This document shows, piece by piece, positions 1-60,982 of a DNA stretch of 60,982 nucleotides. Numbering within the stretch: position 1 is the stretch's first letter; each line of letters begins with the position of its first letter. The translations under genes and the position numbers were made by a program. The notes below the pieces were generated by a model, which did not search any database, was not told where the DNA came from, and worked only from the letters and a program-made list of their open reading frames with translations. Source of the stretch: Chloroflexota bacterium. Its GTDB lineage: Bacteria > Chloroflexota > Anaerolineae > DTLA01. The stretch is taken from the NCBI GenBank assembly GCA_014360805.1, contig JACIWU010000008.1:1-60982 (forward strand), in the 5' to 3' direction.

Positions 1-27
1 TGGTAACATAGCGCCAGGAGGCCCATC

Positions 28-101
28 GGGAGGTCGCACATTCGGTTGGCGCTGCTCTCTCGGCGGCCATCGTAGGGCAAATTGCCAATTTGCCCTACGT
101 C
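28..101. repeat. Dispersed intergenic repeat A, copy 1
   Basis: A stretch of about 74 bp nearly identical to 3697-3771. It ends in a perfect inverted repeat at 71-99 with 14-bp arms (CGTAGGGCAAATTG) around a single base. The two copies also share the preceding GGGAGGTCGCAC and GGTTGGCGCTGCTCTCTCGG stretches, so the whole unit is repeated and not just the hairpin. No T-run follows, so I do not read it as a terminator. The rest of 1-164 holds nothing else I can identify. Confidence 0.85.
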
Positions 102-164
102 TAGCGGCCCCCTGTTCTGACGGGCTGAACTGAAGATGCGAGTGTTCTATTGGAGTAGCGAGAT

Positions 165-1406
165 TCAATAGAACCCGTAGGCGCGTTCCAGGAGGGGGAC
201 GATGCGGCTCCAGTCGTATCGGCTGACGGCGAACTCCCTGGCGAGGGCGCCGAGTTGGGCGCGGCGGGCCGGATCGCGCAGGAGCGCCACGGTCTCGTCG
301 GCGAAGCGCGCCGCGCCGTCGGCGACGACGAGTTCGCGGCCCGGCGTCAGGCCGTAGCCTTCGCACCCCAGCGAGGTGGACACGATGGCCTTGCCCATGG
401 TCATGGCTTCCAGGACTTTGAGCCGCGTGCCGCCGCCCATGCGCATGGGCACGATGTACACATCAGCCGCCGCGATGTAGGGCCGCACGTCGGGGACGAA
501 GCCCGTAACCGTGATGCCGGGCCTGCTCCCCAGGGCCTGCACCGCCGGGGACGGGCGCTGTCCCACGACGTACAGATGCGCGTCGGGGATGTGCGCCTGT
601 ATCTGGGGCAGGATGGCATTGGCGAACCAGCACACGGCGTCCACGTTGGGGCGGAAATCCATCTTGCCCGTGAAGACGAGTTTCGGGCCGGGGGTGTCGG
701 CAACCGGCCCCGCGTCCGTGGGAGAATAGTTGACATAATGTGCTGCGTCTATCCCGTTGGGGACGACGGCGATGTTCGCGCTCGGCGCAAGCCGCGCCAG
801 CGCGTCGCGATCCCACTCCGACACGGCCACCACGCAGTCGGCCAGGCGGCAGATTCGGCGCTCGTACCGCGCCAGTCGCCGCCACTGGATGAGGGAATAA
901 GCCGCGCCGATCCATCGGCGGGGGCGGCGCAGGTCGGTCTCAAAGGCTCGCTTCTGGAGCAGATATTCCGCGTTGAGGTCGTCAAACACGATACGGGGGC
1001 GTCGCGACAGGCCAGCCCCGAGGGCCGCCAGGGCGTAGGGGGCCATCTCTATGCTTTCCACGTGCAGGATGGCGTACTCGGTCTCGGCGAGGGCGCGAAG
1101 CACGGCCTGGGCGAAGGCGGGTGAGTAGGCCCGTAGCGCCATGTCGGGCAGGCGCGTGGTGAGCAGAGAGAGCACCCGTTGTGCGCGCGTGCGCACCGGT
1201 GCGGGCATGATCTCTACCCGCTCGCAAATCTCGCGCAGGGCGGCCGCGTGCTGGGCCGCGTCGGGGCTGCTGGACAGGGAGTAGAGGTGCACGCGGAACC
1301 GCTCGCGCAGGCCGGCCAATAGGTTGTAGGCGCGAATCGCCATGCCCTGGTGCGGCGGGTAGGGCAGTTCCGAGGTGAGGAATAGCACGCGGGGGCGCTC
1401 GCTCAC
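165..1406 (-). CDS. Glycosyltransferase, GT4-like (GT-B fold)
   Basis: 413 residues. It is predicted to transfer a sugar from a nucleotide-activated donor to a cell-envelope or exopolysaccharide acceptor in the cytoplasm. The N-terminus (VLFLTSELPYPPHQG) is the acceptor-side Rossmann half of GT-B enzymes; the C-terminal half holds PNGID near residue 210 and GGGTRLKVLEAM near 323-334, the donor-binding motif with the conserved Glu. I chose the GTG at 1404-1406 because it overlaps the stop of the upstream glycosyltransferase as GTGA, a translational-coupling arrangement, and because the longer upstream frame only reads antisense-like sequence. The pair forms an operon. Substrate cannot be deduced. 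Confidence 0.9.
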   Translation of the reverse strand: MSERPRVLFLTSELPYPPHQGMAIRAYNLLAGLRERFRVHLYSLSSSPDAAQHAAALREICERVEIMPAPVRTRAQRVLSLLTTRLPDMALRAYSPAFAQAVLRALAETEYAILHVESIEMAPYALAALGAGLSRRPRIVFDDLNAEYLLQKRAFETDLRRPRRWIGAAYSLIQWRRLARYERRICRLADCVVAVSEWDRDALARLAPSANIAVVPNGIDAAHYVNYSPTDAGPVADTPGPKLVFTGKMDFRPNVDAVCWFANAILPQIQAHIPDAHLYVVGQRPSPAVQALGSRPGITVTGFVPDVRPYIAAADVYIVPMRMGGGTRLKVLEAMTMGKAIVSTSLGCEGYGLTPGRELVVADGAARFADETVALLRDPARRAQLGALAREFAVSRYDWSRIVPLLERAYGFY

Positions 1407-2515
1407 GTCTGGCTCATCACCTCGTGATAGACTTCCAGGGTCTGGCGGGCGGTCTTCTCCCACGAGAAGCAGGACGCGCGCGCGATCCCCTTGGCCCGCA
1501 TCTCCTCGCGCAGGCGCGGGTCGCTCAGCACGCGCCACATGGCCACCGCAATGGCCTCGGCGTCGTGGGGCGGCACCAGAATGCCGGCGTCGCCCACCAC
1601 CTCGGGCAGCGAGGAGACGTTGGAGACGATGACCGGCGTGCCGCACGCCATGGCTTCCAGCGCGGGCAAGCCGAACCCCTCGTAGAACGACGGCATGACC
1701 AGCGCGCGCGCCGTGTTGTACAGGTACAACAGGTCTTCGGGCGGAACCTGCTGGAGGAATATCACATCCTTCTGTAGCCGCAGGCGTTCCACCGCCGCCA
1801 GCGAGTCATCCACCAGCCAGCCCAGTTTTCCCACCACGACCAGTTTCGCCCCGCTGGCGTACCGTTCCAGCAGCAGGCGGAAGGCTTCAAACAGCGTGGG
1901 GAGGTTCTTGCGCGGCTCAATCGTGCTGACAAACAGGACGAACTCGTCGGAGATGCCGTAGCGCTGGCGGACGGCGGCCATGGCCTGTTCGTCGTCAACG
2001 GGGCGGAACAGGGGGTTGGCGGCCTCGTAGATGACCGAAATCTTGGACTCGGAGACGCCCAGCAGCCGCTGTAAATCCTCGGAGGTGCTCTGCGACACGG
2101 CGATGATGTGGTCGGTGTTGCGCACGGCCACGTCAATCTGGCCGTAGTAGTTGGCGCTTTCGCGGGTCATGAACTGTGGGAACAGGAGGAACGCCAGGTC
2201 GTGCACCGTGATGACCGACAGACAGTTACGGCGGAACGGCGGGATGAAATCCGGGCTGTGGAGGAGATCCAGCCTCAAGCCGCGGATCTCCGCCGGCAAA
2301 GTCCATTGTTCCAGCCGGTGGTGGCTGGGCGTCCAGACCGAGTGGCGTCGGAAGTTTGGGCGCTGCACCAATGGGGCCTTGTCCCTACGATGCTGGAGAA
2401 TCACGTACTCGTTGCCGGTGTCCAGGTTCGCCAGTTGTGAGACCAGTTGAAGAATATATTGCGCGATGCCTGCTTGGGTATAGTGCACCAGGCGCGCGTC
2501 AATCCCAATCCGCAT
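1403..2515 (-). CDS. Glycosyltransferase family 4
   Basis: 370 residues. The protein begins MRIGIDARLVHYTQAGIAQY, typical of GT4 enzymes of the mannosyl/rhamnosyltransferase type, and carries the donor-binding signature FYEGFGLPALEAMACGTPV around residues 276-294. It probably extends a polysaccharide or glycolipid on the cytoplasmic face of the membrane. The ATG at 2513-2515 follows a GGGAG Shine-Dalgarno at normal spacing; extension upstream to 2830 would run through a repeat element and is rejected. It overlaps the next glycosyltransferase by 4 bp. Acceptor and sugar are unknown. Confidence 0.92.
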   Translation of the reverse strand: MRIGIDARLVHYTQAGIAQYILQLVSQLANLDTGNEYVILQHRRDKAPLVQRPNFRRHSVWTPSHHRLEQWTLPAEIRGLRLDLLHSPDFIPPFRRNCLSVITVHDLAFLLFPQFMTRESANYYGQIDVAVRNTDHIIAVSQSTSEDLQRLLGVSESKISVIYEAANPLFRPVDDEQAMAAVRQRYGISDEFVLFVSTIEPRKNLPTLFEAFRLLLERYASGAKLVVVGKLGWLVDDSLAAVERLRLQKDVIFLQQVPPEDLLYLYNTARALVMPSFYEGFGLPALEAMACGTPVIVSNVSSLPEVVGDAGILVPPHDAEAIAVAMWRVLSDPRLREEMRAKGIARASCFSWEKTARQTLEVYHEVMSQT

Positions 2516-2750
2516 GAGCGATTTTCTCCCTGTGTTCAGATGGTTCGGCGGTTCCACCTCCCACGGCAGTGGGGGGCCAGGGATCAAATCGGGCAACATC
2601 GGCCGGTCTGACCCAGTCGTGGCGTCCTTGCACGGCCTATGATACCAGCATGGGGTGTTTCCGTCAAACGGGGGACGCCCGAGACGCGCTCCAAACTCTG
2701 TTGGTCGCGGCGTGAGCACAGGCGCGACGCACCTTGCACTGACACAAGTT

Positions 2751-2808
2751 CGTAGGGCGGCTTCCCATAGCCGCCGCGGGCGGGGGGTAGGTATGGCAAC
2801 CTGCCCTA
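2751..2808. repeat. Dispersed intergenic repeat B, copy 1
   Basis: The unit CGTAGGGCGGCTTCCCATAG followed by CCGCC and a G-rich stretch ending CCTGCCCTA. It is related to 56496-56578, 60684-60755 and 60829-60908. GGCGGCT pairs with AGCCGCC to give a small hairpin. Just upstream, 2722-2739 resembles half of repeat C (GCGCGACGCACC). The rest of 2516-2900 holds the promoter below and nothing else recognisable. Confidence 0.75.
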
Positions 2809-2829
2809 ACTCCACCGGAATATATCCCA

Positions 2830-2858
2830 TTGACGTGTGAACAAAACTGTTCTATAAT
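2830..2858 (+). promoter_or_regulatory. Sigma-70-type promoter of the winged-helix regulator
   Basis: TTGACG (2830-2835), 17-bp spacer, TATAAT (2853-2858). The start codon lies 43 bp downstream of the -10 hexamer. Confidence 0.8.
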
Positions 2859-2900
2859 ACATCTAGCCTACACCGTGCCCGAACGAGAAGGGGAAGCGCC

Positions 2901-3605
2901 GTGGCAAGGATCGTGCTGATTTCGGATGACCTGGAACTTTCGCGCGAGGTGGCCCAACGCCTGGAAGCGAAAGGCCATGTAGTCATCCCTCTGGAATGCC
3001 TGGAGTCGCGCTTCTACCAGGCGGTGCAACTGCGGCCTGACCTGCTGGTGGCCGACTTCGCCTCCATGTCGCGCGAGGCCTCCGCGGCGTTCCAGCGGGC
3101 GCTGGCCACGTTGAACCCCAAGTGCTCGGTGTTGGGCATCTTCGGCGCGTTGGACGTGGTGCGCAGCCTGCCCGCGCTGGTGGGCACCGCCGACGCCCTT
3201 GCCGCGAAACAGGCGAACCGCAAGGCCCAGCCCGCCAGCGGCGAGTACGGCTTCATGAGCCTGGACGTCCACCGCCGCGAGGTTACCATCCGCGGCGTCA
3301 GCATTCCCCTCACGCCGACCGAAACCCACATCCTGTCCATCCTGGCGGCCAACGTGGGCCGGTATGTCAGCCCCAAGTCCATCGCATCCGAGATTCAGGG
3401 GTACGAGGTGGACGATCGGGAGGCCGGCGAAATCGTGCGCGTGCACATCCACAACCTGCGGCGCAAGTTCCAGAAGGCCGGCATCGGCCCCCCGTACATC
3501 GTCAGTTCGCGCGGCAAGGGGTATCTTTTGGAGCGCCGCACGCGGCCCCGCACCGGCAGGGCCAAGGGCCTTGGCGGGCTGCTGGATTCATCCCCGTCGC
3601 GCTAG
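2901..3605 (+). CDS. OmpR/PhoB-type winged-helix regulator with degenerate receiver
   Basis: 234 residues. Residues 1-100 have receiver-like topology (RIVLISDDLELSREVAQRL, then DLLVADF with a possible phospho-Asp at D52) but lack the usual acidic pair and the conserved Thr/Lys context, so phosphorylation is doubtful. Residues 115-215 are a C-terminal winged-helix effector domain (LTPTETHILSILAAN, HIHNLRRKF, SSRGKGYLL), the DNA-binding half of PhoB-like proteins. GTG start. It has its own strong promoter and no partner kinase directly beside it. The nearest kinase is at 10606, and the c-di-GMP/subtilase block begins about 300 bp downstream, so it is a candidate regulator of that block. That link is inference. 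Confidence 0.85.
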   Translation: MARIVLISDDLELSREVAQRLEAKGHVVIPLECLESRFYQAVQLRPDLLVADFASMSREASAAFQRALATLNPKCSVLGIFGALDVVRSLPALVGTADALAAKQANRKAQPASGEYGFMSLDVHRREVTIRGVSIPLTPTETHILSILAANVGRYVSPKSIASEIQGYEVDDREAGEIVRVHIHNLRRKFQKAGIGPPYIVSSRGKGYLLERRTRPRTGRAKGLGGLLDSSPSR

Positions 3606-3696
3606 CCCGCTCGCGCAGGGGAACCCTCGCCGCTGTTACCCTAGGCGAAGGGCCTGATAGGCTAGCGTCCACGAATAGCACGAATCCGCAAATCTA

Positions 3697-3771
3697 GGGA
3701 GGTCGCACGCTCGGTTGGCGCTGCTCTCTCGGCAGTCCTCGTAGGGCAAATTGCCAATTTGCCCTACGTCC
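3697..3771. repeat. Dispersed intergenic repeat A, copy 2
   Basis: Second copy of the 28-101 unit, with the same 14-1-14 perfect inverted repeat at 3740-3768. It lies between the winged-helix regulator and the riboswitch promoter. Confidence 0.85.
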
Positions 3772-3833
3772 AGCGCGTTCCATTCACGCTGCGCGTTGCC
3801 GTGGCACGTCCCCGGTGGTCCCCAATCATGTTC

Positions 3834-3887
3834 TGCGTTAAGAAACCTGAACATTGGGCGGCCTTCGTCTTTAGACATCTTAACGCA
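3834..3887. promoter_or_regulatory. 10-bp inverted repeat, candidate operator
   Basis: TGCGTTAAGA at 3834-3843 and its exact reverse complement TCTTAACGCA at 3878-3887, 34 bp apart. The right arm ends 16 bp before the TG of the extended -10 promoter. The same 10-mer recurs at 49381-49390 in front of the Cys-rich secreted gene. Spaced half-sites upstream of a -10 with no good -35 fit an activator, but the bound protein is unknown. Confidence 0.55.
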
Positions 3888-3903
3888 CAGCCGCATTTGC
3901 ACA

Positions 3904-3912
3904 TGATATAAT
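3904..3912 (+). promoter_or_regulatory. Extended -10 promoter of the riboswitch/subtilase operon
   Basis: TGATATAAT gives the TGn extension plus a perfect TATAAT (3907-3912). No convincing -35 hexamer is visible at 16-18 bp, which suits an extended -10 or activator-dependent promoter. Transcription would begin near 3919, about 70 nt before the riboswitch. Confidence 0.7.
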
Positions 3913-3984
3913 GAGGCAGATTCACAGAAGATTCACGCCGCCGCCCCCTTGCCCGACACCCAAGCCACCAAGAGGCAACTGAAT

Positions 3985-4090
3985 AGCGGCGAGGTTCCGA
4001 TAAGGGCAAACCACGGGTGACCGTGGGACGCAAAGCTACGGGTCTTGAGGCCTCCACCCAAGATTGCCGGGCCGCCGAAGAACCTCATGT
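3985..4090 (+). ncRNA. Cyclic-di-GMP class I (GEMM) riboswitch
   Basis: The GEMM-I core is visible: GGCAAACC (4004-4011), a stem ACGG/CCGT closed by a GTGA (GNRA) tetraloop, GGGACGCAAAGC (4025-4036), then a second stem-loop containing GGTCTTG...CAAGATTGCCG. The closing helix P1 pairs GAGGTTC (3991-3997) with GAACCTC (4080-4086). In known GEMM RNAs the tetraloop docks into the P2 receptor and the ligand sits at the three-way junction. It is in the 5' leader of the SVNWG mini-gene and the two subtilases. Whether ligand turns expression on or off is not evident. Confidence 0.9.
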
Positions 4091-4101
4091 TGTTTAGGTA
4101 G

Positions 4102-4138
4102 TCCCATTCGCCCCCCCAGGGAAGCATCGGTCATGGGA
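4102..4138 (+). promoter_or_regulatory. Putative start-codon-sequestering hairpin (expression platform)
   Basis: TCCCAT (4102-4107) is complementary to ATGGGA (4133-4138), which contains the mini-gene start codon; the Shine-Dalgarno-like AGGGAAG (4118-4124) would lie in the loop. This would make control translational. It is only a 6-bp helix, and alternative pairings of the C-run at 4110-4117 with the SD are also possible. Confidence 0.35.
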
Positions 4139-4189
4139 AACGAGCCGTATCGCAACTTCGGCAGCCAGAACAGCGTGAACTGGGGATAG
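4133..4189 (+). CDS. SVNWG micropeptide (18 aa)
   Basis: A complete 19-codon frame encodes MGNEPYRNFGSQNSVNWG. It has an ATG preceded by AGGGAAG and ends 25 bp before the first subtilase start. Its last five residues are exactly the SVNWG unit arrayed at the C-termini of the two subtilases downstream, which is very unlikely by chance. The peptide has no signal sequence, so it is not exported by Sec as it stands. It lies directly behind the c-di-GMP riboswitch. Possible roles are a leader peptide for translational control, a docking or decoy peptide for whatever recognises VNWG, or the remnant tail of a deleted third subtilase. I cannot choose among these. Confidence 0.6.
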   Translation: MGNEPYRNFGSQNSVNWG

Positions 4190-4214
4190 AACCAACATCC
4201 GTAGGAGGCCGATC

Positions 4215-5798
4215 GTGAGGACCCGAATAGGTCGTTTTTACAGGCTACCCTCGTACCTGGTTCTCGTCTTGTGCCTGCTCCTTGCCACCTTGTTCCCCGC
4301 CGCGCAACCTCTCGCCCGTCCCTTGCCCGTTGACCCCGCCCTGCGCGCGCTGTTGGCGCAGGCCGACGGCGATACCCGCGTTGCCGTCATCGTGCAGAAG
4401 GCCAGCGTGTGCGACGAGGCCGAAGCCCTGGTGAGGAGGCTCGGCGGCGAAGTTGTCCGTTCGTGGACCATCATTCCGGCGTTCCTGGCGAACCTGTCGG
4501 CCGACGCCGTGCAGCAACTCGCCCGGAGCGGGCTGGTGCGCTGGATTTCGTGGGACAGCCCCATGGTGCGCCAGGACACCGGCCAGCCTGACGCGGTATC
4601 ACTCATCGGCGCGTATCTCAACGCGTACAACCCCACCATCGGCGCGACCACGGCGTGGAACTACGGCTTCAGGGGCGAAGGCATCACGGTCGCCGTGGTA
4701 GATAGCGGCATAACGCCGAAGACCGACTTCCTCGCGACCTCATACGGCCTGACGCGCACAAGCCGACTGGTAGCCAACCTGACCTTCGCCAATACGATCC
4801 TCGCCTACAGCAGCCGCGTGAACACCTCTCCGTACGACTTCTTCGGGCATGGCACGCACATCGCGGGCATCATCGGCAGCAACGCGGCCAGTTCTTCCGG
4901 TTCCTTCATGGGCGTGGCGCCGGCAGTCAACCTGGTCAACCTGCGCGTCGCCGACCTCAACGGCCGCGCCTTTGAGTCCGACATGGTGGACGCGCTCCAG
5001 TGGATTTACGAGCACCACAAGGAGTACAACATCCGCGTCGTCAACATCTCCATGAACTCGGCCACCGCGCAGTCATACCACACCAGCCCGCTGGACGCCG
5101 CGCTGGAAATCCTGTGGTTCAACGGAATCGTGGTGGTGGTGTCGGCGGGCAACAACGGCGGCGTTTCTACGATGGGCATTGTGCCCGGCATCCTGTATCC
5201 GCCGGCCAACGACCCGTTCGTGATCACCGTGGGCGCGTCCGACGACATGGGCACGCCCTATACGTGGGATGACTTCGTAACGCCCTTCTCGGCCTATGGC
5301 ATCACCGAGGACGGCTTCGCGAAGCCCGAATTGGTGGCCCCGGGCGCGCACATCATCAATCTGCTGGCCAGCCCCGACTGCACCATCGCCGTTCAGCATC
5401 CCGAGGCTCTCTATTCCAACAACTTCCTGCGACTGTCGGGCACGTCCATGGCGGCTGGCGTGGCGAGCGGGGCCATCGCCCTTTTGCTCCAGGCCCGGCC
5501 CGGCTTGAACCCCGACCAGGTGAAATGGGCGCTGATGCATTCGGCCACGCCGCTGCGGCAGCCGGGGGCGGGCGCGGGCATCCTCAATGTGTGGGCCGCC
5601 ATCAACCTCGGCAAATACGACGCGGCCAACACCGGCACCGTAGCCAGCAAACTCCTGTGGACAGGCGATGAACCCGTCAACTGGGGCAGCGTCAATTGGG
5701 GTTCGGTCAACTGGGGCAGTGTGAACTGGGGTTCCGTGAATTGGGGCAGCGTCAACTGGGGTTCGGTCAACTGGGGTTCCGTGAACTGGGGCTACTAG
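4215..5798 (+). CDS. Secreted S8 subtilase with eight-unit VNWGS C-terminal array
   Basis: 527 residues. There is an N-terminal signal sequence (hydrophobic 14-30), an I9-like propeptide (about 50-118) and a subtilisin domain with D163 (VVDSG), H212 (GHGTH), oxyanion N313 (SAGN) and S411 (GTSMA), so the full catalytic machinery is present. The last 43 residues are PVNWG followed by seven SVNWG units and a final Tyr, encoded by eight 15-bp repeats with varied synonymous codons. It lacks an LPXTG or other known sorting motif. The GTG start has a perfect AGGAGG at 6-bp spacing. It is the first large gene of the c-di-GMP-riboswitch operon. The tail could be a surface anchor, a substrate for self-processing or a recognition tag; this is not established. 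Confidence 0.93.
   Translation: MRTRIGRFYRLPSYLVLVLCLLLATLFPAAQPLARPLPVDPALRALLAQADGDTRVAVIVQKASVCDEAEALVRRLGGEVVRSWTIIPAFLANLSADAVQQLARSGLVRWISWDSPMVRQDTGQPDAVSLIGAYLNAYNPTIGATTAWNYGFRGEGITVAVVDSGITPKTDFLATSYGLTRTSRLVANLTFANTILAYSSRVNTSPYDFFGHGTHIAGIIGSNAASSSGSFMGVAPAVNLVNLRVADLNGRAFESDMVDALQWIYEHHKEYNIRVVNISMNSATAQSYHTSPLDAALEILWFNGIVVVVSAGNNGGVSTMGIVPGILYPPANDPFVITVGASDDMGTPYTWDDFVTPFSAYGITEDGFAKPELVAPGAHIINLLASPDCTIAVQHPEALYSNNFLRLSGTSMAAGVASGAIALLLQARPGLNPDQVKWALMHSATPLRQPGAGAGILNVWAAINLGKYDAANTGTVASKLLWTGDEPVNWGSVNWGSVNWGSVNWGSVNWGSVNWGSVNWGSVNWGY
5676..5795 (+). repeat. Eight tandem 15-bp repeats encoding VNWGS
   Basis: Period 15, consensus GTSAAYTGGGGYWSB. Synonymous differences between units (GTC/GTG, AAC/AAT, AGC/TCG/TCC/AGT) point to selection on the peptide and not to a recent DNA slippage event alone. 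Confidence 0.95.
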
Positions 5799-5845
5799 CA
5801 GAAGCGCGGCAATGACGCCGCAAAAGAATGGAGGTCAGAGAACGC

Positions 5846-7480
5846 ATGGTCAAAGCAGGCAGACGACTCGTGTGGAGACTGGCGCTCACGGTTGCGGTCT
5901 TGATGACCCTTCTGGCCGGGCTTGTCCCGAGTCCTGCGTCTGCCCTGCCCCCCAGGCTAGACGAAGAACTGGCGGCACGTGCAGCCCGCCCTACCGACGG
6001 CATGGCGCCGGTCATCGTGCGCGTGTACGAGGACGCGGCGTCGGTCAAGGCCCTCGTGGAGCGCCTCGGCGGCCAACTTGGTGTGGATTTGGAGTTTATC
6101 CAGGCGTTCGCGGCGCGGGTTCCCGAAAGCGCGCTGGCGACCCTTGCCAGCGACCCGCGTGTGCGCTGGGTGTCCTACGACCGGCCCATCCTGCCGCAGG
6201 ATGATGGCGAGGCCGTTGAGACCGAATGGACGCCGCGGTTGGACCGCATCGCCAACACCTACAACTTCACCATCGGCGCCGACCGCGTCTGGGCCGAAGG
6301 CATAACCGGCAAAGGCGTAACCGTCGCCGTCGTGGACAGCGGCGTGCAGTACCATCCCGACCTCCTGCGCAGCATCTTGCTGGGGTGGAGCATCTTCGCC
6401 ACGGGGCTGCCCTCCCATGTGGATCAGTACGGCCACGGCACCCACGTGGCCGGCATCATCACGGGCGATGGGATGTTCAGCGGCGGCAAGTATGTGGGGA
6501 TCGCGCCCGACGCGAAGATTCTCCCCGTGCGCGTGTGCGACGCGACAGGGGCCAGCAGCGAGTCCTCGCTCGTCGCGGGCCTCCAGTGGGTGTACTACAA
6601 CCGCCGACTGTACAACATCCGCGTCGTCAACGTCTCGCTCAATTCCGACAGCCTTGTTTCGTACCACGAAAGCCCGCTGGACGCTGCGCTGGAGATTCTG
6701 TGGTTCAACCGCATCGTGGTTGTCGTCTCGGCCGGCAACAGCCACGACGTTGTGTACCCGCCCGCCAACGATCCGTTCGTCATCACCGTGGGCGCGGTGG
6801 ACGAGCACGGCACGCGCACCACCGCCGACGACACCATCGCGCCGTTCTCCGGCTACGGCACCACACCCGAAGGGTTCTCCAAGCCCGACCTGGTGGCACC
6901 GGGCGTCAACATCGTGAGCACGCTGTCGTACACCGGCTGTCGGTTGAGCCGCGAGCATCCCGACCACCGCGTGGGCACCCGCTACTTCCGCCTGTCGGGC
7001 ACGTCCATGGCGGCGGCCGTAACCAGCGGCGCGGTGGCGCTTCTGCTCCAGGCCCGCCCCGACCTGAACCCTGACCAGGTCAAGATGCTGCTCAAAGCCT
7101 CGGCCACGCCGCTGAACCAGACCGGCGCCGGCGCGGGACTCCTGAACATCTACAGCGCCCTTCACCTGCAAGACGCGGGCACTGCCAACACGGGCACGCC
7201 CGCCTCGGCCCTTCTGTGGACCGGATCCGACCCCGTCAACTGGGGCTCGGTGAACTGGGGGTCGGTCAATTGGGGCAGCGTCAACTGGGGTTCGGTCAAC
7301 TGGGGTTCCGTGAACTGGGGCAGCGTCAACTGGGGTTCGGTGGATTGCTCCTCGGTCAATTGGGGGCGCAAGCCGCGCATCCCGGTTTCCATCAACTGGA
7401 CCTGGAATTCGCCCCGCTCGGTGAATTGGGGCTGGGCACCCGCCCGCTCGGTGAACTGGGGCGGCGACCCGCGCAAATAG
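5846..7480 (+). CDS. Secreted S8 subtilase with degenerate VNWG C-terminal array
   Basis: 544 residues and a close paralogue of the preceding gene. It has a signal sequence (about 8-33), a propeptide, and a catalytic triad at D164 (VVDSG), H197 (GHGTH) and S387 (GTSMA), with oxyanion N298. The tail begins with seven PVNWG/SVNWG units and then decays: SVDCSS, SVNWGRKP, SINWTW, RSVNWGW, RSVNWGG, ending DPRK. I chose ATG 5846 because the ATG at 5828 lies inside the GGAGG Shine-Dalgarno region; the gap to the first subtilase is 47 bp, so they share the riboswitch transcript. The catalytic domains have diverged more than the repeat tails, which implies the tail is the conserved functional feature. 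A terminator follows. Confidence 0.92.
   Translation: MVKAGRRLVWRLALTVAVLMTLLAGLVPSPASALPPRLDEELAARAARPTDGMAPVIVRVYEDAASVKALVERLGGQLGVDLEFIQAFAARVPESALATLASDPRVRWVSYDRPILPQDDGEAVETEWTPRLDRIANTYNFTIGADRVWAEGITGKGVTVAVVDSGVQYHPDLLRSILLGWSIFATGLPSHVDQYGHGTHVAGIITGDGMFSGGKYVGIAPDAKILPVRVCDATGASSESSLVAGLQWVYYNRRLYNIRVVNVSLNSDSLVSYHESPLDAALEILWFNRIVVVVSAGNSHDVVYPPANDPFVITVGAVDEHGTRTTADDTIAPFSGYGTTPEGFSKPDLVAPGVNIVSTLSYTGCRLSREHPDHRVGTRYFRLSGTSMAAAVTSGAVALLLQARPDLNPDQVKMLLKASATPLNQTGAGAGLLNIYSALHLQDAGTANTGTPASALLWTGSDPVNWGSVNWGSVNWGSVNWGSVNWGSVNWGSVNWGSVDCSSVNWGRKPRIPVSINWTWNSPRSVNWGWAPARSVNWGGDPRK
7235..7476 (+). repeat. VNWG-coding repeat array, partly degenerate
   Basis: Seven near-perfect 15-bp units followed by four more widely spaced variants whose linkers carry Arg/Pro. 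The repeated peptide is the same as at 5676-5795 and 4175-4186. Confidence 0.93.
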
Positions 7481-7494
7481 GCCAACGCTCACAC

Positions 7495-7530
7495 AACCCT
7501 CCCTACCAGAGCACAGGCAGGGTTTGTTTT
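7495..7530 (+). terminator. Rho-independent terminator after the subtilase operon
   Basis: AACCCTCCC pairs with GGCAGGGTT through one internal C/C mismatch, followed by TGTTTT. It separates the subtilase operon from the GGDEF/HD-GYP transcription unit. Confidence 0.6.
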
Positions 7531-7557
7531 GACCTCTCCGTAGTAGCATGCTACTAT
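7529..7557 (+). promoter_or_regulatory. Promoter of the GGDEF/HD-GYP operon with embedded palindrome
   Basis: TTGACC (7529-7534), 17-bp spacer, TACTAT (7552-7557). A perfect 16-bp palindrome TAGTAGCATGCTACTA (7541-7556) covers the spacer and most of the -10, the position expected for a repressor site. The binding protein is unknown; the HTH protein at 10344 is one candidate. Confidence 0.7.
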
Positions 7558-7589
7558 CTACCCAGAGCGTAGAGGAGAGAGGGAGCCAG

Positions 7590-10322
7590 ATGAAAGATCT
7601 GTCAAAGGCCGCGCGAGCGTATATCCTGGGCATTCTCGGCTTGACGATCGTCGCCGTCCTGGCCGAGGCGGCTGTCTCCCCGCCCAGGGGCACCGACTGG
7701 GGCCTGCTGGTGTTCTTGCTCATCGGCGCGATGACGGCCCAGTACTTCACCGTCGTTACGCCCAAGCACCAGCACTACTACCTGACGCCTGCGTTCTTCT
7801 TCGCCAGTATCGTGCTGCAAGATCCGGTTACCTTCGCCGTTGTGGTGGCGCTGGGGCATGTCCCCGAATGGCTCAAGGTGAAGTACCGGTGGTACATCCA
7901 GTCCTTCAACATCGCAGGGCACACGCTGGCGGGGTTTGCGGGCAAGGCGGCGCTGGAACTGCTGGTGGGGGGCGACCGCGTCCCCGCGCCGAATCTGACG
8001 GGAATCGCGGCGGTGCTGGTTGCTGCGTCGGTCTACATTCTGGTCAATCATCTGCTGGTGGGCATCGTGTTGTTGCTGGCGCGCAACGTGAGCCTGCGCG
8101 AGTCCCAAGTGCTGAGCCCCGGCAACCTGCTCACCGACTTGGCGCTGGCCTGCGTGGGCGGCGCGATGGCATTCCTCTGGCGTCTCGGGCCGTGGCTCGT
8201 GATTTTGGGCCTTGCGCCACTGATCCTCATCCACCGCGCGCTGAGCATTCCGGCCCTACGCGAAGAGGCACAGGTGGATGCCAAGACGGGTCTGTACAAT
8301 GTCAAGTACTTCACCAACGCCCTGAACGATGAGTTGCGGCGCGCGCGGCGTTTTGGCCGTCCCCTCGCGGTCATCATGGCCGACCTGGACGGCCTGCGCT
8401 ACATCAACAACACCCACGGCCACCTGGCGGGCGATGCCGTGCTGGCAGCCGTGGGCCGCATCATCCGCGAGCAAGTGCGTGAGTACGACGTGGCGTCGCG
8501 CTTTGGCGGCGAGGAATTCGCCCTCCTCATGCCCGAAACTACCACCCACGAGGGCTACGTCGTCGCCGAGCGCATTCGCAAGGCCGTGGAATCCACCCCC
8601 ATCCAGATTCCGACGCGGCTGGAGCCTATCTACGTAACCATCACGGCGGGCGTGGCGTCGTATCCCGACGACGGCTACGAACCGCAGCAGTTGCTGCACG
8701 CCGCCGACGTAGCCCTGTATCAAGGCAAAGCCTCGGGCAAGAACCGCGTCCGTATGTCGGTGCCCGGCGAGAGCGGCGAGCCGCCAGTCCCGCCCGCGGG
8801 AGACAGCGCCGAGGAACCGCCCCCCGCCCCTACCCTCGGAGCCGACCGGTCTGCGCCCGCGACGGCGAAGGCAAGCCCGCCGCCCAACCCGCGCGATGCC
8901 TCCACCCCGCCGGCCAAGCCGCGCCGCCTGCCCAAATCGGCTTGGATATTCGTGGGGGCCGTCGTCGCGTGTGGAGTGGCACTACTGGCCTTCTATTTGC
9001 CCTCGGTGAGCCGCTTTGACGTGAAAGGGCTGGCCATTCTGGCGGCCTTTGCGGGCGCGGCGGAACTCTTTTCGGTGGACCTGTACGGAGCCAGCACGGT
9101 ATCGGTGAGTTTCGTCGCGATCTTTGCGGCGGCCCTGATGTACGGGCCCGTGGGCGCTGCGGTGGTGGGGCCGGTTATCGCCATCGGCCACTGGCTCAAG
9201 CGGCGGCCCCGCATCTACCAGGTGGTGTTCAACGCGGCGAACCACACGATTTCCAGCACGGTGGCGGCGCTCCTCTTCGCCCTCGCCGGCATCCGACTGC
9301 AGGTGTCCAACATCCTGCTGCTGGCGGTGCCAGTGCTGGTCGCGGGCATGGCCAACTACTTCGTCAGCACTATGCTGCTGTCCACTGCACTAGGACTTTC
9401 GGAGGGCACACCCCCAGGGCGCGTGTGGAGGGAGCAGTTCCGCTGGCTGGCGGTGCACTACGTGGTGATGGCTTTCCTGGCGTTGTTCTTCGCCGTGGCC
9501 TACCTGACATTTGACGTCTGGGGCATTGTGGCCTTCCTCGCGCCGCTGCTCATCATGCGCTACGCTCAGAAGCAGTACGTGGACCAGACGGTGCAGAACG
9601 TGGCGGCGCTGCGCAAGGTCAACCAGGAACTGGCCCGCGCCAACGAAGAAATCCAGATGATCAACGACGAACTACTGATGACGCTGGCCAGCGCCATTGA
9701 CGCGCGCGATCCCTACGTGTACGGCCATTCGGCCCGCGTGGCCGAGTACGCCGTCGCCCTGGCGCGGGAACTCAACCTGCCGCCAGAGCGGGTGGAACTG
9801 GTGCGCCGTGCCGCCCTGCTCCACGATGTGGGCAAGATCGGCCTGCCCGAGCATGTGCTCAACAAGCGCGGTAACCTCACCGACGAAGAATACGCGGTCA
9901 TGAAGCAGCACGCCCTGGCGGCCGATAGCATCTTGGGCGTGTGCCATCAACTTCAGAACCTGGTGCCTATTGTGTCGGCGCACCACGAACGCTGGGATGG
10001 CAAGGGGTATCCCAGGGGCCTCGTCGGCGACAGCGTCCCGCTGGAGGCGCGCATCCTGGCCCTGGCCGATGCTGTGGAGGCCATGGCGTCGGACCGCACG
10101 TACCACCGCGCCAAACCCGCCGAGGAGATCGTGGCCGAGGTGGAGCGGAATGCCGGCGCGCAGTTTGACCCTGCGGTGGCCGCTGCGTTCGTCCGCGTCG
10201 TGAAGCGCGAAGGCCCCCAGTTCATCCGCAACTCGGCCCAGGAGGTCAACAGCCGCCGCGGAACGGGGGGCTGGCAGCCGCCCGAGTGGCTGAGGCAAGA
10301 CTGGCAGACGGAGACCGGCTAG
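7590..10322 (+). CDS. Membrane GGDEF and HD-GYP dual c-di-GMP enzyme
   Basis: 910 residues. An N-terminal membrane domain of about five or six helices (10-215) is followed by a GGDEF domain with intact GGEEF (306-310) and an RxxD product-inhibition I-site five residues before it (297-300). A Pro-rich linker, a second multi-helix membrane domain (about 405-640), a short coiled coil and a C-terminal HD-GYP phosphodiesterase follow, with HDVGKIG (from 745) and HHERWDGKGYP (from 798). All key residues are present, so it could both make and hydrolyse c-di-GMP, with the two membrane sensors setting the balance. It lies one gene past the c-di-GMP-riboswitch operon. The ATG at 7590 follows GGAGAGAGGGAG; an upstream ATG at 7548 sits inside the promoter palindrome and is rejected. 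Confidence 0.93.
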   Translation: MKDLSKAARAYILGILGLTIVAVLAEAAVSPPRGTDWGLLVFLLIGAMTAQYFTVVTPKHQHYYLTPAFFFASIVLQDPVTFAVVVALGHVPEWLKVKYRWYIQSFNIAGHTLAGFAGKAALELLVGGDRVPAPNLTGIAAVLVAASVYILVNHLLVGIVLLLARNVSLRESQVLSPGNLLTDLALACVGGAMAFLWRLGPWLVILGLAPLILIHRALSIPALREEAQVDAKTGLYNVKYFTNALNDELRRARRFGRPLAVIMADLDGLRYINNTHGHLAGDAVLAAVGRIIREQVREYDVASRFGGEEFALLMPETTTHEGYVVAERIRKAVESTPIQIPTRLEPIYVTITAGVASYPDDGYEPQQLLHAADVALYQGKASGKNRVRMSVPGESGEPPVPPAGDSAEEPPPAPTLGADRSAPATAKASPPPNPRDASTPPAKPRRLPKSAWIFVGAVVACGVALLAFYLPSVSRFDVKGLAILAAFAGAAELFSVDLYGASTVSVSFVAIFAAALMYGPVGAAVVGPVIAIGHWLKRRPRIYQVVFNAANHTISSTVAALLFALAGIRLQVSNILLLAVPVLVAGMANYFVSTMLLSTALGLSEGTPPGRVWREQFRWLAVHYVVMAFLALFFAVAYLTFDVWGIVAFLAPLLIMRYAQKQYVDQTVQNVAALRKVNQELARANEEIQMINDELLMTLASAIDARDPYVYGHSARVAEYAVALARELNLPPERVELVRRAALLHDVGKIGLPEHVLNKRGNLTDEEYAVMKQHALAADSILGVCHQLQNLVPIVSAHHERWDGKGYPRGLVGDSVPLEARILALADAVEAMASDRTYHRAKPAEEIVAEVERNAGAQFDPAVAAAFVRVVKREGPQFIRNSAQEVNSRRGTGGWQPPEWLRQDWQTETG

Positions 10323-10343
10323 CCCTGCACGGAGGAGAGGAGT

Positions 10344-10535
10344 ATGAATGAACTGCTGACGCAGAAGATGTTGACGATCCGCGACGTCTCGCTGCGCCTG
10401 AACCGCTGCGCCGAGGTCGTGCGGCGATACGTCCGCGAAGGCAAACTGCCCGCCTACAAACTGGGGCTCATGTGGTATGTGCGCCCCGAGGATGTGGAGG
10501 CACTCGCCCGCAAATTGGACTCGGCCCCCAAGTAG
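10344..10535 (+). CDS. Small excisionase/MerR-like HTH protein
   Basis: 63 residues. The sequence TIRDVSLRLNRCAEVVRRYVREGKLPAYKLG followed by WYVRPEDVEALA is the winged-helix 'helix-turn-helix domain 17' type found in excisionases and small MerR-like regulators, with the wing reading the minor groove. ATG follows GGAGGAGAGGAG. It sits between the GGDEF/HD-GYP gene and the hybrid kinase with short gaps, so it is co-transcribed. It has no sensing domain. A role as regulator of this locus is a guess from position. (The quoted motif runs over residues 11-41; key features are the RYVREGKLPAYK recognition helix and wing.). Confidence 0.85.
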   Translation: MNELLTQKMLTIRDVSLRLNRCAEVVRRYVREGKLPAYKLGLMWYVRPEDVEALARKLDSAPK

Positions 10536-10605
10536 GCGGCTCACGGGGTCCCATGCCACGCGCAGAGAGCGGCCACGCACACCGCCGCATCTCTGGGGAG
10601 GACCC

Positions 10606-12945
10606 ATGGTGGCAAATAGGCAGGATAGGGTGAAATTACACGACCCGGCAACCAGCGCTGCCCTGATTGTAGAGGCGGCCACACCCGAAGAGATGGCGCG
10701 CATCGCCGAGATGCTGGCCGAAGCCGCGCCCTGGGTCATGCCCGTTTTCGCCGCGTCGTCGGCGCAGGCAGATGACCTGGAGACCGCGCTGGCGCGACGC
10801 AACGGGTTCGTCGTGCAGCGCATCCGCACCGCCGACGAACTGGCCTCGCTCCTGGACGCCCTGCGCCAGAGGGGGCCGACCCGTCGCGCACCCTCCTGGC
10901 TGGGTGGGCTGCTGCGTCTCAGCCTGGCCATCAGTTCCATCCAGGATCAGGATTCGCTGCTGGAGGAACTCCTGGGGCAGGCGGTGGCGCTCACCGAGGC
11001 CGTGGATGGCTGCGTGTGGCTGGTGGACGATTCGGGCGTGCTCGCAAGGCACAAAGCATCCGCCCCGGGCATGGCCCACGCGTCGCTCCCGCCGGGCCTG
11101 CCGGAATGGGTACAGCAGAACGGCAAGGCGGTCCTGATCACGGCCGCGCCCGACCCGTCGCTCCTGGCCTACACCCGTTCGGCAGGGGGCGGGCTTGCGG
11201 CGCTGGCCATCGACCTGGACCGCAAGGTGAAGGGCGAGGCGTTGGCGGTGCCCCTGATGGCCGCAAGCCGCCTGCTGGGCGTGCTGTGCCTGCAGGCCGG
11301 CGAACCGCGCGGGGCTTTTACCGGCGACCAGTTTGAGGCCATCTCGGTGATGGCGGCGCAGGTGGCCATGAGCCTGGAGGGCGCTCGGCTCTTCGCCCGC
11401 GTGCAGCAGGGCAAGAAGGAATGGGAGGCCACGTTTGACGCCATCGGCGAGGCTGTGCTGCTTATCAGCCCCGAGGGCAAAGTCCTGCGCGCCAACCAGG
11501 CAGCGGCCCGAGCCGCCGGGCGACGCTTCACGCAACTGGTCGGCGAGCGCTGCTGCGAGGCGATGAGCGGGGCCCCTCATCCGCCCGAAGGCTGCCCGCT
11601 CCAGCAGGTGCTCCAGACGCGCCGCCCCGCGTCGGCCGAGATCACCGACCGCGATGGCTCGCGCATCCGCCATGTGTCCATCTACCCCATCTTTGACGCG
11701 CGGGGTGAAATCCAGGCGGTGGTGGAGTACACCCGCGACGTTACCCAGATGAAGGCGGCCCAGGCACGCTTGATGCAGGCCGAGAAACTGTCGGCCCTGG
11801 GAGAACTCACGGCGGGAGTGGCCCACGAGTTGAACAACCCGCTCACCTCCATCCTGGGCTTCGTGCAGTTGCTCCAGCGCACCGACCTGACAGACCGCCA
11901 GTCGTCGTATCTGAGCGTTATCCATGACGAGACGCGCCGCGCGGCCCGCATCGTGCGCAACCTGCTCACCTTCGCCCGCCGCCAGGAGCCCGAAAAGAAG
12001 ATGCTGGACATCAACACCATCGTGGAAGAAACGCTGTCGCTCCTGGCGTACCAACTGCGCGTGAGCGGCGTGAAGGTGGAGCAGGACCTTGACCCGAACC
12101 TGCCCAGGACAGCCGCCGACCCGTACCAACTCCAGCAGGTCTTCGTCAACATCATCAACAACGCGCAGCAGGCAATGCAGGAGGCGCACGGCGGCGGCAC
12201 ACTCACCATCCGCACGATGCCGGTGCTGCGGCCCACGGGCTACGCCCATAACTCCACCCTGAACCTGGCCGACCAGCCCGAGTCCACACTGGAAAGTTGG
12301 ATTCGGATAGAGTTCGCGGACGACGGCCCGGGCATCCCGCCTGAACTCCTCACGCGCATCTTTGACCCGTTCTTCACCACCAAGGTCGCCGGCAAAGGAA
12401 CGGGCCTGGGGTTGAGCGTGTGCCACGGCATCGTCCGCGACCACGACGGGCACATCTGGGCCGAAAGTACGCCCGGACGCGGCGCAACTTTCGTGCTGGA
12501 ATTGCCCGTGCGGGGGATGCGCAGGGCCGAGGCGGAAAAGGCCGCCAGCGACCGACTGCCCGAACTGCCCCCGGGCAATGTGCTGGTCTTGGACGACGAA
12601 GAGGGCACGTTGCTCCTCTTGCGAGAACTGCTTGCGCAGCACGACCAGAAAGTGGACACGCTCGCCGACGGCGCGCAGGCCAGGGAGCGCATTGCGGCTG
12701 CCCACTATGACGTGATCCTATGCGACGTGCGCATGCCCGGCTTCGGCGGCGACGCCCTCTACGAGTACCTGAAGGAGCATCGCCCCGAATTGGTCAAGCG
12801 GCTGGTCTTCATCACCGGCGATACGGCCAGCGTCCAAACCCGCGCCTTCCTTCGCAAGACCGGTCGCCCCGTTATTGAGAAGCCGTTTGACGTGGCCGAA
12901 CTGCTGCGCGTCATGCAGAATATCTACCGAGACGCCAGGGAGTAA
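10606..12945 (+). CDS. Soluble hybrid histidine kinase (GAF-PAS-HisKA-HATPase-REC)
   Basis: 779 residues with no membrane segment. A GAF-like domain (about 100-265) and a PAS domain (about 275-385) precede the HisKA dimerisation helix with phospho-His H407 (GVAHELNNPL). The HATPase domain shows the N-box (VFVNIINNAQQAM), DDGPGIPPEL and GTGLGLSV, and a C-terminal receiver has phospho-Asp D707 (VILCDVRMPG). It should autophosphorylate in the cytoplasm and pass phosphate to its own receiver. Start ATG 10606 follows GGGGAGGACCC. No cognate output regulator is adjacent; the winged-helix regulator at 2901 is the only DNA-binding candidate nearby. Confidence 0.92.
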   Translation: MVANRQDRVKLHDPATSAALIVEAATPEEMARIAEMLAEAAPWVMPVFAASSAQADDLETALARRNGFVVQRIRTADELASLLDALRQRGPTRRAPSWLGGLLRLSLAISSIQDQDSLLEELLGQAVALTEAVDGCVWLVDDSGVLARHKASAPGMAHASLPPGLPEWVQQNGKAVLITAAPDPSLLAYTRSAGGGLAALAIDLDRKVKGEALAVPLMAASRLLGVLCLQAGEPRGAFTGDQFEAISVMAAQVAMSLEGARLFARVQQGKKEWEATFDAIGEAVLLISPEGKVLRANQAAARAAGRRFTQLVGERCCEAMSGAPHPPEGCPLQQVLQTRRPASAEITDRDGSRIRHVSIYPIFDARGEIQAVVEYTRDVTQMKAAQARLMQAEKLSALGELTAGVAHELNNPLTSILGFVQLLQRTDLTDRQSSYLSVIHDETRRAARIVRNLLTFARRQEPEKKMLDINTIVEETLSLLAYQLRVSGVKVEQDLDPNLPRTAADPYQLQQVFVNIINNAQQAMQEAHGGGTLTIRTMPVLRPTGYAHNSTLNLADQPESTLESWIRIEFADDGPGIPPELLTRIFDPFFTTKVAGKGTGLGLSVCHGIVRDHDGHIWAESTPGRGATFVLELPVRGMRRAEAEKAASDRLPELPPGNVLVLDDEEGTLLLLRELLAQHDQKVDTLADGAQARERIAAAHYDVILCDVRMPGFGGDALYEYLKEHRPELVKRLVFITGDTASVQTRAFLRKTGRPVIEKPFDVAELLRVMQNIYRDARE

Positions 12946-12981
12946 TGCCCCTGCGGCCCATGCACCCGAGCGGAGATGCCT

Positions 12982-13491
12982 ATGAGCACATTCGTACCTA
13001 TCAAGCCCGAAGACATCCGCGACAATGTGTTCAAACTTATCGGCTCCGACTGGATGCTGATCACCGCCGGCACTCGCGGCTTCTTCAACATGATGACCGC
13101 TTCGTGGGGCGGGATGGGCGTCCTGTGGAACAAGAATATCGCCATCTGCTTCATCCGCCCCCAGCGCTACACCTACGACTTCATGGAGCGCTCGGAGTGC
13201 TTCACGCTCTCGTTTTTCGGCGAGGCGTACCGCGAGGCGCTCAACCTGTGCGGTTCCAAGTCGGGCAGGCAGGTGGACAAGGCAAGGGCTGCCGGCCTCA
13301 CGCCGGTCGTGGCCGAGACGGGCGCGGTGTACTTCGCCGAAGCGCGCCTGGTGTTGGAGTGCCGCAAGATTTACTTCCAAGACATAGACCCCACCCACTT
13401 TCTGGACGCAAGCATCCACAAGAACTACCCGTCGCGCGACTACCATCGCATGTACCTGGGTGAAATCATCCACTGCCTGGCGAAGACGTAG
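12982..13491 (+). CDS. Flavin-reductase-like FMN-binding protein
   Basis: 169 residues, resembling the DIM6/NTAB split-barrel flavoprotein family: an N-terminal GSDWMLITAGTRGFFNMMTASWG core and CFIRPQRYTYDFMERSECFTLSFF strand order (given here as motifs at about 23-45 and 56-79). Such proteins bind FMN and reduce flavin or act as electron carriers. I chose the second ATG (12982) because CGGAG sits 6 bp before it, whereas the first ATG (12976) touches the Shine-Dalgarno. Key motif words are SDWMLITAG, MMTASWGG and RPQRYTYDF. Partner enzyme unknown. Confidence 0.8.
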   Translation: MSTFVPIKPEDIRDNVFKLIGSDWMLITAGTRGFFNMMTASWGGMGVLWNKNIAICFIRPQRYTYDFMERSECFTLSFFGEAYREALNLCGSKSGRQVDKARAAGLTPVVAETGAVYFAEARLVLECRKIYFQDIDPTHFLDASIHKNYPSRDYHRMYLGEIIHCLAKT

Positions 13492-13566
13492 GCCGCGATC
13501 TCCGTCCGTCGGGTCTGAAGCCAGGCGTCGTCTGGGCGCCCACGGAGAGCGCCACAGGAGGGGAGT

Positions 13567-15345
13567 ATGTTCTTCTTCGCGTTCCTGGGCGCACCCACGG
13601 GCGAATCCCGATGGCGTGAACTCCTATCCCGCCACGCCGAATGGCTTGGCCTGCGGCCCTACGCATTCTCGCGCACGGTGGCCGATGGCCGCGTGTTTGC
13701 CTTCGGCTGGGTCAGCCTGCGCCCGCCCGATACCCATGCGCTGGTACGCGAGCAGGGCAGCGGCCTGACCCTCATCCCGCTGGACACGCTGACGCGGGCA
13801 CAGGCGCTGGCACAGGAGTCGCCGCGCGGCTTTGAAACCAATGCGATCCGCATGGACGTGTCGCTCCTGTCGGGCGATGTGCGCGTTGCGGTACCGATTC
13901 TGACCGTGGAGCAGTTGTACTACGCCAACACCGGCGGCGACTGGGTGTTCGGAAACGACCTGCGGCTCATGGTGCGCTGGGCCGGGCTTCGGCTCCATCC
14001 TCTGGGCGTTTACCTGATGTTCCAGTGCGACTACGTGCCCCCGCCGCACACCCTGTCCGAGGCGGTACGGCGCGTGCAGCCGGGGCATGTCTTCTCGCTG
14101 TCGGCGGGCGGGGTGCCCTCGGAGAAAGAGTTCTTCCACCCTTCTGACATGCTGGTCCCCGCCGACGGTAGCGAGCCGGTGGAGCGCGTGCGGCAGGCGC
14201 TGGACTCGGTGCTGAAGCGCATGCCGCGGCCCGCGGCGGTGCACTTCAGCGGCGGCGTGGATTCCGGGCTGATCGCGGCGCGGCTGGCGGCGCTGGGCCG
14301 CACGGATGTGGGCCTCCAGAACTTCACGACAGGCCCCGAATCAGACCCCTTCTACCGCCTGGCGCAGGACATGGCGGATCGTCTGGGCCTGGCCTGCGAC
14401 CGGGTTGTGTGGAACCCAGATCGTGTCCCCGAGATGATGGAGGGTATGGCCCGCGAGTACGGCTTTCCCTTCTCCGATCCGGCCATCCTCCCGACGCTGG
14501 CGTTGGTGCGGGACAGGGAACAGCACGGCGAGATGCCTGCGATGGTTGCCACCGGAACGAGCGCGGGGCACCCGTTTGACACGGGCTTCCGACTGTCGTC
14601 TTGGCGCAAAATCTACGCGATTCCATCGCCCTTACGGGCGCTAGGGGCGATGGCATACCCCCTCTGGTTCTGGCAGCGGGAAGGCACGGCAGCCCGCATT
14701 GCGTCCACCTTGCAGCGCAGCGTGCGGTTTACCGTTTTTGAGAACGCGGCATTTTTGCACGGTACGCTGCTTGGGCTGGCCTACGACATCCCGCCCGACA
14801 TACGTGCCGCCATGCGGGACGCGCTGGATGTCGTGCAGGTACGCTTGCCCCACGGAATGACGCCCGAAGATCGGGTGGCGATGATGGCGATGCTGCGACA
14901 CGGGACGCACATGTGCGGTGCGCGCCCCTTTGATCCGCTATTGAAGCGCGGGGCGTTCGTGCTCCACGTCTTCATGGAGCCGGAAGTGATACGGACGGCG
15001 TTCTCCATGTCATGGCGCGAGAAACGGGGCGATGGCACGGCCAAATTCCTGCTCAAGGCCCTGCTGGCCCAAAGCGTGCCCCGTGAGTGGGTGTACCGCG
15101 AGCGCCAGGCCTTCCTGCTGCCGTTCCGCGATGTGTTCACCCATCCCGTGGTGCGGCAGATGGTGGGGGATCTGGTGCTCGCACCCGAGAACCCGCTGAT
15201 GGCGTTCTGCCGGCCGAGCGGCGTGCGTCGGGTGTTCGGCCGCGCCCTGGCCGGTGAACCCCTCCACGTTGGCGCGCAGCGGTTCGTTTGGGCGCTCACA
15301 AGCCTGACGCTTTGGCTGGAACAGATGCGCAGGGCACTGCCATAG
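13567..15345 (+). CDS. Asparagine-synthetase-like ATP pyrophosphatase without glutaminase Cys
   Basis: 592 residues. The C-terminal half is an asparagine-synthase fold with the PP-loop SGGVDSGLIAARL (from S228), which adenylates a carboxylate. The N-terminal half keeps the outline of the glutaminase domain (GGDWVFGNDLRLM near 120) but the protein starts MFFFAF, so the catalytic Cys2 needed to hydrolyse glutamine is missing. It should therefore use free ammonia or another amine, or form a different amide, as lasso-peptide cyclases and other AsnB relatives do. ATG follows AGGAGGGGAGT. It is preceded by a flavin-reductase-like gene and followed convergently by the restriction operon. The substrate is unknown. 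Confidence 0.8.
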   Translation: MFFFAFLGAPTGESRWRELLSRHAEWLGLRPYAFSRTVADGRVFAFGWVSLRPPDTHALVREQGSGLTLIPLDTLTRAQALAQESPRGFETNAIRMDVSLLSGDVRVAVPILTVEQLYYANTGGDWVFGNDLRLMVRWAGLRLHPLGVYLMFQCDYVPPPHTLSEAVRRVQPGHVFSLSAGGVPSEKEFFHPSDMLVPADGSEPVERVRQALDSVLKRMPRPAAVHFSGGVDSGLIAARLAALGRTDVGLQNFTTGPESDPFYRLAQDMADRLGLACDRVVWNPDRVPEMMEGMAREYGFPFSDPAILPTLALVRDREQHGEMPAMVATGTSAGHPFDTGFRLSSWRKIYAIPSPLRALGAMAYPLWFWQREGTAARIASTLQRSVRFTVFENAAFLHGTLLGLAYDIPPDIRAAMRDALDVVQVRLPHGMTPEDRVAMMAMLRHGTHMCGARPFDPLLKRGAFVLHVFMEPEVIRTAFSMSWREKRGDGTAKFLLKALLAQSVPREWVYRERQAFLLPFRDVFTHPVVRQMVGDLVLAPENPLMAFCRPSGVRRVFGRALAGEPLHVGAQRFVWALTSLTLWLEQMRRALP

Positions 15346-15438
15346 TTTAGGGGAGCCTGCGGTTCGATGATCCCCACGCCGGACGATCGCGGCGCACGGT
15401 GCCGAAAGGCTTGGCGCCTTGTTACTGGCGCTGCGGAC

Positions 15439-16242
15439 CTATGGGGCTGGCGCCCACGGGCGGATTTGCTGCAACAGTTCGTCCCAGGGGATGAGACCCT
15501 GGCGCTCGTTCTGAATGGCCTCCGCGATGACTCTTTCCACCGCTTGCGGGTACTCTTCACGGAATACGACGAACCCGTTCGGTAGTCTCCTCTGCAGTTG
15601 GCTTGCCAAGAAGGCAAAGGCGCTGTATCGCTCGCGCGTGTGAGCGGTCTTCGCCCGCTGCGCGCGCCGCTGCCACTCCTCTGCCCCTGTGATCGTATAG
15701 GGTACCTCCACAACCAAGAGAACCCGCATTTTGCGCTGAGCGAAGCGCCCAACGCCCCTCGCCTCCGTGCGATAGGTTTCCTTCTTCACCTGGAGCGCGA
15801 CCGCAGAGTCGTTGTGGCGAACCAGCGCATCGATGCCGTTCATGTCGGCATCGGCCGAGGCTTCCAGCGGCAACCTGCAGCAGGCAATCCACGTGTAGGC
15901 GAAGTGAAACTGCGTCAGCACGGATATGAGCGTGCGATAAAGGCGGGCTTTGAACCCCAGGCGTACGAAATCGCGCGAGCACCCCCAGAAGTACTTGCCG
16001 ATGAAATCGTCCAGCGGCTCCAGATGCGACTTCCACCATCTCTCAAAGAACTCCTCATAGCAAGGGAACCTGGGAGCATCCTGCTGGGGCATCCAGTAAC
16101 TCTCATAAATGGAAGGTAAGGGATTGAGCGCCGGAGGCAAATCCTGTTCTACGGTCTTGACGGGCAGCAGTTCGTCTCGGTAATGATCCAGGGGAATGGA
16201 TGTGAGGAACTCCTCAAAACGCACCAGTATAGGGTTGTCCAT
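15439..16242 (-). CDS. TaqI-type restriction endonuclease (predicted TCGA specificity)
   Basis: 267 residues and recognisably an R.TaqI homologue along its whole length: KTVEQDLPPALNPLP, EEFFERWW, IGKYFWGCS, TQFHFAYTW, LPLEA, and the catalytic stretch GIDALV (D138) then LQVKKETYR (K159), nearly the same numbering as TaqI. TaqI cleaves T^CGA. Start ATG 16242 is preferred over 16251 because GGAGGA stands at proper spacing; both overlap the end of the methyltransferase gene, so translation is coupled. As in other R-M operons the modification gene comes first. Outside Thermus such full-length TaqI homologues suggest lateral transfer. Confidence 0.9.
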   Translation of the reverse strand: MDNPILVRFEEFLTSIPLDHYRDELLPVKTVEQDLPPALNPLPSIYESYWMPQQDAPRFPCYEEFFERWWKSHLEPLDDFIGKYFWGCSRDFVRLGFKARLYRTLISVLTQFHFAYTWIACCRLPLEASADADMNGIDALVRHNDSAVALQVKKETYRTEARGVGRFAQRKMRVLLVVEVPYTITGAEEWQRRAQRAKTAHTRERYSAFAFLASQLQRRLPNGFVVFREEYPQAVERVIAEAIQNERQGLIPWDELLQQIRPWAPAP

Positions 16243-17566
16243 GGTCGCCATTCCTCCACAGGCTCAACTGGATTTCCGCTTGCATCGCGATCAACTTCCT
16301 CGGTATCGGCAGCACTTTCAGCATGGTAGCCGTGAGGTGCGGTACGAAATCGCGGTAAAGGGCGCGGGTGTAGTGCTGCACCTCGTCGCTGTTCAGGTAG
16401 CCTACCAACGCATCCAGGTCTGGAATGCCCACGAGCGGCACCAGGTGGAACTCCTCGCGCCAGGGGTAACAGCGCCAGTCCACAGCGGCGACAACGCGCG
16501 TCCCCTTGGTGTGGGCAACGACGATGTGGGGCGAAGCGTAGAAGGCGCGCAATTGCGGCGCATCTTCTCGCGGCATCCACAGCCCCGAATAGCACGTCTC
16601 GTAGTCAATCCGCCCGCGTTGCAGGTTACGACCCGTCAGGATAGGGACGCAGCCCTCGCGGGGCGCGGTAACGACCGAGGGGTGTTTCCGAATCTCTGGG
16701 CTCCGCGCCGCGAAGTGGACGCGAAAACACTCGCCCAGCGGAATACCGCTGCGCTCAAACGCCACCGCGTCCGGCGTTTCAAAGCGGATGATTTCGCCGC
16801 GGTACTCCTGTTTGCTCACGGCGCGTTCCATGCCGTCGTAGAGTTCCAGTCCCCTTTCGCCTTTCGCGAGCACGAGGACCACGGCGCTCACGTTTCGCTT
16901 GGGGAATGCCTTGCCCAGGTAGTAGATCGTTACCTTGCCCGAATGCGCCAGGAACGCGCGGAGTCGCGCGAAATCGTCTAGAACAAGCCATGTGGCGGGA
17001 ACTACGAGCACGGCTTTCCCTTCGGGTTTCAGAAGGCGCACGGATTGCTCGATAAAGGCCCCGTAAATGTTGTACTTTCCAAACCATGTCGCGAAGCGCT
17101 TCTTGTAGAGCGCTTTGTGCTCCCGAAGCGTGTGGATCGGGTAATGGGATGCATCCCCGATAATCCCGTAGGGTGGGTTGCCGATGATGATGTCGAAACG
17201 CTGCTCGGTTTCCCAAAGCAGGTAGTCGGTGTCCAGGAAGTGCGCTGTGGGCATCTGGGCTTGCGCCAGGCGCGTCTCCGCCGCGTGGATGTCCACGCCT
17301 GTGAGGTCGTGGCGCATCCCGTACCGCGCGACAAAGGCGCGCAGAAAGGGGGCATCGCCGCAGGCCGGCTCCAGCACATCCAATGGGCCGGCAACGCTCG
17401 GCTCGCACAGGCCCACCATGAACTCCACGATTTCGGGCGGGGTGGCGACCATGCCATAGGCGCGCGCGCGATCCTCGCCCGAGGCTGGCAGGCGGCTACC
17501 TGCCTCCCGGGTCGCGTCTGTGTCGGCCTCGGGCCGTTCGCCGGATAAGGGTATTTGTGCTCGCAT
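16214..17566 (-). CDS. TaqI-type N6-adenine DNA methyltransferase
   Basis: 450 residues (M.TaqI has 421). Motif I region TPPEIVEFM...LEPACGDAPFLRAF, catalytic motif IV NPPYG from residue 130, then IDYETCYSGLWMP, VAHTKGTRVVAA and YPWREEFHLVPL, all close to M.TaqI (gamma-class, methylates A in TCGA). It protects host DNA from the endonuclease encoded by the overlapping downstream gene. Start is uncertain: ATG 17566 has GGAGG but at only 3-bp spacing, while ATG 17587 overlaps the stop of the upstream membrane protein as ATGA. It is in an operon with that protein and a lipid kinase. Confidence 0.9.
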   Translation of the reverse strand: MRAQIPLSGERPEADTDATREAGSRLPASGEDRARAYGMVATPPEIVEFMVGLCEPSVAGPLDVLEPACGDAPFLRAFVARYGMRHDLTGVDIHAAETRLAQAQMPTAHFLDTDYLLWETEQRFDIIIGNPPYGIIGDASHYPIHTLREHKALYKKRFATWFGKYNIYGAFIEQSVRLLKPEGKAVLVVPATWLVLDDFARLRAFLAHSGKVTIYYLGKAFPKRNVSAVVLVLAKGERGLELYDGMERAVSKQEYRGEIIRFETPDAVAFERSGIPLGECFRVHFAARSPEIRKHPSVVTAPREGCVPILTGRNLQRGRIDYETCYSGLWMPREDAPQLRAFYASPHIVVAHTKGTRVVAAVDWRCYPWREEFHLVPLVGIPDLDALVGYLNSDEVQHYTRALYRDFVPHLTATMLKVLPIPRKLIAMQAEIQLSLWRNGDHGQPYTGAF

Positions 17567-17583
17567 ACGCCTCCGCGCGGGGT

Positions 17584-17898
17584 TCATCGGATGAACAGCG
17601 ACAGTACCCAGAAGATGCCCAAAAAGATGGCGATGATGATGGCCGAGATGCCCAGGAATACGAACACGCCCGCGACGAAATTGACCACCCGATTGTCGCG
17701 CTTCGTAACCATCTTGCCCGAACGCAGAAAGTAGGGCGTGTACATCACCACGAGTCCCGCCACCGCCCCCCACAGCAGGCCCTCTTCCACCGTAACCCCG
17801 ACGCCGAACGAACGAAGAATGCTCGCGGCGATGGCTCCCACCACCACGCCCAGGACGGGCCAGCGCCACCCCCACAACTGCCGCCATGCTTGTTTCAC
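17584..17898 (-). CDS. Small integral membrane protein
   Basis: 104 residues, GTG start behind GAGGGGG. Hydrophobic segments at about 12-32, 38-56 and 72-102 indicate three transmembrane helices with a short charged loop (RSGKMVTKRDNR) between the second and third. I do not recognise a family. It begins 22 bp after the diacylglycerol-kinase-like gene and its stop overlaps an alternative start of the methyltransferase, so it is inside the operon. Confidence 0.75.
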   Translation of the reverse strand: MKQAWRQLWGWRWPVLGVVVGAIAASILRSFGVGVTVEEGLLWGAVAGLVVMYTPYFLRSGKMVTKRDNRVVNFVAGVFVFLGISAIIIAIFLGIFWVLSLFIR

Positions 17899-17920
17899 GT
17901 TGCGCCCCCTCTCGCGCCGC

Positions 17921-18841
17921 TCACGCGATGACCCGCAGGACGCGCGGGACGATGCGGAAGGACGCCGGCGCTTGCCCGACCAACTCCCCGTCGGCCTGCA
18001 CCAGCATGCGCTCCTTCGCTTCCACGTGCACCTCGCACGCCTTGTGAATTTGCACCTTGGGGTGCGTCAGGTGGGTGCCTTTGTACACCCGCGGGACGTT
18101 AACCACCAGTTCCGGCTTGGAGAAATCGCCCAGAATCACGAGTTCAAACTCGCCATCCTGCAACTCCGCCGGCGGCGCAATGTACATGGCGCCTCCGAAG
18201 TAGCGCCCGTTGCACACGAGCACGGAATTCATCCGCCTGTCCTGCGATTGCCCATCAAACCGCAGGGCCACATGCTTGTTCTTGTAGTACACTAACGTCA
18301 AGAGCAGGTTCATGAGGTAGGTCAGCGTGCCCCCCAGGGCCTTGGAACTGCGCTGCACCCGCTCCACCACCTCGCCGTCAAAGCCGAGGCCAGCCACGTT
18401 GGCGAAGTACATCCGCCGCTCGCTCCCGTCAAAGGCCCTGAAGGTAGTGTGGCCCACATCCACCAGGCGCTCCGTGCCGCTCATGAGCCTGGCGCAGGCT
18501 TCGCGGTAGTCGTGTGGGATGCCCAGCGTGCGCACGAAGTCGGAGCCGGTGCCACCCGGGATGATGCCCAGCGGCACCTCGGAAGGCTGGCCCGGCTCGC
18601 CCAGCAGGCCGTTGACCACCTCCATGAGGGTGCCATCTCCCCCGTAGGCCACGATGGGGCTGTAACCTGCCTGGGCCGCTTCGCGCGCGATTTCCGTCGC
18701 GTGCAGCGGCCGCTCGGTCAGGCGGAAGTCAAAGTCCAGGCCTAGGCGGGTCAAGTGCGCCCGCACGTCGGGCCACCGCACGGCCACCCGCCCATTGGCG
18801 GCGACCGGATTCACGATGACAAAGGCTTTTGGCTTGCCCAT
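17921..18841 (-). CDS. Diacylglycerol/lipid kinase (DgkB/YegS family)
   Basis: 306 residues. The N-terminus FVIVNPVAANGR and the nucleotide-binding loop GGDGTLMEVVNGL, with IPGGTGSDFVRTL, are diagnostic of the DAGK catalytic domain. It phosphorylates diacylglycerol or a similar lipid with ATP at the membrane, recycling lipid for phospholipid synthesis. ATG 18841 follows GGGGAGGAG; the 18-codon extension upstream overlaps the promoter and is rejected. First gene of the operon that continues into the membrane protein and the TaqI-type R-M pair. Confidence 0.92.
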   Translation of the reverse strand: MGKPKAFVIVNPVAANGRVAVRWPDVRAHLTRLGLDFDFRLTERPLHATEIAREAAQAGYSPIVAYGGDGTLMEVVNGLLGEPGQPSEVPLGIIPGGTGSDFVRTLGIPHDYREACARLMSGTERLVDVGHTTFRAFDGSERRMYFANVAGLGFDGEVVERVQRSSKALGGTLTYLMNLLLTLVYYKNKHVALRFDGQSQDRRMNSVLVCNGRYFGGAMYIAPPAELQDGEFELVILGDFSKPELVVNVPRVYKGTHLTHPKVQIHKACEVHVEAKERMLVQADGELVGQAPASFRIVPRVLRVIA

Positions 18842-18872
18842 GAATCTTCTCCTCCCCGTACGGGTATTCTCA

Positions 18873-18902
18873 ATTATAGCACGAGGTTGTTTCATCCTTC
18901 AA
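18873..18902 (-). promoter_or_regulatory. Promoter of the lipid-kinase/R-M operon
   Basis: Reading the minus strand: TTGAAG (18902-18897), 18-bp spacer, TATAAT (18878-18873), 31 bp before the start codon. Confidence 0.65.
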
Positions 18903-18952
18903 ACACCCGTCAGGGCTACAGGTTTCCACCCAAAGCGACTGCGGGGATGATT

Positions 18953-18981
18953 TTGTCCACCGTGCGCACCTATGGTAAACT
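18953..18981 (+). promoter_or_regulatory. Promoter of the glutaredoxin/trpS unit
   Basis: TTGTCC (18953-18958), 17-bp spacer, TAAACT (18976-18981); the start codon is 34 bp downstream. Confidence 0.6.
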
Positions 18982-19015
18982 ACGTGCGGCAGGAAGAACC
19001 ATCGCGAGGCGGGCG

Positions 19016-19234
19016 ATGCCTGAGGAAGAAGTCATCATCTTCACAAAGCCCGGCTGCCCCTATAGCGCAGCGGCGAAAGAGGACCTTCGCAGGCGCGGCG
19101 TGGCGTTCACCGAGTACAACGTTCTCGCCGACCGCCAGGCTCGCGAACGCATGCTGGCGCTCAACGGCCGCAAGCGCGCCGTCCCCACCATCGTGGAGGG
19201 CGGGCGCGTCCGCGTGGGGTTCAACGGCTACTGA
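19016..19234 (+). CDS. Glutaredoxin-family protein
   Basis: 72 residues: EEEVIIFTKPGCPYSAAAKEDL gives the beta-strand and the CxxS-type active site (GCPYS at 13-17), then a RAVPTIVEGG cis-Pro segment and a final VGFNGY. A monothiol CPYS site suggests glutathione- or mycothiol-like disulfide or Fe-S handling, not classical dithiol reduction. Position: 51 bp before trpS, same strand, probably one transcript. (Key motifs only: IIFTKPGCPYS and VPTIVEGG.). Confidence 0.85.
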   Translation: MPEEEVIIFTKPGCPYSAAAKEDLRRRGVAFTEYNVLADRQARERMLALNGRKRAVPTIVEGGRVRVGFNGY

Positions 19235-19285
19235 AGCGTCTAGAGTGGCCGGTTCGGCTACAGATGTTTGGATTGAGGTGAGGGT

Positions 19286-20275
19286 ATGAAGAAGGGACGG
19301 GTCTTTTCCGGGGCGCGTCCAACCGGACGCCAACATCTTGGCAACTATTTCGGGGCCATCCGCAACTACGTGGCGTTACAGGAAGAGTACGATTGTGTCT
19401 ACTGCGCGGTGGATTTGCACGCGCTCACCTCGCTGGTGGACACGTCGCCGCTCCGCGACTACACCTACGAGATGATCCTGGACTGGTTGGCCGCCGGCAT
19501 TGACCCCAAGCGCACCATCGTTTTCGTCCAGTCGCACGTCCCCCAGGTAACCGAACTGTACGCGCTCTTGGGCATGGTAACGCCGCTCGGTTGGCTGACG
19601 CGCCTGCCCACGTTCAAGGACAAGGTGCGCGAGCAGCCCGACAACGTGAACTACGGCCTCGTCGGGTATCCGGTGCTCATGGCCGCCGACATCCTGCTGT
19701 ACAAGGCCGACGCCGTGCCCGTGGGCATAGACCAGGCCCCGCATTTGGAATTTGCACGCGAAATCGTGCGCCGATTCAACGCCCGCTACGGCCAGGTGCT
19801 GGTGGAGCCGCAGATGGTGCTGACCGAGGCGCCCAAAATCCTGGGCCTGGACGGCGTCAGCAAGATGAGCAAGTCGCTGGAACGGGACAACAGTATTGAA
19901 CTGGCCGACTCGCCCGAAGACATCCGTCGCAAGGTCATGGGGGCCGTAACCGACCCCGCCCGCCTGTACAAGAAGGATCCGGGCCATCCGGAAGTGTGCA
20001 ACATCTTCACGCTGCACCGGCTCATTGCGGGCGACGATGCCCGTATGGATCAGATCGCGCGCGATTGTCGGGCCGCGACGCTGGGCTGCGTGGAGCACAA
20101 GCGGATGTTCGCCGAGGAACTGATAGAGTTCCTGGCGCCGTTCCGAGAGATTCGCCAGAAGTATGCGGATCATCCCGATGACGTGTGGGACATCCTGCGT
20201 GACGGCGCGGCCCGCGCCCGCGCCATCGCATCGCAGACGCTGGACGAGGTGAGGCGAGCCGTCCGCCTGCCCTGA
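19286..20275 (+). CDS. trpS: Tryptophanyl-tRNA synthetase
   Basis: 329 residues, the usual length for bacterial TrpRS. Class I signatures are present: PTGRQHLGNYFG (the HIGH-type motif, near residue 12) and KMSKS (near 193). It charges tRNA-Trp with tryptophan. ATG follows GGTGAGGGT. Followed at 27 bp by the M20 amidohydrolase. Confidence 0.97.
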   Translation: MKKGRVFSGARPTGRQHLGNYFGAIRNYVALQEEYDCVYCAVDLHALTSLVDTSPLRDYTYEMILDWLAAGIDPKRTIVFVQSHVPQVTELYALLGMVTPLGWLTRLPTFKDKVREQPDNVNYGLVGYPVLMAADILLYKADAVPVGIDQAPHLEFAREIVRRFNARYGQVLVEPQMVLTEAPKILGLDGVSKMSKSLERDNSIELADSPEDIRRKVMGAVTDPARLYKKDPGHPEVCNIFTLHRLIAGDDARMDQIARDCRAATLGCVEHKRMFAEELIEFLAPFREIRQKYADHPDDVWDILRDGAARARAIASQTLDEVRRAVRLP

Positions 20276-20302
20276 CCCTGACGCCATTAGCGAGGCCACT
20301 CC

Positions 20303-21481
20303 ATGCTTTCCAACGCACACGCGCTGCTTCCTCGGCTTGTTGAGATTCGCCGAAGACTGCATCAGTATCCCGAACTGGGATTCCAGGAGCACGAGACCGC
20401 CGACTACATCGCGGGCCTTTTGACGTCGCTTGGCCTGAAGCCGCGCGTCGGCGTCGGCAAGACCGGCGTTGTCGCCGATATGGGGGTGGGGCATCCCATC
20501 GTGGCGCTGCGGGCCGACATGGACGCGCTGCCCATCCAGGAGGAGAACGAAGTCCCATATGCCTCGCGCAACCCGGGCGTGATGCACGCCTGCGGCCACG
20601 ACATGCACATGGCCTGCCTGGTGGGGGCGGCCATGCTCCTGAAAGAATGCACATTCCAGGGCACGGTCCGCCTCATCTTCCAGCCCAGTGAGGAGGGGCA
20701 GGACGACGAGGGCCAGAGCGGGGCGATGCGGATGGTCGCCGAGGGTGTGATGGATGGGGTGAGCGCCATCTTCGGGATGCATGTGGACGACGAGGGTTAT
20801 GCGGGCACGGCCGGCGTGCGCTCGGGGCCGGTCATGGCCGCCGCGGATGCGTTCCGCGTGGTCGTGCGGGGCCAGGGCAGCCACGGCGCCTACCCGCACA
20901 AGGGCGTGGATCCCATCCTGCTGGCCGCGCAGGTGGTGGTGGCCCTCAACCATGTGGTGGCGCGGCAGATTTCTCCGCTGGACAGCGGCGTCATCTCCAC
21001 CGGCAGCATTCACGGCGGCGCGAAGGGCAACATCATCCCCGACGCCGTGGAGGTCAAGGGCACCCTGCGCAGTTTCACGCCCGAAGTCCGGGCGGCGCTC
21101 ATCCGCGGGGTGGAGCGCGCCTGCGAAGTGGCCCGCGCCCTGGGCGGCGACTACGAACTCTCCATTCTGGATGGCTACCCGCCGACGGTCAACGACCCCG
21201 ATTTGACCCATCTGGCGCAGCGGGTCGGGCGCGAACTCTTGGGCGAGCGGTTTGGCGATCAGCCGGTGGAAATGGGCGCCGAGGACTTCAGCATCTTCGC
21301 GGCGCGCGCCCCCGGGTGCTACCTGCGGCTCGGCGTGCGCGGGCATGGGCAGCCGTTCCGAGCGATCCACACGTCGCGGTTTGACGTGGACGAGTCGGCG
21401 CTGGCTGTTGGGGCCGCACTGTTTGCGGTGCTGGCGCTGGCCCGCCTGCGCGCTGGCGATGACATGAGGAGTGCGAAGTGA
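20303..21481 (+). CDS. M20 family amidohydrolase (hippurate/N-acyl-amino-acid hydrolase type)
   Basis: 392 residues. Motifs: RRRLHQYPELGFQE, LRADMDALPIQEEN, MHACGHDMHMA (metal-binding Cys/His), FQPSEEG (catalytic Glu), and a late MGAEDFS. This is the peptidase M20D layout that removes acyl groups from amino acids or related amides in the cytoplasm. It ends as GTGA overlapping the next gene, so the two are translationally coupled. Substrate is not predictable. Confidence 0.93.
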   Translation: MLSNAHALLPRLVEIRRRLHQYPELGFQEHETADYIAGLLTSLGLKPRVGVGKTGVVADMGVGHPIVALRADMDALPIQEENEVPYASRNPGVMHACGHDMHMACLVGAAMLLKECTFQGTVRLIFQPSEEGQDDEGQSGAMRMVAEGVMDGVSAIFGMHVDDEGYAGTAGVRSGPVMAAADAFRVVVRGQGSHGAYPHKGVDPILLAAQVVVALNHVVARQISPLDSGVISTGSIHGGAKGNIIPDAVEVKGTLRSFTPEVRAALIRGVERACEVARALGGDYELSILDGYPPTVNDPDLTHLAQRVGRELLGERFGDQPVEMGAEDFSIFAARAPGCYLRLGVRGHGQPFRAIHTSRFDVDESALAVGAALFAVLALARLRAGDDMRSAK

Positions 21482-22425
21482 AACCGCGTACCTCACCCAT
21501 CACGACGTTTGACGAGATGATAGAAGAGGCCATCACGGTGGGGCCGAAGACGGTGGCCGTCGCCGCCGCCGCCGACCCCGAAGTGCTCATCGCCGCCGAA
21601 GAGGTGGAGCGCAAGGGCATCGCCCACTGCCACCTGGTGGGCGACGAGCGCGCCATCCGCGCCATCGCCGAGCGGGAAGGGCTGAGCCTGGCCGGTATGG
21701 AGATCACCCACGTGCCCGACGCGCTGACTGCTGCCCGCGAAGCCGTGCGCCTGGCCAGCGAGGGCGCTGCCGACGTGGTCTCCAAAGGCCAACTGAAGAC
21801 CGACGAACTGCTGGGCACCGCGCTGGATCGCCAGTACGGCCTGCGACGCGGTCGGCTGCTGACCCACGTGGGCATCTTTGAGATTCCCGGCCTGGATCGG
21901 CTTATCTACATCAGCGATAGCGGCGTCGTGCTGTACCCGACCATCTATCAGAAACTGGAGATCATCCAGAACGCGGTGGAGGTGGCGCGCCTGTTCGGCA
22001 TCCGGCGCCCCAAAGTGGCCATCCTGGCGGCGTCGGAGACGGTGCACCCGAAGGTACCCTCCTCCATTGACGCGCTGGCCCTTTCGCGCATGGCCACGCA
22101 AGGCTGGGTGGACGACGCCGCGGTGGATGGCCCGTTGCCCCTGGATGCGGCCATATCGCCCGAGGCGGCGCGCATCAAGAACCTGGGCGGCGAGGTGGCC
22201 GGCCGCGCCGACATCCTCATCGTCCCCAGCGTGGAGGCCGGCAACACCATGGCGAAGAGCATCCTGTATTTCGCCAATGGCCGCATGGCCGGCCTGGTGG
22301 TCGGCGCCAAAGTCCCCATCATCATCAACTCACGTGCTGACGAGCACGTAACGCGCGTCCTGTCCATTGCGATGGCCGTCGTGCTCGCCCACGCGCAACA
22401 ATCTGCTTCGCAAGGAGATGCCTAA
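21478..22425 (+). CDS. Phosphate acetyl/butyryltransferase
   Basis: 315 residues, GTG start within the GTGA overlap. The segment [13 protein letters not shown], then [12 protein letters not shown], and [21 protein letters not shown] (motif words [23 protein letters not shown]) match the Pta/Ptb family that converts acyl-CoA and phosphate to acyl-phosphate. Length and lack of an N-terminal DRTGG domain favour the butyryltransferase-like branch. No butyrate kinase is adjacent; beta-oxidation-type genes (44310-46144) lie elsewhere in the window. Confidence 0.88.
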
Positions 22426-22429
22426 CTCT

Positions 22430-23503
22430 ATGTGGAAGTTCGTCGCACGCGCCATCTGGATCGCGACTCTCGTCAGCCTTGCGCTTCCCCTCACCGTGGC
22501 GATAGCCGCGCCGCCCGCGCAGAATCCCTGCCCGGGCAACCTTCTGCTCAACCCGGGCTTTGAAGATGGAAGCCGCCTTACCCTTGGCGAAGGCACCAGC
22601 CTGTCGTCGTGGGTGGCCAACGGCTGGTATCCCTGGTCGCTGTTGGGCGATCAGGTGCGCAACCGCGAGCCGGAGTTCAAGGTGGAGGACATCGTAGAGA
22701 AGAACAGCCCCTATCGCGTCCACAGTGGGCGGTTCTCGCAGAAGTTCTTCACCCTCTGGGCCACGCACACGTCGGGCTTCTACCAGCGGGTGGCCGTCCC
22801 TAAGGGAAGCCTGGTTACCTTCACCATCTGGGTGCAGATTTACACCGGCCAGACCGAGATGTACGGCCGCAACAACAGTTTCATCTCTGACCTGACCGAG
22901 GGCGGGCCGGGCTACTACCGCGTGCAGGCCGGCATTGACCCCTACGGGAACACGCCGCCTGGGTTCGGCGCGCCCCCGCCCGAAACGACCGTCTGGTCCG
23001 AGCCGGTGCTGGATCGCGAGACGCGGCGCTACGACGCCGACGGCTTCCCCTACGACGCATGGGTGCAGTTGACGGTAACCACCCGCGCCCTGGCCGATCA
23101 CGTAACGGTGTACACCAAAGGCTGGCAAGAGTACGCCGTAAAGCACAACGATTCGTTCTGGGACGACGCCTGCCTGACCTACGTCGCGCCGACGCGCGCC
23201 CCTACGAACACGCCCAAGCCCACGGCCACGCCCACTGATACACCCGTGCCGACCGACACGCCGCTGCCCACGGCCACCCCAACCGACACGCCTACACCCA
23301 CGCCTACGGCCACCTTCACGCCCGAGCCGACGGCCACGCCCACGCCCGTGCCGCCCACGGCCACGCCGACACCAACGCCCACGCCTGTGCCGGGCCTGCT
23401 GGAGCGCCTGGATGTGGGCATCGTCAGCGTGGTGGCGGTGGTGGTGGCGCTCGGCGTCGGGCTGGCGGCAGGGTTCTTCCTCGCGGCCAGGCGCCGGCCC
23501 TGA
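22430..23503 (+). CDS. Secreted, Thr/Pro-stalked, C-terminally membrane-anchored protein
   Basis: 357 residues. Signal peptide (about 5-28, ending VAIAAPP), then a globular domain opening [14 protein letters not shown], which is the start typical of carbohydrate-binding-like beta-sandwich modules on surface proteins. From about 255 a [12 protein letters not shown]-type stalk of about 60 residues runs to a C-terminal transmembrane helix (about 328-350) and a short RRRP stop-transfer tail. It is thus displayed outside on a stalk. ATG 22430 lies 12 bp after AAGGAG; an ATG at 22418 abuts the SD. Ligand unknown. Confidence 0.8.
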
Positions 23504-23612
23504 CACGCCGCTCGCGAGGGGGCGTAACGGGGATTGCGTCGCTTGGCCCGCGATGGCGCAGAACGGTATCGGTTGGATTGCCACATGCGACAGAGCCGAG
23601 CCGCTGCTGCGC

Positions 23613-23641
23613 TTGACAGCGGCCCGCGAACGTGCTAACGT
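23613..23641 (+). promoter_or_regulatory. Promoter of uvsE
   Basis: Consensus TTGACA (23613-23618), 17-bp spacer, TAACGT (23636-23641), about 85 bp before the uvsE start. Confidence 0.7.
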
Positions 23642-23725
23642 GCCCATCGCGCGGTTCGGACACGGAACCCGCGTGCGGCAAGGCTATCCCTGCGAGGCGC
23701 ACACCCACACGCCGGAGCGCAGAGC

Positions 23726-24688
23726 ATGAGGCTTGGATTCGCGGTAAAGGTGCTGGGACGGCCCGGGCTGAAATCGCACGACACGCGCAGGTGGCAGAAC
23801 AACCCGCACCTGGGCGTGAGCCTGGCCTATCTGCGGGACATCTTTGTTTACCTGGGCGAGGTCCAAATCCGCATGTACCGCATCTCGTCGGACATCGCCC
23901 CCTATCTGACGCACCCCGACATGCCGCATTTCCACAATCAGATTGACGAGTGCGCCCGAGAATTGGCGGCCCTGGGCGACATGGCGCGGAAGCAGGACCT
24001 GCGGCTGTCCTTCCACCCTTCGCAGTACATCGTGCTCAACGCCGAGGACGAATCCATCGCCGAGAAGGGCGCACGCGATATCGTGGCGCAGGCGCGCATC
24101 CTGGACGAGATGGGCCTGGGCGACGAGGCCGTCGTCGTAACCCATGTGGGGGGCCTCTACGGCGACCGCAAGGCCGCGCTGGAACGCTTTGCCCGTCGCT
24201 ACGAGCGCCTGCCCGAGCCGGCCCGCAGGCGTCTCGTGCTGGAGAACGACGAAAGCCAGTTCTGCATCTCGGATACCCACTGGGTGCATCGGCAGACCGG
24301 CATCCGCCTCATCTTTGACTACCTGCACTACCAGAACTGCAACCACGAGGGGGTGCCGCTTCTGGACGCCGTGCGCATGGCGCTGGATTCATGGCCGCAC
24401 GGGCAGACCCCCAAGATTCACTTCAGTTCGCCGCGGACGGAGTTCCGCACGGCCACGCGCAAAATGGCGGACGGCGGGCGGCAGAACGTGCTCTTGCCGC
24501 CGCTGTGGACCCAACACTCGGACCTCATCAACCCGTTTGAGTTCATCCGATTTGTGCAAGACACGGCAGGGCTGCGCGCCTACGATGTGATGCTGGAGGC
24601 GAAGGCCAAGGACCTGGCGCTGCTGCGCCTGCGCGAAGACGTTCAGCGCCTGGCGCCGCAATTGGCGGAGGCGCTCCACATCTGCTGA
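23726..24688 (+). CDS. uvsE: UV damage endonuclease
   Basis: 320 residues. Motifs RLGFAVKVLG, IRMYRISSDIAPY, LSFHPSQYIVLN, VTHVGGLYGDR, VLENDESQF and HFSS are those of the UvsE/UVDE TIM-barrel nuclease, which nicks 5' to cyclobutane dimers and 6-4 photoproducts using a metal cluster held by His/Glu/Asp. This gives repair independent of UvrABC. ATG follows GGAGCGCAGAGC. Two small genes follow on the same strand. Confidence 0.95.
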   Translation: MRLGFAVKVLGRPGLKSHDTRRWQNNPHLGVSLAYLRDIFVYLGEVQIRMYRISSDIAPYLTHPDMPHFHNQIDECARELAALGDMARKQDLRLSFHPSQYIVLNAEDESIAEKGARDIVAQARILDEMGLGDEAVVVTHVGGLYGDRKAALERFARRYERLPEPARRRLVLENDESQFCISDTHWVHRQTGIRLIFDYLHYQNCNHEGVPLLDAVRMALDSWPHGQTPKIHFSSPRTEFRTATRKMADGGRQNVLLPPLWTQHSDLINPFEFIRFVQDTAGLRAYDVMLEAKAKDLALLRLREDVQRLAPQLAEALHIC

Positions 24689-24705
24689 CGGCGGGGGCGG
24701 GCGCG

Positions 24706-25047
24706 ATGAGGAACTCGCCGATGATCTGGTGGCTGTTCTTGCTGGCGGTGGCGCTGCTGGGCGCGGCCTGGCTCATCCTGCGCGCAGGCCCCGACAACCC
24801 CTCATATTCCTATGCGCTGCTCGGCGGGGGGCTGGGGAGCGGCATGCTGATCGTCCTGGGCCTCACCAGTCGCCGCTGGGCCAAAGGGCAACGCGCGCTC
24901 GCGAAGAGATCGGGCGGGGAATCCTCGGACAAATCTCGGGTTGCCCGTTCCGCAGGCTGGTGGGGGTGTGTGGCCCATGTGTTAGCGCTGCTCTGGCTGC
25001 TGATGGGCCTGGCCGCTGCCATCTACCTGGCGGTTACGCTGCGATGA
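24706..25047 (+). CDS. Small membrane protein of unknown function
   Basis: 113 residues with three hydrophobic segments (about 7-25, 36-52, 86-110) and a basic Ser-rich loop between the second and third. Its stop overlaps the next start as ATGA, indicating coupling with that gene. Family not recognised. Confidence 0.7.
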   Translation: MRNSPMIWWLFLLAVALLGAAWLILRAGPDNPSYSYALLGGGLGSGMLIVLGLTSRRWAKGQRALAKRSGGESSDKSRVARSAGWWGCVAHVLALLWLLMGLAAAIYLAVTLR

Positions 25048-25739
25048 GCATGGGGACGCCCTACCGTTCGCCGGAGACCTATCGTGTTCTTGTGGTGCTG
25101 GTGAACAACCGTCGCGACTGGGAGACGGTGCAGACCCAGGGCTGGTATCGCATTCCGGTCAAGCGCGCGCCGCGCCAAGTAGGGGCCGACCTGCTGGCGT
25201 TCTACTTCAGCAAGGTCTTCGGGGAGATGGCTTGGAGCGTGCGCTATGTGGCTCCGGTGCTGCGGTTTGAGTTGGCGCGGCGGCGCGAGTTGCTCCCCGA
25301 CGAGGCCGAACATCCCCGCGCCAACGACTGGTACTACCGCGTGGTGCTGGGGCCGGTGGAGGCGCTGCCCCGGCCGATCCCCAGCAGGCGGCTGCGGCGG
25401 CTGGTGTTCCTGCCGACGACGCTGGGCCGGCTCCTCTCCGCCGACGAGATCAACGACCTGTGGATGCGCGAGCCGCTGGAAGAACGACTTTGGCGCGCGC
25501 TGAAAGGAGCCGGCCTGTACCCCGAAGGCTCGTTTGAGGTGAAGGAGGGCGGCGTGCGCTATCCGATGCCCATCGCCATCCCCTGCGCCGAAGGGGGCGT
25601 GAGCGTGGGGCTGGCCGAGCGCGCAGCCGTCCCTCCTGGGTGGACCTACGTGTGCGCGTCGCCGGCCAGCGGCGACCTGGCCAGCGTGGTGGCGCGGGTC
25701 CTGGCCGAGGTAGCCCGACGCGGCGGGGCCTGGGGGTGA
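25044..25739 (+). CDS. Uncharacterised protein with two-part architecture
   Basis: 231 residues, soluble. The N-terminal half (VLVVLVNNRRDWETV, WYRIPVKRAP, WYYRVVLGP) looks like a small beta-barrel with aromatic WYRIP/WYYRV strands, reminiscent of EVE/PUA-like folds. The C-terminal third (LEERLWRALKGAGLYPEG, then VAARVPPGW) resembles the start of DUF559/Vsr-type endonuclease domains but I cannot find the full catalytic set. Start ATG 25044 overlaps the preceding stop. Function unknown. Confidence 0.65.
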   Translation: MSMGTPYRSPETYRVLVVLVNNRRDWETVQTQGWYRIPVKRAPRQVGADLLAFYFSKVFGEMAWSVRYVAPVLRFELARRRELLPDEAEHPRANDWYYRVVLGPVEALPRPIPSRRLRRLVFLPTTLGRLLSADEINDLWMREPLEERLWRALKGAGLYPEGSFEVKEGGVRYPMPIAIPCAEGGVSVGLAERAAVPPGWTYVCASPASGDLASVVARVLAEVARRGGAWG

Positions 25740-25819
25740 TGGCATCCGCCCGCCGTCCAGGTGCGGACGACGCGGGTAGGGCCTCTGCGGTGAAGCGGTG
25801 GGGGAATCGCCGGTGGCCG

Positions 25820-25847
25820 TTGACAGCCCCCATGGCTGGGCTATAAT
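25820..25847 (+). promoter_or_regulatory. Promoter of the YbjN-like gene
   Basis: Perfect TTGACA (25820-25825) and TATAAT (25842-25847) with a 16-bp spacer; AAAGGAGAG precedes the start codon. One of the strongest-looking promoters in the window. Confidence 0.85.
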
Positions 25848-25884
25848 GCGCGCAGGCTACAGAGTAGCCAGAAAGGAGAGCGGT

Positions 25885-26343
25885 ATGAGCGCAACCGTAT
25901 TTGACACCATGGTTCAGTTCTTCAAGGACGACGACTGGCGGTTCCGCCAACTGGAGGACAGGCCCATCCTTCAGATGGGGTTCTCGGGCCGCAACGGGAG
26001 TTGGCTGTGCTACGGCCAGGCCAAGAACGAGCAGCAGCGTTTCATCTTCTACTCGGTGCTGGAGGCCAAGTCGCCGGTGGAAAAGCGGCCGGCGGTCGCC
26101 GAGTTTCTCACACGGGCCAACTACGGCCTGGTGCTGGGCAACTTTGAGATGGACTACTCGGACGGCGAAATCCGCTACAAGACAAGCATTGACGTGGAGG
26201 GCGGGGTGCTGACGCCAGAGATGGTGAAGACGCTCGTGTACACGAACGTCCTCATGATGGACAAGTACCTGCCGGGCATCATGAGCGTCATCTACGGCAA
26301 CGTCTCGCCCGAACAAGCCATCGCAGCCGTGGAGGGCCGGTAG
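25885..26343 (+). CDS. YbjN-domain protein
   Basis: 152 residues, soluble, no signal. The pattern FFKDDDWRF, LCYGQAKNEQQRFIFYS, AEFLTRANYGLVLGNFEMDYSDGEIRYK matches the YbjN/type III-chaperone-like fold, found in sensory-transduction or chaperone roles. Start ATG 25885 follows AAAGGAGAGCGGT. It is a single-gene unit with a near-consensus promoter, suggesting steady expression. Confidence 0.8.
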   Translation: MSATVFDTMVQFFKDDDWRFRQLEDRPILQMGFSGRNGSWLCYGQAKNEQQRFIFYSVLEAKSPVEKRPAVAEFLTRANYGLVLGNFEMDYSDGEIRYKTSIDVEGGVLTPEMVKTLVYTNVLMMDKYLPGIMSVIYGNVSPEQAIAAVEGR

Positions 26344-26483
26344 TCCCGAGGGTGGTACGGCCATTGAGCCCACGCCTGGCGCAAGTGTACGTCGGTGGTC
26401 GTAGGCGCGCGGTGTGGAGATACTGCCTGCCGCGCGCCAAGTCTCCGTAGCATTTCGGCACGCTCGCTCAAGGAGGCAGCGCG

Positions 26484-27149
26484 ATGAAGCCTGCGGTTTT
26501 CCTCGCATTCCCGTTGGCCGTTACCGTGATCCTCGTCATCTGGGCCGAATTCGCCAACAGGCGGGGCCTGGTGTACGTGTTCAAGCCTCTGTCCACAATC
26601 CTCGTCATCGCCGCGGGCGCGCTGGCGTTCCTGGAGCCGGCCCAGAACGCGACCTACACCGTGGGCGTGCTCATGGGGCTGGTTCTCTCGCTGGGCGGCG
26701 ACGTGGCGCTCATGTTCCACGAGAGCCGCAGGGCTTTCGTCGTGGGGTTGGGGCTGTTCCTGCTGGCCCACGTGGCGTACACGGCGGTGTTCGCGTCGTT
26801 GGGGCGCTCGTCGGGCTGGGACGTCCTCTCGGCGGCGGTGCTGTTGGCGGCGGGCGTGGGGTTCTACGCGCTCATCCGCCCCAACCTGGGGACGATGCGG
26901 GTGCCGGTCATCGCGTACATGGTGGTCATCTCGGTGATGGTGAACCGCGCCGTTTCCACGCTGGCCAGCCCGCTGTTCGGCGCGGGGCAGGCGGCGATGG
27001 TGGCGGCCGGGGCGGTGCTGTTCTACGTGTCGGATGTCATCCTGGCCGCGGCGCGATTCTGGCGGCCGTGGCGGTATCACCGCATCAGCCTGGCGTTCTA
27101 CTACGCGGGACAATTCCTCATCGCGCTGGCGGCAAGTTACTTCGGGTGA
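26484..27149 (+). CDS. YhhN/TMEM86 family membrane protein (lysoplasmalogenase-like)
   Basis: 221 residues with about eight transmembrane helices. The signatures FKPLSTILVI, LSLGGDVALMF and VLFYVSDVILAAARF with conserved Lys/Asp inside helices fit the YhhN family, whose mammalian members hydrolyse the vinyl-ether bond of lysoplasmalogens. ATG follows GGAGGCAGCGCG. Substrate in bacteria is uncertain. Confidence 0.88.
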   Translation: MKPAVFLAFPLAVTVILVIWAEFANRRGLVYVFKPLSTILVIAAGALAFLEPAQNATYTVGVLMGLVLSLGGDVALMFHESRRAFVVGLGLFLLAHVAYTAVFASLGRSSGWDVLSAAVLLAAGVGFYALIRPNLGTMRVPVIAYMVVISVMVNRAVSTLASPLFGAGQAAMVAAGAVLFYVSDVILAAARFWRPWRYHRISLAFYYAGQFLIALAASYFG

Positions 27150-27215
27150 GGGGGTGGGCTGGGGCGACTTCCTCGCCCTCGCGACTGGGCAAGATTCCGG
27201 GGAGCGGTCAAGGCG

Positions 27216-27244
27216 TTGACCTGGGGCCGAATGTGCTTTATAAT
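27216..27244 (+). promoter_or_regulatory. Promoter of the first toxin-antitoxin pair
   Basis: TTGACC (27216-27221), 17-bp spacer, TATAAT (27239-27244), about 50 bp upstream of the antitoxin start. Confidence 0.75.
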
Positions 27245-27294
27245 GTGGATGGGTTCAGACGGCAGTCCACGCAACAAGGGTTGGAGCAGAAGCG

Positions 27295-27519
27295 ATGGCA
27301 GAGACCAAAATCTCGGATTTGAGTGTAGACGAGTTCAAGAAACTCATCCGCGACACGGTGGCCGAAGCGCTCATGGAGATGCTTGGCGACCCCGACGAGG
27401 GCTTGGAACTCCGCGAGGATATGAAGGTGGCATTGCAGCGATCTCTCGCTGACGTAGAAGCCGGGGGGAAGACCATTCCTGCACAGGAGACGGCGGCGAG
27501 TCTGGGCGTGAGTTGGTGA
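27295..27519 (+). CDS. Antitoxin of a RelE/ParE-type pair
   Basis: 74 residues, acidic and helical (SVDEFKKLIRDTVAEAL, EMLGDPDEGLELREDM) with a disordered C-terminus, the usual form of a type II antitoxin that wraps its toxin. No clear DNA-binding domain is seen. Start follows GGAGCAGAAGCG; its stop is one base before the toxin start. Confidence 0.75.
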   Translation: MAETKISDLSVDEFKKLIRDTVAEALMEMLGDPDEGLELREDMKVALQRSLADVEAGGKTIPAQETAASLGVSW

Positions 27520-27520
27520 G

Positions 27521-27784
27521 ATGTACGAGGTACATTTCACGCCTGACGCCGAGGCCGACCTAGCCCGGCTGGACGCGGCCAACGTGCGACGGGTGTTCGC
27601 TAGGCTTCGCTGGCTAGCCGAGAACTTTGATCACGTGCGCCCCGAATCCCTAACGGGAGAATGGAAGGGGGTCTTCAAACTGCGCGTGGGCGATCTCCGG
27701 GTTCTCTACACGGTCCAGAGGGCAAGCCACAGGATCATCGTGCATTTCGTCCGGCATCGCCGAGAGGTCTACAAGATCACGTAG
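27521..27784 (+). CDS. RelE/ParE-superfamily toxin
   Basis: 87 residues: YEVHFTPDAEADLARLD, KGVFKLRVGDLRVLYTV and IIVHFVRHRREVY give the ParE/RelE fold with the conserved RVGDLRVLY strand and terminal His/Arg. RelE members cut mRNA in the ribosome; ParE members poison gyrase; sequence alone does not decide here. Translationally linked to the antitoxin. Confidence 0.85.
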   Translation: MYEVHFTPDAEADLARLDAANVRRVFARLRWLAENFDHVRPESLTGEWKGVFKLRVGDLRVLYTVQRASHRIIVHFVRHRREVYKIT

Positions 27785-27955
27785 CCCGAACCCTACCGTT
27801 TGGAGGTCTGGACTACCTGCCAAATCGGGCGTAGCATCCGGCCTATATCGGTGCTCAAGGAAACGGCTTGGGGCAGGCGGAGAACGGCGAAAAGGTGAGA
27901 CCTGGAACCGTGTCAAGTCAAATGGTAATGTCACCGGGGGATGGGGAGCAAGACC

Positions 27956-28174
27956 ATGGACTCAACAGCCAAATCGCTAGAGGATATGATACGGGAACTT
28001 CCACCCGATATGCGCGCCGAGGTTCTTGACTTCGTAGAGTTCCTGATCGCCAAGAGGAGCCGACAGGCCAGAGAGACCCTGCGCCAAGACTGGGCGGGCG
28101 CCTTGCGCGCGTACCGCGAACAGTACACATCACTTGAGTTGCAGCGACAGGCACTGTCTTGGCGAGGTGACTGA
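27956..28174 (+). CDS. DUF2281-like antitoxin
   Basis: 72 residues: SLEDMIRELPPDMRAEVLDFVEFLIAKR is the helical DUF2281/VapB-like pattern (key words ELPPDMRAEVLDFVEFL), with a Trp-rich tail. I prefer ATG 27956, which has GGGGAG at good spacing, over 27941. Its TGA overlaps the toxin ATG by one base (TGATG). Confidence 0.75.
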   Translation: MDSTAKSLEDMIRELPPDMRAEVLDFVEFLIAKRSRQARETLRQDWAGALRAYREQYTSLELQRQALSWRGD

Positions 28175-28587
28175 TGTATCTGGTAGACACCAATGTTTGG
28201 CTTGAGCGTCTGCTTGACCAGGAACGTTCGGAAGAAGTTGGGAACTTTCTGGCGCAGACGCCTGCTGCGGAACTCGCCATGTCCGACTTTACCCTGCACT
28301 CTATCGGGATCGTTTTGACGAGGCTTGGGCAGCCAGATGCACTGCTTCGGTTCGTGGACGACGTGTTCGTGGATGGCGGGGTAACGCTCGTGTCGGTTCG
28401 GCCCGACTCGTTGCACCATGTTGTGGATGCCATGCGCCGCTTCAGCCTTGATTTTGACGACGCCTATCAGTACGCGGCGGCAGAGCAGGCCGGCGCCACG
28501 GTGATCAGCCTTGACGCGGACTTTGACCGCACGGATAGCAAACGGCGAACCCCAGGGGAGGCCGTAGGAGGAAGCGGCAATTCGTAG
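28174..28587 (+). CDS. PIN-domain (VapC-like) ribonuclease toxin
   Basis: 137 residues. It opens YLVDTNVWLERLL with the first catalytic Asp (D5), has an acidic residue in the middle helix region and a third in LDFDDAYQYAAA, and ends VISLDADFDRTD, the PIN signature. PIN toxins cleave RNA, often initiator tRNA or 23S rRNA, in a Mg-dependent way. Coupled to the DUF2281-like antitoxin. Together with the RelE/ParE pair this makes two adjacent TA loci. Confidence 0.85.
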   Translation: MYLVDTNVWLERLLDQERSEEVGNFLAQTPAAELAMSDFTLHSIGIVLTRLGQPDALLRFVDDVFVDGGVTLVSVRPDSLHHVVDAMRRFSLDFDDAYQYAAAEQAGATVISLDADFDRTDSKRRTPGEAVGGSGNS

Positions 28588-28706
28588 GGTGCGTGCGCCG
28601 CGAATACGAGCGGCATCCTGCCGCTGTCGGAGCGGCGGGTGGTGGAGTGAGCCTTCCGCGCGGCTAGGCAGTGTGCCGAGGTCGCCCCGCGTGGGGGCGT
28701 AGAGGC

Positions 28707-30068
28707 TTATGCGTCCTCGTGGTTCTCCCCCTCTTCCGTGCCGGCACCTTCCCCCCTCATCCACGCCAGCCACTCCGCAATCTTCTTCTCGTACCCCAGC
28801 GTGCCCGGCTCGTAGTAGCGGCGGCCCTTGAGGGCATCGGGCAGATACTGCTGCTCCACCCAGTGGCGGTCAAAGGCGTGCGGGTACTTGTATCCCTCGC
28901 CGTGGCCCAGCGCCTCGGCGTCGCGGCTAGCGTCCTTCAGGTGATCGGGCACTTCCACCTTGCCCTCGCGCTCCACGTCGGCCAGGGCCTTCCAGTACGC
29001 GCCCGTGGAGTTGCTCTTGGGCGCGGTGGCCAGGTAGATGGCGGCCTCGGCCAGGGCGTACTGCGCCTCGGGCAGGCCTACCCACTCCAGCGCCTGGGCT
29101 GCTGCCGTCGCCACCACCAGCGCCTGCGGGTCCGCCAGCCCCACATCCTCGGACGCGAAGATAATCATCCGCCGCACGATGAAGCGCGGATCTTCCCCCG
29201 CGTAGATCATCTTCGCCATCCAGTACAGCGCCGCGTCGGGGTCCGACCCGCGCAGGCTCTTGATGAACGCGGAGATGGTGTCATAGTGGGCGTCGCCGTC
29301 TCTGTCGTACAGGATGGCGCGGCGCTGGATGGAGTCCTCGGCGACCTGGAGTGTAACGTGTACCCAGCCCTGCTTGTCCGCCGGCGTCGTGGTAACGGCG
29401 AGTTCCAGCGCGTTCAGCGCCCGCCGCGCGTCGCCGCCCGCAATGCGCGCAATGTGCTGGAGCGCCTCGTCGTCCACGCGCACCTTCCAGTTGCCGTAGC
29501 CGCGCTCCTTGTCGGCCAGGGCGCGCCGAAGTAGCGCCAGCAGGTCGTCCTCGGTCAGCGGACGCAACTGGAACACCTGCGAGCGCGACACGAGAGCGGG
29601 GATGACCTCAAAGTACGGGTTCTCGGTCGTGGAGCCGATGAGGATGATGGTGCCATCTTCCACGTGCGGCAGCAGGGCGTCCTGCTGGGCCTTGTTGAAG
29701 CGGTGGATTTCGTCCACCAGGACGATGGTGCGCTGGCCGTAGAGGTTGCGGCGCTCCTTGGCGTCGTCAATCAGGCGGCGGATGTCGGCCACGCCGGCCA
29801 TGACGGCGCTGATGGCCGCGAAGTGGGATTTGGTGGTATTGGCGATGATCATGGCGAGCGTGGTCTTGCCGGTGCCGGGCGGCCCCCAGAAGATGACCGA
29901 GGTCAGTTGGTCGGCCTGGATGGCGCGGCGGAGCAGCCGCCCCTCGCCGACGATGTGCTCCTGACCCACGAACTCGTCCAGCGTCCGCGGGCGCATCCGC
30001 GCAGCCAGGGGAGCCTCTTTGCGGATTTGTTCTGCCCGAGCGTGGGCGAACAGGTCGTCCTTCGCCAT
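28707..30068 (-). CDS. rarA: Replication-associated recombination ATPase RarA (MgsA)
   Basis: 453 residues. AAA+ motifs: Walker A GPPGTGKTT, Walker B ILVDEIHRF, sensor GSTTENPYFEV, and the C-terminal tetramerisation region with MAKMIYAGEDPRFIVRRM. RarA acts at stalled replication forks. Start ATG 30068 follows AAGGGAT; a 6-codon extension is possible. Transcribed on the minus strand; a repeat-C palindrome lies upstream. Confidence 0.95.
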   Translation of the reverse strand: MAKDDLFAHARAEQIRKEAPLAARMRPRTLDEFVGQEHIVGEGRLLRRAIQADQLTSVIFWGPPGTGKTTLAMIIANTTKSHFAAISAVMAGVADIRRLIDDAKERRNLYGQRTIVLVDEIHRFNKAQQDALLPHVEDGTIILIGSTTENPYFEVIPALVSRSQVFQLRPLTEDDLLALLRRALADKERGYGNWKVRVDDEALQHIARIAGGDARRALNALELAVTTTPADKQGWVHVTLQVAEDSIQRRAILYDRDGDAHYDTISAFIKSLRGSDPDAALYWMAKMIYAGEDPRFIVRRMIIFASEDVGLADPQALVVATAAAQALEWVGLPEAQYALAEAAIYLATAPKSNSTGAYWKALADVEREGKVEVPDHLKDASRDAEALGHGEGYKYPHAFDRHWVEQQYLPDALKGRRYYEPGTLGYEKKIAEWLAWMRGEGAGTEEGENHEDA

Positions 30069-30142
30069 GCGCTTATCCCTTCCCACGAACTCGGTTTCAT
30101 CTTACGCTCCGCGGGGCGAAACGTCAAACGGCGACGGGCGCG

Positions 30143-30179
30143 ACAGGTGCGATGCACCTCCGAGGTGCGTCGCACCTGT
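30143..30179. repeat. Dispersed palindrome C, copy 1
   Basis: 17-bp arms (ACAGGTGCGATGCACCT and its partner, one mismatch) around CCG. Core TGCGACGCACCT is shared with 33404-33433, 41685-41716, 56592-56622 and 60920-60954. Confidence 0.85.
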
Positions 30180-30330
30180 ATTGTCAGAACCCCTGGAGCA
30201 ATCTCCGCGCGGGCGCGAGACTGCTTCGCTTCGCTCGCCATGGCGCACTTGCCCCGTTCGCGGGCGAGAGGGGACAGCTGCCGGACGGTAGTGGGAAGGC
30301 GCGCCTTGTGCCTTTGCGTATGCGCGGCGC

Positions 30331-31266
30331 CTATCGGATCAGCCAGGCCCAGCGCTGCATACGGTCGTCCAGGCGGTGCAGGCCAGCGTCAGTTACCATC
30401 TGCACGGCGGCCCGATACTCGTCGGGGGTGATGCGGCGGTTGAGCGGCGGGAGCGAGTCGGCCTTGTAGCACGGGCGATACTGATCCATGACGTTGATGT
30501 ACGTGTCGCGCGAGACCGACTCGGCCAGGAAGCGGGCGATCTCCGCCGTGCCCGCGAGGCCCTCGGGCAGCACCAGATGGCGCACCAGAAGCCCCCGCGT
30601 GGCGATGCCCCGCTCGTCCATGACCAGGTCTCCTACCTGGCGGTGCATCTCCTTCACGGCGGCCTGGTTCACAGCGGGGTAGTTGGGCACTTTGGAGTAG
30701 CGCTCGGCGATGGCCGCGTCGGCGTATTTCATGTCAGGCATGTAGATGTCCACCACCCCGTCCAGGAGGGCCAGGGTCTCCAGGGCGTCGTAGCCGCCCG
30801 TGTTGTACACAAGCGGCAGCCGCAGGCCATGCTCGGCAGCGACGAGCAGCGTCGCCAGAATCTGCGGCACCACGTGCGTCGGCGAAACCAGGTTGACGTT
30901 GTGGCAGCCCATGTCCTGGAGGCGCAGGAAGACCGCGGCGAGTTGGTCGGTGCGGACGGGACGCCCCTCGCCCAACTGGCTGATCTCGTAGTTCTGGCAG
31001 AACTGGCAGCGGAGGTTGCAGTGGGTGAAGAAGACGGTGCCCGAGCCGCCCACGCCCACGAGGGGCGCTTCTTCGCCGAAGTGCGGCCCGTAACTGGAGA
31101 TGACCGCCTGCTCCGCCGTGCGGCAGATGCCCAGTTCGCCCGCGCGGCGATTGACCCCGCAGCGCCTGGGGCAGATGTCGCACCGTTCCAGGCGGCGGTA
31201 CGCTTGGGCCACGCGCTCCTTGAGTTCGCCCGAACGCACGAGTGCGAGATACGCGGGTTCAGCCAT
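30331..31266 (-). CDS. Radical SAM protein, PflA/AmrS-like
   Basis: 311 residues. The radical SAM cluster motif is CNLRCQFC (C83, C87, C90), preceded by a second Cys set CDICPRRC...GIC (C29, C32, C36, C48) typical of the PflA-like branch related to the AmmeMemoRadiSam group. It would use SAM and a 4Fe-4S cluster to generate a 5'-deoxyadenosyl radical that activates a glycyl-radical enzyme or modifies a substrate. Starts one base after the stop of the nuclease gene, so it is coupled to it. Target unknown. Confidence 0.88.
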   Translation of the reverse strand: MAEPAYLALVRSGELKERVAQAYRRLERCDICPRRCGVNRRAGELGICRTAEQAVISSYGPHFGEEAPLVGVGGSGTVFFTHCNLRCQFCQNYEISQLGEGRPVRTDQLAAVFLRLQDMGCHNVNLVSPTHVVPQILATLLVAAEHGLRLPLVYNTGGYDALETLALLDGVVDIYMPDMKYADAAIAERYSKVPNYPAVNQAAVKEMHRQVGDLVMDERGIATRGLLVRHLVLPEGLAGTAEIARFLAESVSRDTYINVMDQYRPCYKADSLPPLNRRITPDEYRAAVQMVTDAGLHRLDDRMQRWAWLIR

Positions 31267-31267
31267 G

Positions 31268-31819
31268 CTACCAGTTCACAGGCACTCGCCTGTCGCCCAT
31301 GTAACGATCGTGCACGAGCACATACCCATGCTCCTTGCCGAACCGGTACAGGTCGTAGGTAACCTGAACGTCTTGCTTGCAGTAGGCGGTGAGTTGCTCC
31401 AGATTGCCCTCGCGGAACCACCGAACGGCGTCCAGCCCGTTGCCCAACTTGCCGATCCCCAGGGTTGCGGCGGCCAGGTCGTCCAACCTGGGACGGTAGC
31501 CCAGCGCCTGCGACAGGGGAATCATCAAATCCAGCGTCGTCTTATCCTCGCGCACGGGCAAGAGGGTGTAGCCGCGCAGCACCTCGTAGTCAAACCGCAG
31601 GATGTTGAAGCCGATGACCAGGTCCGCGGCGTTGAGGGCGGCGATGAGGGCCTCCACGTCCTGCTCGTAGTACGTGGTGAACTCACCGCGCTCCACGCAG
31701 TAGGTAACGGCGACGGACATCCGCATGTCGCGGATGTAATCCCAACCACCCACTTCGTGCGACAGGTATTTGGTTTCCAGGTCAAAGACAAGGGTCTTGG
31801 AAGCCTGTCCGCGCTTCAT
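31268..31819 (-). CDS. DEDD-type 3'-5' exonuclease / RNase H-like protein
   Basis: 183 residues: LVFDLETK (first Asp/Glu), VIGFNILRFDYEVL (second Asp), LDDLAAATLG and AYCKQDVQVTYDLY (final acidic pair) give the full DEDD set. Related to YprB-like RNase H-fold nucleases. The substrate, DNA or RNA, is not clear. Four genes 33259 to 30331 run in the same direction with tiny gaps, so this is part of one operon with the HEAT protein. Confidence 0.82.
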   Translation of the reverse strand: MKRGQASKTLVFDLETKYLSHEVGGWDYIRDMRMSVAVTYCVERGEFTTYYEQDVEALIAALNAADLVIGFNILRFDYEVLRGYTLLPVREDKTTLDLMIPLSQALGYRPRLDDLAAATLGIGKLGNGLDAVRWFREGNLEQLTAYCKQDVQVTYDLYRFGKEHGYVLVHDRYMGDRRVPVNW

Positions 31820-31822
31820 GGG

Positions 31823-32164
31823 CTACGCCTCGCTTCCTGCCGTCTCGTCCGATGCGTTGGTGAGGAGTTCGTAATCATCCAGGCTTGGGCAGAAGATTTC
31901 CACGGCGTACTCGGCGGGCAGGCCCATCGGCTCGCACAGTTCCATGAGGAGGGCGGTGGCGAGCGCCTTGAGGTCCTTGCGTGCGATGCGCTTGGCCGCC
32001 TGCTCCCAGATGAGGAACGTGCCGTACACGCCCTCCTGGACGAAGTGCAGGTCAATCTTGCCGACGCTGGACGGGTCGCCGTTCTCGTCCAGGCGGTCCA
32101 GGTCAAACAAAGCGTATTGCTCCGACGATGGGGTGCGCACCAGGCGGCGGAGTTTCAGGTTCAT
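31823..32164 (-). CDS. Conserved hypothetical small acidic protein
   Basis: 113 residues, soluble; FVQEGVYGTFLIWEQAAKRI and EPMGLPAEYAVEIFCPSLDDY stand out. No family recognised. ATG follows GGAGGCTGT. It sits between the HEAT protein and the nuclease and may work with them. Confidence 0.75.
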   Translation of the reverse strand: MNLKLRRLVRTPSSEQYALFDLDRLDENGDPSSVGKIDLHFVQEGVYGTFLIWEQAAKRIARKDLKALATALLMELCEPMGLPAEYAVEIFCPSLDDYELLTNASDETAGSEA

Positions 32165-32179
32165 ACAGCCTCCGTGCGA

Positions 32180-33259
32180 TCAGTTCCAGCGGTCGCGATC
32201 GGCATCGCGGCCCCACTCGTCCTCGTCGTCCTTATCGCCAAAGTTGTCATCGTCCATAAGGTCATCTTCATCCAATTCTTCGTCCCAGCCTGGCACCCCC
32301 ATCGGTCCAGCGTCCTGCCCAAGCAACCACGACAGGATGCCAGGGCCGAGCGGGTTCTCGCCGAAGTCGGCGACGTCCAGCGCATCCAGCGCCGCCTCAC
32401 GGATGGCTTCGTCGTCGCTTCGGGCCAGTTCCAGGAGCGCCTGGACGGCGCGCTCGCCGCCGATGTCGCCCAGGGCCTCAATGACGGCGGTGCGCACCTC
32501 GGCGTCGGGGTCGTGGGTCATCTCCAGGAGCGTGGGGACGGCGTCGGCAAGTTCCAGCGCGCCAGCGGAGCGTGCGGCCTCGTAGCGCATCTCGGGGCGC
32601 GGGCTCTTGAGTTCCTTCAGCACGTAGGGGGCCCACACGTCGTCCAGGGTCTGGCCCATGGCATAGACGGCGCTGACGTTCATGCGCTCGTCCTTGTCGC
32701 GGTAGGCGGCGCGAATCATGTCGCCGATGTCATCGCCGGTGAGGCAGGCGACGGACTCCAGGGCGCGGCGGCGCACCTCCACGTCCTGGTCGGGCGAGTT
32801 CCAGGCGGTGATGAGCGCCCGACGCACCAGGTCGGTCGTCTGGGGGGACAGTTCCTCCAGTTCGCCCTTCAGCGCGAACCTGCCCAGGTTCATGGCTGCC
32901 TCCGCGCGGATCGGGACGGAGGGGTCCGAATCCATCATGCGGATCAGGGTGGGCACGAAATCTTCCTCATCGTATTCCCACAGCCCCTCCAGGGCACCCA
33001 AGCGCACCTGTTCGTCGGGGTCCTCCAGGGCCAGGAGAAAGACCTCGGTGAAATCCAGCAACACATCGAATTCGGACATGTCCAGCAACTTGCTGATCAA
33101 CAGGCGGCGGCTTTGCAGGGGGATATGGGGCCACACTTCGCGGAGAGCGTCCACTTCCGACAGCCCGATGTTGCTCAGCAGCGAAACCTGCTTACTGGTC
33201 GGGAGTTTCGTTTCCCAGGTCTGCAACCTGTCCAGCAATTGGGCAAACTGTTTCCTCAT
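32180..33259 (-). CDS. HEAT-repeat protein with acidic tail
   Basis: 359 residues made almost entirely of paired helices of HEAT type (for example EQVRLGALEGLWEY, PIRAEAAMNLGRFA, VRRRALESVACL, VRTAVIEALGDIG, IREAALDALDVAD). The last 40 residues are strongly Asp/Glu-rich (DEELDEDDLMDDD). HEAT solenoids bind proteins or nucleic acid; a role as scaffold for the neighbouring nuclease is possible but inferred. ATG 33259 follows AAAGGAGAAGAAG. Confidence 0.88.
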   Translation of the reverse strand: MRKQFAQLLDRLQTWETKLPTSKQVSLLSNIGLSEVDALREVWPHIPLQSRRLLISKLLDMSEFDVLLDFTEVFLLALEDPDEQVRLGALEGLWEYDEEDFVPTLIRMMDSDPSVPIRAEAAMNLGRFALKGELEELSPQTTDLVRRALITAWNSPDQDVEVRRRALESVACLTGDDIGDMIRAAYRDKDERMNVSAVYAMGQTLDDVWAPYVLKELKSPRPEMRYEAARSAGALELADAVPTLLEMTHDPDAEVRTAVIEALGDIGGERAVQALLELARSDDEAIREAALDALDVADFGENPLGPGILSWLLGQDAGPMGVPGWDEELDEDDLMDDDNFGDKDDEDEWGRDADRDRWN

Positions 33260-33403
33260 CTTCTTCTCCTTTCGCGGGCCCGTTCTTTCGGAGTGCGTCG
33301 CATCCAGGGCATTGGCGCCGCGCCGTATATTGTACTCCATCGCGCCGAATCGCGCATCTTGGCGCTACAGCGGGTTCAGTTCTGTTTTGTGTTGGCGACC
33401 AGG

Positions 33404-33433
33404 GTGCGACGCACTTCCGGAAGTGCGTCGCAC
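33404..33433. repeat. Dispersed palindrome C, copy 2 (perfect)
   Basis: A perfect palindrome with 15-bp arms, left arm GTGCGACGCACTTCC. Its right part begins a 29-bp direct repeat (33423-33451) recurring at 33495-33523, so a second, half copy lies 72 bp away. The rest of 33260-33526 holds nothing else. Confidence 0.92.
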
Positions 33434-33494
33434 GTGTACCCATGCCGCGACGAACTACCGCGATGCATCGCGGCGCGTAGGGCGCCTTCTGAAC

Positions 33495-33523
33495 GTGCGT
33501 CGCACGTGTACCCATGCCGCGAC
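33495..33523. repeat. Half copy of palindrome C with flank
   Basis: GTGCGTCGCACGTGTACCC followed by ATGCCGCGAC, identical to 33423-33451. Confidence 0.85.
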
Positions 33524-33526
33524 CAC

Positions 33527-34180
33527 CTACAGCGGCGCATCGCGGAGCAGGTCATCCAGCACTGCCGCCAGGTTCGCCTCGTTGTCAAAGGTCAGGTAGA
33601 GATCCCCGCGAGCCCTCGCCTCCTCGGTCTTGTAGGCGATGCGCAGGGCCGGGCGGATGCGCCCTCCGAACGACATGCGCCCGGTCTGCAAGGCGCGAAT
33701 GTGGGCAGGCTGGAAGAAGGCGTACCACATGCCGCTCAAGTGCTTGGGCGTCTTGGCCAGGAGCAGGAACCGCGACAGGGGATTCCAGGCGATGACGATG
33801 TGCTCGCGGGTTTCCACCGTCTCAAACCAGGCGCGGGCGTCGGCCAGGTACTGGGTCATGCCGCTGACCTCAAAGAAGCCGGTGGCGCGGGCGGGCACTT
33901 TCTGCTCGGGGCGGAGCGGGGGGCCGACCACAGTCGGGCGCGCCTCTGCGGGCCGAAAGACCACGTAGCCGTTGCGCGCGCCCACGGCGATGGCTACCAC
34001 CAGCAGCGCCGCCACGACTGCAACGGCCACGCCCACGGCTGTGGCCCGCGCAATTCCCGCGATGAGCAGCGCGGGCCAGGCGACGGCGAAGCCGACCAGA
34101 TACCAGGTCAGCGGTATCCCCGCGATGCGGTGCCTGGTAAAGTTGTAGGAAATCCATCCCAGCAATCCCAGCAGGCGCAT
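33527..34180 (-). CDS. Membrane-anchored protein of unknown function
   Basis: 217 residues. Two N-terminal transmembrane helices (about 23-43 and 46-66) are followed by a soluble domain with FFEVSGMTQYLADARAWFE and HIVIAWNPLSRFLLL. Family not recognised. ATG 34180 follows GAGGTGGACC. Adjacent to the LOG-family gene, 8 bp gap. Confidence 0.72.
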   Translation of the reverse strand: MRLLGLLGWISYNFTRHRIAGIPLTWYLVGFAVAWPALLIAGIARATAVGVAVAVVAALLVVAIAVGARNGYVVFRPAEARPTVVGPPLRPEQKVPARATGFFEVSGMTQYLADARAWFETVETREHIVIAWNPLSRFLLLAKTPKHLSGMWYAFFQPAHIRALQTGRMSFGGRIRPALRIAYKTEEARARGDLYLTFDNEANLAAVLDDLLRDAPL

Positions 34181-34188
34181 GGTCCACC

Positions 34189-34740
34189 TCACGCTAGAAC
34201 TCGGCGCAGCCACGCCACGGCTTGGGCGGCGTCGGCGGCCATGTACACGGGCGCCAGGTCGTCGGGGCGCAGCATGAACCACTGACGGACGGTGTCCAGG
34301 TAGGCCGCCCAGCATTCGCCCAGCAGCACCACGGGCTTGAACGGGAGTTCGCCGATTTGCAATAGGCTGAGGGTGATGGAGACTTCGGACAGCGTGCCGA
34401 TGCCGCCTTTGAGGGCGATGAACCCGCTGGCGCGCCGCGCGAGTTCGGCAAGCCTGTCCAGATAGTTGGGGGCTTTCTGCTCCGCTGTCAGGTACGAGTT
34501 GGGGCGGAGCGCCATGCGGTCAAAGGTGGCCAGGGTAACGCCCACGGTGAGGCCGCCGGCCTCGCGCGCGCCCCTGCTGACGGCTTCCATCGTGCCACCG
34601 TAGCCGCCGCTGATGACGCCGAACCCGGCCTCGGCCAGGCGACGGCCCAGTTCGCGGGCCTGGCGGTAGAGAGCGCCGTCGGGCGTGGCCTGCGACCCGC
34701 CGAAGACGGTGATGAAGCGGGGTGTCGTGTCGGGCTGCAT
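34189..34740 (-). CDS. LOG-family (lysine-decarboxylase-like) nucleotide-binding protein
   Basis: 183 residues: ITVFGGSQA, GFGVISGGYGGTMEAVSRGA and ALKGGIGTLSEVSITLSLLQ. The family's usual PGGxGTxxE motif appears here as KGGIGTLSE. LOG proteins release free cytokinin-type bases or handle nucleotides; bacterial roles vary. ATG 34740 follows AGGAGGG. Starts 4 bp after rsmD ends. Confidence 0.85.
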   Translation of the reverse strand: MQPDTTPRFITVFGGSQATPDGALYRQARELGRRLAEAGFGVISGGYGGTMEAVSRGAREAGGLTVGVTLATFDRMALRPNSYLTAEQKAPNYLDRLAELARRASGFIALKGGIGTLSEVSITLSLLQIGELPFKPVVLLGECWAAYLDTVRQWFMLRPDDLAPVYMAADAAQAVAWLRRVLA

Positions 34741-34744
34741 GGGA

Positions 34745-35320
34745 TCACCCTCCTGGTTGGGGTTCGTGGGGTTCGGCGACACGGTAGAAGCAGAGTTCGG
34801 TACTCCCGTACCGCCGCCGATCGGCCAGGCGCAGGCGTGCAAGCGGCAACTCGGCGTACTCCTTGGGGTGAATCTGGGCGACGACGACGGCGCCCGGAGC
34901 CAGCACGTCGGCCTCGTCCAGCGCCGCCAGCGCCTTGGCCCATAGCCCCTGGTACTGGGGCGGGGCCACGTATACGATGTCAAAGGCTTCCCTGCCGGCC
35001 ACCTGGCGCAGCAGGCGGAAGGCATCCTGTCGCACGACCCTGGCGCGCGCGGCAAGGCCCGTGGCCTCCAGGTTCGCCTTAATGGTCCGCACGGCCTGCC
35101 ATTCCCGGTCCACGAACCAGACCTCGCGCGCGCCACGGCTGAGCGCCTCAATGCCCACGCTGCCGGTGCCGGCGAAGAGGTCCAGCACGCGCGCGTTGGC
35201 CACATCCTGCGCCAGGATGTTGAATAGGGCCTCTTTGACGCGGTCGGTGATGGGGCGGGTGCTCTGGCCCGGCACGGACGCCAGTTTTCTCCCTTTGGCC
35301 GTTCCTGTGATTACGCGCAT
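34745..35320 (-). CDS. rsmD: 16S rRNA (guanine966-N2)-methyltransferase RsmD
   Basis: 191 residues. VITGTAKGRKL, TRPITDRVKEALFNIL, VLDLFAGTGSVGIEALSRGA and EVWFVDRE match RsmD closely. The catalytic motif IV, normally DPPY/F, is APPQY (VYVAPPQY), a variant that may be lineage-specific. It methylates N2 of G966 in the small-subunit rRNA. ATG 35320 follows AGGTGGCGTC. Confidence 0.92.
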   Translation of the reverse strand: MRVITGTAKGRKLASVPGQSTRPITDRVKEALFNILAQDVANARVLDLFAGTGSVGIEALSRGAREVWFVDREWQAVRTIKANLEATGLAARARVVRQDAFRLLRQVAGREAFDIVYVAPPQYQGLWAKALAALDEADVLAPGAVVVAQIHPKEYAELPLARLRLADRRRYGSTELCFYRVAEPHEPQPGG

Positions 35321-35528
35321 GACGCCACCTGAAACAAAGAGCGCGGGCACCGGCCCGCAAGCGAAGGTGTGTTGGCTGCCCATTCAAGGACAGTATATCG
35401 GCGGGCGATGCCAGCGTCAAATCGGCCGAAGGGGGCGGTTCCGAAGTCTGTTGGTCGTCCACACAAGACGGAGCCGAATCGTAAGGGGGCGGCAACCGCC
35501 GTGCCCGCCACGGGCCGCTTGGCCCTGT

Positions 35529-37157
35529 TCAGGGGCAGACGCCGCAGCGGGTGCATCCCGAAGGGGGACACGCGGCCGACGTGCGGGCTTGCTCGGCGGC
35601 GCGCTGCTCCTGTGCCAGGTAGGCGTTGCTGACGCCCGACGCGACGACGCCTTCCCACGGCAGGCGTCGGGACGGCGGCACCGGCTCCAGGTACTCGTCC
35701 TCGGACAGGCCGCGGGCCGCCAGCGCCGCACGCCACGCCGGCAGTGAGACCGCCTCCATGCTGGCGAGGACGTCGGCCAGTTCCGCGCCTCCGCGCGCCA
35801 GGACGCCCTGCACGCGCGCCCACGCCACGCTGTCGGCCTTGACGGGGACGCCCGCGGTGCGCAGGCGCGCCCGAACGGCGGCAAGTCGGCGCTCCAGGTC
35901 GGGAGCGGGGAGCATCGGGGCGCGGGCGAAGGGCGTGTGGGCCTTGGGCACAAACGGCGACAGGTTGACGGTTACCCGGCCGCCGAAGGTGCGTGCGATG
36001 CCCCCGGTCAAACGGCACAACTCGTCTATGTCGTGCTCCGTCTCGCCCGGAAGGCCGAACATGAAGTACAGTTTGAGTTCGGGGAAGCGAGCCTGGCCTG
36101 CCAGGGTAGCCGCCGCGAGAATCTGCTCCTCGGAGATGTTCTTGTTGATCACGCGGCGCAGGCGTTCGGACCCGGCTTCGGGGGCGAAGGTCAGCGTGCG
36201 CGCGCCGCTTTCGGTCAGCGCCTGGAGCAGCGCCGGCGACAGCGAATCGGCGCGCAGGGATGAGACCGAGATTCTCGCTCCCATCTCGCGCAGGCGGGCG
36301 ACCAGTTCATCCCGCCGCGAGTAGTCGGACACGGCAGCACTGACCAGCCCGATCTTGTTGCGGTAGGCAAGGCCCGCGCGCGCCTGCGCCACCAGGGCGT
36401 CCAGGCTTCGCTCGCGCATGGGACGGTACACGTACCCGGCCAGGCAGAAGCGGCATCCCCGCCCGCAGCCGCGCGCGATCTCTATCAGGAACATGTCGCC
36501 GAATTCGGTGCGGCGCGTCAGCACGGCCGAGTGGGTGGGGAAGGCGTCCACGTCGCGCAGCCACTGGCGGGCCACCGGCAGGCGCGGGTAGGCGGGGACG
36601 TAGCATCCAGGGGCGCGGCTCAATGCCTGGAGCGTCTCGGCGCGGGTGCGCTCCACGCGGGATTGCAGGGCCGCGATCAGCGGTTCCAGCGACGGCTCCA
36701 CCTCGCCGATGTAGATGGCGTCGGCGATGGGGGCCAGGGGGAGCGGGTTGGCCGTAACCGCCGGGCCGCCCATGAGGACGATGGGGTCGCCCTCATCGCG
36801 CTCGTCGGCGCGCACGGGGATGCCGGCGCGTCGCAGCATGAGCAGGACGTGGAAGTAGTCCAGTTCGTAGGTAACCGAGAACGCGATGAAGGGGAATTCG
36901 CCCAGGGGCCGCTGGGACTCCAGCGACAGGGCCGGGCCTGGCGCCTTCTCGTCCCAAAAGACCCGCTCGGCGACCAGGTCGTCCCGCGCGTTCAGCAGCC
37001 GGTAGAGGGTTTGAAACCCTAGCGCCGACATGCCCACGTAGTAGGTGTTGGGATAGACGAGGGCGATGGGGATGCGCCCGCCCCAGTCTTTGGAGATGAC
37101 GCCGGTCTCCTGGGCCAGCAGCCTGCGCAACGCCTGGATGGAACGCCAATCGCTCAT
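35529..37157 (-). CDS. B12-binding-type radical SAM protein (TIGR03960-like)
   Basis: 542 residues. N-terminal domain IALVYPNTYYVGMSALGFQ resembles a cobalamin-binding fold; the radical SAM motif is ARGCGRGCRFCLAG near residue 225. The C-terminus ends in a Cys-rich knot, CPPSGCTRCGVCP. Family members are often fused or paired with a tRNA/other modification protein; substrate not established. Start overlaps the YdcF-like stop as ATGA. Confidence 0.88.
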   Translation of the reverse strand: MSDWRSIQALRRLLAQETGVISKDWGGRIPIALVYPNTYYVGMSALGFQTLYRLLNARDDLVAERVFWDEKAPGPALSLESQRPLGEFPFIAFSVTYELDYFHVLLMLRRAGIPVRADERDEGDPIVLMGGPAVTANPLPLAPIADAIYIGEVEPSLEPLIAALQSRVERTRAETLQALSRAPGCYVPAYPRLPVARQWLRDVDAFPTHSAVLTRRTEFGDMFLIEIARGCGRGCRFCLAGYVYRPMRERSLDALVAQARAGLAYRNKIGLVSAAVSDYSRRDELVARLREMGARISVSSLRADSLSPALLQALTESGARTLTFAPEAGSERLRRVINKNISEEQILAAATLAGQARFPELKLYFMFGLPGETEHDIDELCRLTGGIARTFGGRVTVNLSPFVPKAHTPFARAPMLPAPDLERRLAAVRARLRTAGVPVKADSVAWARVQGVLARGGAELADVLASMEAVSLPAWRAALAARGLSEDEYLEPVPPSRRLPWEGVVASGVSNAYLAQEQRAAEQARTSAACPPSGCTRCGVCP

Positions 37158-37813
37158 CGCGGAATCTCAGCGGTGCGAAGCGAGACGCCGGTGCGAGTGG
37201 GGATGTGTGTGGAAACGCCGGGCAGGGATCGGGTCCAGTCCTTCGGCAGGAGCGCGGCGATGACGCCCAGCGCCTCGCGCACGGTGTAGTAAACGCGCGT
37301 GTCCAGCGAGGTTTCGCCCGCCGCCAGTGGTGTGGGGCTGGTAAGGGCATGGATGCCCTCGCGCTCAAACAGGATGCGGGCGCGGAGCAGGTGCAGGGGG
37401 TGGCTGACGACAATGGCCGAAGACCAGTGGCGCTCACGCATGAGGCGGGCGACCTGTTCGGCGTCTTCCTGGGTGGACATGGAATCCTCGGCCAGGAGGA
37501 TGCGCTCGGCCGGGACGCCGAGTTGGATGGCCAGTTTGCGGGAGACGGCGGCGGCCGAGGAGCGGTCGCCGGGGAACCCGCCCGTGCAAATGAGGTAGGG
37601 GGCGAGTCCGGCGCGGAACAGGTTGGCGCTGTGGGTGGTGCGGCTGGTGAGGTCGGGGCCAGGGGAGCCGTCGGCCAGGACGCGCGCGCCCAGCGTTACG
37701 ATGGCGTCGGCGGGCGCGGCCTGGTCCCACAAGCCGTACAGGTTGACCGCCGCGCATAGGGCCAGGAACGCCGCCCCCAGGCCTATCAACCCCCAGAGAA
37801 CGATCCGCTTCAT
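37154..37813 (-). CDS. YdcF/DUF218 (SanA/ElyC-like) membrane-anchored protein
   Basis: 219 residues: one N-terminal transmembrane helix (about 3-28), then ADAIVTLGARV, YLICTGGFPGDRSSAA, AERILLAEDSMSTQEDAE and SAIVVSHPLHLLRARILF, the DUF218 signature. Homologues act in envelope biogenesis or antibiotic tolerance. ATG 37813. Its upstream region is shared divergently with the permease fusion at 38034. Confidence 0.9.
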   Translation of the reverse strand: MKRIVLWGLIGLGAAFLALCAAVNLYGLWDQAAPADAIVTLGARVLADGSPGPDLTSRTTHSANLFRAGLAPYLICTGGFPGDRSSAAAVSRKLAIQLGVPAERILLAEDSMSTQEDAEQVARLMRERHWSSAIVVSHPLHLLRARILFEREGIHALTSPTPLAAGETSLDTRVYYTVREALGVIAALLPKDWTRSLPGVSTHIPTRTGVSLRTAEIPR

Positions 37814-38033
37814 GGTTGTGCGATCTGCGCTCCGTAGTCTATGGGCATTATAGCGGGCGCGGGGAGAATGGCAAAACGCGACGTGGGGCACGCGGCGGAA
37901 CACGACCATCGCGGGCCGACATGAGTGGCGGATTTTGGCGAAACGGTGAACCTGTGGCAAAGTATGCGGGTCTATTGTTTAGGGCCCACGCAGGCATCCT
38001 GCTGCAAACCTGCTGCCCGTCGGAGAGAGGACT

Positions 38034-41000
38034 ATGCTCGCACGGTTTGCGCTGCGCCGCATCGTTGCCGGAATCCTGGTGTTGTTCGCCATCACCTACG
38101 TGGCGTACTTCACCCAGGACCTGGCCATGCGCCAGCGCCTGCTGCAACCCGCGCCCATCGGCGAAGTCGCGCAGCAGGCATGGGGGCAGACGCTGACCCT
38201 GTGGAAGGGCATCCCTCGCGGCGACTGGGGGGAGTACACCCGCAGCACGGGCTACATGCTCCGCCAGGGCGAGCGCGTACCCATCGCGCAACTGGTTAGG
38301 ACCTCGCTGTGGAACAGTTCGGTGCTGTTGCTGCTGGCGCTGGTCTTCGGCGGCGTGGTCGGGGGGCTGCTGGGCATCGCGGCCGCCGCGATCCGCCGAC
38401 GGACCGTGTCGTTGTCCATGCTTCTGCTTTCCGTCATCGGCGTGTCCACTCCCAGTTTCTTCCTGGCCGTGCTGCTGCAATTGGGGGCGATTGAGTTCTA
38501 CAAGCGCACGGGTACGCGGCTGGTGCCCGTCGGGGGGTTCGGCTGGGACTCCCACATGGTGTTGCCGGTGCTGGTGCTGGCGGCGCGGCCCGTGGCCCAG
38601 GTGGCGCGCCTCACCTCGGTGTACATGGAGAACCTCATCGGCGAGGACTTCGTGCGCACAGCGCGCGCCAAAGGGCTGCCCAGTTCCGAGATCTGGTTCG
38701 GTCACATTCTGCCGAATGCCGCCGGGACCGTGCTCACGGCCATCGTGTCCTCGCTGCGGTTCGCGCTCAGCAGCCTGCCGGTGGTGGAGGTTTTCTTCGG
38801 GTGGCCGGGCCTGGGCAAGCATCTGCTGGAGCGCCTTCAGGTCTACGACATGGACGCGGCATCCGCGTTGGTGCTGGCAACGGGGTTCTTCTTCGTCCTG
38901 GTGAACGGTATCATGGATTTTGCCTATCGGTTGCTGGATCCGCGGTTGCGTCGCGCACAGGATACGGGTTCGGCGCAGATGGAGATCAGCAACTGGCTGG
39001 AACTGGCGTGGACGGGCCTTGTGCGCGCCATTACCCTGCGGGGGCTGCGCGAACGGCGCAGAAAAGCGAAGGATCTGGCTCCCCTGCCGGTGGACGCCCG
39101 CATGAGCCAGGAGTCGGCAGAGGAGATGTCGCGCCTGGCGCAGTCCATGCGCTGGGGGCGGCTCCGTGCGTGGCGCAAGGCGACGGTCGGCAATCCTGCG
39201 CTGGCCCTCGGCGCGATTTTGGGCGTGGGGTTGCTGGTCGTCGTTCTGGCGGGGCCGAGTCTGGCGCCCCACAACCCCTACACGACGGCGAGCCGCGTGG
39301 ACATCGGGGGAATCACGTACACGCCGCCGTTCAGGCCGTCGGACGTCTTCCCGCTGGGGAGCGATGCGCAAGGGCGCGACATTCTGAGCCTACTGCTCAC
39401 GGGCGCGCGCCGCACCCTGATGTTGGCCCTGCTGGCCGTGGCGGGCCGGCTGGTCATCGGCGGGGTTTTCGGATTCCTCGCAGGCTGGTTTCACGACACG
39501 CTGCTGGACCGCGCGCTGATGGCCCTGGGCGAGATGGTGAATTCGTTCCCCGCGTTGCTCCTGGCGACGCTGGTGGTCTATGCGGCCGGCATACGCCAGG
39601 GGCTGTATGCGTTCGTGTTCGGCCTGCTGGTCATCGGCTGGCCGGAGGTGATGCAGAACATCCGCGCCCAGGTCATTTCGGTGCGCCCCATGGCGTACAT
39701 TGAGGGCGCCGTCGCGACGGGCGCGGGGCAAGGTCAGATTCTCACGCGGCACGTCCTGCCCAACATCTGGCCCACGATGGTCAGCCTCGCGTTTCTGGAG
39801 ATGGGTGGCGCCCTCATGATTCTGGGGGAACTGGGGTTCTTGGGCGTGTTCATCGGCGGGGGGTTCGCGGCAGAAGGCGAGGGCGGGCCGCCGCTCCTCA
39901 CCTACTACGACATCCCCGAATGGGGCGTGATGCTCGCCAATTCCTGGCGCTCGTTCCGCAGTTTCCCGTGGGCCACGGTGTACCCGGCGCTGGCGTTCCT
40001 GATTGCCATCGTAACCTTCACCCTGATGGGCGAGGGGCTGCGGCGGCTGTCCGAGGAACTGACCTTGAGCATGAAAGCGCTGTTCAATCGCTACACGCTG
40101 CTGGTGGCGTGCGTGGTGCTCGGTGTCGGCGTCTGGACGATGCAGAGCACGGGCATTTGGGCGCGGTACAAGCCGCTGGCCGAGACCTTTGACGTGAATC
40201 GGGCTATGGCGGACGTGGCGACCCTGGCGGGGCCGGAGTTCGGCGGGCGGCAGATTGGCACGCCGGGCGCCGAGGCCGCCGCCGATTGGATCGCACGCCA
40301 ATTTGAGGACTTGGGCCTGGTAACGGCGGGGGAGAACTGGACCTACTTCCAGACGATTCGCAGCCGCATCGTGGCGCTCCAGGGTCAGACGACCCTTGAG
40401 GCGTGGGGCGCGACGGGCCAACACCTGACGCTCCGCATAGGCGTGGACTTCTCCGAAACGACTGAGCTGTTCTCCAGGCAGGCCCTTGTGGCGGAGGGCC
40501 CCATCGTGTATGTGGCCGTGAAGGCTGTGCCCGACGGCAACCTGAGCACGGTCAGGGCTGCTCTTGGGCTGTCGGAGGCCGACGCGACCCGGACAGATCG
40601 CATTCTGTTGCTGGAATACGAAGACAGGTGGCTGACCACGTACCCCTTCTTCTACGGGGCAGGGGCCTCGCCGATGTACATGGGTGCGCAGGCGGCGCTT
40701 GTCATCACCGACGATCCCGACGTGATGCTCCGCCGCGAGTTGCCCGGCTCACCCATGCCCGACACAGGGCTGACGATGCGGCCCATGCCGGTGCTGTGGA
40801 TCACGCCCGACGCGGCAGACCGCATCCTGAGCGGTTCGGGATACAATCTGGCTGCGCTGCGCGACCGCAGGGCGGCACTCGCCGACGGCGAGGGGTTCCA
40901 CGTGGCGACCCGTGCGCGGGCGCGGGCGCAGTTCGCCGCCGTAGAACAGCAGGACATCACTTACCGCAACGTGATGGCCATGTGGCCGGGCGAGGACGTG

Positions 41001-41597
41001 GCGCTGGATTCGGAGATGGTGGTCCTCATGGCCTACTACGACGGGCTGGGCGTGGGCAATGGCGTGCTGTATCCGGGCGCCAACGACAACGCCAGCGGCG
41101 TGGCCACCCTCCTGGAACTCATCCGCTCGTGGAAAGCGTGGGACTTCAAGCCCAAGCGCACGGTGCTGTTTGTGGCCTGGGCCGGCGGGGAACTGCACCA
41201 GACGCCGGCGCTGTACCAGTACCTGGGCACGCGGTCGGGGCTGTCGGACCTGAAGGTTGTGGCTGTCTTTGAGGTGGAGGGCGTGGGCGCGGGCGACGGC
41301 GACGCCGTGCTCGCCTGGCGTTCTAGCAGCGACCGCATCACCGAGATGGTGCAGATGGGCGCGCGAAGGCTCGGCATCACGGTCAAGACGGCGGGCCTCG
41401 GGCTCCACGCGCCCTACCACCTGTCCCAGCGCCTACAGACGAACTACCCGATGATCACCCTGTCGTGGCCGGGCACCGATGCCCATTCGCACATCCCCGG
41501 CGATTCGCCGGATGCCGTGGATGCGGCCAAGATCGGCCGCGCCGGGCGACTGTTGAGCCTGACCGCGGCGGTGTTGGCGACCGACACGGCGTACTAG
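38034..41597 (+). CDS. Fusion: DppB-type permease, DppC-type permease and M28-like domain
   Basis: 1187 residues in one uninterrupted frame. Residues 1-310 are a DppB-type ABC permease with the EAA loop DFVRTARAKGLPSSEIWFG (from about 206). Residues 385-680 are a DppC-type permease with a second EAA loop (AYIEGAVATGAGQGQIL, from about 553). After a last transmembrane helix (about 690) an exported M28 aminopeptidase-fold domain follows: GGRQIGTPGAEAAADWIA, GANDNASGVATLLEL (about 1017), and AHSHIPGDSPD. The M28 His of HxD is Tyr (AYYD), and the EE pair is GGEL, so the catalytic base is missing. Probably a non-catalytic ligand-binding head on a dipeptide-type importer. No ATPase or binding protein is adjacent. 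ATG follows GGAGAGGACT. Confidence 0.92.
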   Translation: MLARFALRRIVAGILVLFAITYVAYFTQDLAMRQRLLQPAPIGEVAQQAWGQTLTLWKGIPRGDWGEYTRSTGYMLRQGERVPIAQLVRTSLWNSSVLLLLALVFGGVVGGLLGIAAAAIRRRTVSLSMLLLSVIGVSTPSFFLAVLLQLGAIEFYKRTGTRLVPVGGFGWDSHMVLPVLVLAARPVAQVARLTSVYMENLIGEDFVRTARAKGLPSSEIWFGHILPNAAGTVLTAIVSSLRFALSSLPVVEVFFGWPGLGKHLLERLQVYDMDAASALVLATGFFFVLVNGIMDFAYRLLDPRLRRAQDTGSAQMEISNWLELAWTGLVRAITLRGLRERRRKAKDLAPLPVDARMSQESAEEMSRLAQSMRWGRLRAWRKATVGNPALALGAILGVGLLVVVLAGPSLAPHNPYTTASRVDIGGITYTPPFRPSDVFPLGSDAQGRDILSLLLTGARRTLMLALLAVAGRLVIGGVFGFLAGWFHDTLLDRALMALGEMVNSFPALLLATLVVYAAGIRQGLYAFVFGLLVIGWPEVMQNIRAQVISVRPMAYIEGAVATGAGQGQILTRHVLPNIWPTMVSLAFLEMGGALMILGELGFLGVFIGGGFAAEGEGGPPLLTYYDIPEWGVMLANSWRSFRSFPWATVYPALAFLIAIVTFTLMGEGLRRLSEELTLSMKALFNRYTLLVACVVLGVGVWTMQSTGIWARYKPLAETFDVNRAMADVATLAGPEFGGRQIGTPGAEAAADWIARQFEDLGLVTAGENWTYFQTIRSRIVALQGQTTLEAWGATGQHLTLRIGVDFSETTELFSRQALVAEGPIVYVAVKAVPDGNLSTVRAALGLSEADATRTDRILLLEYEDRWLTTYPFFYGAGASPMYMGAQAALVITDDPDVMLRRELPGSPMPDTGLTMRPMPVLWITPDAADRILSGSGYNLAALRDRRAALADGEGFHVATRARARAQFAAVEQQDITYRNVMAMWPGEDVALDSEMVVLMAYYDGLGVGNGVLYPGANDNASGVATLLELIRSWKAWDFKPKRTVLFVAWAGGELHQTPALYQYLGTRSGLSDLKVVAVFEVEGVGAGDGDAVLAWRSSSDRITEMVQMGARRLGITVKTAGLGLHAPYHLSQRLQTNYPMITLSWPGTDAHSHIPGDSPDAVDAAKIGRAGRLLSLTAAVLATDTAY

Positions 41598-41684
41598 GCG
41601 AACGAGTTGTTGAGGCAATCCGTGAGTCGCCCCAACGTTACATTTCCGTGAATGAAGCCGAGCGGCTGGCGCGGTGAACAGCAA

Positions 41685-41716
41685 CGTGCGACGCCCGCCG
41701 CGAAGTGCGTCGCACG
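41685..41716. repeat. Dispersed palindrome C, copy 4
   Basis: CGTGCGACGC and GCGTCGCACG arms separated by 12 bp, lying between two convergent genes. Confidence 0.8.
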
Positions 41717-41783
41717 GTGCTCGTCTGGTGGCGACCGACACGGGCGGCGCGTGGTTCGCCCCTATGCGCAAATACCCGCGCGC

Positions 41784-43136
41784 CTAGTGGGGCTGGATGA
41801 CGAGATTGTTCAGCGCCTCCAGGGCGGGGGCCAACTCGGGCGGCACCGCGCCGTCCATGGTCGTTACCGAGTGGGGCTTGCCGCCCGCCGGGTCCGCGTA
41901 GCGAATGACATACGTGAAGCGGTCGCAGCAGACGTCGGCGGGCAGGTAGTTCTCGTTCAGGCCCATGAAATCGGCCGTGGCGAGTTGTCCCTTGATCCGT
42001 TCCATCTCCTCTGGCGTGAGTTGGAACGTGGTTACCGCGCCCTTGCGGTTGAGCACGGCCTGCCCGTCGGCGTAGATGGTCAGCCGGTCCTGGAAGCCGG
42101 CGAACCCGCCGGAACGCTCGTACTCAAGCCAGACCTGACGCGCCGGGCCGATGCGGTCGCCCTGCACGACCCATAGGTAGGGCTGGCTGGCGTCGTTCAG
42201 GCGCACCTGGGCGAAGAGGCGCAGGAGCACGCCTTCCGCCTTCTGCGAGGGCGAGATGTCCAGACCCTCCACGGCTGCGCTCCCCGGATGCACGTAAATG
42301 GCGCCGCCCTCGTCGCGGATGACCCAGTCGCTGCGGGTAACGGCGGGGCCGGTGCCCACGGAGCCGAACAGATCCCAGCCTTCGTAGTAGCCCACGACGC
42401 GGATGTAGCGGCCTTCCCAGCCTTTGGGGTCGGCGCGCACCGCTTCCAGGACGCGCGTGGGGCGTTCGTCGTCGGCGATGAACGTCGTACCTTCGTCCGG
42501 CGCCGTCGTGCCATCGGCGAGAATCCGCCCCGTCCAGCCCTTGCCCGAGGCATGGGCCACGCGGACGGCGTACTCGGGGCGCGGCACGACGGGAGCCTGC
42601 ACGTCCACCGTCCAGTCGCTACCGATGTAGCGCAGCGCGGTGATGCCGAGCAATCCGCCCGCCGCGTCCACCTCAATCCACTCGTCGGGCAACGCCAGGT
42701 TGGGGTACAGCCCCAGGAGGTGGGCGACCGCCGCGTCGCGGGCCTCGGCCGGCGAGAGCGGGGGTGCGGGCGTCGGCTCCTCGGCGACCTTGCCCGTGGC
42801 GTCCACCTGGCCCGCCCAGGTGAAGTCGCCGAAGGTTACCTCCACGCTGTACAAGGTGTCGGGCACGACCGGCATAGATACCAGAACGGCCAGGCCGCTC
42901 GGGTCGGAGAAGCGCCAGGTTGTCGCGCCCAGCCTGCCGTCGGTAACGTCCTCGGCGGTCCATTTGGGCGACGTGGGCCAGTTCAGGTCAGAGTGCGCGT
43001 CCCTGAGATAGGCCAGCGCTGCATCTCGGGCCTGGACGAACCCCGAAGGCGCCGCATTCTGCCGCCCCATGTAGGCGCAGCCGGCCAGCGCCAGGGCCAA
43101 TGCCACCAGAATCCCGAACCTCCATGCCCTCTTCAT
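41784..43136 (-). CDS. Lipoprotein of unknown function
   Basis: 450 residues. A signal with lipobox LAGC places Cys20 or so at the mature N-terminus. Two similar modules follow, each opening with a helix of the type ARDAALAYLRDAH / ARDAAVAHLLGLYP, then ATTWRFSDPSG and TALRYIGSDW. A later GWEGRYIRVVGYYEGWD region looks like an OB-type strand set. ATG 43136 follows AAGGAGGACAACG. Function unknown; 43137-43413 upstream shows nothing notable. Confidence 0.82.
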   Translation of the reverse strand: MKRAWRFGILVALALALAGCAYMGRQNAAPSGFVQARDAALAYLRDAHSDLNWPTSPKWTAEDVTDGRLGATTWRFSDPSGLAVLVSMPVVPDTLYSVEVTFGDFTWAGQVDATGKVAEEPTPAPPLSPAEARDAAVAHLLGLYPNLALPDEWIEVDAAGGLLGITALRYIGSDWTVDVQAPVVPRPEYAVRVAHASGKGWTGRILADGTTAPDEGTTFIADDERPTRVLEAVRADPKGWEGRYIRVVGYYEGWDLFGSVGTGPAVTRSDWVIRDEGGAIYVHPGSAAVEGLDISPSQKAEGVLLRLFAQVRLNDASQPYLWVVQGDRIGPARQVWLEYERSGGFAGFQDRLTIYADGQAVLNRKGAVTTFQLTPEEMERIKGQLATADFMGLNENYLPADVCCDRFTYVIRYADPAGGKPHSVTTMDGAVPPELAPALEALNNLVIQPH

Positions 43137-43413
43137 CGTTGTCCTCCTTCTTCCCGTTTGTCCGGGTTTTGGACACATTTCAGTCTGGGGGCAAATCTGC
43201 CGCAATACGCAGGCCCTGAACACGCTCATGGGCTGCCCTACATCCGACGAAGTCGGCCTTCGCTGCATGGCGGGCTGCGATGGGTGAGGTAGACCCATCC
43301 CGGCAGTCCGAACCATGCTGGGTCATTCCCGCCCCAGAACTGAAATGCGCCCCGGGCCTCGGGCAAACTGCGCATGATAGACGAGGGCACGCGCCGGTTT
43401 GTTCCAGCAGGCG

Positions 43414-44217
43414 TCAGGACAGTTGCGCAAAGAGCGCAGTTTGGTTCGTTGTGATTCCGTCCACGTCCATGGCGACGAGTTGACGCATGCGTTCCAGGTC
43501 GTCCACCGTCCAGGCGAAGACGCGAACTCCCGCCGCGTGGAAGGTCCGCACCGCGCTCGGGGTGATGACCTTGTGGTAGAGCATGACATCATCGGCCTGC
43601 GATTGTGCCAGGAGCCTGCCGACGATGACCGGCAGGAAGCGCCGCATGTACCAGAGTGCCACGTTGACCGCGATCTTCATGTAGGGCTTGGTGGACGCGC
43701 CGCCCTTGTCTTCGGGATAGGACATGCCCAGCCGAATCTCGGGCATGGCCTCGCGAAGGCGGCGTAGCGACTGGGGCACCAGCGAACTGACCAGGATTTG
43801 GTCGGCCATGTTGTGGCGGCGGATGGCCTGGGCGATTTCACTCTCGTGGCCTTCGTCCTTCATGTCCAGGTTGATGAGCACGCGGCCGCGCAGGAGTTCC
43901 AGGGCCTCGTCCAGGGTGGCGATGGGTTCGCCCTGGACGCGCAAGGCGCGGGCCTGGCTCACGGTGAGGGCGCTCAGGGTGGCGGGGCCGGCGTCGGTTT
44001 CCACGGCGTCGTCGTGGCTGAGCACTAGGCCATCGGCGCAGCCGCGCACGTCAAACTCCACCATGTCCACCCTGTGCTCCAGCGCCAGCGCCAGGGCGCG
44101 GAGCGAGTTGGGCGGGGCGTAGGCGCCTGCGCCGCTGTGGCCGATGCGAAGGATGCGCCGCCCTGAGGGGCTGCGCAAGGGCGCGTGCCGTGTCGGGAAG
44201 TCATAGCGGAAGGGCAT
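43414..44217 (-). CDS. Glycerophosphodiester phosphodiesterase
   Basis: 267 residues, TIM barrel. IGHSGAGAYAPPNSLRAL replaces the usual HRG..PENT, keeping the first catalytic His; VEFDVRGCADGLVLSHDD supplies the Glu, Asp and second His; LINLDMK and FAWTVDD follow. It hydrolyses glycerophosphodiesters to glycerol-3-phosphate and alcohol. No signal peptide, so it is cytoplasmic. The Glu-to-Pro change in the first motif is unusual. Confidence 0.88.
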   Translation of the reverse strand: MPFRYDFPTRHAPLRSPSGRRILRIGHSGAGAYAPPNSLRALALALEHRVDMVEFDVRGCADGLVLSHDDAVETDAGPATLSALTVSQARALRVQGEPIATLDEALELLRGRVLINLDMKDEGHESEIAQAIRRHNMADQILVSSLVPQSLRRLREAMPEIRLGMSYPEDKGGASTKPYMKIAVNVALWYMRRFLPVIVGRLLAQSQADDVMLYHKVITPSAVRTFHAAGVRVFAWTVDDLERMRQLVAMDVDGITTNQTALFAQLS

Positions 44218-44309
44218 GGTCTTGGGCGTCTCCTTGTGGTCTTATCTCCTTGGGCACGGGCTGGGCGGCGGGAGAGCATGTCAACTCCTGCACGCCGCCG
44301 CGTCCTGCG

Positions 44310-45092
44310 CTACTTCCCCTTCCACGCCGCCTTGCGTTTCTCCAGGAAGGCGCTCACGCCCTCCACGCGGTCTTCGGTGTCAAACACGACCCCGAACAGC
44401 GCCGCCTCGTGATCCAGGCCGGATGCGAGCGTGCCTTCCGCGCCCTCGTTGATGGCCTGCTTGCACAAGCGGAGCGCCACAGGAGCCTTGGACGCCAGTT
44501 TCTCGGCCAGTTCCATCGCCTTGGGCATGAGTTCGGCGGCGGGGACGACCACGTCCACCAGGCCGATGCGCTGGGCCTCCTGGGCCGAGATGGGGTCGCC
44601 GCTCAACACGAGGAGTTTGGCCATCCCCTTGCCCACGAGGCGCGTCAGCCGCTGGGTGCCGCCGTAGCCTGGAATGATGCCCAGGTTGATTTCGGGCTGG
44701 CCCAGGCGGGCGGTGTCGGCGGCGATGCGGATGTCGCAGGCCATGGCCAGTTCGCACCCGCCGCCCAGCGCGTAGCCGTTGATGGCGGCGATGACGGGCT
44801 TGGGCAGGCGCTCTATGCGGTTGAGCACGGCCTGGCCCGCGCGAGCGTACGCCGCGGCTTCCTCCGCCGAGCGCAAGGAGTTGAATTCGCCGATGTCGGC
44901 GCCGGCCACGAAGGCTTTCTCGCCCGCGCCCGTCAGGATGATGGCGCGGATGGCGTCGTCGGCGTTGAGTTCGTCTATCGCCGCGCCCAGTTCGGCCACG
45001 GTGGCGCGGCTCAGCGCGTTGAGCGATTTCGGGCGGTTGATGGTGATAATCCCCACCGCGCCCTTGCGTTCTACAATCAGGTTCTCGTACAT
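44310..45092 (-). CDS. Enoyl-CoA hydratase (crotonase family)
   Basis: 260 residues. Oxyanion-hole motif AGADIGEF and GYALGGGCELAMACD, with catalytic Glu in GQPEINLGIIPGYGGTQRL, are those of short-chain enoyl-CoA hydratases. It hydrates crotonyl-CoA-like substrates; with the dehydrogenase 200 bp upstream (same strand) it makes the two middle steps of butyryl/beta-oxidation metabolism. ATG 45092 follows GAGGAGG. Confidence 0.95.
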   Translation of the reverse strand: MYENLIVERKGAVGIITINRPKSLNALSRATVAELGAAIDELNADDAIRAIILTGAGEKAFVAGADIGEFNSLRSAEEAAAYARAGQAVLNRIERLPKPVIAAINGYALGGGCELAMACDIRIAADTARLGQPEINLGIIPGYGGTQRLTRLVGKGMAKLLVLSGDPISAQEAQRIGLVDVVVPAAELMPKAMELAEKLASKAPVALRLCKQAINEGAEGTLASGLDHEAALFGVVFDTEDRVEGVSAFLEKRKAAWKGK

Positions 45093-45107
45093 GGGATGCC
45101 TCCTCAA

Positions 45108-45292
45108 GGGCCGTTAGCCGTTGGCCGTTAGCCATTAGCCTCTAGCCGTTAGCATTCAGCCGTCAGCGTTTCGCCATCAGCCGAACCCAGGGTCGCCTTT
45201 CGCGTTGGACCATCTGGCCTGTGCGCCAGCGGGCCAAAGGCTAATGGCTATCGGCTGCCCGCTGACGGCTGTCGGCTGATGGCTATCGGCTA
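45108..45292. repeat. AGCCGTT/AGCCATT repeat cluster with inverted arms
   Basis: The left part (45108-45180) repeats units such as GCCGTTAGCC, GCCATTAGCC and CAGCCGTCAGC on the plus strand. The right part (45232-45292) carries their complements (GGCTAATGGCTATCGGCTG and related). The transcript could fold into a long imperfect hairpin between the dehydrogenase and hydratase genes. Confidence 0.8.
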
Positions 45293-46144
45293 TTTGCTGT
45301 AATCGTAGAACCCCTTGCCCGACTTTCGGCCCAGATGGCCGGCCAGCACCATGCGCTTGAGCAGGGGCGGCGCGGCATAGCGGGGGTCCTTGAACTCCTC
45401 AAACATGACGTTGGCGATGTAGTAGGCCGTGTCCAGCCCCACGAAGTCCAGCAGCGTGAGCGGCCCCATGGGGTGGTTGCAGCCCAGTTTCATCCCCGCG
45501 TCAATGTCCTCCTTGGTCGCCACGCCGTTTTCCAGCGCACGCACGGCGTCCAGCAGGTAGGGGACCAGGAGCAGGTTCACGATGAACCCGGGCGTGTCCT
45601 TGGCCACGATGGTGGTCTTGCCCAGCGACGCGCCGAACGCCTTGGCGGTCTCCAGCGTCTCGTCGCTGGTCAGGATCGTGCGCACCAGTTCCAAGAGCGG
45701 CATGACCGGCACCGGGTTGAAGAAGTGCATCCCAAGCACTTGGCTTCCGCGCTTGGTAACCGACGCCATCTCGGTGATGCACAGCGAGGATGTGTTGCTG
45801 GCCAGGATGGCGTGGGGCGGGCAGATGCTATCTAGCGCGGCGAAGACCTTCTTCTTCTCGGCCATGTTCTCCACGATGGCCTCAATCACCAGGTCGCACT
45901 CGGCCATGGCCGCCAGGTCTGTTGTGCCCGACAGCCGAGCCAGCGCCGCGTCCACCTCCTGCTGGGTTGCCTTGCCCTTTTCCACGGCGCGGGCCATGGA
46001 CGCCTGGATGGCCTTCATCCCCTTGGCCAGCAGGTCGTCGTTGACCTCTCGGACGATGGTGCGGTATCCCTTGCGGGCGCAGGTCTCGGCGATGCCCGAG
46101 CCCATCAGCCCGCACCCGACGACTCCCACGGTCTTGATGTCCAT
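45290..46144 (-). CDS. hbd: 3-hydroxybutyryl-CoA dehydrogenase
   Basis: 284 residues. N-terminal Rossmann motif VGVVGCGLMGSGIAE, then SNTSSLCITEM, GMHFFNPVPVMPLLELV (catalytic His) and KDTPGFIVN. Oxidises or forms 3-hydroxybutyryl-CoA with NAD(P). ATG follows AAGGAGGCGAAAAC. Confidence 0.95.
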   Translation of the reverse strand: MDIKTVGVVGCGLMGSGIAETCARKGYRTIVREVNDDLLAKGMKAIQASMARAVEKGKATQQEVDAALARLSGTTDLAAMAECDLVIEAIVENMAEKKKVFAALDSICPPHAILASNTSSLCITEMASVTKRGSQVLGMHFFNPVPVMPLLELVRTILTSDETLETAKAFGASLGKTTIVAKDTPGFIVNLLLVPYLLDAVRALENGVATKEDIDAGMKLGCNHPMGPLTLLDFVGLDTAYYIANVMFEEFKDPRYAAPPLLKRMVLAGHLGRKSGKGFYDYSK

Positions 46145-46182
46145 GTTTTCGCCTCCTTCGCCGAAAGTGATGGATTCGGCCC

Positions 46183-46191
46183 ATTATACCA
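46183..46191 (-). promoter_or_regulatory. Extended -10 promoter of hbd
   Basis: On the minus strand TGGTATAAT (46191-46183), a TGn extension with perfect TATAAT, 39 bp before the hbd start. Confidence 0.65.
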
Positions 46192-46319
46192 CAGAATTTG
46201 CCCCGCTTCACCCAGATTTCACAGCACCCTCACCCGAGATTCACACCGCGCGCGGCGGTTTGGCGCTATGATGACATCGGCGCGATTGTGGCCTATCCTG
46301 GCAGGAGAAGGGATGTCCG

Positions 46320-47726
46320 ATGGAAGCCTTGCGCGAGACGAGGATAGAAACGGTTGCGAAGACGGGCAGCGAGACACCCGCACCAACGCGGCGCGCGGTG
46401 TCCGTGGGCGGCGAGGACTTCGCCCGCCTGTGCCGGTGGTTTCTGCCGCGCGTGGAGGCGGCCTTGAATGGAGCGGTGCTCACCCGATCGTCGGAGCACC
46501 TGCAACTCCTGGCCGACAAGACCGTCGCGGTGTGCCGCCAGGCCGGGCTGAACCTGGATTCGGATACCTGGGCCGCGCTGCTCCAGCACGTGCAATCTGA
46601 ACTGGTGGGCTACGGGCCTATTGAGCCGCTGCTGGAAGACGACACCATCACCGAAGTCATGGTCAATGGCCCCGATGAGGTCTACATAGAGCGCGGCGGC
46701 AAGATCACCCGCGCCGACGTTCGCTTCCAGGACGACGAGCACGTGATTCGCGTCATCCAGCGCATCGTCCAACCGCTAGGGCGCCGCATAGACCGTCATC
46801 ACCCGATGGTGGACGCGCGCCTGCCCGACGGCTCGCGCGTGAACGCCATCATCCCGCCCTGCGCCATTGACGGGCCGTCCATCACCATTCGCAAGTTCGG
46901 CAAGAAGAAGTTCACCGCCGAAGACCTCATCCGCCTGCAGTCGGTAACGCCGGAGATGATAGAATTTCTCAAGGCGTGCGTGAACTCGCGGCTGAACATC
47001 GTCGTATCGGGCGGCACCGGTTCGGGGAAGACGACGCTGCTGAACGTGCTGTCGTCGTTCATCCCGAACGACGAGCGCATCGTTACGATTGAGGACTCGG
47101 CGGAACTGCGCTTGCATCAGACGCATGTGGTGCGTCTGGAGGCCGTGCCCGGCGAGGAGGACGGCACAGGGCGCGTAACCATCCGCGACCTGGTGCGCAA
47201 TGCCCTGCGCATGAGGCCAGACCGCATCGTGGTGGGCGAGTGTCGGGGCGGCGAGGCGCTGGACATGCTCCAGGCGATGAACACCGGCCATGACGGTTCG
47301 CTGACGACGATCCACGCCAACAGCCCGCGCGACGCCATCGCCCGCCTGGAGACGCTGGTGCTGATGGCGGGGATGGACCTGCCCGTGCGCGCTATCCGCC
47401 AGCAGATTGCCTCGGCGGTGGACCTCATCGTGCAGCAGGCGCGGCTGCGCGACGGCTCGCGCAAGGTCGTTCAGGTTACCGAGGTGCAGGGGATGGAAGG
47501 CGATACGGTCATCATGCAGGACGTGTTCGTGTTCCACGAACTGGGCATCGGGGAGGACGGCAAGGTCATCGGCGTGATGAAGGGCACCGGCATCCGCCCC
47601 AAGTTCACGCCGAAGTTGGAAGCGGCGGGGCACAAACTCGGCGGCGAAATCTTCCAGGCGGAGTACCACTACGGCGTCCGGGCCACCGCTGCCGCCGAAA
47701 AGGGGAACGGGAACGGCCGGCACTAG
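46320..47726 (+). CDS. CpaF/TadA-type secretion ATPase
   Basis: 468 residues. [17 protein letters not shown], Walker [27 protein letters not shown], and [30 protein letters not shown] (Walker B and His box) mark the CpaF branch of type II/IV secretion ATPases that drive Flp/Tad pili. The usual tadB/tadC, prepilin and peptidase genes are not beside it. The prepilin-like protein at 57079 is the only possible partner in the window. ATG overlaps an SD-like GAAGGGATGTCCG. Confidence 0.93.
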
Positions 47727-47754
47727 GGCGCGACCGCGCCCTGGTTTGCAATCC

Positions 47755-47787
47755 AGACGGGCCGCTCGTGGGGGGCGGCCCGTCTTT
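47755..47787 (+). terminator. Terminator after the CpaF-type gene
   Basis: AGACGGGCCGC pairs with GCGGCCCGTCT (47775-47785), then TT. On the opposite strand it is followed by few T's, so it mainly serves the plus-strand gene. Confidence 0.65.
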
Positions 47788-47802
47788 GCGCCTGCGATTG
47801 GG

Positions 47803-48549
47803 CTACTTCCCCTTCTTGGCCTTTTCCCAGTCGGCCAGGAACCGCTGCACGCCCACGTCGGTGAGGGGGTGCTTGATGGCCTGGCTGAGGACGGCGAAGG
47901 GCACGGTGGCGATGTCGGCGCCGGCCAGGGCTGCCTGGGTGATGTGCAGCGGGTGGCGGATGCTGGCGGCGATGATCTCGGTCTCAATCCCGTAGGTGTC
48001 AAAGATTTCCGCCAGGGTCTCCACGACCTCCATGCCCTCGTGGCCGGCATCGTCCAGCCGCCCGATGAACGGCGAGACGAACGATGCGCCTGCCTTGGCC
48101 GCCAGCAGCCCCTGGTTCGCCGAGAAGACCAGCGTGGCGTTGGTGCGGATGCCCCAGTCAAGAGCCAGGTCGCGCGCGGTTTCAATATCGGTGTCGCACT
48201 GGCCGAAGTAGGGGCAGCCGTCGCAGAGCGTCTCGGGGTCTACGTCCAGTTGGGCGATGCGGTGGATGGCCTTGAGCCCCTCTTCGGTAACGGGCACCTT
48301 GACGACGACGTGGGGCGACCACTGGCCGATGATCTTGGCCTCTTCCACCATGCCGTCGGCGTCGGTGCTGACCACCTCGGCGCTGACCGGCCCCTGCACG
48401 ATGTAGCAGATTTCCTGGGCCACCTGCTTGTAGTCGGCGCGGCCCGCCTTCATCATCAGGCTGGGGTTCGTCGTTACGCCGGACAGAATCCCCCACTCCG
48501 CAGCCTTCTTGATTTCCTCAATGTTGGCCGTATCCAGGAAGATGTCCAT
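47803..48549 (-). CDS. Transaldolase / fructose-6-phosphate aldolase-like with Cys insertion
   Basis: 248 residues; the short (TalC/FSA) subgroup is usually about 215. [28 protein letters not shown] (Schiff-base Lys84), [21 protein letters not shown] and IIAASIRHP are conserved. About 32 residues are inserted at 101-132, including [10 protein letters not shown] (C109, C112, C118), absent from the enzymes I know. This could bind a metal or Fe-S cluster or form a redox switch. It takes part in pentose phosphate or sugar-aldol chemistry. Confidence 0.9.
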
Positions 48550-48723
48550 CTACGCTAACCTCCTCGTCAGTGTGGGGTCATTATAAGGCGGTCGGACGCG
48601 AAAATCAAGCGCGACCTGGCGGCGATTCCGAAGCCGTGCCAAGGTCGGCTTGGCCGCCGACGGGCAGGGGACGAGAGGAGGGTACCGAGACCACACGCCC
48701 AGACAAAGGCTGTGGCGCTCAGT

Positions 48724-49175
48724 CTATGGCCGTTGGCCTGAGACGACCTCGCAGGTAGGGCATTGTGCCCGGCTTGCGTGTGGGCCGTGCCGCCACGGCA
48801 CCGCCGAAGCCTTGATCAGATCAGTCACCTGTAGGGCATCAAGATCGGGTTCTACGCCCCCGGGAGGCTGACAGCAAGCCCACATGTCGTGGATACAGCC
48901 CGTATTGATGCACGACCCCACGAGTGTTTCGCGACAGTCCCTGTCTACCCAGTATTTCTTGGCCCAGTCTCTGTGCCACATGTAGCACAGGTTTCCATCG
49001 CATCCGCAACCTGTCTGAATCCAATATATCCATTCCCTGCACTCGTAGTGCGGTTGGCAGTAGCCTGAGGGCGACGGCAGGGGGTCTGAGAAGGAGCGGC
49101 AGAAGTCGTTACCGTAGCGAAGAGGACGAGCAGGACTGCATCAATTATCAAAGGCACGCGTACATTCCGTAGCAT
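48724..49175 (-). pseudogene. Cys-rich secreted protein interrupted by a single-base frameshift
   Basis: The start (ATG 49175, after GGGGAGGTGGCCA) opens a signal peptide (PLIIDAVLLVLFATVTTSAA) in one frame, which stops at 48945. A second frame, open from about 49140 to 48724, encodes a Cys-rich domain with 12 cysteines (GYCQPHYEC, QTGCGCDGNLC, GSCINTGC, MWACCQPPGG, QCPTC). Adding one G to the five-G run at 49080-49084 joins the two as SAAPSQTPLPSPSGYCQPH, giving about 150 residues. So this is either a recent frameshift, a phase-variable run or a sequencing error. The Cys spacing suggests a disulfide-bonded extracellular protein of unknown role. Confidence 0.7.
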
Positions 49176-49374
49176 TGGCCACCTCCCCGAGCACCTGGGC
49201 GTCGGCTACGGTGATCTAGCGCGACGCCATCTTCCAGTAGGCGTAAACAATGCTACAAGCCAGGCTACCCGAGAGACCTGTCAGTCCCGGCGACCTGGGG
49301 ACGATCACTCCGTGCTCTAGCAGTATTCTATCACACGACTGCTCACACGGCACTCACATACAGCCCATTTCGCG

Positions 49375-49403
49375 ACTATATGCGTTAAGATTTGCTAATG
49401 TAA
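49375..49403 (-). promoter_or_regulatory. Candidate promoter with shared 10-mer, Cys-rich gene
   Basis: Minus strand TTACAT (49403-49398), 17-bp spacer, TATAGT (49380-49375). The spacer contains TCTTAACGCA (49390-49381), the same 10-mer as the inverted repeat in front of the c-di-GMP riboswitch. A second option is the extended -10 TGATAGAAT at 49333-49325. The 140-200 nt leader contains CCAGG/CCTGG pairing but no RNA family I recognise. The rest of 49176-49516 shows nothing. Confidence 0.45.
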
Positions 49404-49516
49404 GGCGGTTTTTCCCTCACAGACAAGGGTCGGGCTAGGGACCCCTATCTTGCCAGGCGGTTGGCGTGGGCCGGAGGCATCGATCCGCACAAAGCAGCGC
49501 GCGGCGCGTCTGGCGG

Positions 49517-50698
49517 CTAGCCGTGCGTTCGCCGCAAGAGGGTGCGGACGAGCGACGGTTGCGGCGGCCCCAACTTGCCGCCGGGCCGCAGGGCGTACCG
49601 CTCGCCGCGCCACTGGATGGAGCGCCCGATGCCGCCTGCCGCCCATACCGCTACGGTGAGGGCGTCTCGCAGGGGCAACAGGCCCAGGTTGTGGCGCGCG
49701 GTCTCGTCGCCCGTGTAGCCCGAAACCTGCCACGCCACCCACCAGCGGATGAGCAACGACGCCGCCAGAATCCACGAGTACGGCGACGCGAACCCTTTCA
49801 GGAGCGCCAGCGCGAGGGCCAACGGCACCGCGAAGGTTACTACGAGGGCCGGGTACTCCAGCGGGCGGCTCACGCGGTTGCAGCGCGCCCAGCGCACCTC
49901 GCGGTGCCACTGCTCGCGGAACGTGGTCTTGCCCAGCACCGCGCGCGGGATGTAGTCGGACAGATGTACCCGCTGTCCTGTGCGCGACAACTGATGCCCC
50001 AACTGGAAATCATCGGCCAGGTAGTCGGCCAGCGCCCGGAAGCCGCCGATGCGCTCCAGGTCGGCGGCCCGGAAGGCGTCGGTCGCGCCCGTGGCGAAGC
50101 GCATGCTCAAGTAGCGCCGCGCGACCATGACCATCGGCAGGAACGTGGTGCCCATGTACAGCGCCTCTAGCCGCGCGGTCAGCGTCAGCGCCTTGTCGCC
50201 CACATAGGCGCAGGTTACCAGCGCCACGGACGCATCCCGCAGGGGAGCCACCACGCGCCGCAGGTAGTCGCTCCCAACGCGCATGTCGCTGTCGGCGACG
50301 ACGAGGATGGGATGGCTCGCCTGGGCGGCCAGCGCATGGAGGATGCTCACCTTGTTGTTGTAGCCGATGGGTTCGGCCACGACCAGCCGCACCCGGTGGG
50401 GGTACTCCCGCTGGAGGCGCGCCGCCAGCCCCACCGCCGGGTCATCCGGATGGAGCACGCCGATAAGCACCTCGTAGGTCGGATAGTCCTGGCGCACGAA
50501 ACTGAGGAGGCATTCGTAGGAGTCGGCATCCACGCCTTTGATGGGCTTGAGGATGGACACGGGCGGCGTGTACGGTTCGCGGCTCTCTTCCATCCGCGCC
50601 GACACTTGCGCCTGGTGGAAGAAGTCGTAGGTGCACAGCCAGGCCACCAGCCAGAAGATCCAACTGACGACGATGAGCAGGATGAGCACAGAGATCAT
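49517..50698 (-). CDS. HpnI-like ceramide-glucosyltransferase-type glycosyltransferase (GT2/GT21)
   Basis: 393 residues. N-terminal transmembrane helix, then PVSILKPIKGVDADSYECL, VADSDMRVG (DxD), ADYLADDFQLGH and the QWHREVRWARC motif (Q/RxxRW), followed by C-terminal helices. HpnI adds an N-acetylglucosaminyl unit to bacteriohopanetetrol; HpnK then removes the acetyl. Start overlaps the HpnK-like stop as ATGA, which fits this pairing. No squalene-hopene cyclase is in the window. Confidence 0.85.
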   Translation of the reverse strand: MISVLILLIVVSWIFWLVAWLCTYDFFHQAQVSARMEESREPYTPPVSILKPIKGVDADSYECLLSFVRQDYPTYEVLIGVLHPDDPAVGLAARLQREYPHRVRLVVAEPIGYNNKVSILHALAAQASHPILVVADSDMRVGSDYLRRVVAPLRDASVALVTCAYVGDKALTLTARLEALYMGTTFLPMVMVARRYLSMRFATGATDAFRAADLERIGGFRALADYLADDFQLGHQLSRTGQRVHLSDYIPRAVLGKTTFREQWHREVRWARCNRVSRPLEYPALVVTFAVPLALALALLKGFASPYSWILAASLLIRWWVAWQVSGYTGDETARHNLGLLPLRDALTVAVWAAGGIGRSIQWRGERYALRPGGKLGPPQPSLVRTLLRRTHG

Positions 50699-51594
50699 GG
50701 CGCTATCCCCATCGGGCGGCGCAGGCTGCGGTAGGACGACAGCCGCGCCCCCATCTGGTCTAGCCGCTCGCGGATGCGAGGGCTAGTCAGGGCGGCCAGG
50801 TCGCCTGGGTTCGGGCCGTCAGGCTCGCCCAGGTACGCCTCGGACGGATGGCCGTACACTTCGGCCACGCGCACATTCGCGGGGATGCGATCCAGGAGGT
50901 GGAGCAGGTACGGCTCCGACAGCCTGCCGGTCTGGTATAGCCCGTACACGCGGTCGGCGCGCGCCAGGGGCGAGGCGGCCGCGGCGCGTGCGCCCCAGCG
51001 CCGCAGGGCCGCGTAGTAGAGATGCCACAGCGTGTTCCGCGCGCGGCGCGAGCGATCGTATTCCAGCGCGACCCGCAGGTCGTCGTTGGGGAGGCGGAAC
51101 CCGACAGCCCCGAAGGACTCGGCCAGGCGCAGGAAGATAGGGAACACGGCCGGGTGCATGTGCATGTGATAGTGGCTATCGGCGTGGGCCAGGGGTAGGC
51201 CGGTGGCGGCGAAGCGCTCAAACTGGGCCTCCATCTCACGGGCCAACTCGGCGCGCGCGGCGGCGCTGAACTGATAGCGCACGCCCAGGCCGTAAGGGTC
51301 GGCGGGGAAGCGCCCCGCCGAGTCGGTGATGTGGGGCAGGGCGGCGTGGCCCAGCACCGAAGCCCCATCCACCACGACGACATGCAGCCCCACCGCCAGG
51401 GTGGGCCACTCTCGGGCGACGCGCACCGCGTCGTCAAAGGCGGCGCCCGCCACCATCAGGCTTGCCGAGGTCAGCACGCCGTCGCGGTGCGCGCGCACGA
51501 CTGCGCGATTGATGGCGTCGTGCCGCCCGAAGTCGTCGGCGGTGAAGATCAGGGCCAGCGGAATACAACGGTTTTGCGCCGCGCGTCCGCCCAT
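50695..51594 (-). CDS. HpnK/ChbG-like (YdjC) carbohydrate deacetylase
   Basis: 299 residues: FTADDFGRHDAINRAV with the catalytic Asp pair, VGLHVVVVDG, and HADSHYHMHMHPAVFP with metal-binding histidines. The family removes acetyl groups from amino sugars. Upstream of and overlapping the HpnI-like gene. ATG 51594 follows GAGGAGCGG. Confidence 0.87.
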   Translation of the reverse strand: MGGRAAQNRCIPLALIFTADDFGRHDAINRAVVRAHRDGVLTSASLMVAGAAFDDAVRVAREWPTLAVGLHVVVVDGASVLGHAALPHITDSAGRFPADPYGLGVRYQFSAAARAELAREMEAQFERFAATGLPLAHADSHYHMHMHPAVFPIFLRLAESFGAVGFRLPNDDLRVALEYDRSRRARNTLWHLYYAALRRWGARAAAASPLARADRVYGLYQTGRLSEPYLLHLLDRIPANVRVAEVYGHPSEAYLGEPDGPNPGDLAALTSPRIRERLDQMGARLSSYRSLRRPMGIAP

Positions 51595-51681
51595 GGGAAC
51601 CGCTCCTCATGTTGCGCCAATGCCGGACTTGCGCGCCTATGATAGCATACCCCGGCCGTGCTGAAAAACCGCGACCCCGCG

Positions 51682-51719
51682 GGCAAAAAGAAAGGGCCGC
51701 AGGGGGAAATCTGCGGCCC
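51682..51719 (-). terminator. Terminator of the DUF4870 gene
   Basis: On the minus strand GGGCCGCAG and CTGCGGCCC form a 9-bp GC stem followed by TTTCTTTTT, a good intrinsic terminator. Confidence 0.8.
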
Positions 51720-51732
51720 TTTGTGGAATCGG

Positions 51733-52068
51733 TTACCTGTTCACCTGTTGCTCCGCGAAGTCGCCCGCCCAGGGCAGTTTGTACATCTCTCCCTGGTAGG
51801 CCTTGTACATCAGCCACAGCCACAGGAAGAAACCGACCAGCCCCAGGAGAAGGCCCAGGATTGCCCCGAGAATGGGGATGAACCCCAGGACGATCTCAAC
51901 GACCATGAGCGCCCCGAAGACCACAATGGACTGCATCGCGTGGAACCGCACGAACTTGTTCTCGGGCTCCAGGAACCAGAGCACGAGCCCCGAGATCCAG
52001 CCCACGACGTACGCGAGCGCGCCTTCAATGTTCTCCGCGAGTCCGAGGGATGTGTTTTTCGTTTCCAT
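51733..52068 (-). CDS. DUF4870/Tic20-like membrane protein
   Basis: 111 residues with three helices: ALAYVVGWISGLVLWFLEPENKFVRFHAMQSIV (motif words GWISGLVLWFLE, FVRFHAMQS), a GFIPILGAILGLLLGLVGF segment and LWLMYKAYQGE. This is the DUF4870 pattern. ATG follows CAGGAGGTGTATAG. Function unknown. Confidence 0.85.
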   Translation of the reverse strand: METKNTSLGLAENIEGALAYVVGWISGLVLWFLEPENKFVRFHAMQSIVVFGALMVVEIVLGFIPILGAILGLLLGLVGFFLWLWLMYKAYQGEMYKLPWAGDFAEQQVNR

Positions 52069-52137
52069 CTATACACCTCCTGATGTTTTGATGCGCGACG
52101 GGGGAAAAGGGTTCGGGGAACTCTTACCAAATTCCTA

Positions 52138-52166
52138 TTGCCCTCGGCCCCGGTTGGCTCTACAAT
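52138..52166 (+). promoter_or_regulatory. Promoter of the Asp-box propeller gene
   Basis: TTGCCC (52138-52143), 17-bp spacer, TACAAT (52161-52166), 90 bp before the start codon. Confidence 0.65.
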
Positions 52167-52256
52167 GGACAATGGCGGCCTGCGACGCGTCCCTGTGCGG
52201 GCGCTCGCGGGTAGCCTGGCACACAACTTGCGCCTGGGGGAAAGGGAGGAATCGCC

Positions 52257-54866
52257 ATGCCAACTGCAATCCGAAAGGCGCTTGCCGTCGCCATCTGCCT
52301 GGCCATGCTTGCGGCGTGGCCCGCGCCCGCACGCGCCGGCGACAGGGTCTGGTCGCGCGGCGGGCCTGAAGGCGGCGCGGTGGACGCGCTCGCCATCTCG
52401 CCCAACTTCGCCGCGGACCAAACGCTCTTCGCCGGCACCAACGGCGGCGGCGTTTTCAAGACCACCGACGGCGGCGCGACGTGGGTTGAAGTGCGGAATG
52501 GCCTCACGAACCTGACCGTGTACGCGCTAGGGATTTCGCCTGCCTTCGCCAGCGACGGCCTCATCCTGGCGGGCACCAACTACTCGGGCCTGTTTCGCTC
52601 CACCGACGGCGGCGGGTCGTGGGCGCAACTGCCCAGCCCGCTCAACTCCGGCGAGATTCGGGCCATCGCCTTTTCGCCCGCATTCGCCACCGACCGCACG
52701 CTGTACGTGAGCCGGGGCGGCACCGACGCGCTGTTTCGCTCCACCGACGGCGGGGCCACGTGGACGGACATCCGCGCCAACATCGGGTCGGTGAGCGTGG
52801 GCGCGGTGGCCATCTCCCCCGCCTTTGCATCCGACAACACGCTCATCGCGGCCACGTCGGCCGGAATCTACAAGAGCACGAATCGGGGCAACTCGTGGGC
52901 GGCCATCAATAGCGGCTTGACCACGACCGACATCCGTTCGCTGGCATTCTCGCCCGCCTACGCGGCCGATCAGACGATGTTCGCGGGGACGGGCAGCAGC
53001 GGCATCTTCCGCTCTACCAACGGCGGGGCGTCGTGGACGGCCATCAACAACGGCCACACGCCGCAGAAGGACGTGGGGTCCATCGTCGTGTCGCCCAACT
53101 TCGCCGCCGACCGCACGCTGTTCACCGGTTGCCCCTCGTGGCAGGGGTTCAAGTCCACCAACGGCGGCGACTCGTGGACGATGTACCAGTTCAACATAGA
53201 CTGGCTGGACGAGGGCAACCGCATCAACCCCGACGTGTGGGCCATGGCCATCTCGCCCGCCTACGCCAGCGACCAGACGCTTTTCGTGGGGACTTTCGGC
53301 ACCGGCGTGCTGAAATCCACCGACGGCGGGGCCACGTGGAGCATTATGCGGCGCGGGATGATGGCGCAGCGGATGACGGCGCTGGCGGTGTCGCCCAACT
53401 TCGCCGCCGACCGCACGGTGTACAGCGCCAGCGGCGGGCCGGGCATCTTCGCTTCCACCGACGGCGGCCTGACCTGGCACAACCGCAACGCGCAGACGTT
53501 CAGCCTGCTGGACACCTACGCGCTGGCCATCTCGCCCAACTTTGCCAGTGACCGCACGCTGTTTGCGGGCAACCACATGGGCATGGGCAGCGGGCGCAAC
53601 GGCATCGCCCGCACCACCGACGGCGGCCTGTCGTGGAGCAACCCTGAGACGGGCCTGGAGAACAAGAACGTGCGCGCGCTGGCCATCTCGCCGAACTACG
53701 CGGCCGACCGCACCGTGTTCGCGGGGACCCTGTGCAAGGACTTCCCCACCTGCGCCGATTCCTACGTTACCGGCGTGTTCAAGTCCACCGACGGCGGCAA
53801 CACGTGGGCGCGCGCCCTGAGCGGCCTGCCCAAGAAGGGCATCTACTCGCTGGCGACATCGCCCAACTACGCCTCGGACCAGACCCTGTTCGCGGGCATG
53901 TGGGAGGGCGGCGTGTACAAATCCACCAACGGCGGCGCCAGTTGGGCCAACGCGAGCAGCGGCCTGGGCAACCTGCGCGTGTGGGCGGTGGCGCTGTCGC
54001 CGGCCTTCGGCACGGATCAGACGCTGTTCGCGGGCACCGACGGGGGACTGTACCGCTCCACCAACGGCGGCGCGTCGTGGGCGCAACTGACGAATACCAT
54101 CGGCACGCGCCGCATCACGTCTATCGCCCTCTCCTCGGAGTTCGCCACGGATCGCACCCTGTACGTCGGCTCCAACAACGGCGGCGTATTCCGCTCCACC
54201 GACGGCGGGGCCACGTGGAGCGCCTTCGTGAACGGTCTAGGGCACACCTACGTGCAGGCGCTGGGCATCTCGCCGGGGGCCAACCCCACGGTCTTCGCCG
54301 GTACGGTGGGCGGCAGCGTGTGGCAATACAGTTTCGCCACGCCGTTCTCGCAGGACTTGGGCGTGGGCTGGAACCTGATTTCCATTCCGCGGGTGCTGAA
54401 CGGGAGCGCGCCCGAGGTTGTGCTGGCATCCATCGCGGGAAAGTACGACGTGGTGTACGCCTGGGACGCCAGCGACCCCGCCGACCCGTGGAAGTCGTAC
54501 ATGCCCGGCCTGGGCGGCGACCTCACCTACATCTCGCGCAACATGGGGCTGTGGGTGCACATGACCCAGGCGGGCACGCTCACCGTGGAAGGCGAGACGC
54601 CCGCCACGACCGACATCCCGCTGTATGAGGGCTGGAACCTCATCGGGTATCCGGCGGGCGTCGCGCGGTCTGTCCCCGACGCGCTGGCTTCCATCGCCGG
54701 CAAGTACACGCTGGTATTTGAGTACGACGCCGCAACCCCCGGCGCCCTATGGCGCAGTTACAGCCCCCAGGTTCCCGACTTCGCCAACACCCTGGCGGAA
54801 ATGCGGCCGGGTTTCGGCTACTGGGTCAAGGCCACGCAGGACTGCACGCTGACCGTACCGTGGTAG
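52257..54866 (+). CDS. Secreted Asp-box (BNR/sortilin-like) beta-propeller protein
   Basis: 869 residues. Signal peptide (about 6-27), then about 13 Asp-box motifs of the form S/T-T-D/N-G-G-x-T/S-W spaced roughly 50 residues, alternating with AISPNFAADRTLFAG strands, which builds one or two propellers. The C-terminal 180 residues hold two copies of a GWNLISIP/GWNLIGYP module ending GLWVHMTQAG/GYWVKATQD. Such proteins are extracellular glycan or surface-binding factors; no catalytic residues of sialidases are evident. ATG follows GGGAGGAATCGCC. It ends 3 bp from the convergent protease gene. Confidence 0.88.
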   Translation: MPTAIRKALAVAICLAMLAAWPAPARAGDRVWSRGGPEGGAVDALAISPNFAADQTLFAGTNGGGVFKTTDGGATWVEVRNGLTNLTVYALGISPAFASDGLILAGTNYSGLFRSTDGGGSWAQLPSPLNSGEIRAIAFSPAFATDRTLYVSRGGTDALFRSTDGGATWTDIRANIGSVSVGAVAISPAFASDNTLIAATSAGIYKSTNRGNSWAAINSGLTTTDIRSLAFSPAYAADQTMFAGTGSSGIFRSTNGGASWTAINNGHTPQKDVGSIVVSPNFAADRTLFTGCPSWQGFKSTNGGDSWTMYQFNIDWLDEGNRINPDVWAMAISPAYASDQTLFVGTFGTGVLKSTDGGATWSIMRRGMMAQRMTALAVSPNFAADRTVYSASGGPGIFASTDGGLTWHNRNAQTFSLLDTYALAISPNFASDRTLFAGNHMGMGSGRNGIARTTDGGLSWSNPETGLENKNVRALAISPNYAADRTVFAGTLCKDFPTCADSYVTGVFKSTDGGNTWARALSGLPKKGIYSLATSPNYASDQTLFAGMWEGGVYKSTNGGASWANASSGLGNLRVWAVALSPAFGTDQTLFAGTDGGLYRSTNGGASWAQLTNTIGTRRITSIALSSEFATDRTLYVGSNNGGVFRSTDGGATWSAFVNGLGHTYVQALGISPGANPTVFAGTVGGSVWQYSFATPFSQDLGVGWNLISIPRVLNGSAPEVVLASIAGKYDVVYAWDASDPADPWKSYMPGLGGDLTYISRNMGLWVHMTQAGTLTVEGETPATTDIPLYEGWNLIGYPAGVARSVPDALASIAGKYTLVFEYDAATPGALWRSYSPQVPDFANTLAEMRPGFGYWVKATQDCTLTVPW

Positions 54867-54869
54867 GCG

Positions 54870-55715
54870 CTAGTCCTTCCCGTTGCGCGCGGGGCGGGCG
54901 GGCGGGGCGTAGGGCGTCGGGATGTACTCCACCGACGGCCGCCGCTGTGTGGTCTGCGGGTACAGGTTCATCAGTTCGTACACCTCGGGCGGCATGTCCG
55001 TGCTCACGGGCAGGCCCAACTCCTGCGCCTCGTGCACCGAGATGGGGTAGTCGTGGGTCCAGGTGCCCGAGGTGAGCACGGTCGCCAGTTCCTCGGCTTT
55101 GTCGGCGGACATGTTGTTCTCGCCGAGAATGCGCGCCACGGTGCGCTTGACCTGGCCCAGCGCCTTGCGGGCCATGTCGGCCATGATGAGCGTCTGGTCG
55201 TCCACCTCGTTGATGTCCTTCTGCTCCACCACCTTCACGATGGAGGCCGCGGGCCACTGGCCCAGTTGGGGATCCACCGGCCCCAGGACGGCGTTGGGGT
55301 CCATCACGATTTGGTCGGCGGCCAGCGCGATCATGGTGCCGCCCGACATGGCGTAGTGGGGCACGAAGACGGTAACCGGCCCCTTGTGGCGGCACAGGGC
55401 GTAGGCGATTTGCTCGGCGGCCAGCACCAGCCCGCCTGGGGTGTGGATGATGAGGTCAATGGGCACTTCGGGGTCGGTCAGGTGGATGGCGCGCAGAATC
55501 TGCTCTGAATCGTGCACGTCAATGTAGCGCGCCAGCGGCAGCCCCAGGAAGGAGAACGTCTCCTGCCGATGAATGAGGGCGATGACGCGGCTCTTGCGCT
55601 TCACCTCCAGTTTGCGCATGGTGCGGACACGCGCCGCGTCCAGCATCCTCTGCCGGAGCAAGGGGGTGAGCGAGGAGATGATCAAGAAGATCCAGAAGAA
55701 GTCAAACAGCGACAT
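54870..55715 (-). CDS. SDH-type Clp-fold serine protease
   Basis: 281 residues. An N-terminal hydrophobic helix (LFDFFWIFLIISSL) anchors it; IDLIIHTPGGLVLAAEQIA, then PHYAMSGGTMIALAADQIVMDPNAVLGPVDPQ place Ser in MSGGT, as in the serine dehydrogenase proteinase (PF01972) group related to SppA. It likely cuts membrane or signal peptides. ATG 55715 follows AAGGAGGTTCTCGCC. Adjacent to a rhomboid protease, same strand, 20 bp apart, so intramembrane proteolysis may be their shared role. Confidence 0.88.
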   Translation of the reverse strand: MSLFDFFWIFLIISSLTPLLRQRMLDAARVRTMRKLEVKRKSRVIALIHRQETFSFLGLPLARYIDVHDSEQILRAIHLTDPEVPIDLIIHTPGGLVLAAEQIAYALCRHKGPVTVFVPHYAMSGGTMIALAADQIVMDPNAVLGPVDPQLGQWPAASIVKVVEQKDINEVDDQTLIMADMARKALGQVKRTVARILGENNMSADKAEELATVLTSGTWTHDYPISVHEAQELGLPVSTDMPPEVYELMNLYPQTTQRRPSVEYIPTPYAPPARPARNGKD

Positions 55716-55735
55716 GGCGAGAACCTCCTTGCGGT

Positions 55736-56437
55736 TTACCAGGGATAGATTTCGTCGGCGTAGCAGCGGTTGTACCCGCGCTGCACCAGCAATCGCGCCA
55801 GCACGAGACCGGTAACGAATCCGCCCACATGCGCCCACCAGGCCACGCCGCCGTACATGCCCACTGCGCCGGCGGCGGCTAGGGCGAACAGCCCGTTGAA
55901 CAATTGCGACACAAACCACAGGAACAGGTAGAGGACAGCCGGTATCTGCACGAACCACGGGAACAGGAACACCGGAACGAGTGTGATGACCCGCGACTGG
56001 GGGAACAACACCAAATAGGCGCCCAGGACACCCGCGATGGCCCCGCTGGCGCCGACCATCGGCACGCTGGATCCCGGTGACAGGAACGATTGGGCCAGCC
56101 CGGCCACGACGCCCGAAAACAGGTAGAACAGCAGGTAGCGGCGGCTGCCCATGCAGTCCTCCACGTTGTCGCCGAAGATGTACAGCGCCCACATGTTGCT
56201 GATGAGGTGGAACCAGCCCCCATGCAGGAACTGGGATGTCAGGAGCGTCAGCATCTGGCCCAGGTCCAGATGGCCCAGGAGGCGCGCGGGCACCACGCCG
56301 AGCGTGCGGATGAGCCACTCCTGTTGGCTGGGGCTGAGCCATGTGGTGAGCAGAAACACTCCCACGTTGGCCGCGATGAGTAGCCAGTTGACGATGGAGA
56401 ACCCCCGCGCCCGTATGGTGTCTTTCAGTGGTATCAT
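55736..56437 (-). CDS. Rhomboid-family intramembrane serine protease
   Basis: 233 residues, about seven helices. SQFLHGGWFHLISNMWALY, GASGAIAGVLGAYLVLFP (catalytic Ser) and AWWAHVGGFVTGLVLA (catalytic His) are complete. ATG 56437 follows CAGGAGGTCCC. First gene of a two-gene operon with the SDH protease. Confidence 0.93.
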   Translation of the reverse strand: MIPLKDTIRARGFSIVNWLLIAANVGVFLLTTWLSPSQQEWLIRTLGVVPARLLGHLDLGQMLTLLTSQFLHGGWFHLISNMWALYIFGDNVEDCMGSRRYLLFYLFSGVVAGLAQSFLSPGSSVPMVGASGAIAGVLGAYLVLFPQSRVITLVPVFLFPWFVQIPAVLYLFLWFVSQLFNGLFALAAAGAVGMYGGVAWWAHVGGFVTGLVLARLLVQRGYNRCYADEIYPW

Positions 56438-56495
56438 GGGACCTCCTGCGTTGGCGTTGCCCAATGATAATGCCTGCGCGTTTTCGCGTCAAACG

Positions 56496-56578
56496 GCGTG
56501 CTGTGGTCGTAGGCACGTAGGGCGGCTTTCCATAGCCGCCGGAGGCGGGGGCAGGTGTGGGAACCCGCCCTATGCTCA
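56496..56578. repeat. Dispersed repeat B, copy 2
   Basis: GTGCTGTGGTCGTAGGCACG then TAGGGCGGCTTTCCATAG and a G-rich part ending CCCGCCCTATGCTC; closely matches 60684-60755 and 60829-60908 and more distantly 2751-2808. Confidence 0.85.
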
Positions 56579-56591
56579 CTGTGCGGCCCCA

Positions 56592-56622
56592 CCTGCGACG
56601 CACCTCCGAGGTGCGTCGCAGG
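56592..56622. repeat. Dispersed palindrome C, copy 5
   Basis: CCTGCGACGCACCT, CCG, then the exact complement. It directly follows repeat B, as at 60920-60954, so B and C occur as a composite in this place. Confidence 0.9.
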
Positions 56623-56667
56623 CGGGGCAGGTAGTTGTGCGGTATCCGTGCGTGGCCCGTGTATCTA

Positions 56668-56928
56668 ACCTCACCCATCCCCACCCTGGCCCTCCCCTTC
56701 CTCTTGTATATTCACACCGGCACCTTAACAACCCGAATAGCCATCCGAGCAGGCTTGGTGCATACTTATCCTGGGAGGGCCGAAGCGGCTCCACTTTCCC
56801 TATGAGGAGCGTTCGCTGCCTCTCGGCGGAGATTGCCGTTCTCCCGCCCAGGAGACCCGATTAGGAACATTGGGGATGCGCCCGGTCGGGGCCGCTCGGA
56901 AGGGGAGGGTTTGGGGGGTTAGGTGAGG
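56668..56928. other. Gene-free segment flanked by C-rich/G-rich inverted repeats
   Basis: TAACCTCACCCATCCCCACC at 56668-56687 continues to CCCTCCCCTTCC (56701) and is mirrored by GGAAGGGGAGGG (56898-56909) with GGGGGGTTAGGTGAGG to 56928. The 200-bp interior has no gene. It looks like a short non-autonomous inverted-repeat element but I see no target duplication. Confidence 0.4.
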
Positions 56929-56986
56929 TCGAGCGCCCGGCCGCATTTCGCCATGCCGTTTCGCGCCCCTGAGCGCGGGAGTACCC

Positions 56987-57015
56987 TTGACGGCTGGCGC
57001 GGGAGGTGCTATCCT
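56987..57015 (+). promoter_or_regulatory. Promoter of the prepilin-like stalked protein
   Basis: TTGACG (56987-56992), 17-bp spacer, TATCCT (57010-57015). A GAACCCG...CGGGTTC hairpin (57033-57052) lies in the short leader. Confidence 0.65.
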
Positions 57016-57078
57016 TGCGTCCAACCGAACGCGAACCCGCGCGGTCGGGTTCTGCGTTACTGCAAAAGGAGGACTGCC

Positions 57079-58743
57079 ATGGAGCGCGAACGCGGCAACG
57101 CGATGCCCTTTGTCCTAGTGGCCCTGGTTGTGCTGGCGGCGGGAGTCGCGGCGTTCTCGTCGCCGCAGACGCAGGCAGCGCCCCCGCCCATCGCGGGGAT
57201 CACCGAGACGCCGACCGAGACCCCGACGCCCGGCGATACGCCCACCCCCACTCTGACGCCTGCGCCGACTGCGACGCCGTGGCCCCCGGCCTGCACCGAG
57301 CCGCTCTGCGTGTGGAAGGTAGATGCGCTCGTGGACGACCTGGCCCGCGATGGGCAGGTCTCCCCGGGTGACACGGTGGAATACACCGTCCTGATCCAGT
57401 CCAACCTGGCCGCCACAGCCGCGTTCACGTTCACCGACCAGGCGCCGCCCGGGACGGCCCTCGTGGCGGGGAGCGTGAACGTCTCGCCGGAGGGCAGCGT
57501 CGTCAGCGAGATTCCCATCATCGTGGCGGGCAGCGTGGAGCCGGGCGGTGCGGCTACCGTGCGGTTCCGCGTCGTGGTGCAGGCGGGCCCGGAGCGCATC
57601 TGCAACGTGGGCCTGGTATCCGTGCGGTGCCCGTCGGGGCCGTGCGTGGGCGACGAGCCGACCGATGACCCTGACACGCCCGTGGACGACGACTGGACGT
57701 GCACCGACATTCGCGGCCCGGCCCTGACCGCCACGCCCAGCCCGACCCTTTCGCCCACGCCTACCCAGACGCCGACGCGCACGCCGACCCACACCCGCAC
57801 GCCCGCCCCGACCGCCACGCGCATTCCCGACCGCGCTCCCCAGGTGCCCGGATTTGATGTGTGGTGCGGGCGAAGCGACCCCGCCGAGACGGTGGAACTG
57901 GTTACCGTCGTGGAAGATCCCGACGGCATAGACGACCTGAAATTGGTGTACTTCATCATCAACACGGCCCCCTCGTACACCGATGGCGTGGGCCTTGCCT
58001 ACAACCGCCAGGTGAACAAGATGAGCATCCGCAACGACGCGGGCACGGCGTGGGTTGTAGGCGGAGCGCCTGGCGCCGGCGGCGATGTCAGCACGACCCG
58101 CGCCACGCTTCACGTCTCGGAGTCTTCCGTGGCCGACGTGGACGGCAGGCTGGTGGTGCGGTGGAAGGTTACGTTCAAAGCGCCGTTCGCGGGCCGCGTG
58201 TACAACCTGTACGTGGCCGGCGCGGACTACAGCGGGCTGAATTCAGGTTGGCAGAACATCGGCGCGTGGGGCGTGGGGACGGCGGGATACCCGCCGTGCG
58301 TGGGCGCGGTGAACCCGCCTTCGGGCGCGAGCCGCGCGGGCGACGCCGCCCATCTCGTTACGCAGTTCGGCGACCCCGACGGCGTGGACAATCTCAAGAT
58401 CGTGTATCTGCTCGTGGCGCAATCACCTAGCGTGAGCGGCGATGCCGTCTATCTGGCCTACAATCGGGACTTGAACAAGATCTTCCTGCGCAACGACGCC
58501 AATACGGCATGGCTCGGCGGCTACGCCCCTGGGTCGCCCAACACCATAGAGAACAGCCGCGTCATTGTGGACGTGGCCGACTGCACGGCGGTGGGCACGG
58601 CCAACACCCTGGTGTCCAACTGGGCGCTGCGGTTCAAGCCCGCGTTCGCAGGATGGCGGTATGTGTATGCCAGCGCGCTGGACGATGACGGCCACTACGC
58701 GGCCTGGCAACGCAAGGGGTTCTGGGAGATCACGTTTCCGTAG
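57079..58743 (+). CDS. Secreted stalked protein with duplicated 130-residue module
   Basis: 554 residues. The N-terminus ERERGNAMPFVLVALVVLAAG is a short charged stretch followed by a single helix, resembling TadE/PilX-like prepilin starts more than a standard signal peptide. A Thr/Pro segment (about 40-72), a DUF11-like beta-sandwich (75-215), a second TPT stalk (218-250) and then two related modules follow: DPDGIDDLKLVYF...YNRQVNKMSIRNDAGTAW (about 275-400) and DPDGVDNLKIVYL...YNRDLNKIFLRNDANTAW (about 430-554). It is likely extracellular. ATG 57079 follows AAAGGAGGACTGCC. Confidence 0.8.
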   Translation: MERERGNAMPFVLVALVVLAAGVAAFSSPQTQAAPPPIAGITETPTETPTPGDTPTPTLTPAPTATPWPPACTEPLCVWKVDALVDDLARDGQVSPGDTVEYTVLIQSNLAATAAFTFTDQAPPGTALVAGSVNVSPEGSVVSEIPIIVAGSVEPGGAATVRFRVVVQAGPERICNVGLVSVRCPSGPCVGDEPTDDPDTPVDDDWTCTDIRGPALTATPSPTLSPTPTQTPTRTPTHTRTPAPTATRIPDRAPQVPGFDVWCGRSDPAETVELVTVVEDPDGIDDLKLVYFIINTAPSYTDGVGLAYNRQVNKMSIRNDAGTAWVVGGAPGAGGDVSTTRATLHVSESSVADVDGRLVVRWKVTFKAPFAGRVYNLYVAGADYSGLNSGWQNIGAWGVGTAGYPPCVGAVNPPSGASRAGDAAHLVTQFGDPDGVDNLKIVYLLVAQSPSVSGDAVYLAYNRDLNKIFLRNDANTAWLGGYAPGSPNTIENSRVIVDVADCTAVGTANTLVSNWALRFKPAFAGWRYVYASALDDDGHYAAWQRKGFWEITFP

Positions 58744-58811
58744 CGTTCGTGTGTGCGCCCCGATAGGCTGCGGTGGCGCGTGTTTGATTCCCTTGCACGG
58801 AGGGGGAGACG

Positions 58812-59690
58812 ATGCTGGGGTTTTTGAAGAGCGAGAAGGCAGACATCCGCGTTTCGGTGGACAAGGCCGGCCTGCCCTACTACGCCGGCGAGACCATCCA
58901 TGCCACGGTCGCGCTGGAAACTGAGACCGAAGTCAAGGTGCGTTCGGTTCGCGTGGCGCTTGTGCTGTGGGAACGGTACCAGTACCGCGAGCGCGATGAT
59001 GAGGGGGACACGTCCAGCGTCTGGACGACGGCCGAGGATGCCCTACTGAGCGAGACGCTGGTGGGCGAAGGGACGATTCCGGCGCGCTTTCGCGAGTCGT
59101 ACAAGGTGGATTTCCGCATTCCTCTGGATGCTGTACCACCCTACGCCGGCAAGATTGTCCAGAATCGCTGGCTCGTCAAGGCGGTCATGGATCGCCCGAT
59201 GAAGAAGGACATCTCGGCGGAGGTAGAGATTCCCCTCATCGTGCCGCCTCCTCCGGAGCCGGGCCAGTCGGGCGAGTTCGGGGTGTGCAGCCACCCCGAT
59301 GATGCCGACATCAAGTTCATACTGCCGCGCCTGGACTGGGTGGAGGGCGAGCAGGTGGAGGGGCTGGTGCGGGTGCGCCCGCGCAAGGGCTTTGGCGCGG
59401 GCGGCGTGCGCCTGGAACTGGTGCGGACGGAGTACGTGCCGCGCGGCCTGGGCAACACCTACTCGGTTACGGAAGCCAAGGTGCAGTTGGCCGGGGGCAA
59501 GGACTTTCGGCCGGGCATGGCCGAGGATTTGCCGTTCAGCCTTGCGATCCCGAAGCAGGGATGCCCTTCGCGCCGCACGGGGCGCAGCGTGGTAACCTGG
59601 ACGCTGAGGGCCGCCATCACGCGCCGCTTGGCGAAGGACTTCACCGGCCATCAGGAGATTTGGGTGCACAACGGCCGCGCGGCGATGTAG
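58812..59690 (+). CDS. Arrestin-fold / SpoOM-like protein (putative)
   Basis: 292 residues, no signal. Repeated beta-sandwich strands: ADIRVSVDKAGLPYYAGETIHATVAL, VRSVRVALVLWERY, FRESYKVDFRIPLDAVPPYAG and a second half with VEGLVRVRPRKGFGAGGVRLELVRTEYV (motif words PYYAGETIHATV, VPPYAG, RLELVR). Two tandem sandwiches with an internal PPYAG strand recall arrestin/VPS26 and bacterial Spo0M folds. Partner proteins are unknown. ATG follows GGAGGGGGAGACG. It ends 9 bp from a convergent gene. Confidence 0.6.
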   Translation: MLGFLKSEKADIRVSVDKAGLPYYAGETIHATVALETETEVKVRSVRVALVLWERYQYRERDDEGDTSSVWTTAEDALLSETLVGEGTIPARFRESYKVDFRIPLDAVPPYAGKIVQNRWLVKAVMDRPMKKDISAEVEIPLIVPPPPEPGQSGEFGVCSHPDDADIKFILPRLDWVEGEQVEGLVRVRPRKGFGAGGVRLELVRTEYVPRGLGNTYSVTEAKVQLAGGKDFRPGMAEDLPFSLAIPKQGCPSRRTGRSVVTWTLRAAITRRLAKDFTGHQEIWVHNGRAAM

Positions 59691-59699
59691 AGGGCGTCG

Positions 59700-60539
59700 C
59701 TAGCGCTCCAGGTGTTCCCGGCAGAACGCCAGGGCGCTGCGCAGTTCGGCCAGGCATAGCGCCTCGTCCTCGGCGTGGAACGCGCCCGGCTCGCCTTCCA
59801 CGCTCACCGCGCCGGCGTAGCCGCTGCGCGCCAGCGCTCGCAGGAAATCGCCCAGGCGCAGGTCGCCGTCGGCAGGCGGGCGGTGCTCCTTGCCCCCAGC
59901 GAAGTTGGACAGGTGCACGTGCACCACGCGATCGCTGACCTGCGCGTACACCGCCGCGGGGTCAAGCCCCCAGGTGCCCAGGTGGGTGGTGTCCAGCGTC
60001 AGGTGCGGGAAGCGGCGCAACTCCTGCGGCGTGTTGAACCAGTACAGCCCCCACAGGCGGCCCAGGAACCTCCGCGCGGGCATGTTCTCCACAGCAATCG
60101 TGATGCCGGTCTCGTCTTCCAGCGCCGCCAGGCCGCCATTGCGCAGGAGAGCGTAGTATGGCTCGCGCCGTAGCCACGGCAGGGGCGCGGAGAATCGCCT
60201 GGGCTGCAGACCGCTCACCGTAACCCGGAGCAGGTGCAGGCGGTAGGGCAGGTGGGTAACCACAAGGGGCGCGTCCAACTCGCCCGCCAGCGCGAGCGTG
60301 CGCTCCAGGCGGCCCAACTGGTCGGCGGGCCAGCCGCCCACGTCGGGCAGGAACGGGCTGTGGATCGCGGCGATGGGCAGGCCGTAGTCCGACGACAGGC
60401 GGCGCAGGTAGGGCGCGTCGCGGGTGTCCAGGCGGCCGTCCACCATGATCTCCACGCCGTCAAATCCGGCCTCGGCGGCCAGCGCGAAGATGCGGGACAG
60501 GCCCAGGGTGTTGAGGGTGCCAGTGGATAGAAGGATCAC
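59700..60539 (-). CDS. Sugar phosphate isomerase/epimerase-like TIM barrel
   Basis: 279 residues: FALAAEAGFDGVEIMVDGR, AAIHSPFLPDVGGW, GITIAVENMPARR, LTLDTTHLGTWG and VVHVHLSNFAGGKEHRPP supply the Glu, Asp/His and His ligands of the xylose-isomerase-like barrel. Substrate unknown. The GTG start at 60539 has GGAGG 6 bp upstream; extensions to 60791 run through repeat DNA and are rejected. Confidence 0.85.
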   Translation of the reverse strand: MILLSTGTLNTLGLSRIFALAAEAGFDGVEIMVDGRLDTRDAPYLRRLSSDYGLPIAAIHSPFLPDVGGWPADQLGRLERTLALAGELDAPLVVTHLPYRLHLLRVTVSGLQPRRFSAPLPWLRREPYYALLRNGGLAALEDETGITIAVENMPARRFLGRLWGLYWFNTPQELRRFPHLTLDTTHLGTWGLDPAAVYAQVSDRVVHVHLSNFAGGKEHRPPADGDLRLGDFLRALARSGYAGAVSVEGEPGAFHAEDEALCLAELRSALAFCREHLER

Positions 60540-60609
60540 GTTGCGCCTCCGATGTTGACGTTCGTCGCATTGTACGGAGTTAGCGGCCCGCGCGCAAACC
60601 GACGGGCAG

Positions 60610-60899
60610 GCCCGCGGAGTTGTAACCGCGAATAGCGCGAATCCATGCGAATGGAGAATAGACCCTTGGGGTCTTTGGCCGCGCCGTGCTGTGCTCGTGG
60701 ACACGTAGGGCGGCTTTCCGTAGCCGCCGGGGACAGGGGCACGTGTAGAAACCTGCCCGCGGAGTTGTAACCGCGAATAGCGCGAATCCACGCGAATGGA
60801 AAATAGACCTTTGGGGTCTTTGGCCGCGCCGCGCTATGCTCGCAGACATGTAGGGCGGCTTTCCGTAGCCGCCGGAGACAGGGGCGGGTGTGGGAGCCT
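60610..60899. repeat. Tandem duplication of a 145-bp unit
   Basis: Units 60610-60754 and 60755-60899 are nearly identical, each beginning GCCCGCGGAGTTGTAACCGC and containing CGAATAGCGCGAATCCA, GGGTCTTTGGCCGCGCC and a full repeat B. 60540-60982 contains no gene that I can support. Confidence 0.9.
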
Positions 60900-60919
60900 G
60901 CCCTATGCTCGCTGTGCGC

Positions 60920-60954
60920 CCCCTGCGACGCACCTCCGTGGTGCGTCGCAGGGG
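60920..60954. repeat. Dispersed palindrome C, copy 6
   Basis: CCCCTGCGACGCACC and its exact complement around TCCGT, directly after the second repeat B unit, the same B-then-C order as at 56496-56622. Confidence 0.9.
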
Positions 60955-60982
60955 CAGGTAAAGGAACCAGCCCTACGCTCTC

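What the first reader, a model, noticed from the sequence alone, without database searches (positions are those of the whole stretch)
38034..41597. Two ABC permeases fused to an M28-like domain that has lost its catalytic base
DppB, DppC and an exported peptidase-fold domain share one 1187-residue chain. The HxD His is Tyr and the general-base Glu is Gly, yet GANDNASG is kept. This suggests a peptidase fold reused as a tethered substrate receptor. No ATPase or solute-binding protein gene is nearby.
Basis: partly seen in the sequence, partly recalled or inferred. Interest (0 to 1): 0.65.

Follow-up and report, generated by a model that had tools for sequence, protein, structure and literature searches.

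The report
Transporter carrying a dead peptidase domain
This gene makes a bacterial peptide-type membrane transporter that has lost the part that normally engages a free substrate-binding protein and instead carries, tethered outside the membrane, a peptidase-shaped domain that can no longer cut, which hints at an overlooked class of transporters with built-in, non-standard receptors.

Summary
One 1187-residue chain (38034-41597, +) holds DppB, DppC, an extra membrane helix and an exported M28-fold domain. The same arrangement occurs in 79 named loci, nearly all Chloroflexota, and 63 of 298 sampled genomes of the class carry the junction. The domain is a family-wide pseudopeptidase: 0 of 83 alignable copies keep all six catalytic or metal residues (at most four). 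The window copy has Tyr, Asp, Gly, Glu, Glu, His: base and second metal site gone, first metal triad kept. The more telling result lies outside the peptidase domain. The DppB half lacks the 'scoop' by which E. coli DppB enters the cleft of its binding protein, and the DppC half has a 24-31 residue loop beside the gate where ordinary OppC has 8-10. ATPase-contact residues are kept. These permeases form one clade (100/100), in which DppC carries the pseudopeptidase, a PQQ beta-propeller, TPR-LysM, an OppD-type ATPase, or nothing. Best reading: an Opp-type permease freed from free binding proteins, energised by OppD/F-type ATPases in trans, with the pseudopeptidase as tethered receptor. The receptor role is inferred, not shown. 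New variant of a known kind.

The parts
38022..38033 (+). GGAGAG-type ribosome-binding site just before the ATG
   Evidence: sequence GGAGAGAGGACT printed
38034..38969 (+). DppB-like permease half, residues 1-312
   Evidence: Pfam BPD_transp_1; profile matches E. coli DppB 8z1v_A E 7e-47 and OppB 8z21_A 1.4e-43
38115..38231 (+). shortened loop between TM1 and TM2 (residues 28-66) where E. coli DppB has its scoop motif
   Evidence: TM1-to-TM2 stretch 75 residues in the window, 64-76 in 63 fused rows, against 79-107 in ordinary OppB; PF19300 not found
38646..38717 (+). DppB EAA loop / ATPase-contact residues D205, T209, K213, H224, N228
   Evidence: match E. coli D235, T239, K243, H254, N258 by the alignment; conservation in 64 rows
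38970..39128 (+). linker between the two permease halves, residues 313-365
   Evidence: between the two permease matches; low pLDDT stretches
39129..40061 (+). DppC-like permease half, residues 366-676
   Evidence: phmmer to E. coli DppC 8z1v_B E 7.9e-22
39690..39764 (+). DppC EAA loop, residues 553-577
   Evidence: E557, G563, P576 in 64 of 64 rows, N577 in 49 of 64
39837..39923 (+). expanded extracytoplasmic loop beside the gate, residues 602-630, with invariant GGG (608-610) and PEW (628-630)
   Evidence: 24-31 residues in 37 of 37 rows of this permease type, 8-10 in 13 of 13 ordinary OppC; GGG and PEW 64 of 64
40083..40148 (+). extra transmembrane helix after DppC, residues 684-705, placing the rest outside
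   Evidence: helix 686-705 in the model; hydrophobic stretch in 61 of 64 rows
40149..41594 (+). exported M28-fold pseudopeptidase domain, residues 706-1187
   Evidence: VIA-align Z 31.9 to Vibrio aminopeptidase 3b35 (264 aligned, 2.4 A); Pfam Peptidase_M28
41034..41036 (+). Tyr1001 in place of H97 (numbering of the Aeromonas/Vibrio aminopeptidase)
41085..41087 (+). Asp1018, D117 equivalent, kept
41187..41192 (+). Gly1052 and Glu1053, E151/E152 equivalents: base lost, second Glu kept
41277..41279 (+). Glu1082 in place of D179
41490..41492 (+). His1153, H256 equivalent, kept

Best explanation
The gene encodes both permease halves of an Opp/Dpp-type ABC transporter in one chain, from a distinct permease clade whose extracytoplasmic face has been rebuilt. 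The DppB scoop that normally enters the cleft of a free substrate-binding protein is gone, and the DppC loop next to the gate is enlarged (both shown by sequence). An extra membrane helix carries an M28-fold domain outside the membrane; the domain has lost peptidase chemistry throughout the family (shown by sequence). Inferred mechanism: the tethered pseudopeptidase replaces the free binding protein. It binds a peptide, or peptide-like ligand, in the old cleft, in the window copy perhaps around one remaining metal site (Asp1018, Glu1053, His1153), and hands it to the gate directly below. ATP is supplied in trans by an OppD/OppF-type ATPase encoded elsewhere, through the conserved EAA contacts. 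Import is assumed from kinship with Opp/Dpp and was not tested.
For: Fusion conserved in 79 named loci and in 63 of 298 class genomes (my count of rows spanning the junction). Pseudopeptidase: 0 of 83 domains keep six of six, maximum four; 26 of 83, window included, keep the D117/E152/H256 triad without base or second site; 40 of 83 keep E151 but have lost other ligands. M28 fold: Z 31.9. Scoop loss: YHLxxP-type motif in 0 of 64 fused DppB but in 10 of 10 neighbouring ordinary OppB, and a like motif in OppB of C56, C57, C12, C31 and C49 of the own genome; loop 48-76 residues in 37 of 37 against 79-107 in 9 of 9 measurable ordinary rows; PF19300 in 5 of 5 ordinary and 0 of 5 of the other kind. 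The scoop motif is also missing where DppB is a separate gene next to DppC-M28L (5 of 5), so its loss goes with the tethered domain and not with the B-C fusion. One clade 100/100 with both loops left out of the tree. Domain swap on that clade: PQQ propeller, TPR-LysM, OppD-type ATPase. ATPase contacts kept: H224 and N228 64/64, K213 59/64, D205 58/64, T209 51/64. Scoop function in E. coli: PMC12136057, section 10.
Against: No ligand or transport data. In 10 of 79 loci the fusion lies beside an ordinary Opp operon, mostly with its own SBP, so an SBP may still be involved there. Sister permeases without any exported domain exist (L186, L188-L190), so scoop loss does not always go with a tethered domain. 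In E. coli, deleting the scoop impaired but did not abolish function. The domain evolves faster than the permease (dN/dS 0.166 against 0.053 and 0.10). The metal-site residues differ between subclades, so one common ligand is not implied.
Confidence: 0.5

Rival explanations
1. The pseudopeptidase is a docking or regulatory platform and not the receptor. It holds partner proteins (membrane-anchored beta-propellers, secreted active peptidases) at the permease mouth, and ligand comes from them or from a conventional SBP.
For: Twelve of 79 loci have a conserved lipoprotein predicted as a beta-propeller with C-terminal membrane helices. Split versions lie beside a PD40 propeller and a 1600-residue protein with an M28 domain that keeps all six residues. 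M28-fold non-enzymes found by sequence include nicalin. Ten loci lie beside ordinary Opp operons.
Against: The window's own copy and its nearest relatives (L071, L072, L149, L151, L153) have no such conserved neighbour. The scoop is missing in all, and the old active-site loops (YDG, GANDNASG, GVGAG) stay conserved, which fits a used pocket.
Confidence: 0.27
2. The system is an exporter or an extrusion/sensing device: an Opp-type permease that no longer takes ligand from outside, working with MacB/HlyD-type machinery.
For: The clade nearest the window's has an HlyD protein and a MacB_PCD/FtsX permease directly upstream (6 of 79 loci have the MacB-type gene), and a MacB/LolD-like ATPase domain fused in front of DppB.
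Against: That fused ATPase is degenerate (no LSGGQ in 5 of 5, Walker A lost in 3 of 5). The window and its sister loci lack MacB and HlyD. Sister permeases are fused to, or sit with, an OppD-type ATPase, the importer kind.
Confidence: 0.13
3. The domain is an active peptidase with displaced residues, trimming peptides before uptake.
For: Fold fully kept; 26 of 83, window included, keep one complete metal triad.
Against: No copy keeps base and both metal sites (0 of 83). Site replacements include Arg (39 of 83 at D179, 18 of 83 at H256), which would oppose metal binding. Active-looking M28 domains sit next door in separate proteins in the split systems.
Confidence: 0.06
4. Assembly or gene-calling artefact, or a decaying gene.
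For: Most records are metagenome bins.
Against: Same architecture in cultured isolates Ornatilinea apprima and Thermanaerothrix daxensis (L081, L095); purifying selection; no internal stop in the window copy.
Confidence: 0.01

Closest known systems
E. coli DppABCDF (type I peptide importer; structures 8z1v-8z1z)
   Same: DppB and DppC folds, EAA loops and ATPase-contact residues
   Different: No scoop, enlarged DppC gate loop, both halves in one chain, extra helix and exported M28-fold domain, no SBP or ATPase genes alongside in the window
Receptor-fused type I importers OpuA and GlnPQ (recalled)
   Same: Receptor-like domain tethered to the permease on the outside
   Different: There the receptor has the SBP fold; here it is an M28 peptidase fold
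M28 aminopeptidases (Aeromonas/Vibrio AAP, BSAP 6hc6, 2ek8)
   Same: Fold (Z 30-32) and flanking motifs
   Different: General base and second metal site lost; tethered to an ABC permease
M28-fold non-enzymes: transferrin receptor 1, nicalin (nicastrin recalled)
   Same: M28 fold without peptidase function, membrane-anchored, acting as receptor or scaffold (roles recalled); TfR1 Z about 27, nicalin E 7e-11
   Different: Eukaryotic, not part of a transporter chain
MacAB-type efflux (HlyD + MacB)
   Same: Relatives of the sister clade carry HlyD and MacB_PCD/FtsX genes and a MacB/LolD-like ATPase domain
   Different: None of these in or near the window; the fused ATPase is degenerate

Membership tests
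Opp/Dpp-type ABC permease (fold family, Pfam PF00528) | two BPD_transp_1 permease domains matching DppB and DppC | tested here: met
Opp/Dpp-type ABC permease (fold family, Pfam PF00528) | EAA coupling loops with ATPase-contact residues | tested here: met
   contact residues as given in PMC12136057
Classical SBP-dependent Opp/Dpp importer | periplasmic scoop motif of DppB between TM1 and TM2 | tested here: not met
   scoop described
Classical SBP-dependent Opp/Dpp importer | SBP_bac_5 and OppD/F genes in the same operon | tested here: not met
   none found in the window; on other contigs of the genome
Classical SBP-dependent Opp/Dpp importer | ATP-driven peptide uptake | not testable with these tools
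   needs transport assays
M28 metallopeptidase | M28 fold | tested here: met
   Z 31.9, 264 residues, 2.4 A; Pfam 65 bits over a cut-off of 21
M28 metallopeptidase | six catalytic and metal residues (H97, D117, E151, E152, D179, H256) | tested here: not met
   window Y, D, G, E, E, H; 0 of 83 complete
M28 metallopeptidase | peptidase activity | not testable with these tools
   needs an assay
Receptor-fused importer (OpuA/GlnPQ kind) | extracytoplasmic domain covalently tethered to the permease | tested here: met
   extra helix plus domain
Receptor-fused importer (OpuA/GlnPQ kind) | receptor of SBP fold | tested here: not met
   the domain is M28-fold
Receptor-fused importer (OpuA/GlnPQ kind) | the domain binds the transported ligand | not testable with these tools
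   needs binding assays
MacAB efflux system | HlyD and MacB/FtsX genes | tested here: not met
   not found in the window, present beside sister-clade genes

The most novel reading that the evidence does not exclude
An undescribed class of type I ABC transporters that has given up the SBP-and-scoop logic. On one scoop-less Opp-type permease frame, exchangeable exported modules (M28 pseudopeptidase, PQQ beta-propeller, TPR-LysM) act as built-in receptors of non-SBP fold, with OppD/F-type ATPases borrowed in trans.
Probability: 0.42. Interest if true: 0.87.

Novelty: new variant of a known kind. Interest (0 to 1): 0.72.

Why it matters
Type I importers are described as taking ligand from a free or fused substrate-binding protein of SBP fold, with a permease scoop entering its cleft. 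A clade that deleted the scoop, rebuilt the gate loop and tethers a dead peptidase (or a propeller) would show how an importer can be rewired to another receptor fold. It would also make testable what the scoop and the SBP are really needed for. It gives a function to look for in a protein family found in about a fifth of sampled genomes of its class, and a bacterial parallel to M28-fold receptors such as TfR1.

Tried and rejected
Ideas rejected. (1) One broken gene: rejected, since the loss is family-wide and the gene is under purifying selection. (2) 'Only the base is lost': too narrow. My first table shifted the E151/E152 columns for the 'GEG' copies; I recounted from ungapped segments. (3) Own ATPase in the chain: true of relatives, but those fused domains are degenerate and the window copy has none. 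(4) A conserved gene neighbourhood around the window copy: looked for in its subclade, none found. (5) The OppB on contig C34 of the own genome looked scoop-less; one search shows a 452-residue chain with a large insert before the permease part and an OppC with the short loop, so I treat it as ordinary with an odd loop. A 281-residue hit in L081 without the motif reads like a betaine-type permease and not an OppB (my reading). (6) Published description: searches listed no paper on such a fusion (open-access library only); I read passages and section 10 of PMC12136057 and only search listings of the others.

Limits and dropped rows. The 83 are what remains of 88 domains after 5 truncated or frame-shifted copies were dropped. 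The 298-genome counts (63 M28-like, 10-11 PQQ) are my counts from the listings; PQQ was confirmed by Pfam in two proteins only. Alignment A3 uses 63 of the 80 fusion ORFs plus the window. The tree uses 24 of the 64 full-length fusions and 4 split ones; one search leaves out 5 truncated ordinary rows. The scoop length could be measured in 9 of 13 ordinary rows. Roles of single residues in the Aeromonas aminopeptidase (site 1 D117/E152/H256, site 2 H97/D117/D179, base E151) are recalled. Many loci are too short to show neighbours.
Full report
What is there. The ORF at 38034-41597 (+) is real: 1187 residues, no internal stop, a ribosome-binding sequence just before the ATG. Pfam finds BPD_transp_1 twice and Peptidase_M28 at the C-terminus. 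The halves match E. coli DppB and DppC. An AlphaFold2 model of the whole chain has mean pLDDT 82 and pTM 0.68. Residues 706-1186 superpose on the Vibrio aminopeptidase with Z 31.9 (264 residues, 2.4 A), and the M28-fold transferrin receptor 1 follows at about Z 27. One more membrane helix (686-705) lies between DppC and this domain; such a hydrophobic stretch occurs in 61 of 64 aligned sequences, which puts the domain outside.

Conservation. A pattern scan of named genomes gave 79 loci, nearly all Chloroflexota, among them the isolates Ornatilinea apprima and Thermanaerothrix daxensis; three records are labelled Myxococcota or Bipolaricaulota. In a sample of 298 genomes of the class, 63 hold a match spanning the DppC-to-domain junction (my count); in a phylum-wide sample of 400 only 5 do at E 1e-16, two of them outside the class. 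Against its 88%-identical relative, dN/dS is 0.10 for DppB, 0.053 for DppC and 0.166 for the M28-like part. The own genome has a second, split copy on contig C58: DppB, then DppC with the domain, then a PD40 propeller, then a 1630-residue protein with two M28 domains.

The peptidase is dead in the whole family. Of 88 domains, 83 could be scored at the six catalytic and metal positions; none keeps six or five, seven keep four. The losses take clade-specific forms. Twenty-six of 83, including the window (Y, D, G, E, E, H), keep the D117/E152/H256 triad but lack the base and the second site. Forty of 83 keep E151 but have lost others, often with Arg at D179 and Arg or Gly at H256. In the same alignment the first M28 domain of five out of five giant neighbour proteins keeps all six. 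The window copy may still hold one metal ion (inference).

The permease has been rebuilt outside. In E. coli, DppB residues 32-62 form a scoop between TM1 and the next helix that enters the cleft of the binding protein DppA (PMC12136057, section 10 and passages). A profile of 14 fused DppB sequences aligned to that chain shows insertions in E. coli DppB in this stretch. The YHLxxP-type scoop motif is found in 10 of 10 neighbouring ordinary OppB sequences and in 0 of 64 fused ones, nor in 5 of 5 separate DppB genes that partner a DppC with the domain. The TM1-TM2 stretch is 48-76 residues in 37 of 37 sequences of this type and 79-107 in 9 of 9 measurable ordinary ones. The DppC loop next to the gate is 24-31 residues in 37 of 37 and 8-10 in 13 of 13, with GGG and PEW invariant in 64 of 64. 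Pfam's DppB N-terminal family PF19300 is found in 5 of 5 ordinary OppB and in 0 of 5 of this type. In contrast, the residues that contact the ATPase in E. coli are kept: H224 and N228 in 64 of 64, K213 in 59, D205 in 58, T209 in 51.

One clade, several exported domains. A permease-only tree with both rebuilt loops left out separates these permeases from ordinary OppBC with support 100/100, and those with the M28-like domain form one clade inside (100/99). The sister lineages carry something else on DppC: a PQQ beta-propeller after an extra helix (Pfam in two proteins; 10 full-length matches in 298 genomes and an eleventh in part), a TPR-LysM tail, an intact OppD-type ATPase fused to DppC, or nothing, in one case in an operon of a small lipoprotein, DppB, DppC and an intact OppD-type ATPase without an SBP gene in the fetched stretch. 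This is why I read the exported part as an exchangeable receptor-like module, and why I expect an OppD/F-type ATPase as motor. The own genome holds 8 such ATPase-domain hits.

Neighbourhoods. Relatives fall into settings: next to an ordinary Opp operon (10 of 79 loci with ordinary OppB and OppC); next to a MacB-type gene (6 of 79), usually with HlyD and with a MacB/LolD-like ATPase domain fused in front of DppB; and split with propeller and giant M28 proteins. That fused ATPase domain is degenerate: no LSGGQ in five of five, Walker A lost in three. Twelve of 79 loci have a conserved lipoprotein that models as a beta-propeller with C-terminal membrane helices. The window copy and its nearest relatives stand alone.

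Mechanism. Shown by sequence or model: architecture, dead peptidase, scoop loss, enlarged gate loop, kept ATPase contacts, domain exchange. Inferred: the domain binds the ligand and delivers it; ATPase in trans; import direction. Main rival: the domain is a docking platform. Against my reading: sister permeases exist with no exported domain; some loci have an SBP next door; no docking geometry or ligand data were available.

Known or new. It works like a receptor-fused importer (OpuA, GlnPQ, recalled) but its receptor-like domain is not of SBP fold. It is related to DppBC but lacks the scoop, so I do not file it as a classical SBP-dependent Dpp/Opp importer. The domain is an M28-fold pseudoenzyme like TfR1 or nicalin. 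No paper on such a fusion was listed by searches of the open-access library.

Noticed in passing
L050:7845-12737 (own genome C58); also L052, L054, L066, L068, L124, L133: Giant proteins of about 1600 residues with M28, Peptidase_MA and a second M28 domain (Pfam in L050), next to the split system. The first M28 domain keeps all six residues in five of five examined; the second departs in at least one residue in five of five (Lys or His at D117).
   Followed up: partly
L073, L074, L075, L077, L101 (N-terminal about 270 residues of the fused ORF): A MacB/LolD-like ATPase domain fused in front of DppB, with LSGGQ lost in all five and Walker A lost in three: a pseudo-ATPase in the same chain as a pseudopeptidase.
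   Followed up: partly
L170, L171, L191: DppC fused through an extra helix to a PQQ/BamB-like beta-propeller on the same scoop-less permease frame.
   Followed up: partly
L187:2318-5289 and 5295-7304: One gene row with an ordinary OppBC pair and a scoop-less DppBC pair whose DppC ends in a tail that reads as TPR-LysM.
   Followed up: partly
L188:2912-6580, L190:2939-6598: Operon of a small lipoprotein, scoop-less DppB and DppC and an intact OppD-type ATPase, with no SBP gene in the fetched stretch: simplest candidate for SBP-free transport.
   Followed up: partly
L097:6086-7846 and 11 further loci: Uncharacterised lipoprotein family of about 590 residues modelled as a beta-propeller with C-terminal membrane helices (pLDDT 84; Z about 31 to CylK and 28 to PLL lectins).
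   Followed up: yes
L081:7626-15184 and L083:688-8262: Two full-length fusion genes in tandem, in Ornatilinea apprima and in another bin.
   Followed up: no
L122, L123, L127: Fusions in bins labelled Myxococcota and Bipolaricaulota form one clade inside the Chloroflexota tree: transfer or binning error.
   Followed up: no
L134:7887-11551: A fusion gene whose M28-like part is split over two overlapping frames, probably a frameshift or assembly error.
   Followed up: no
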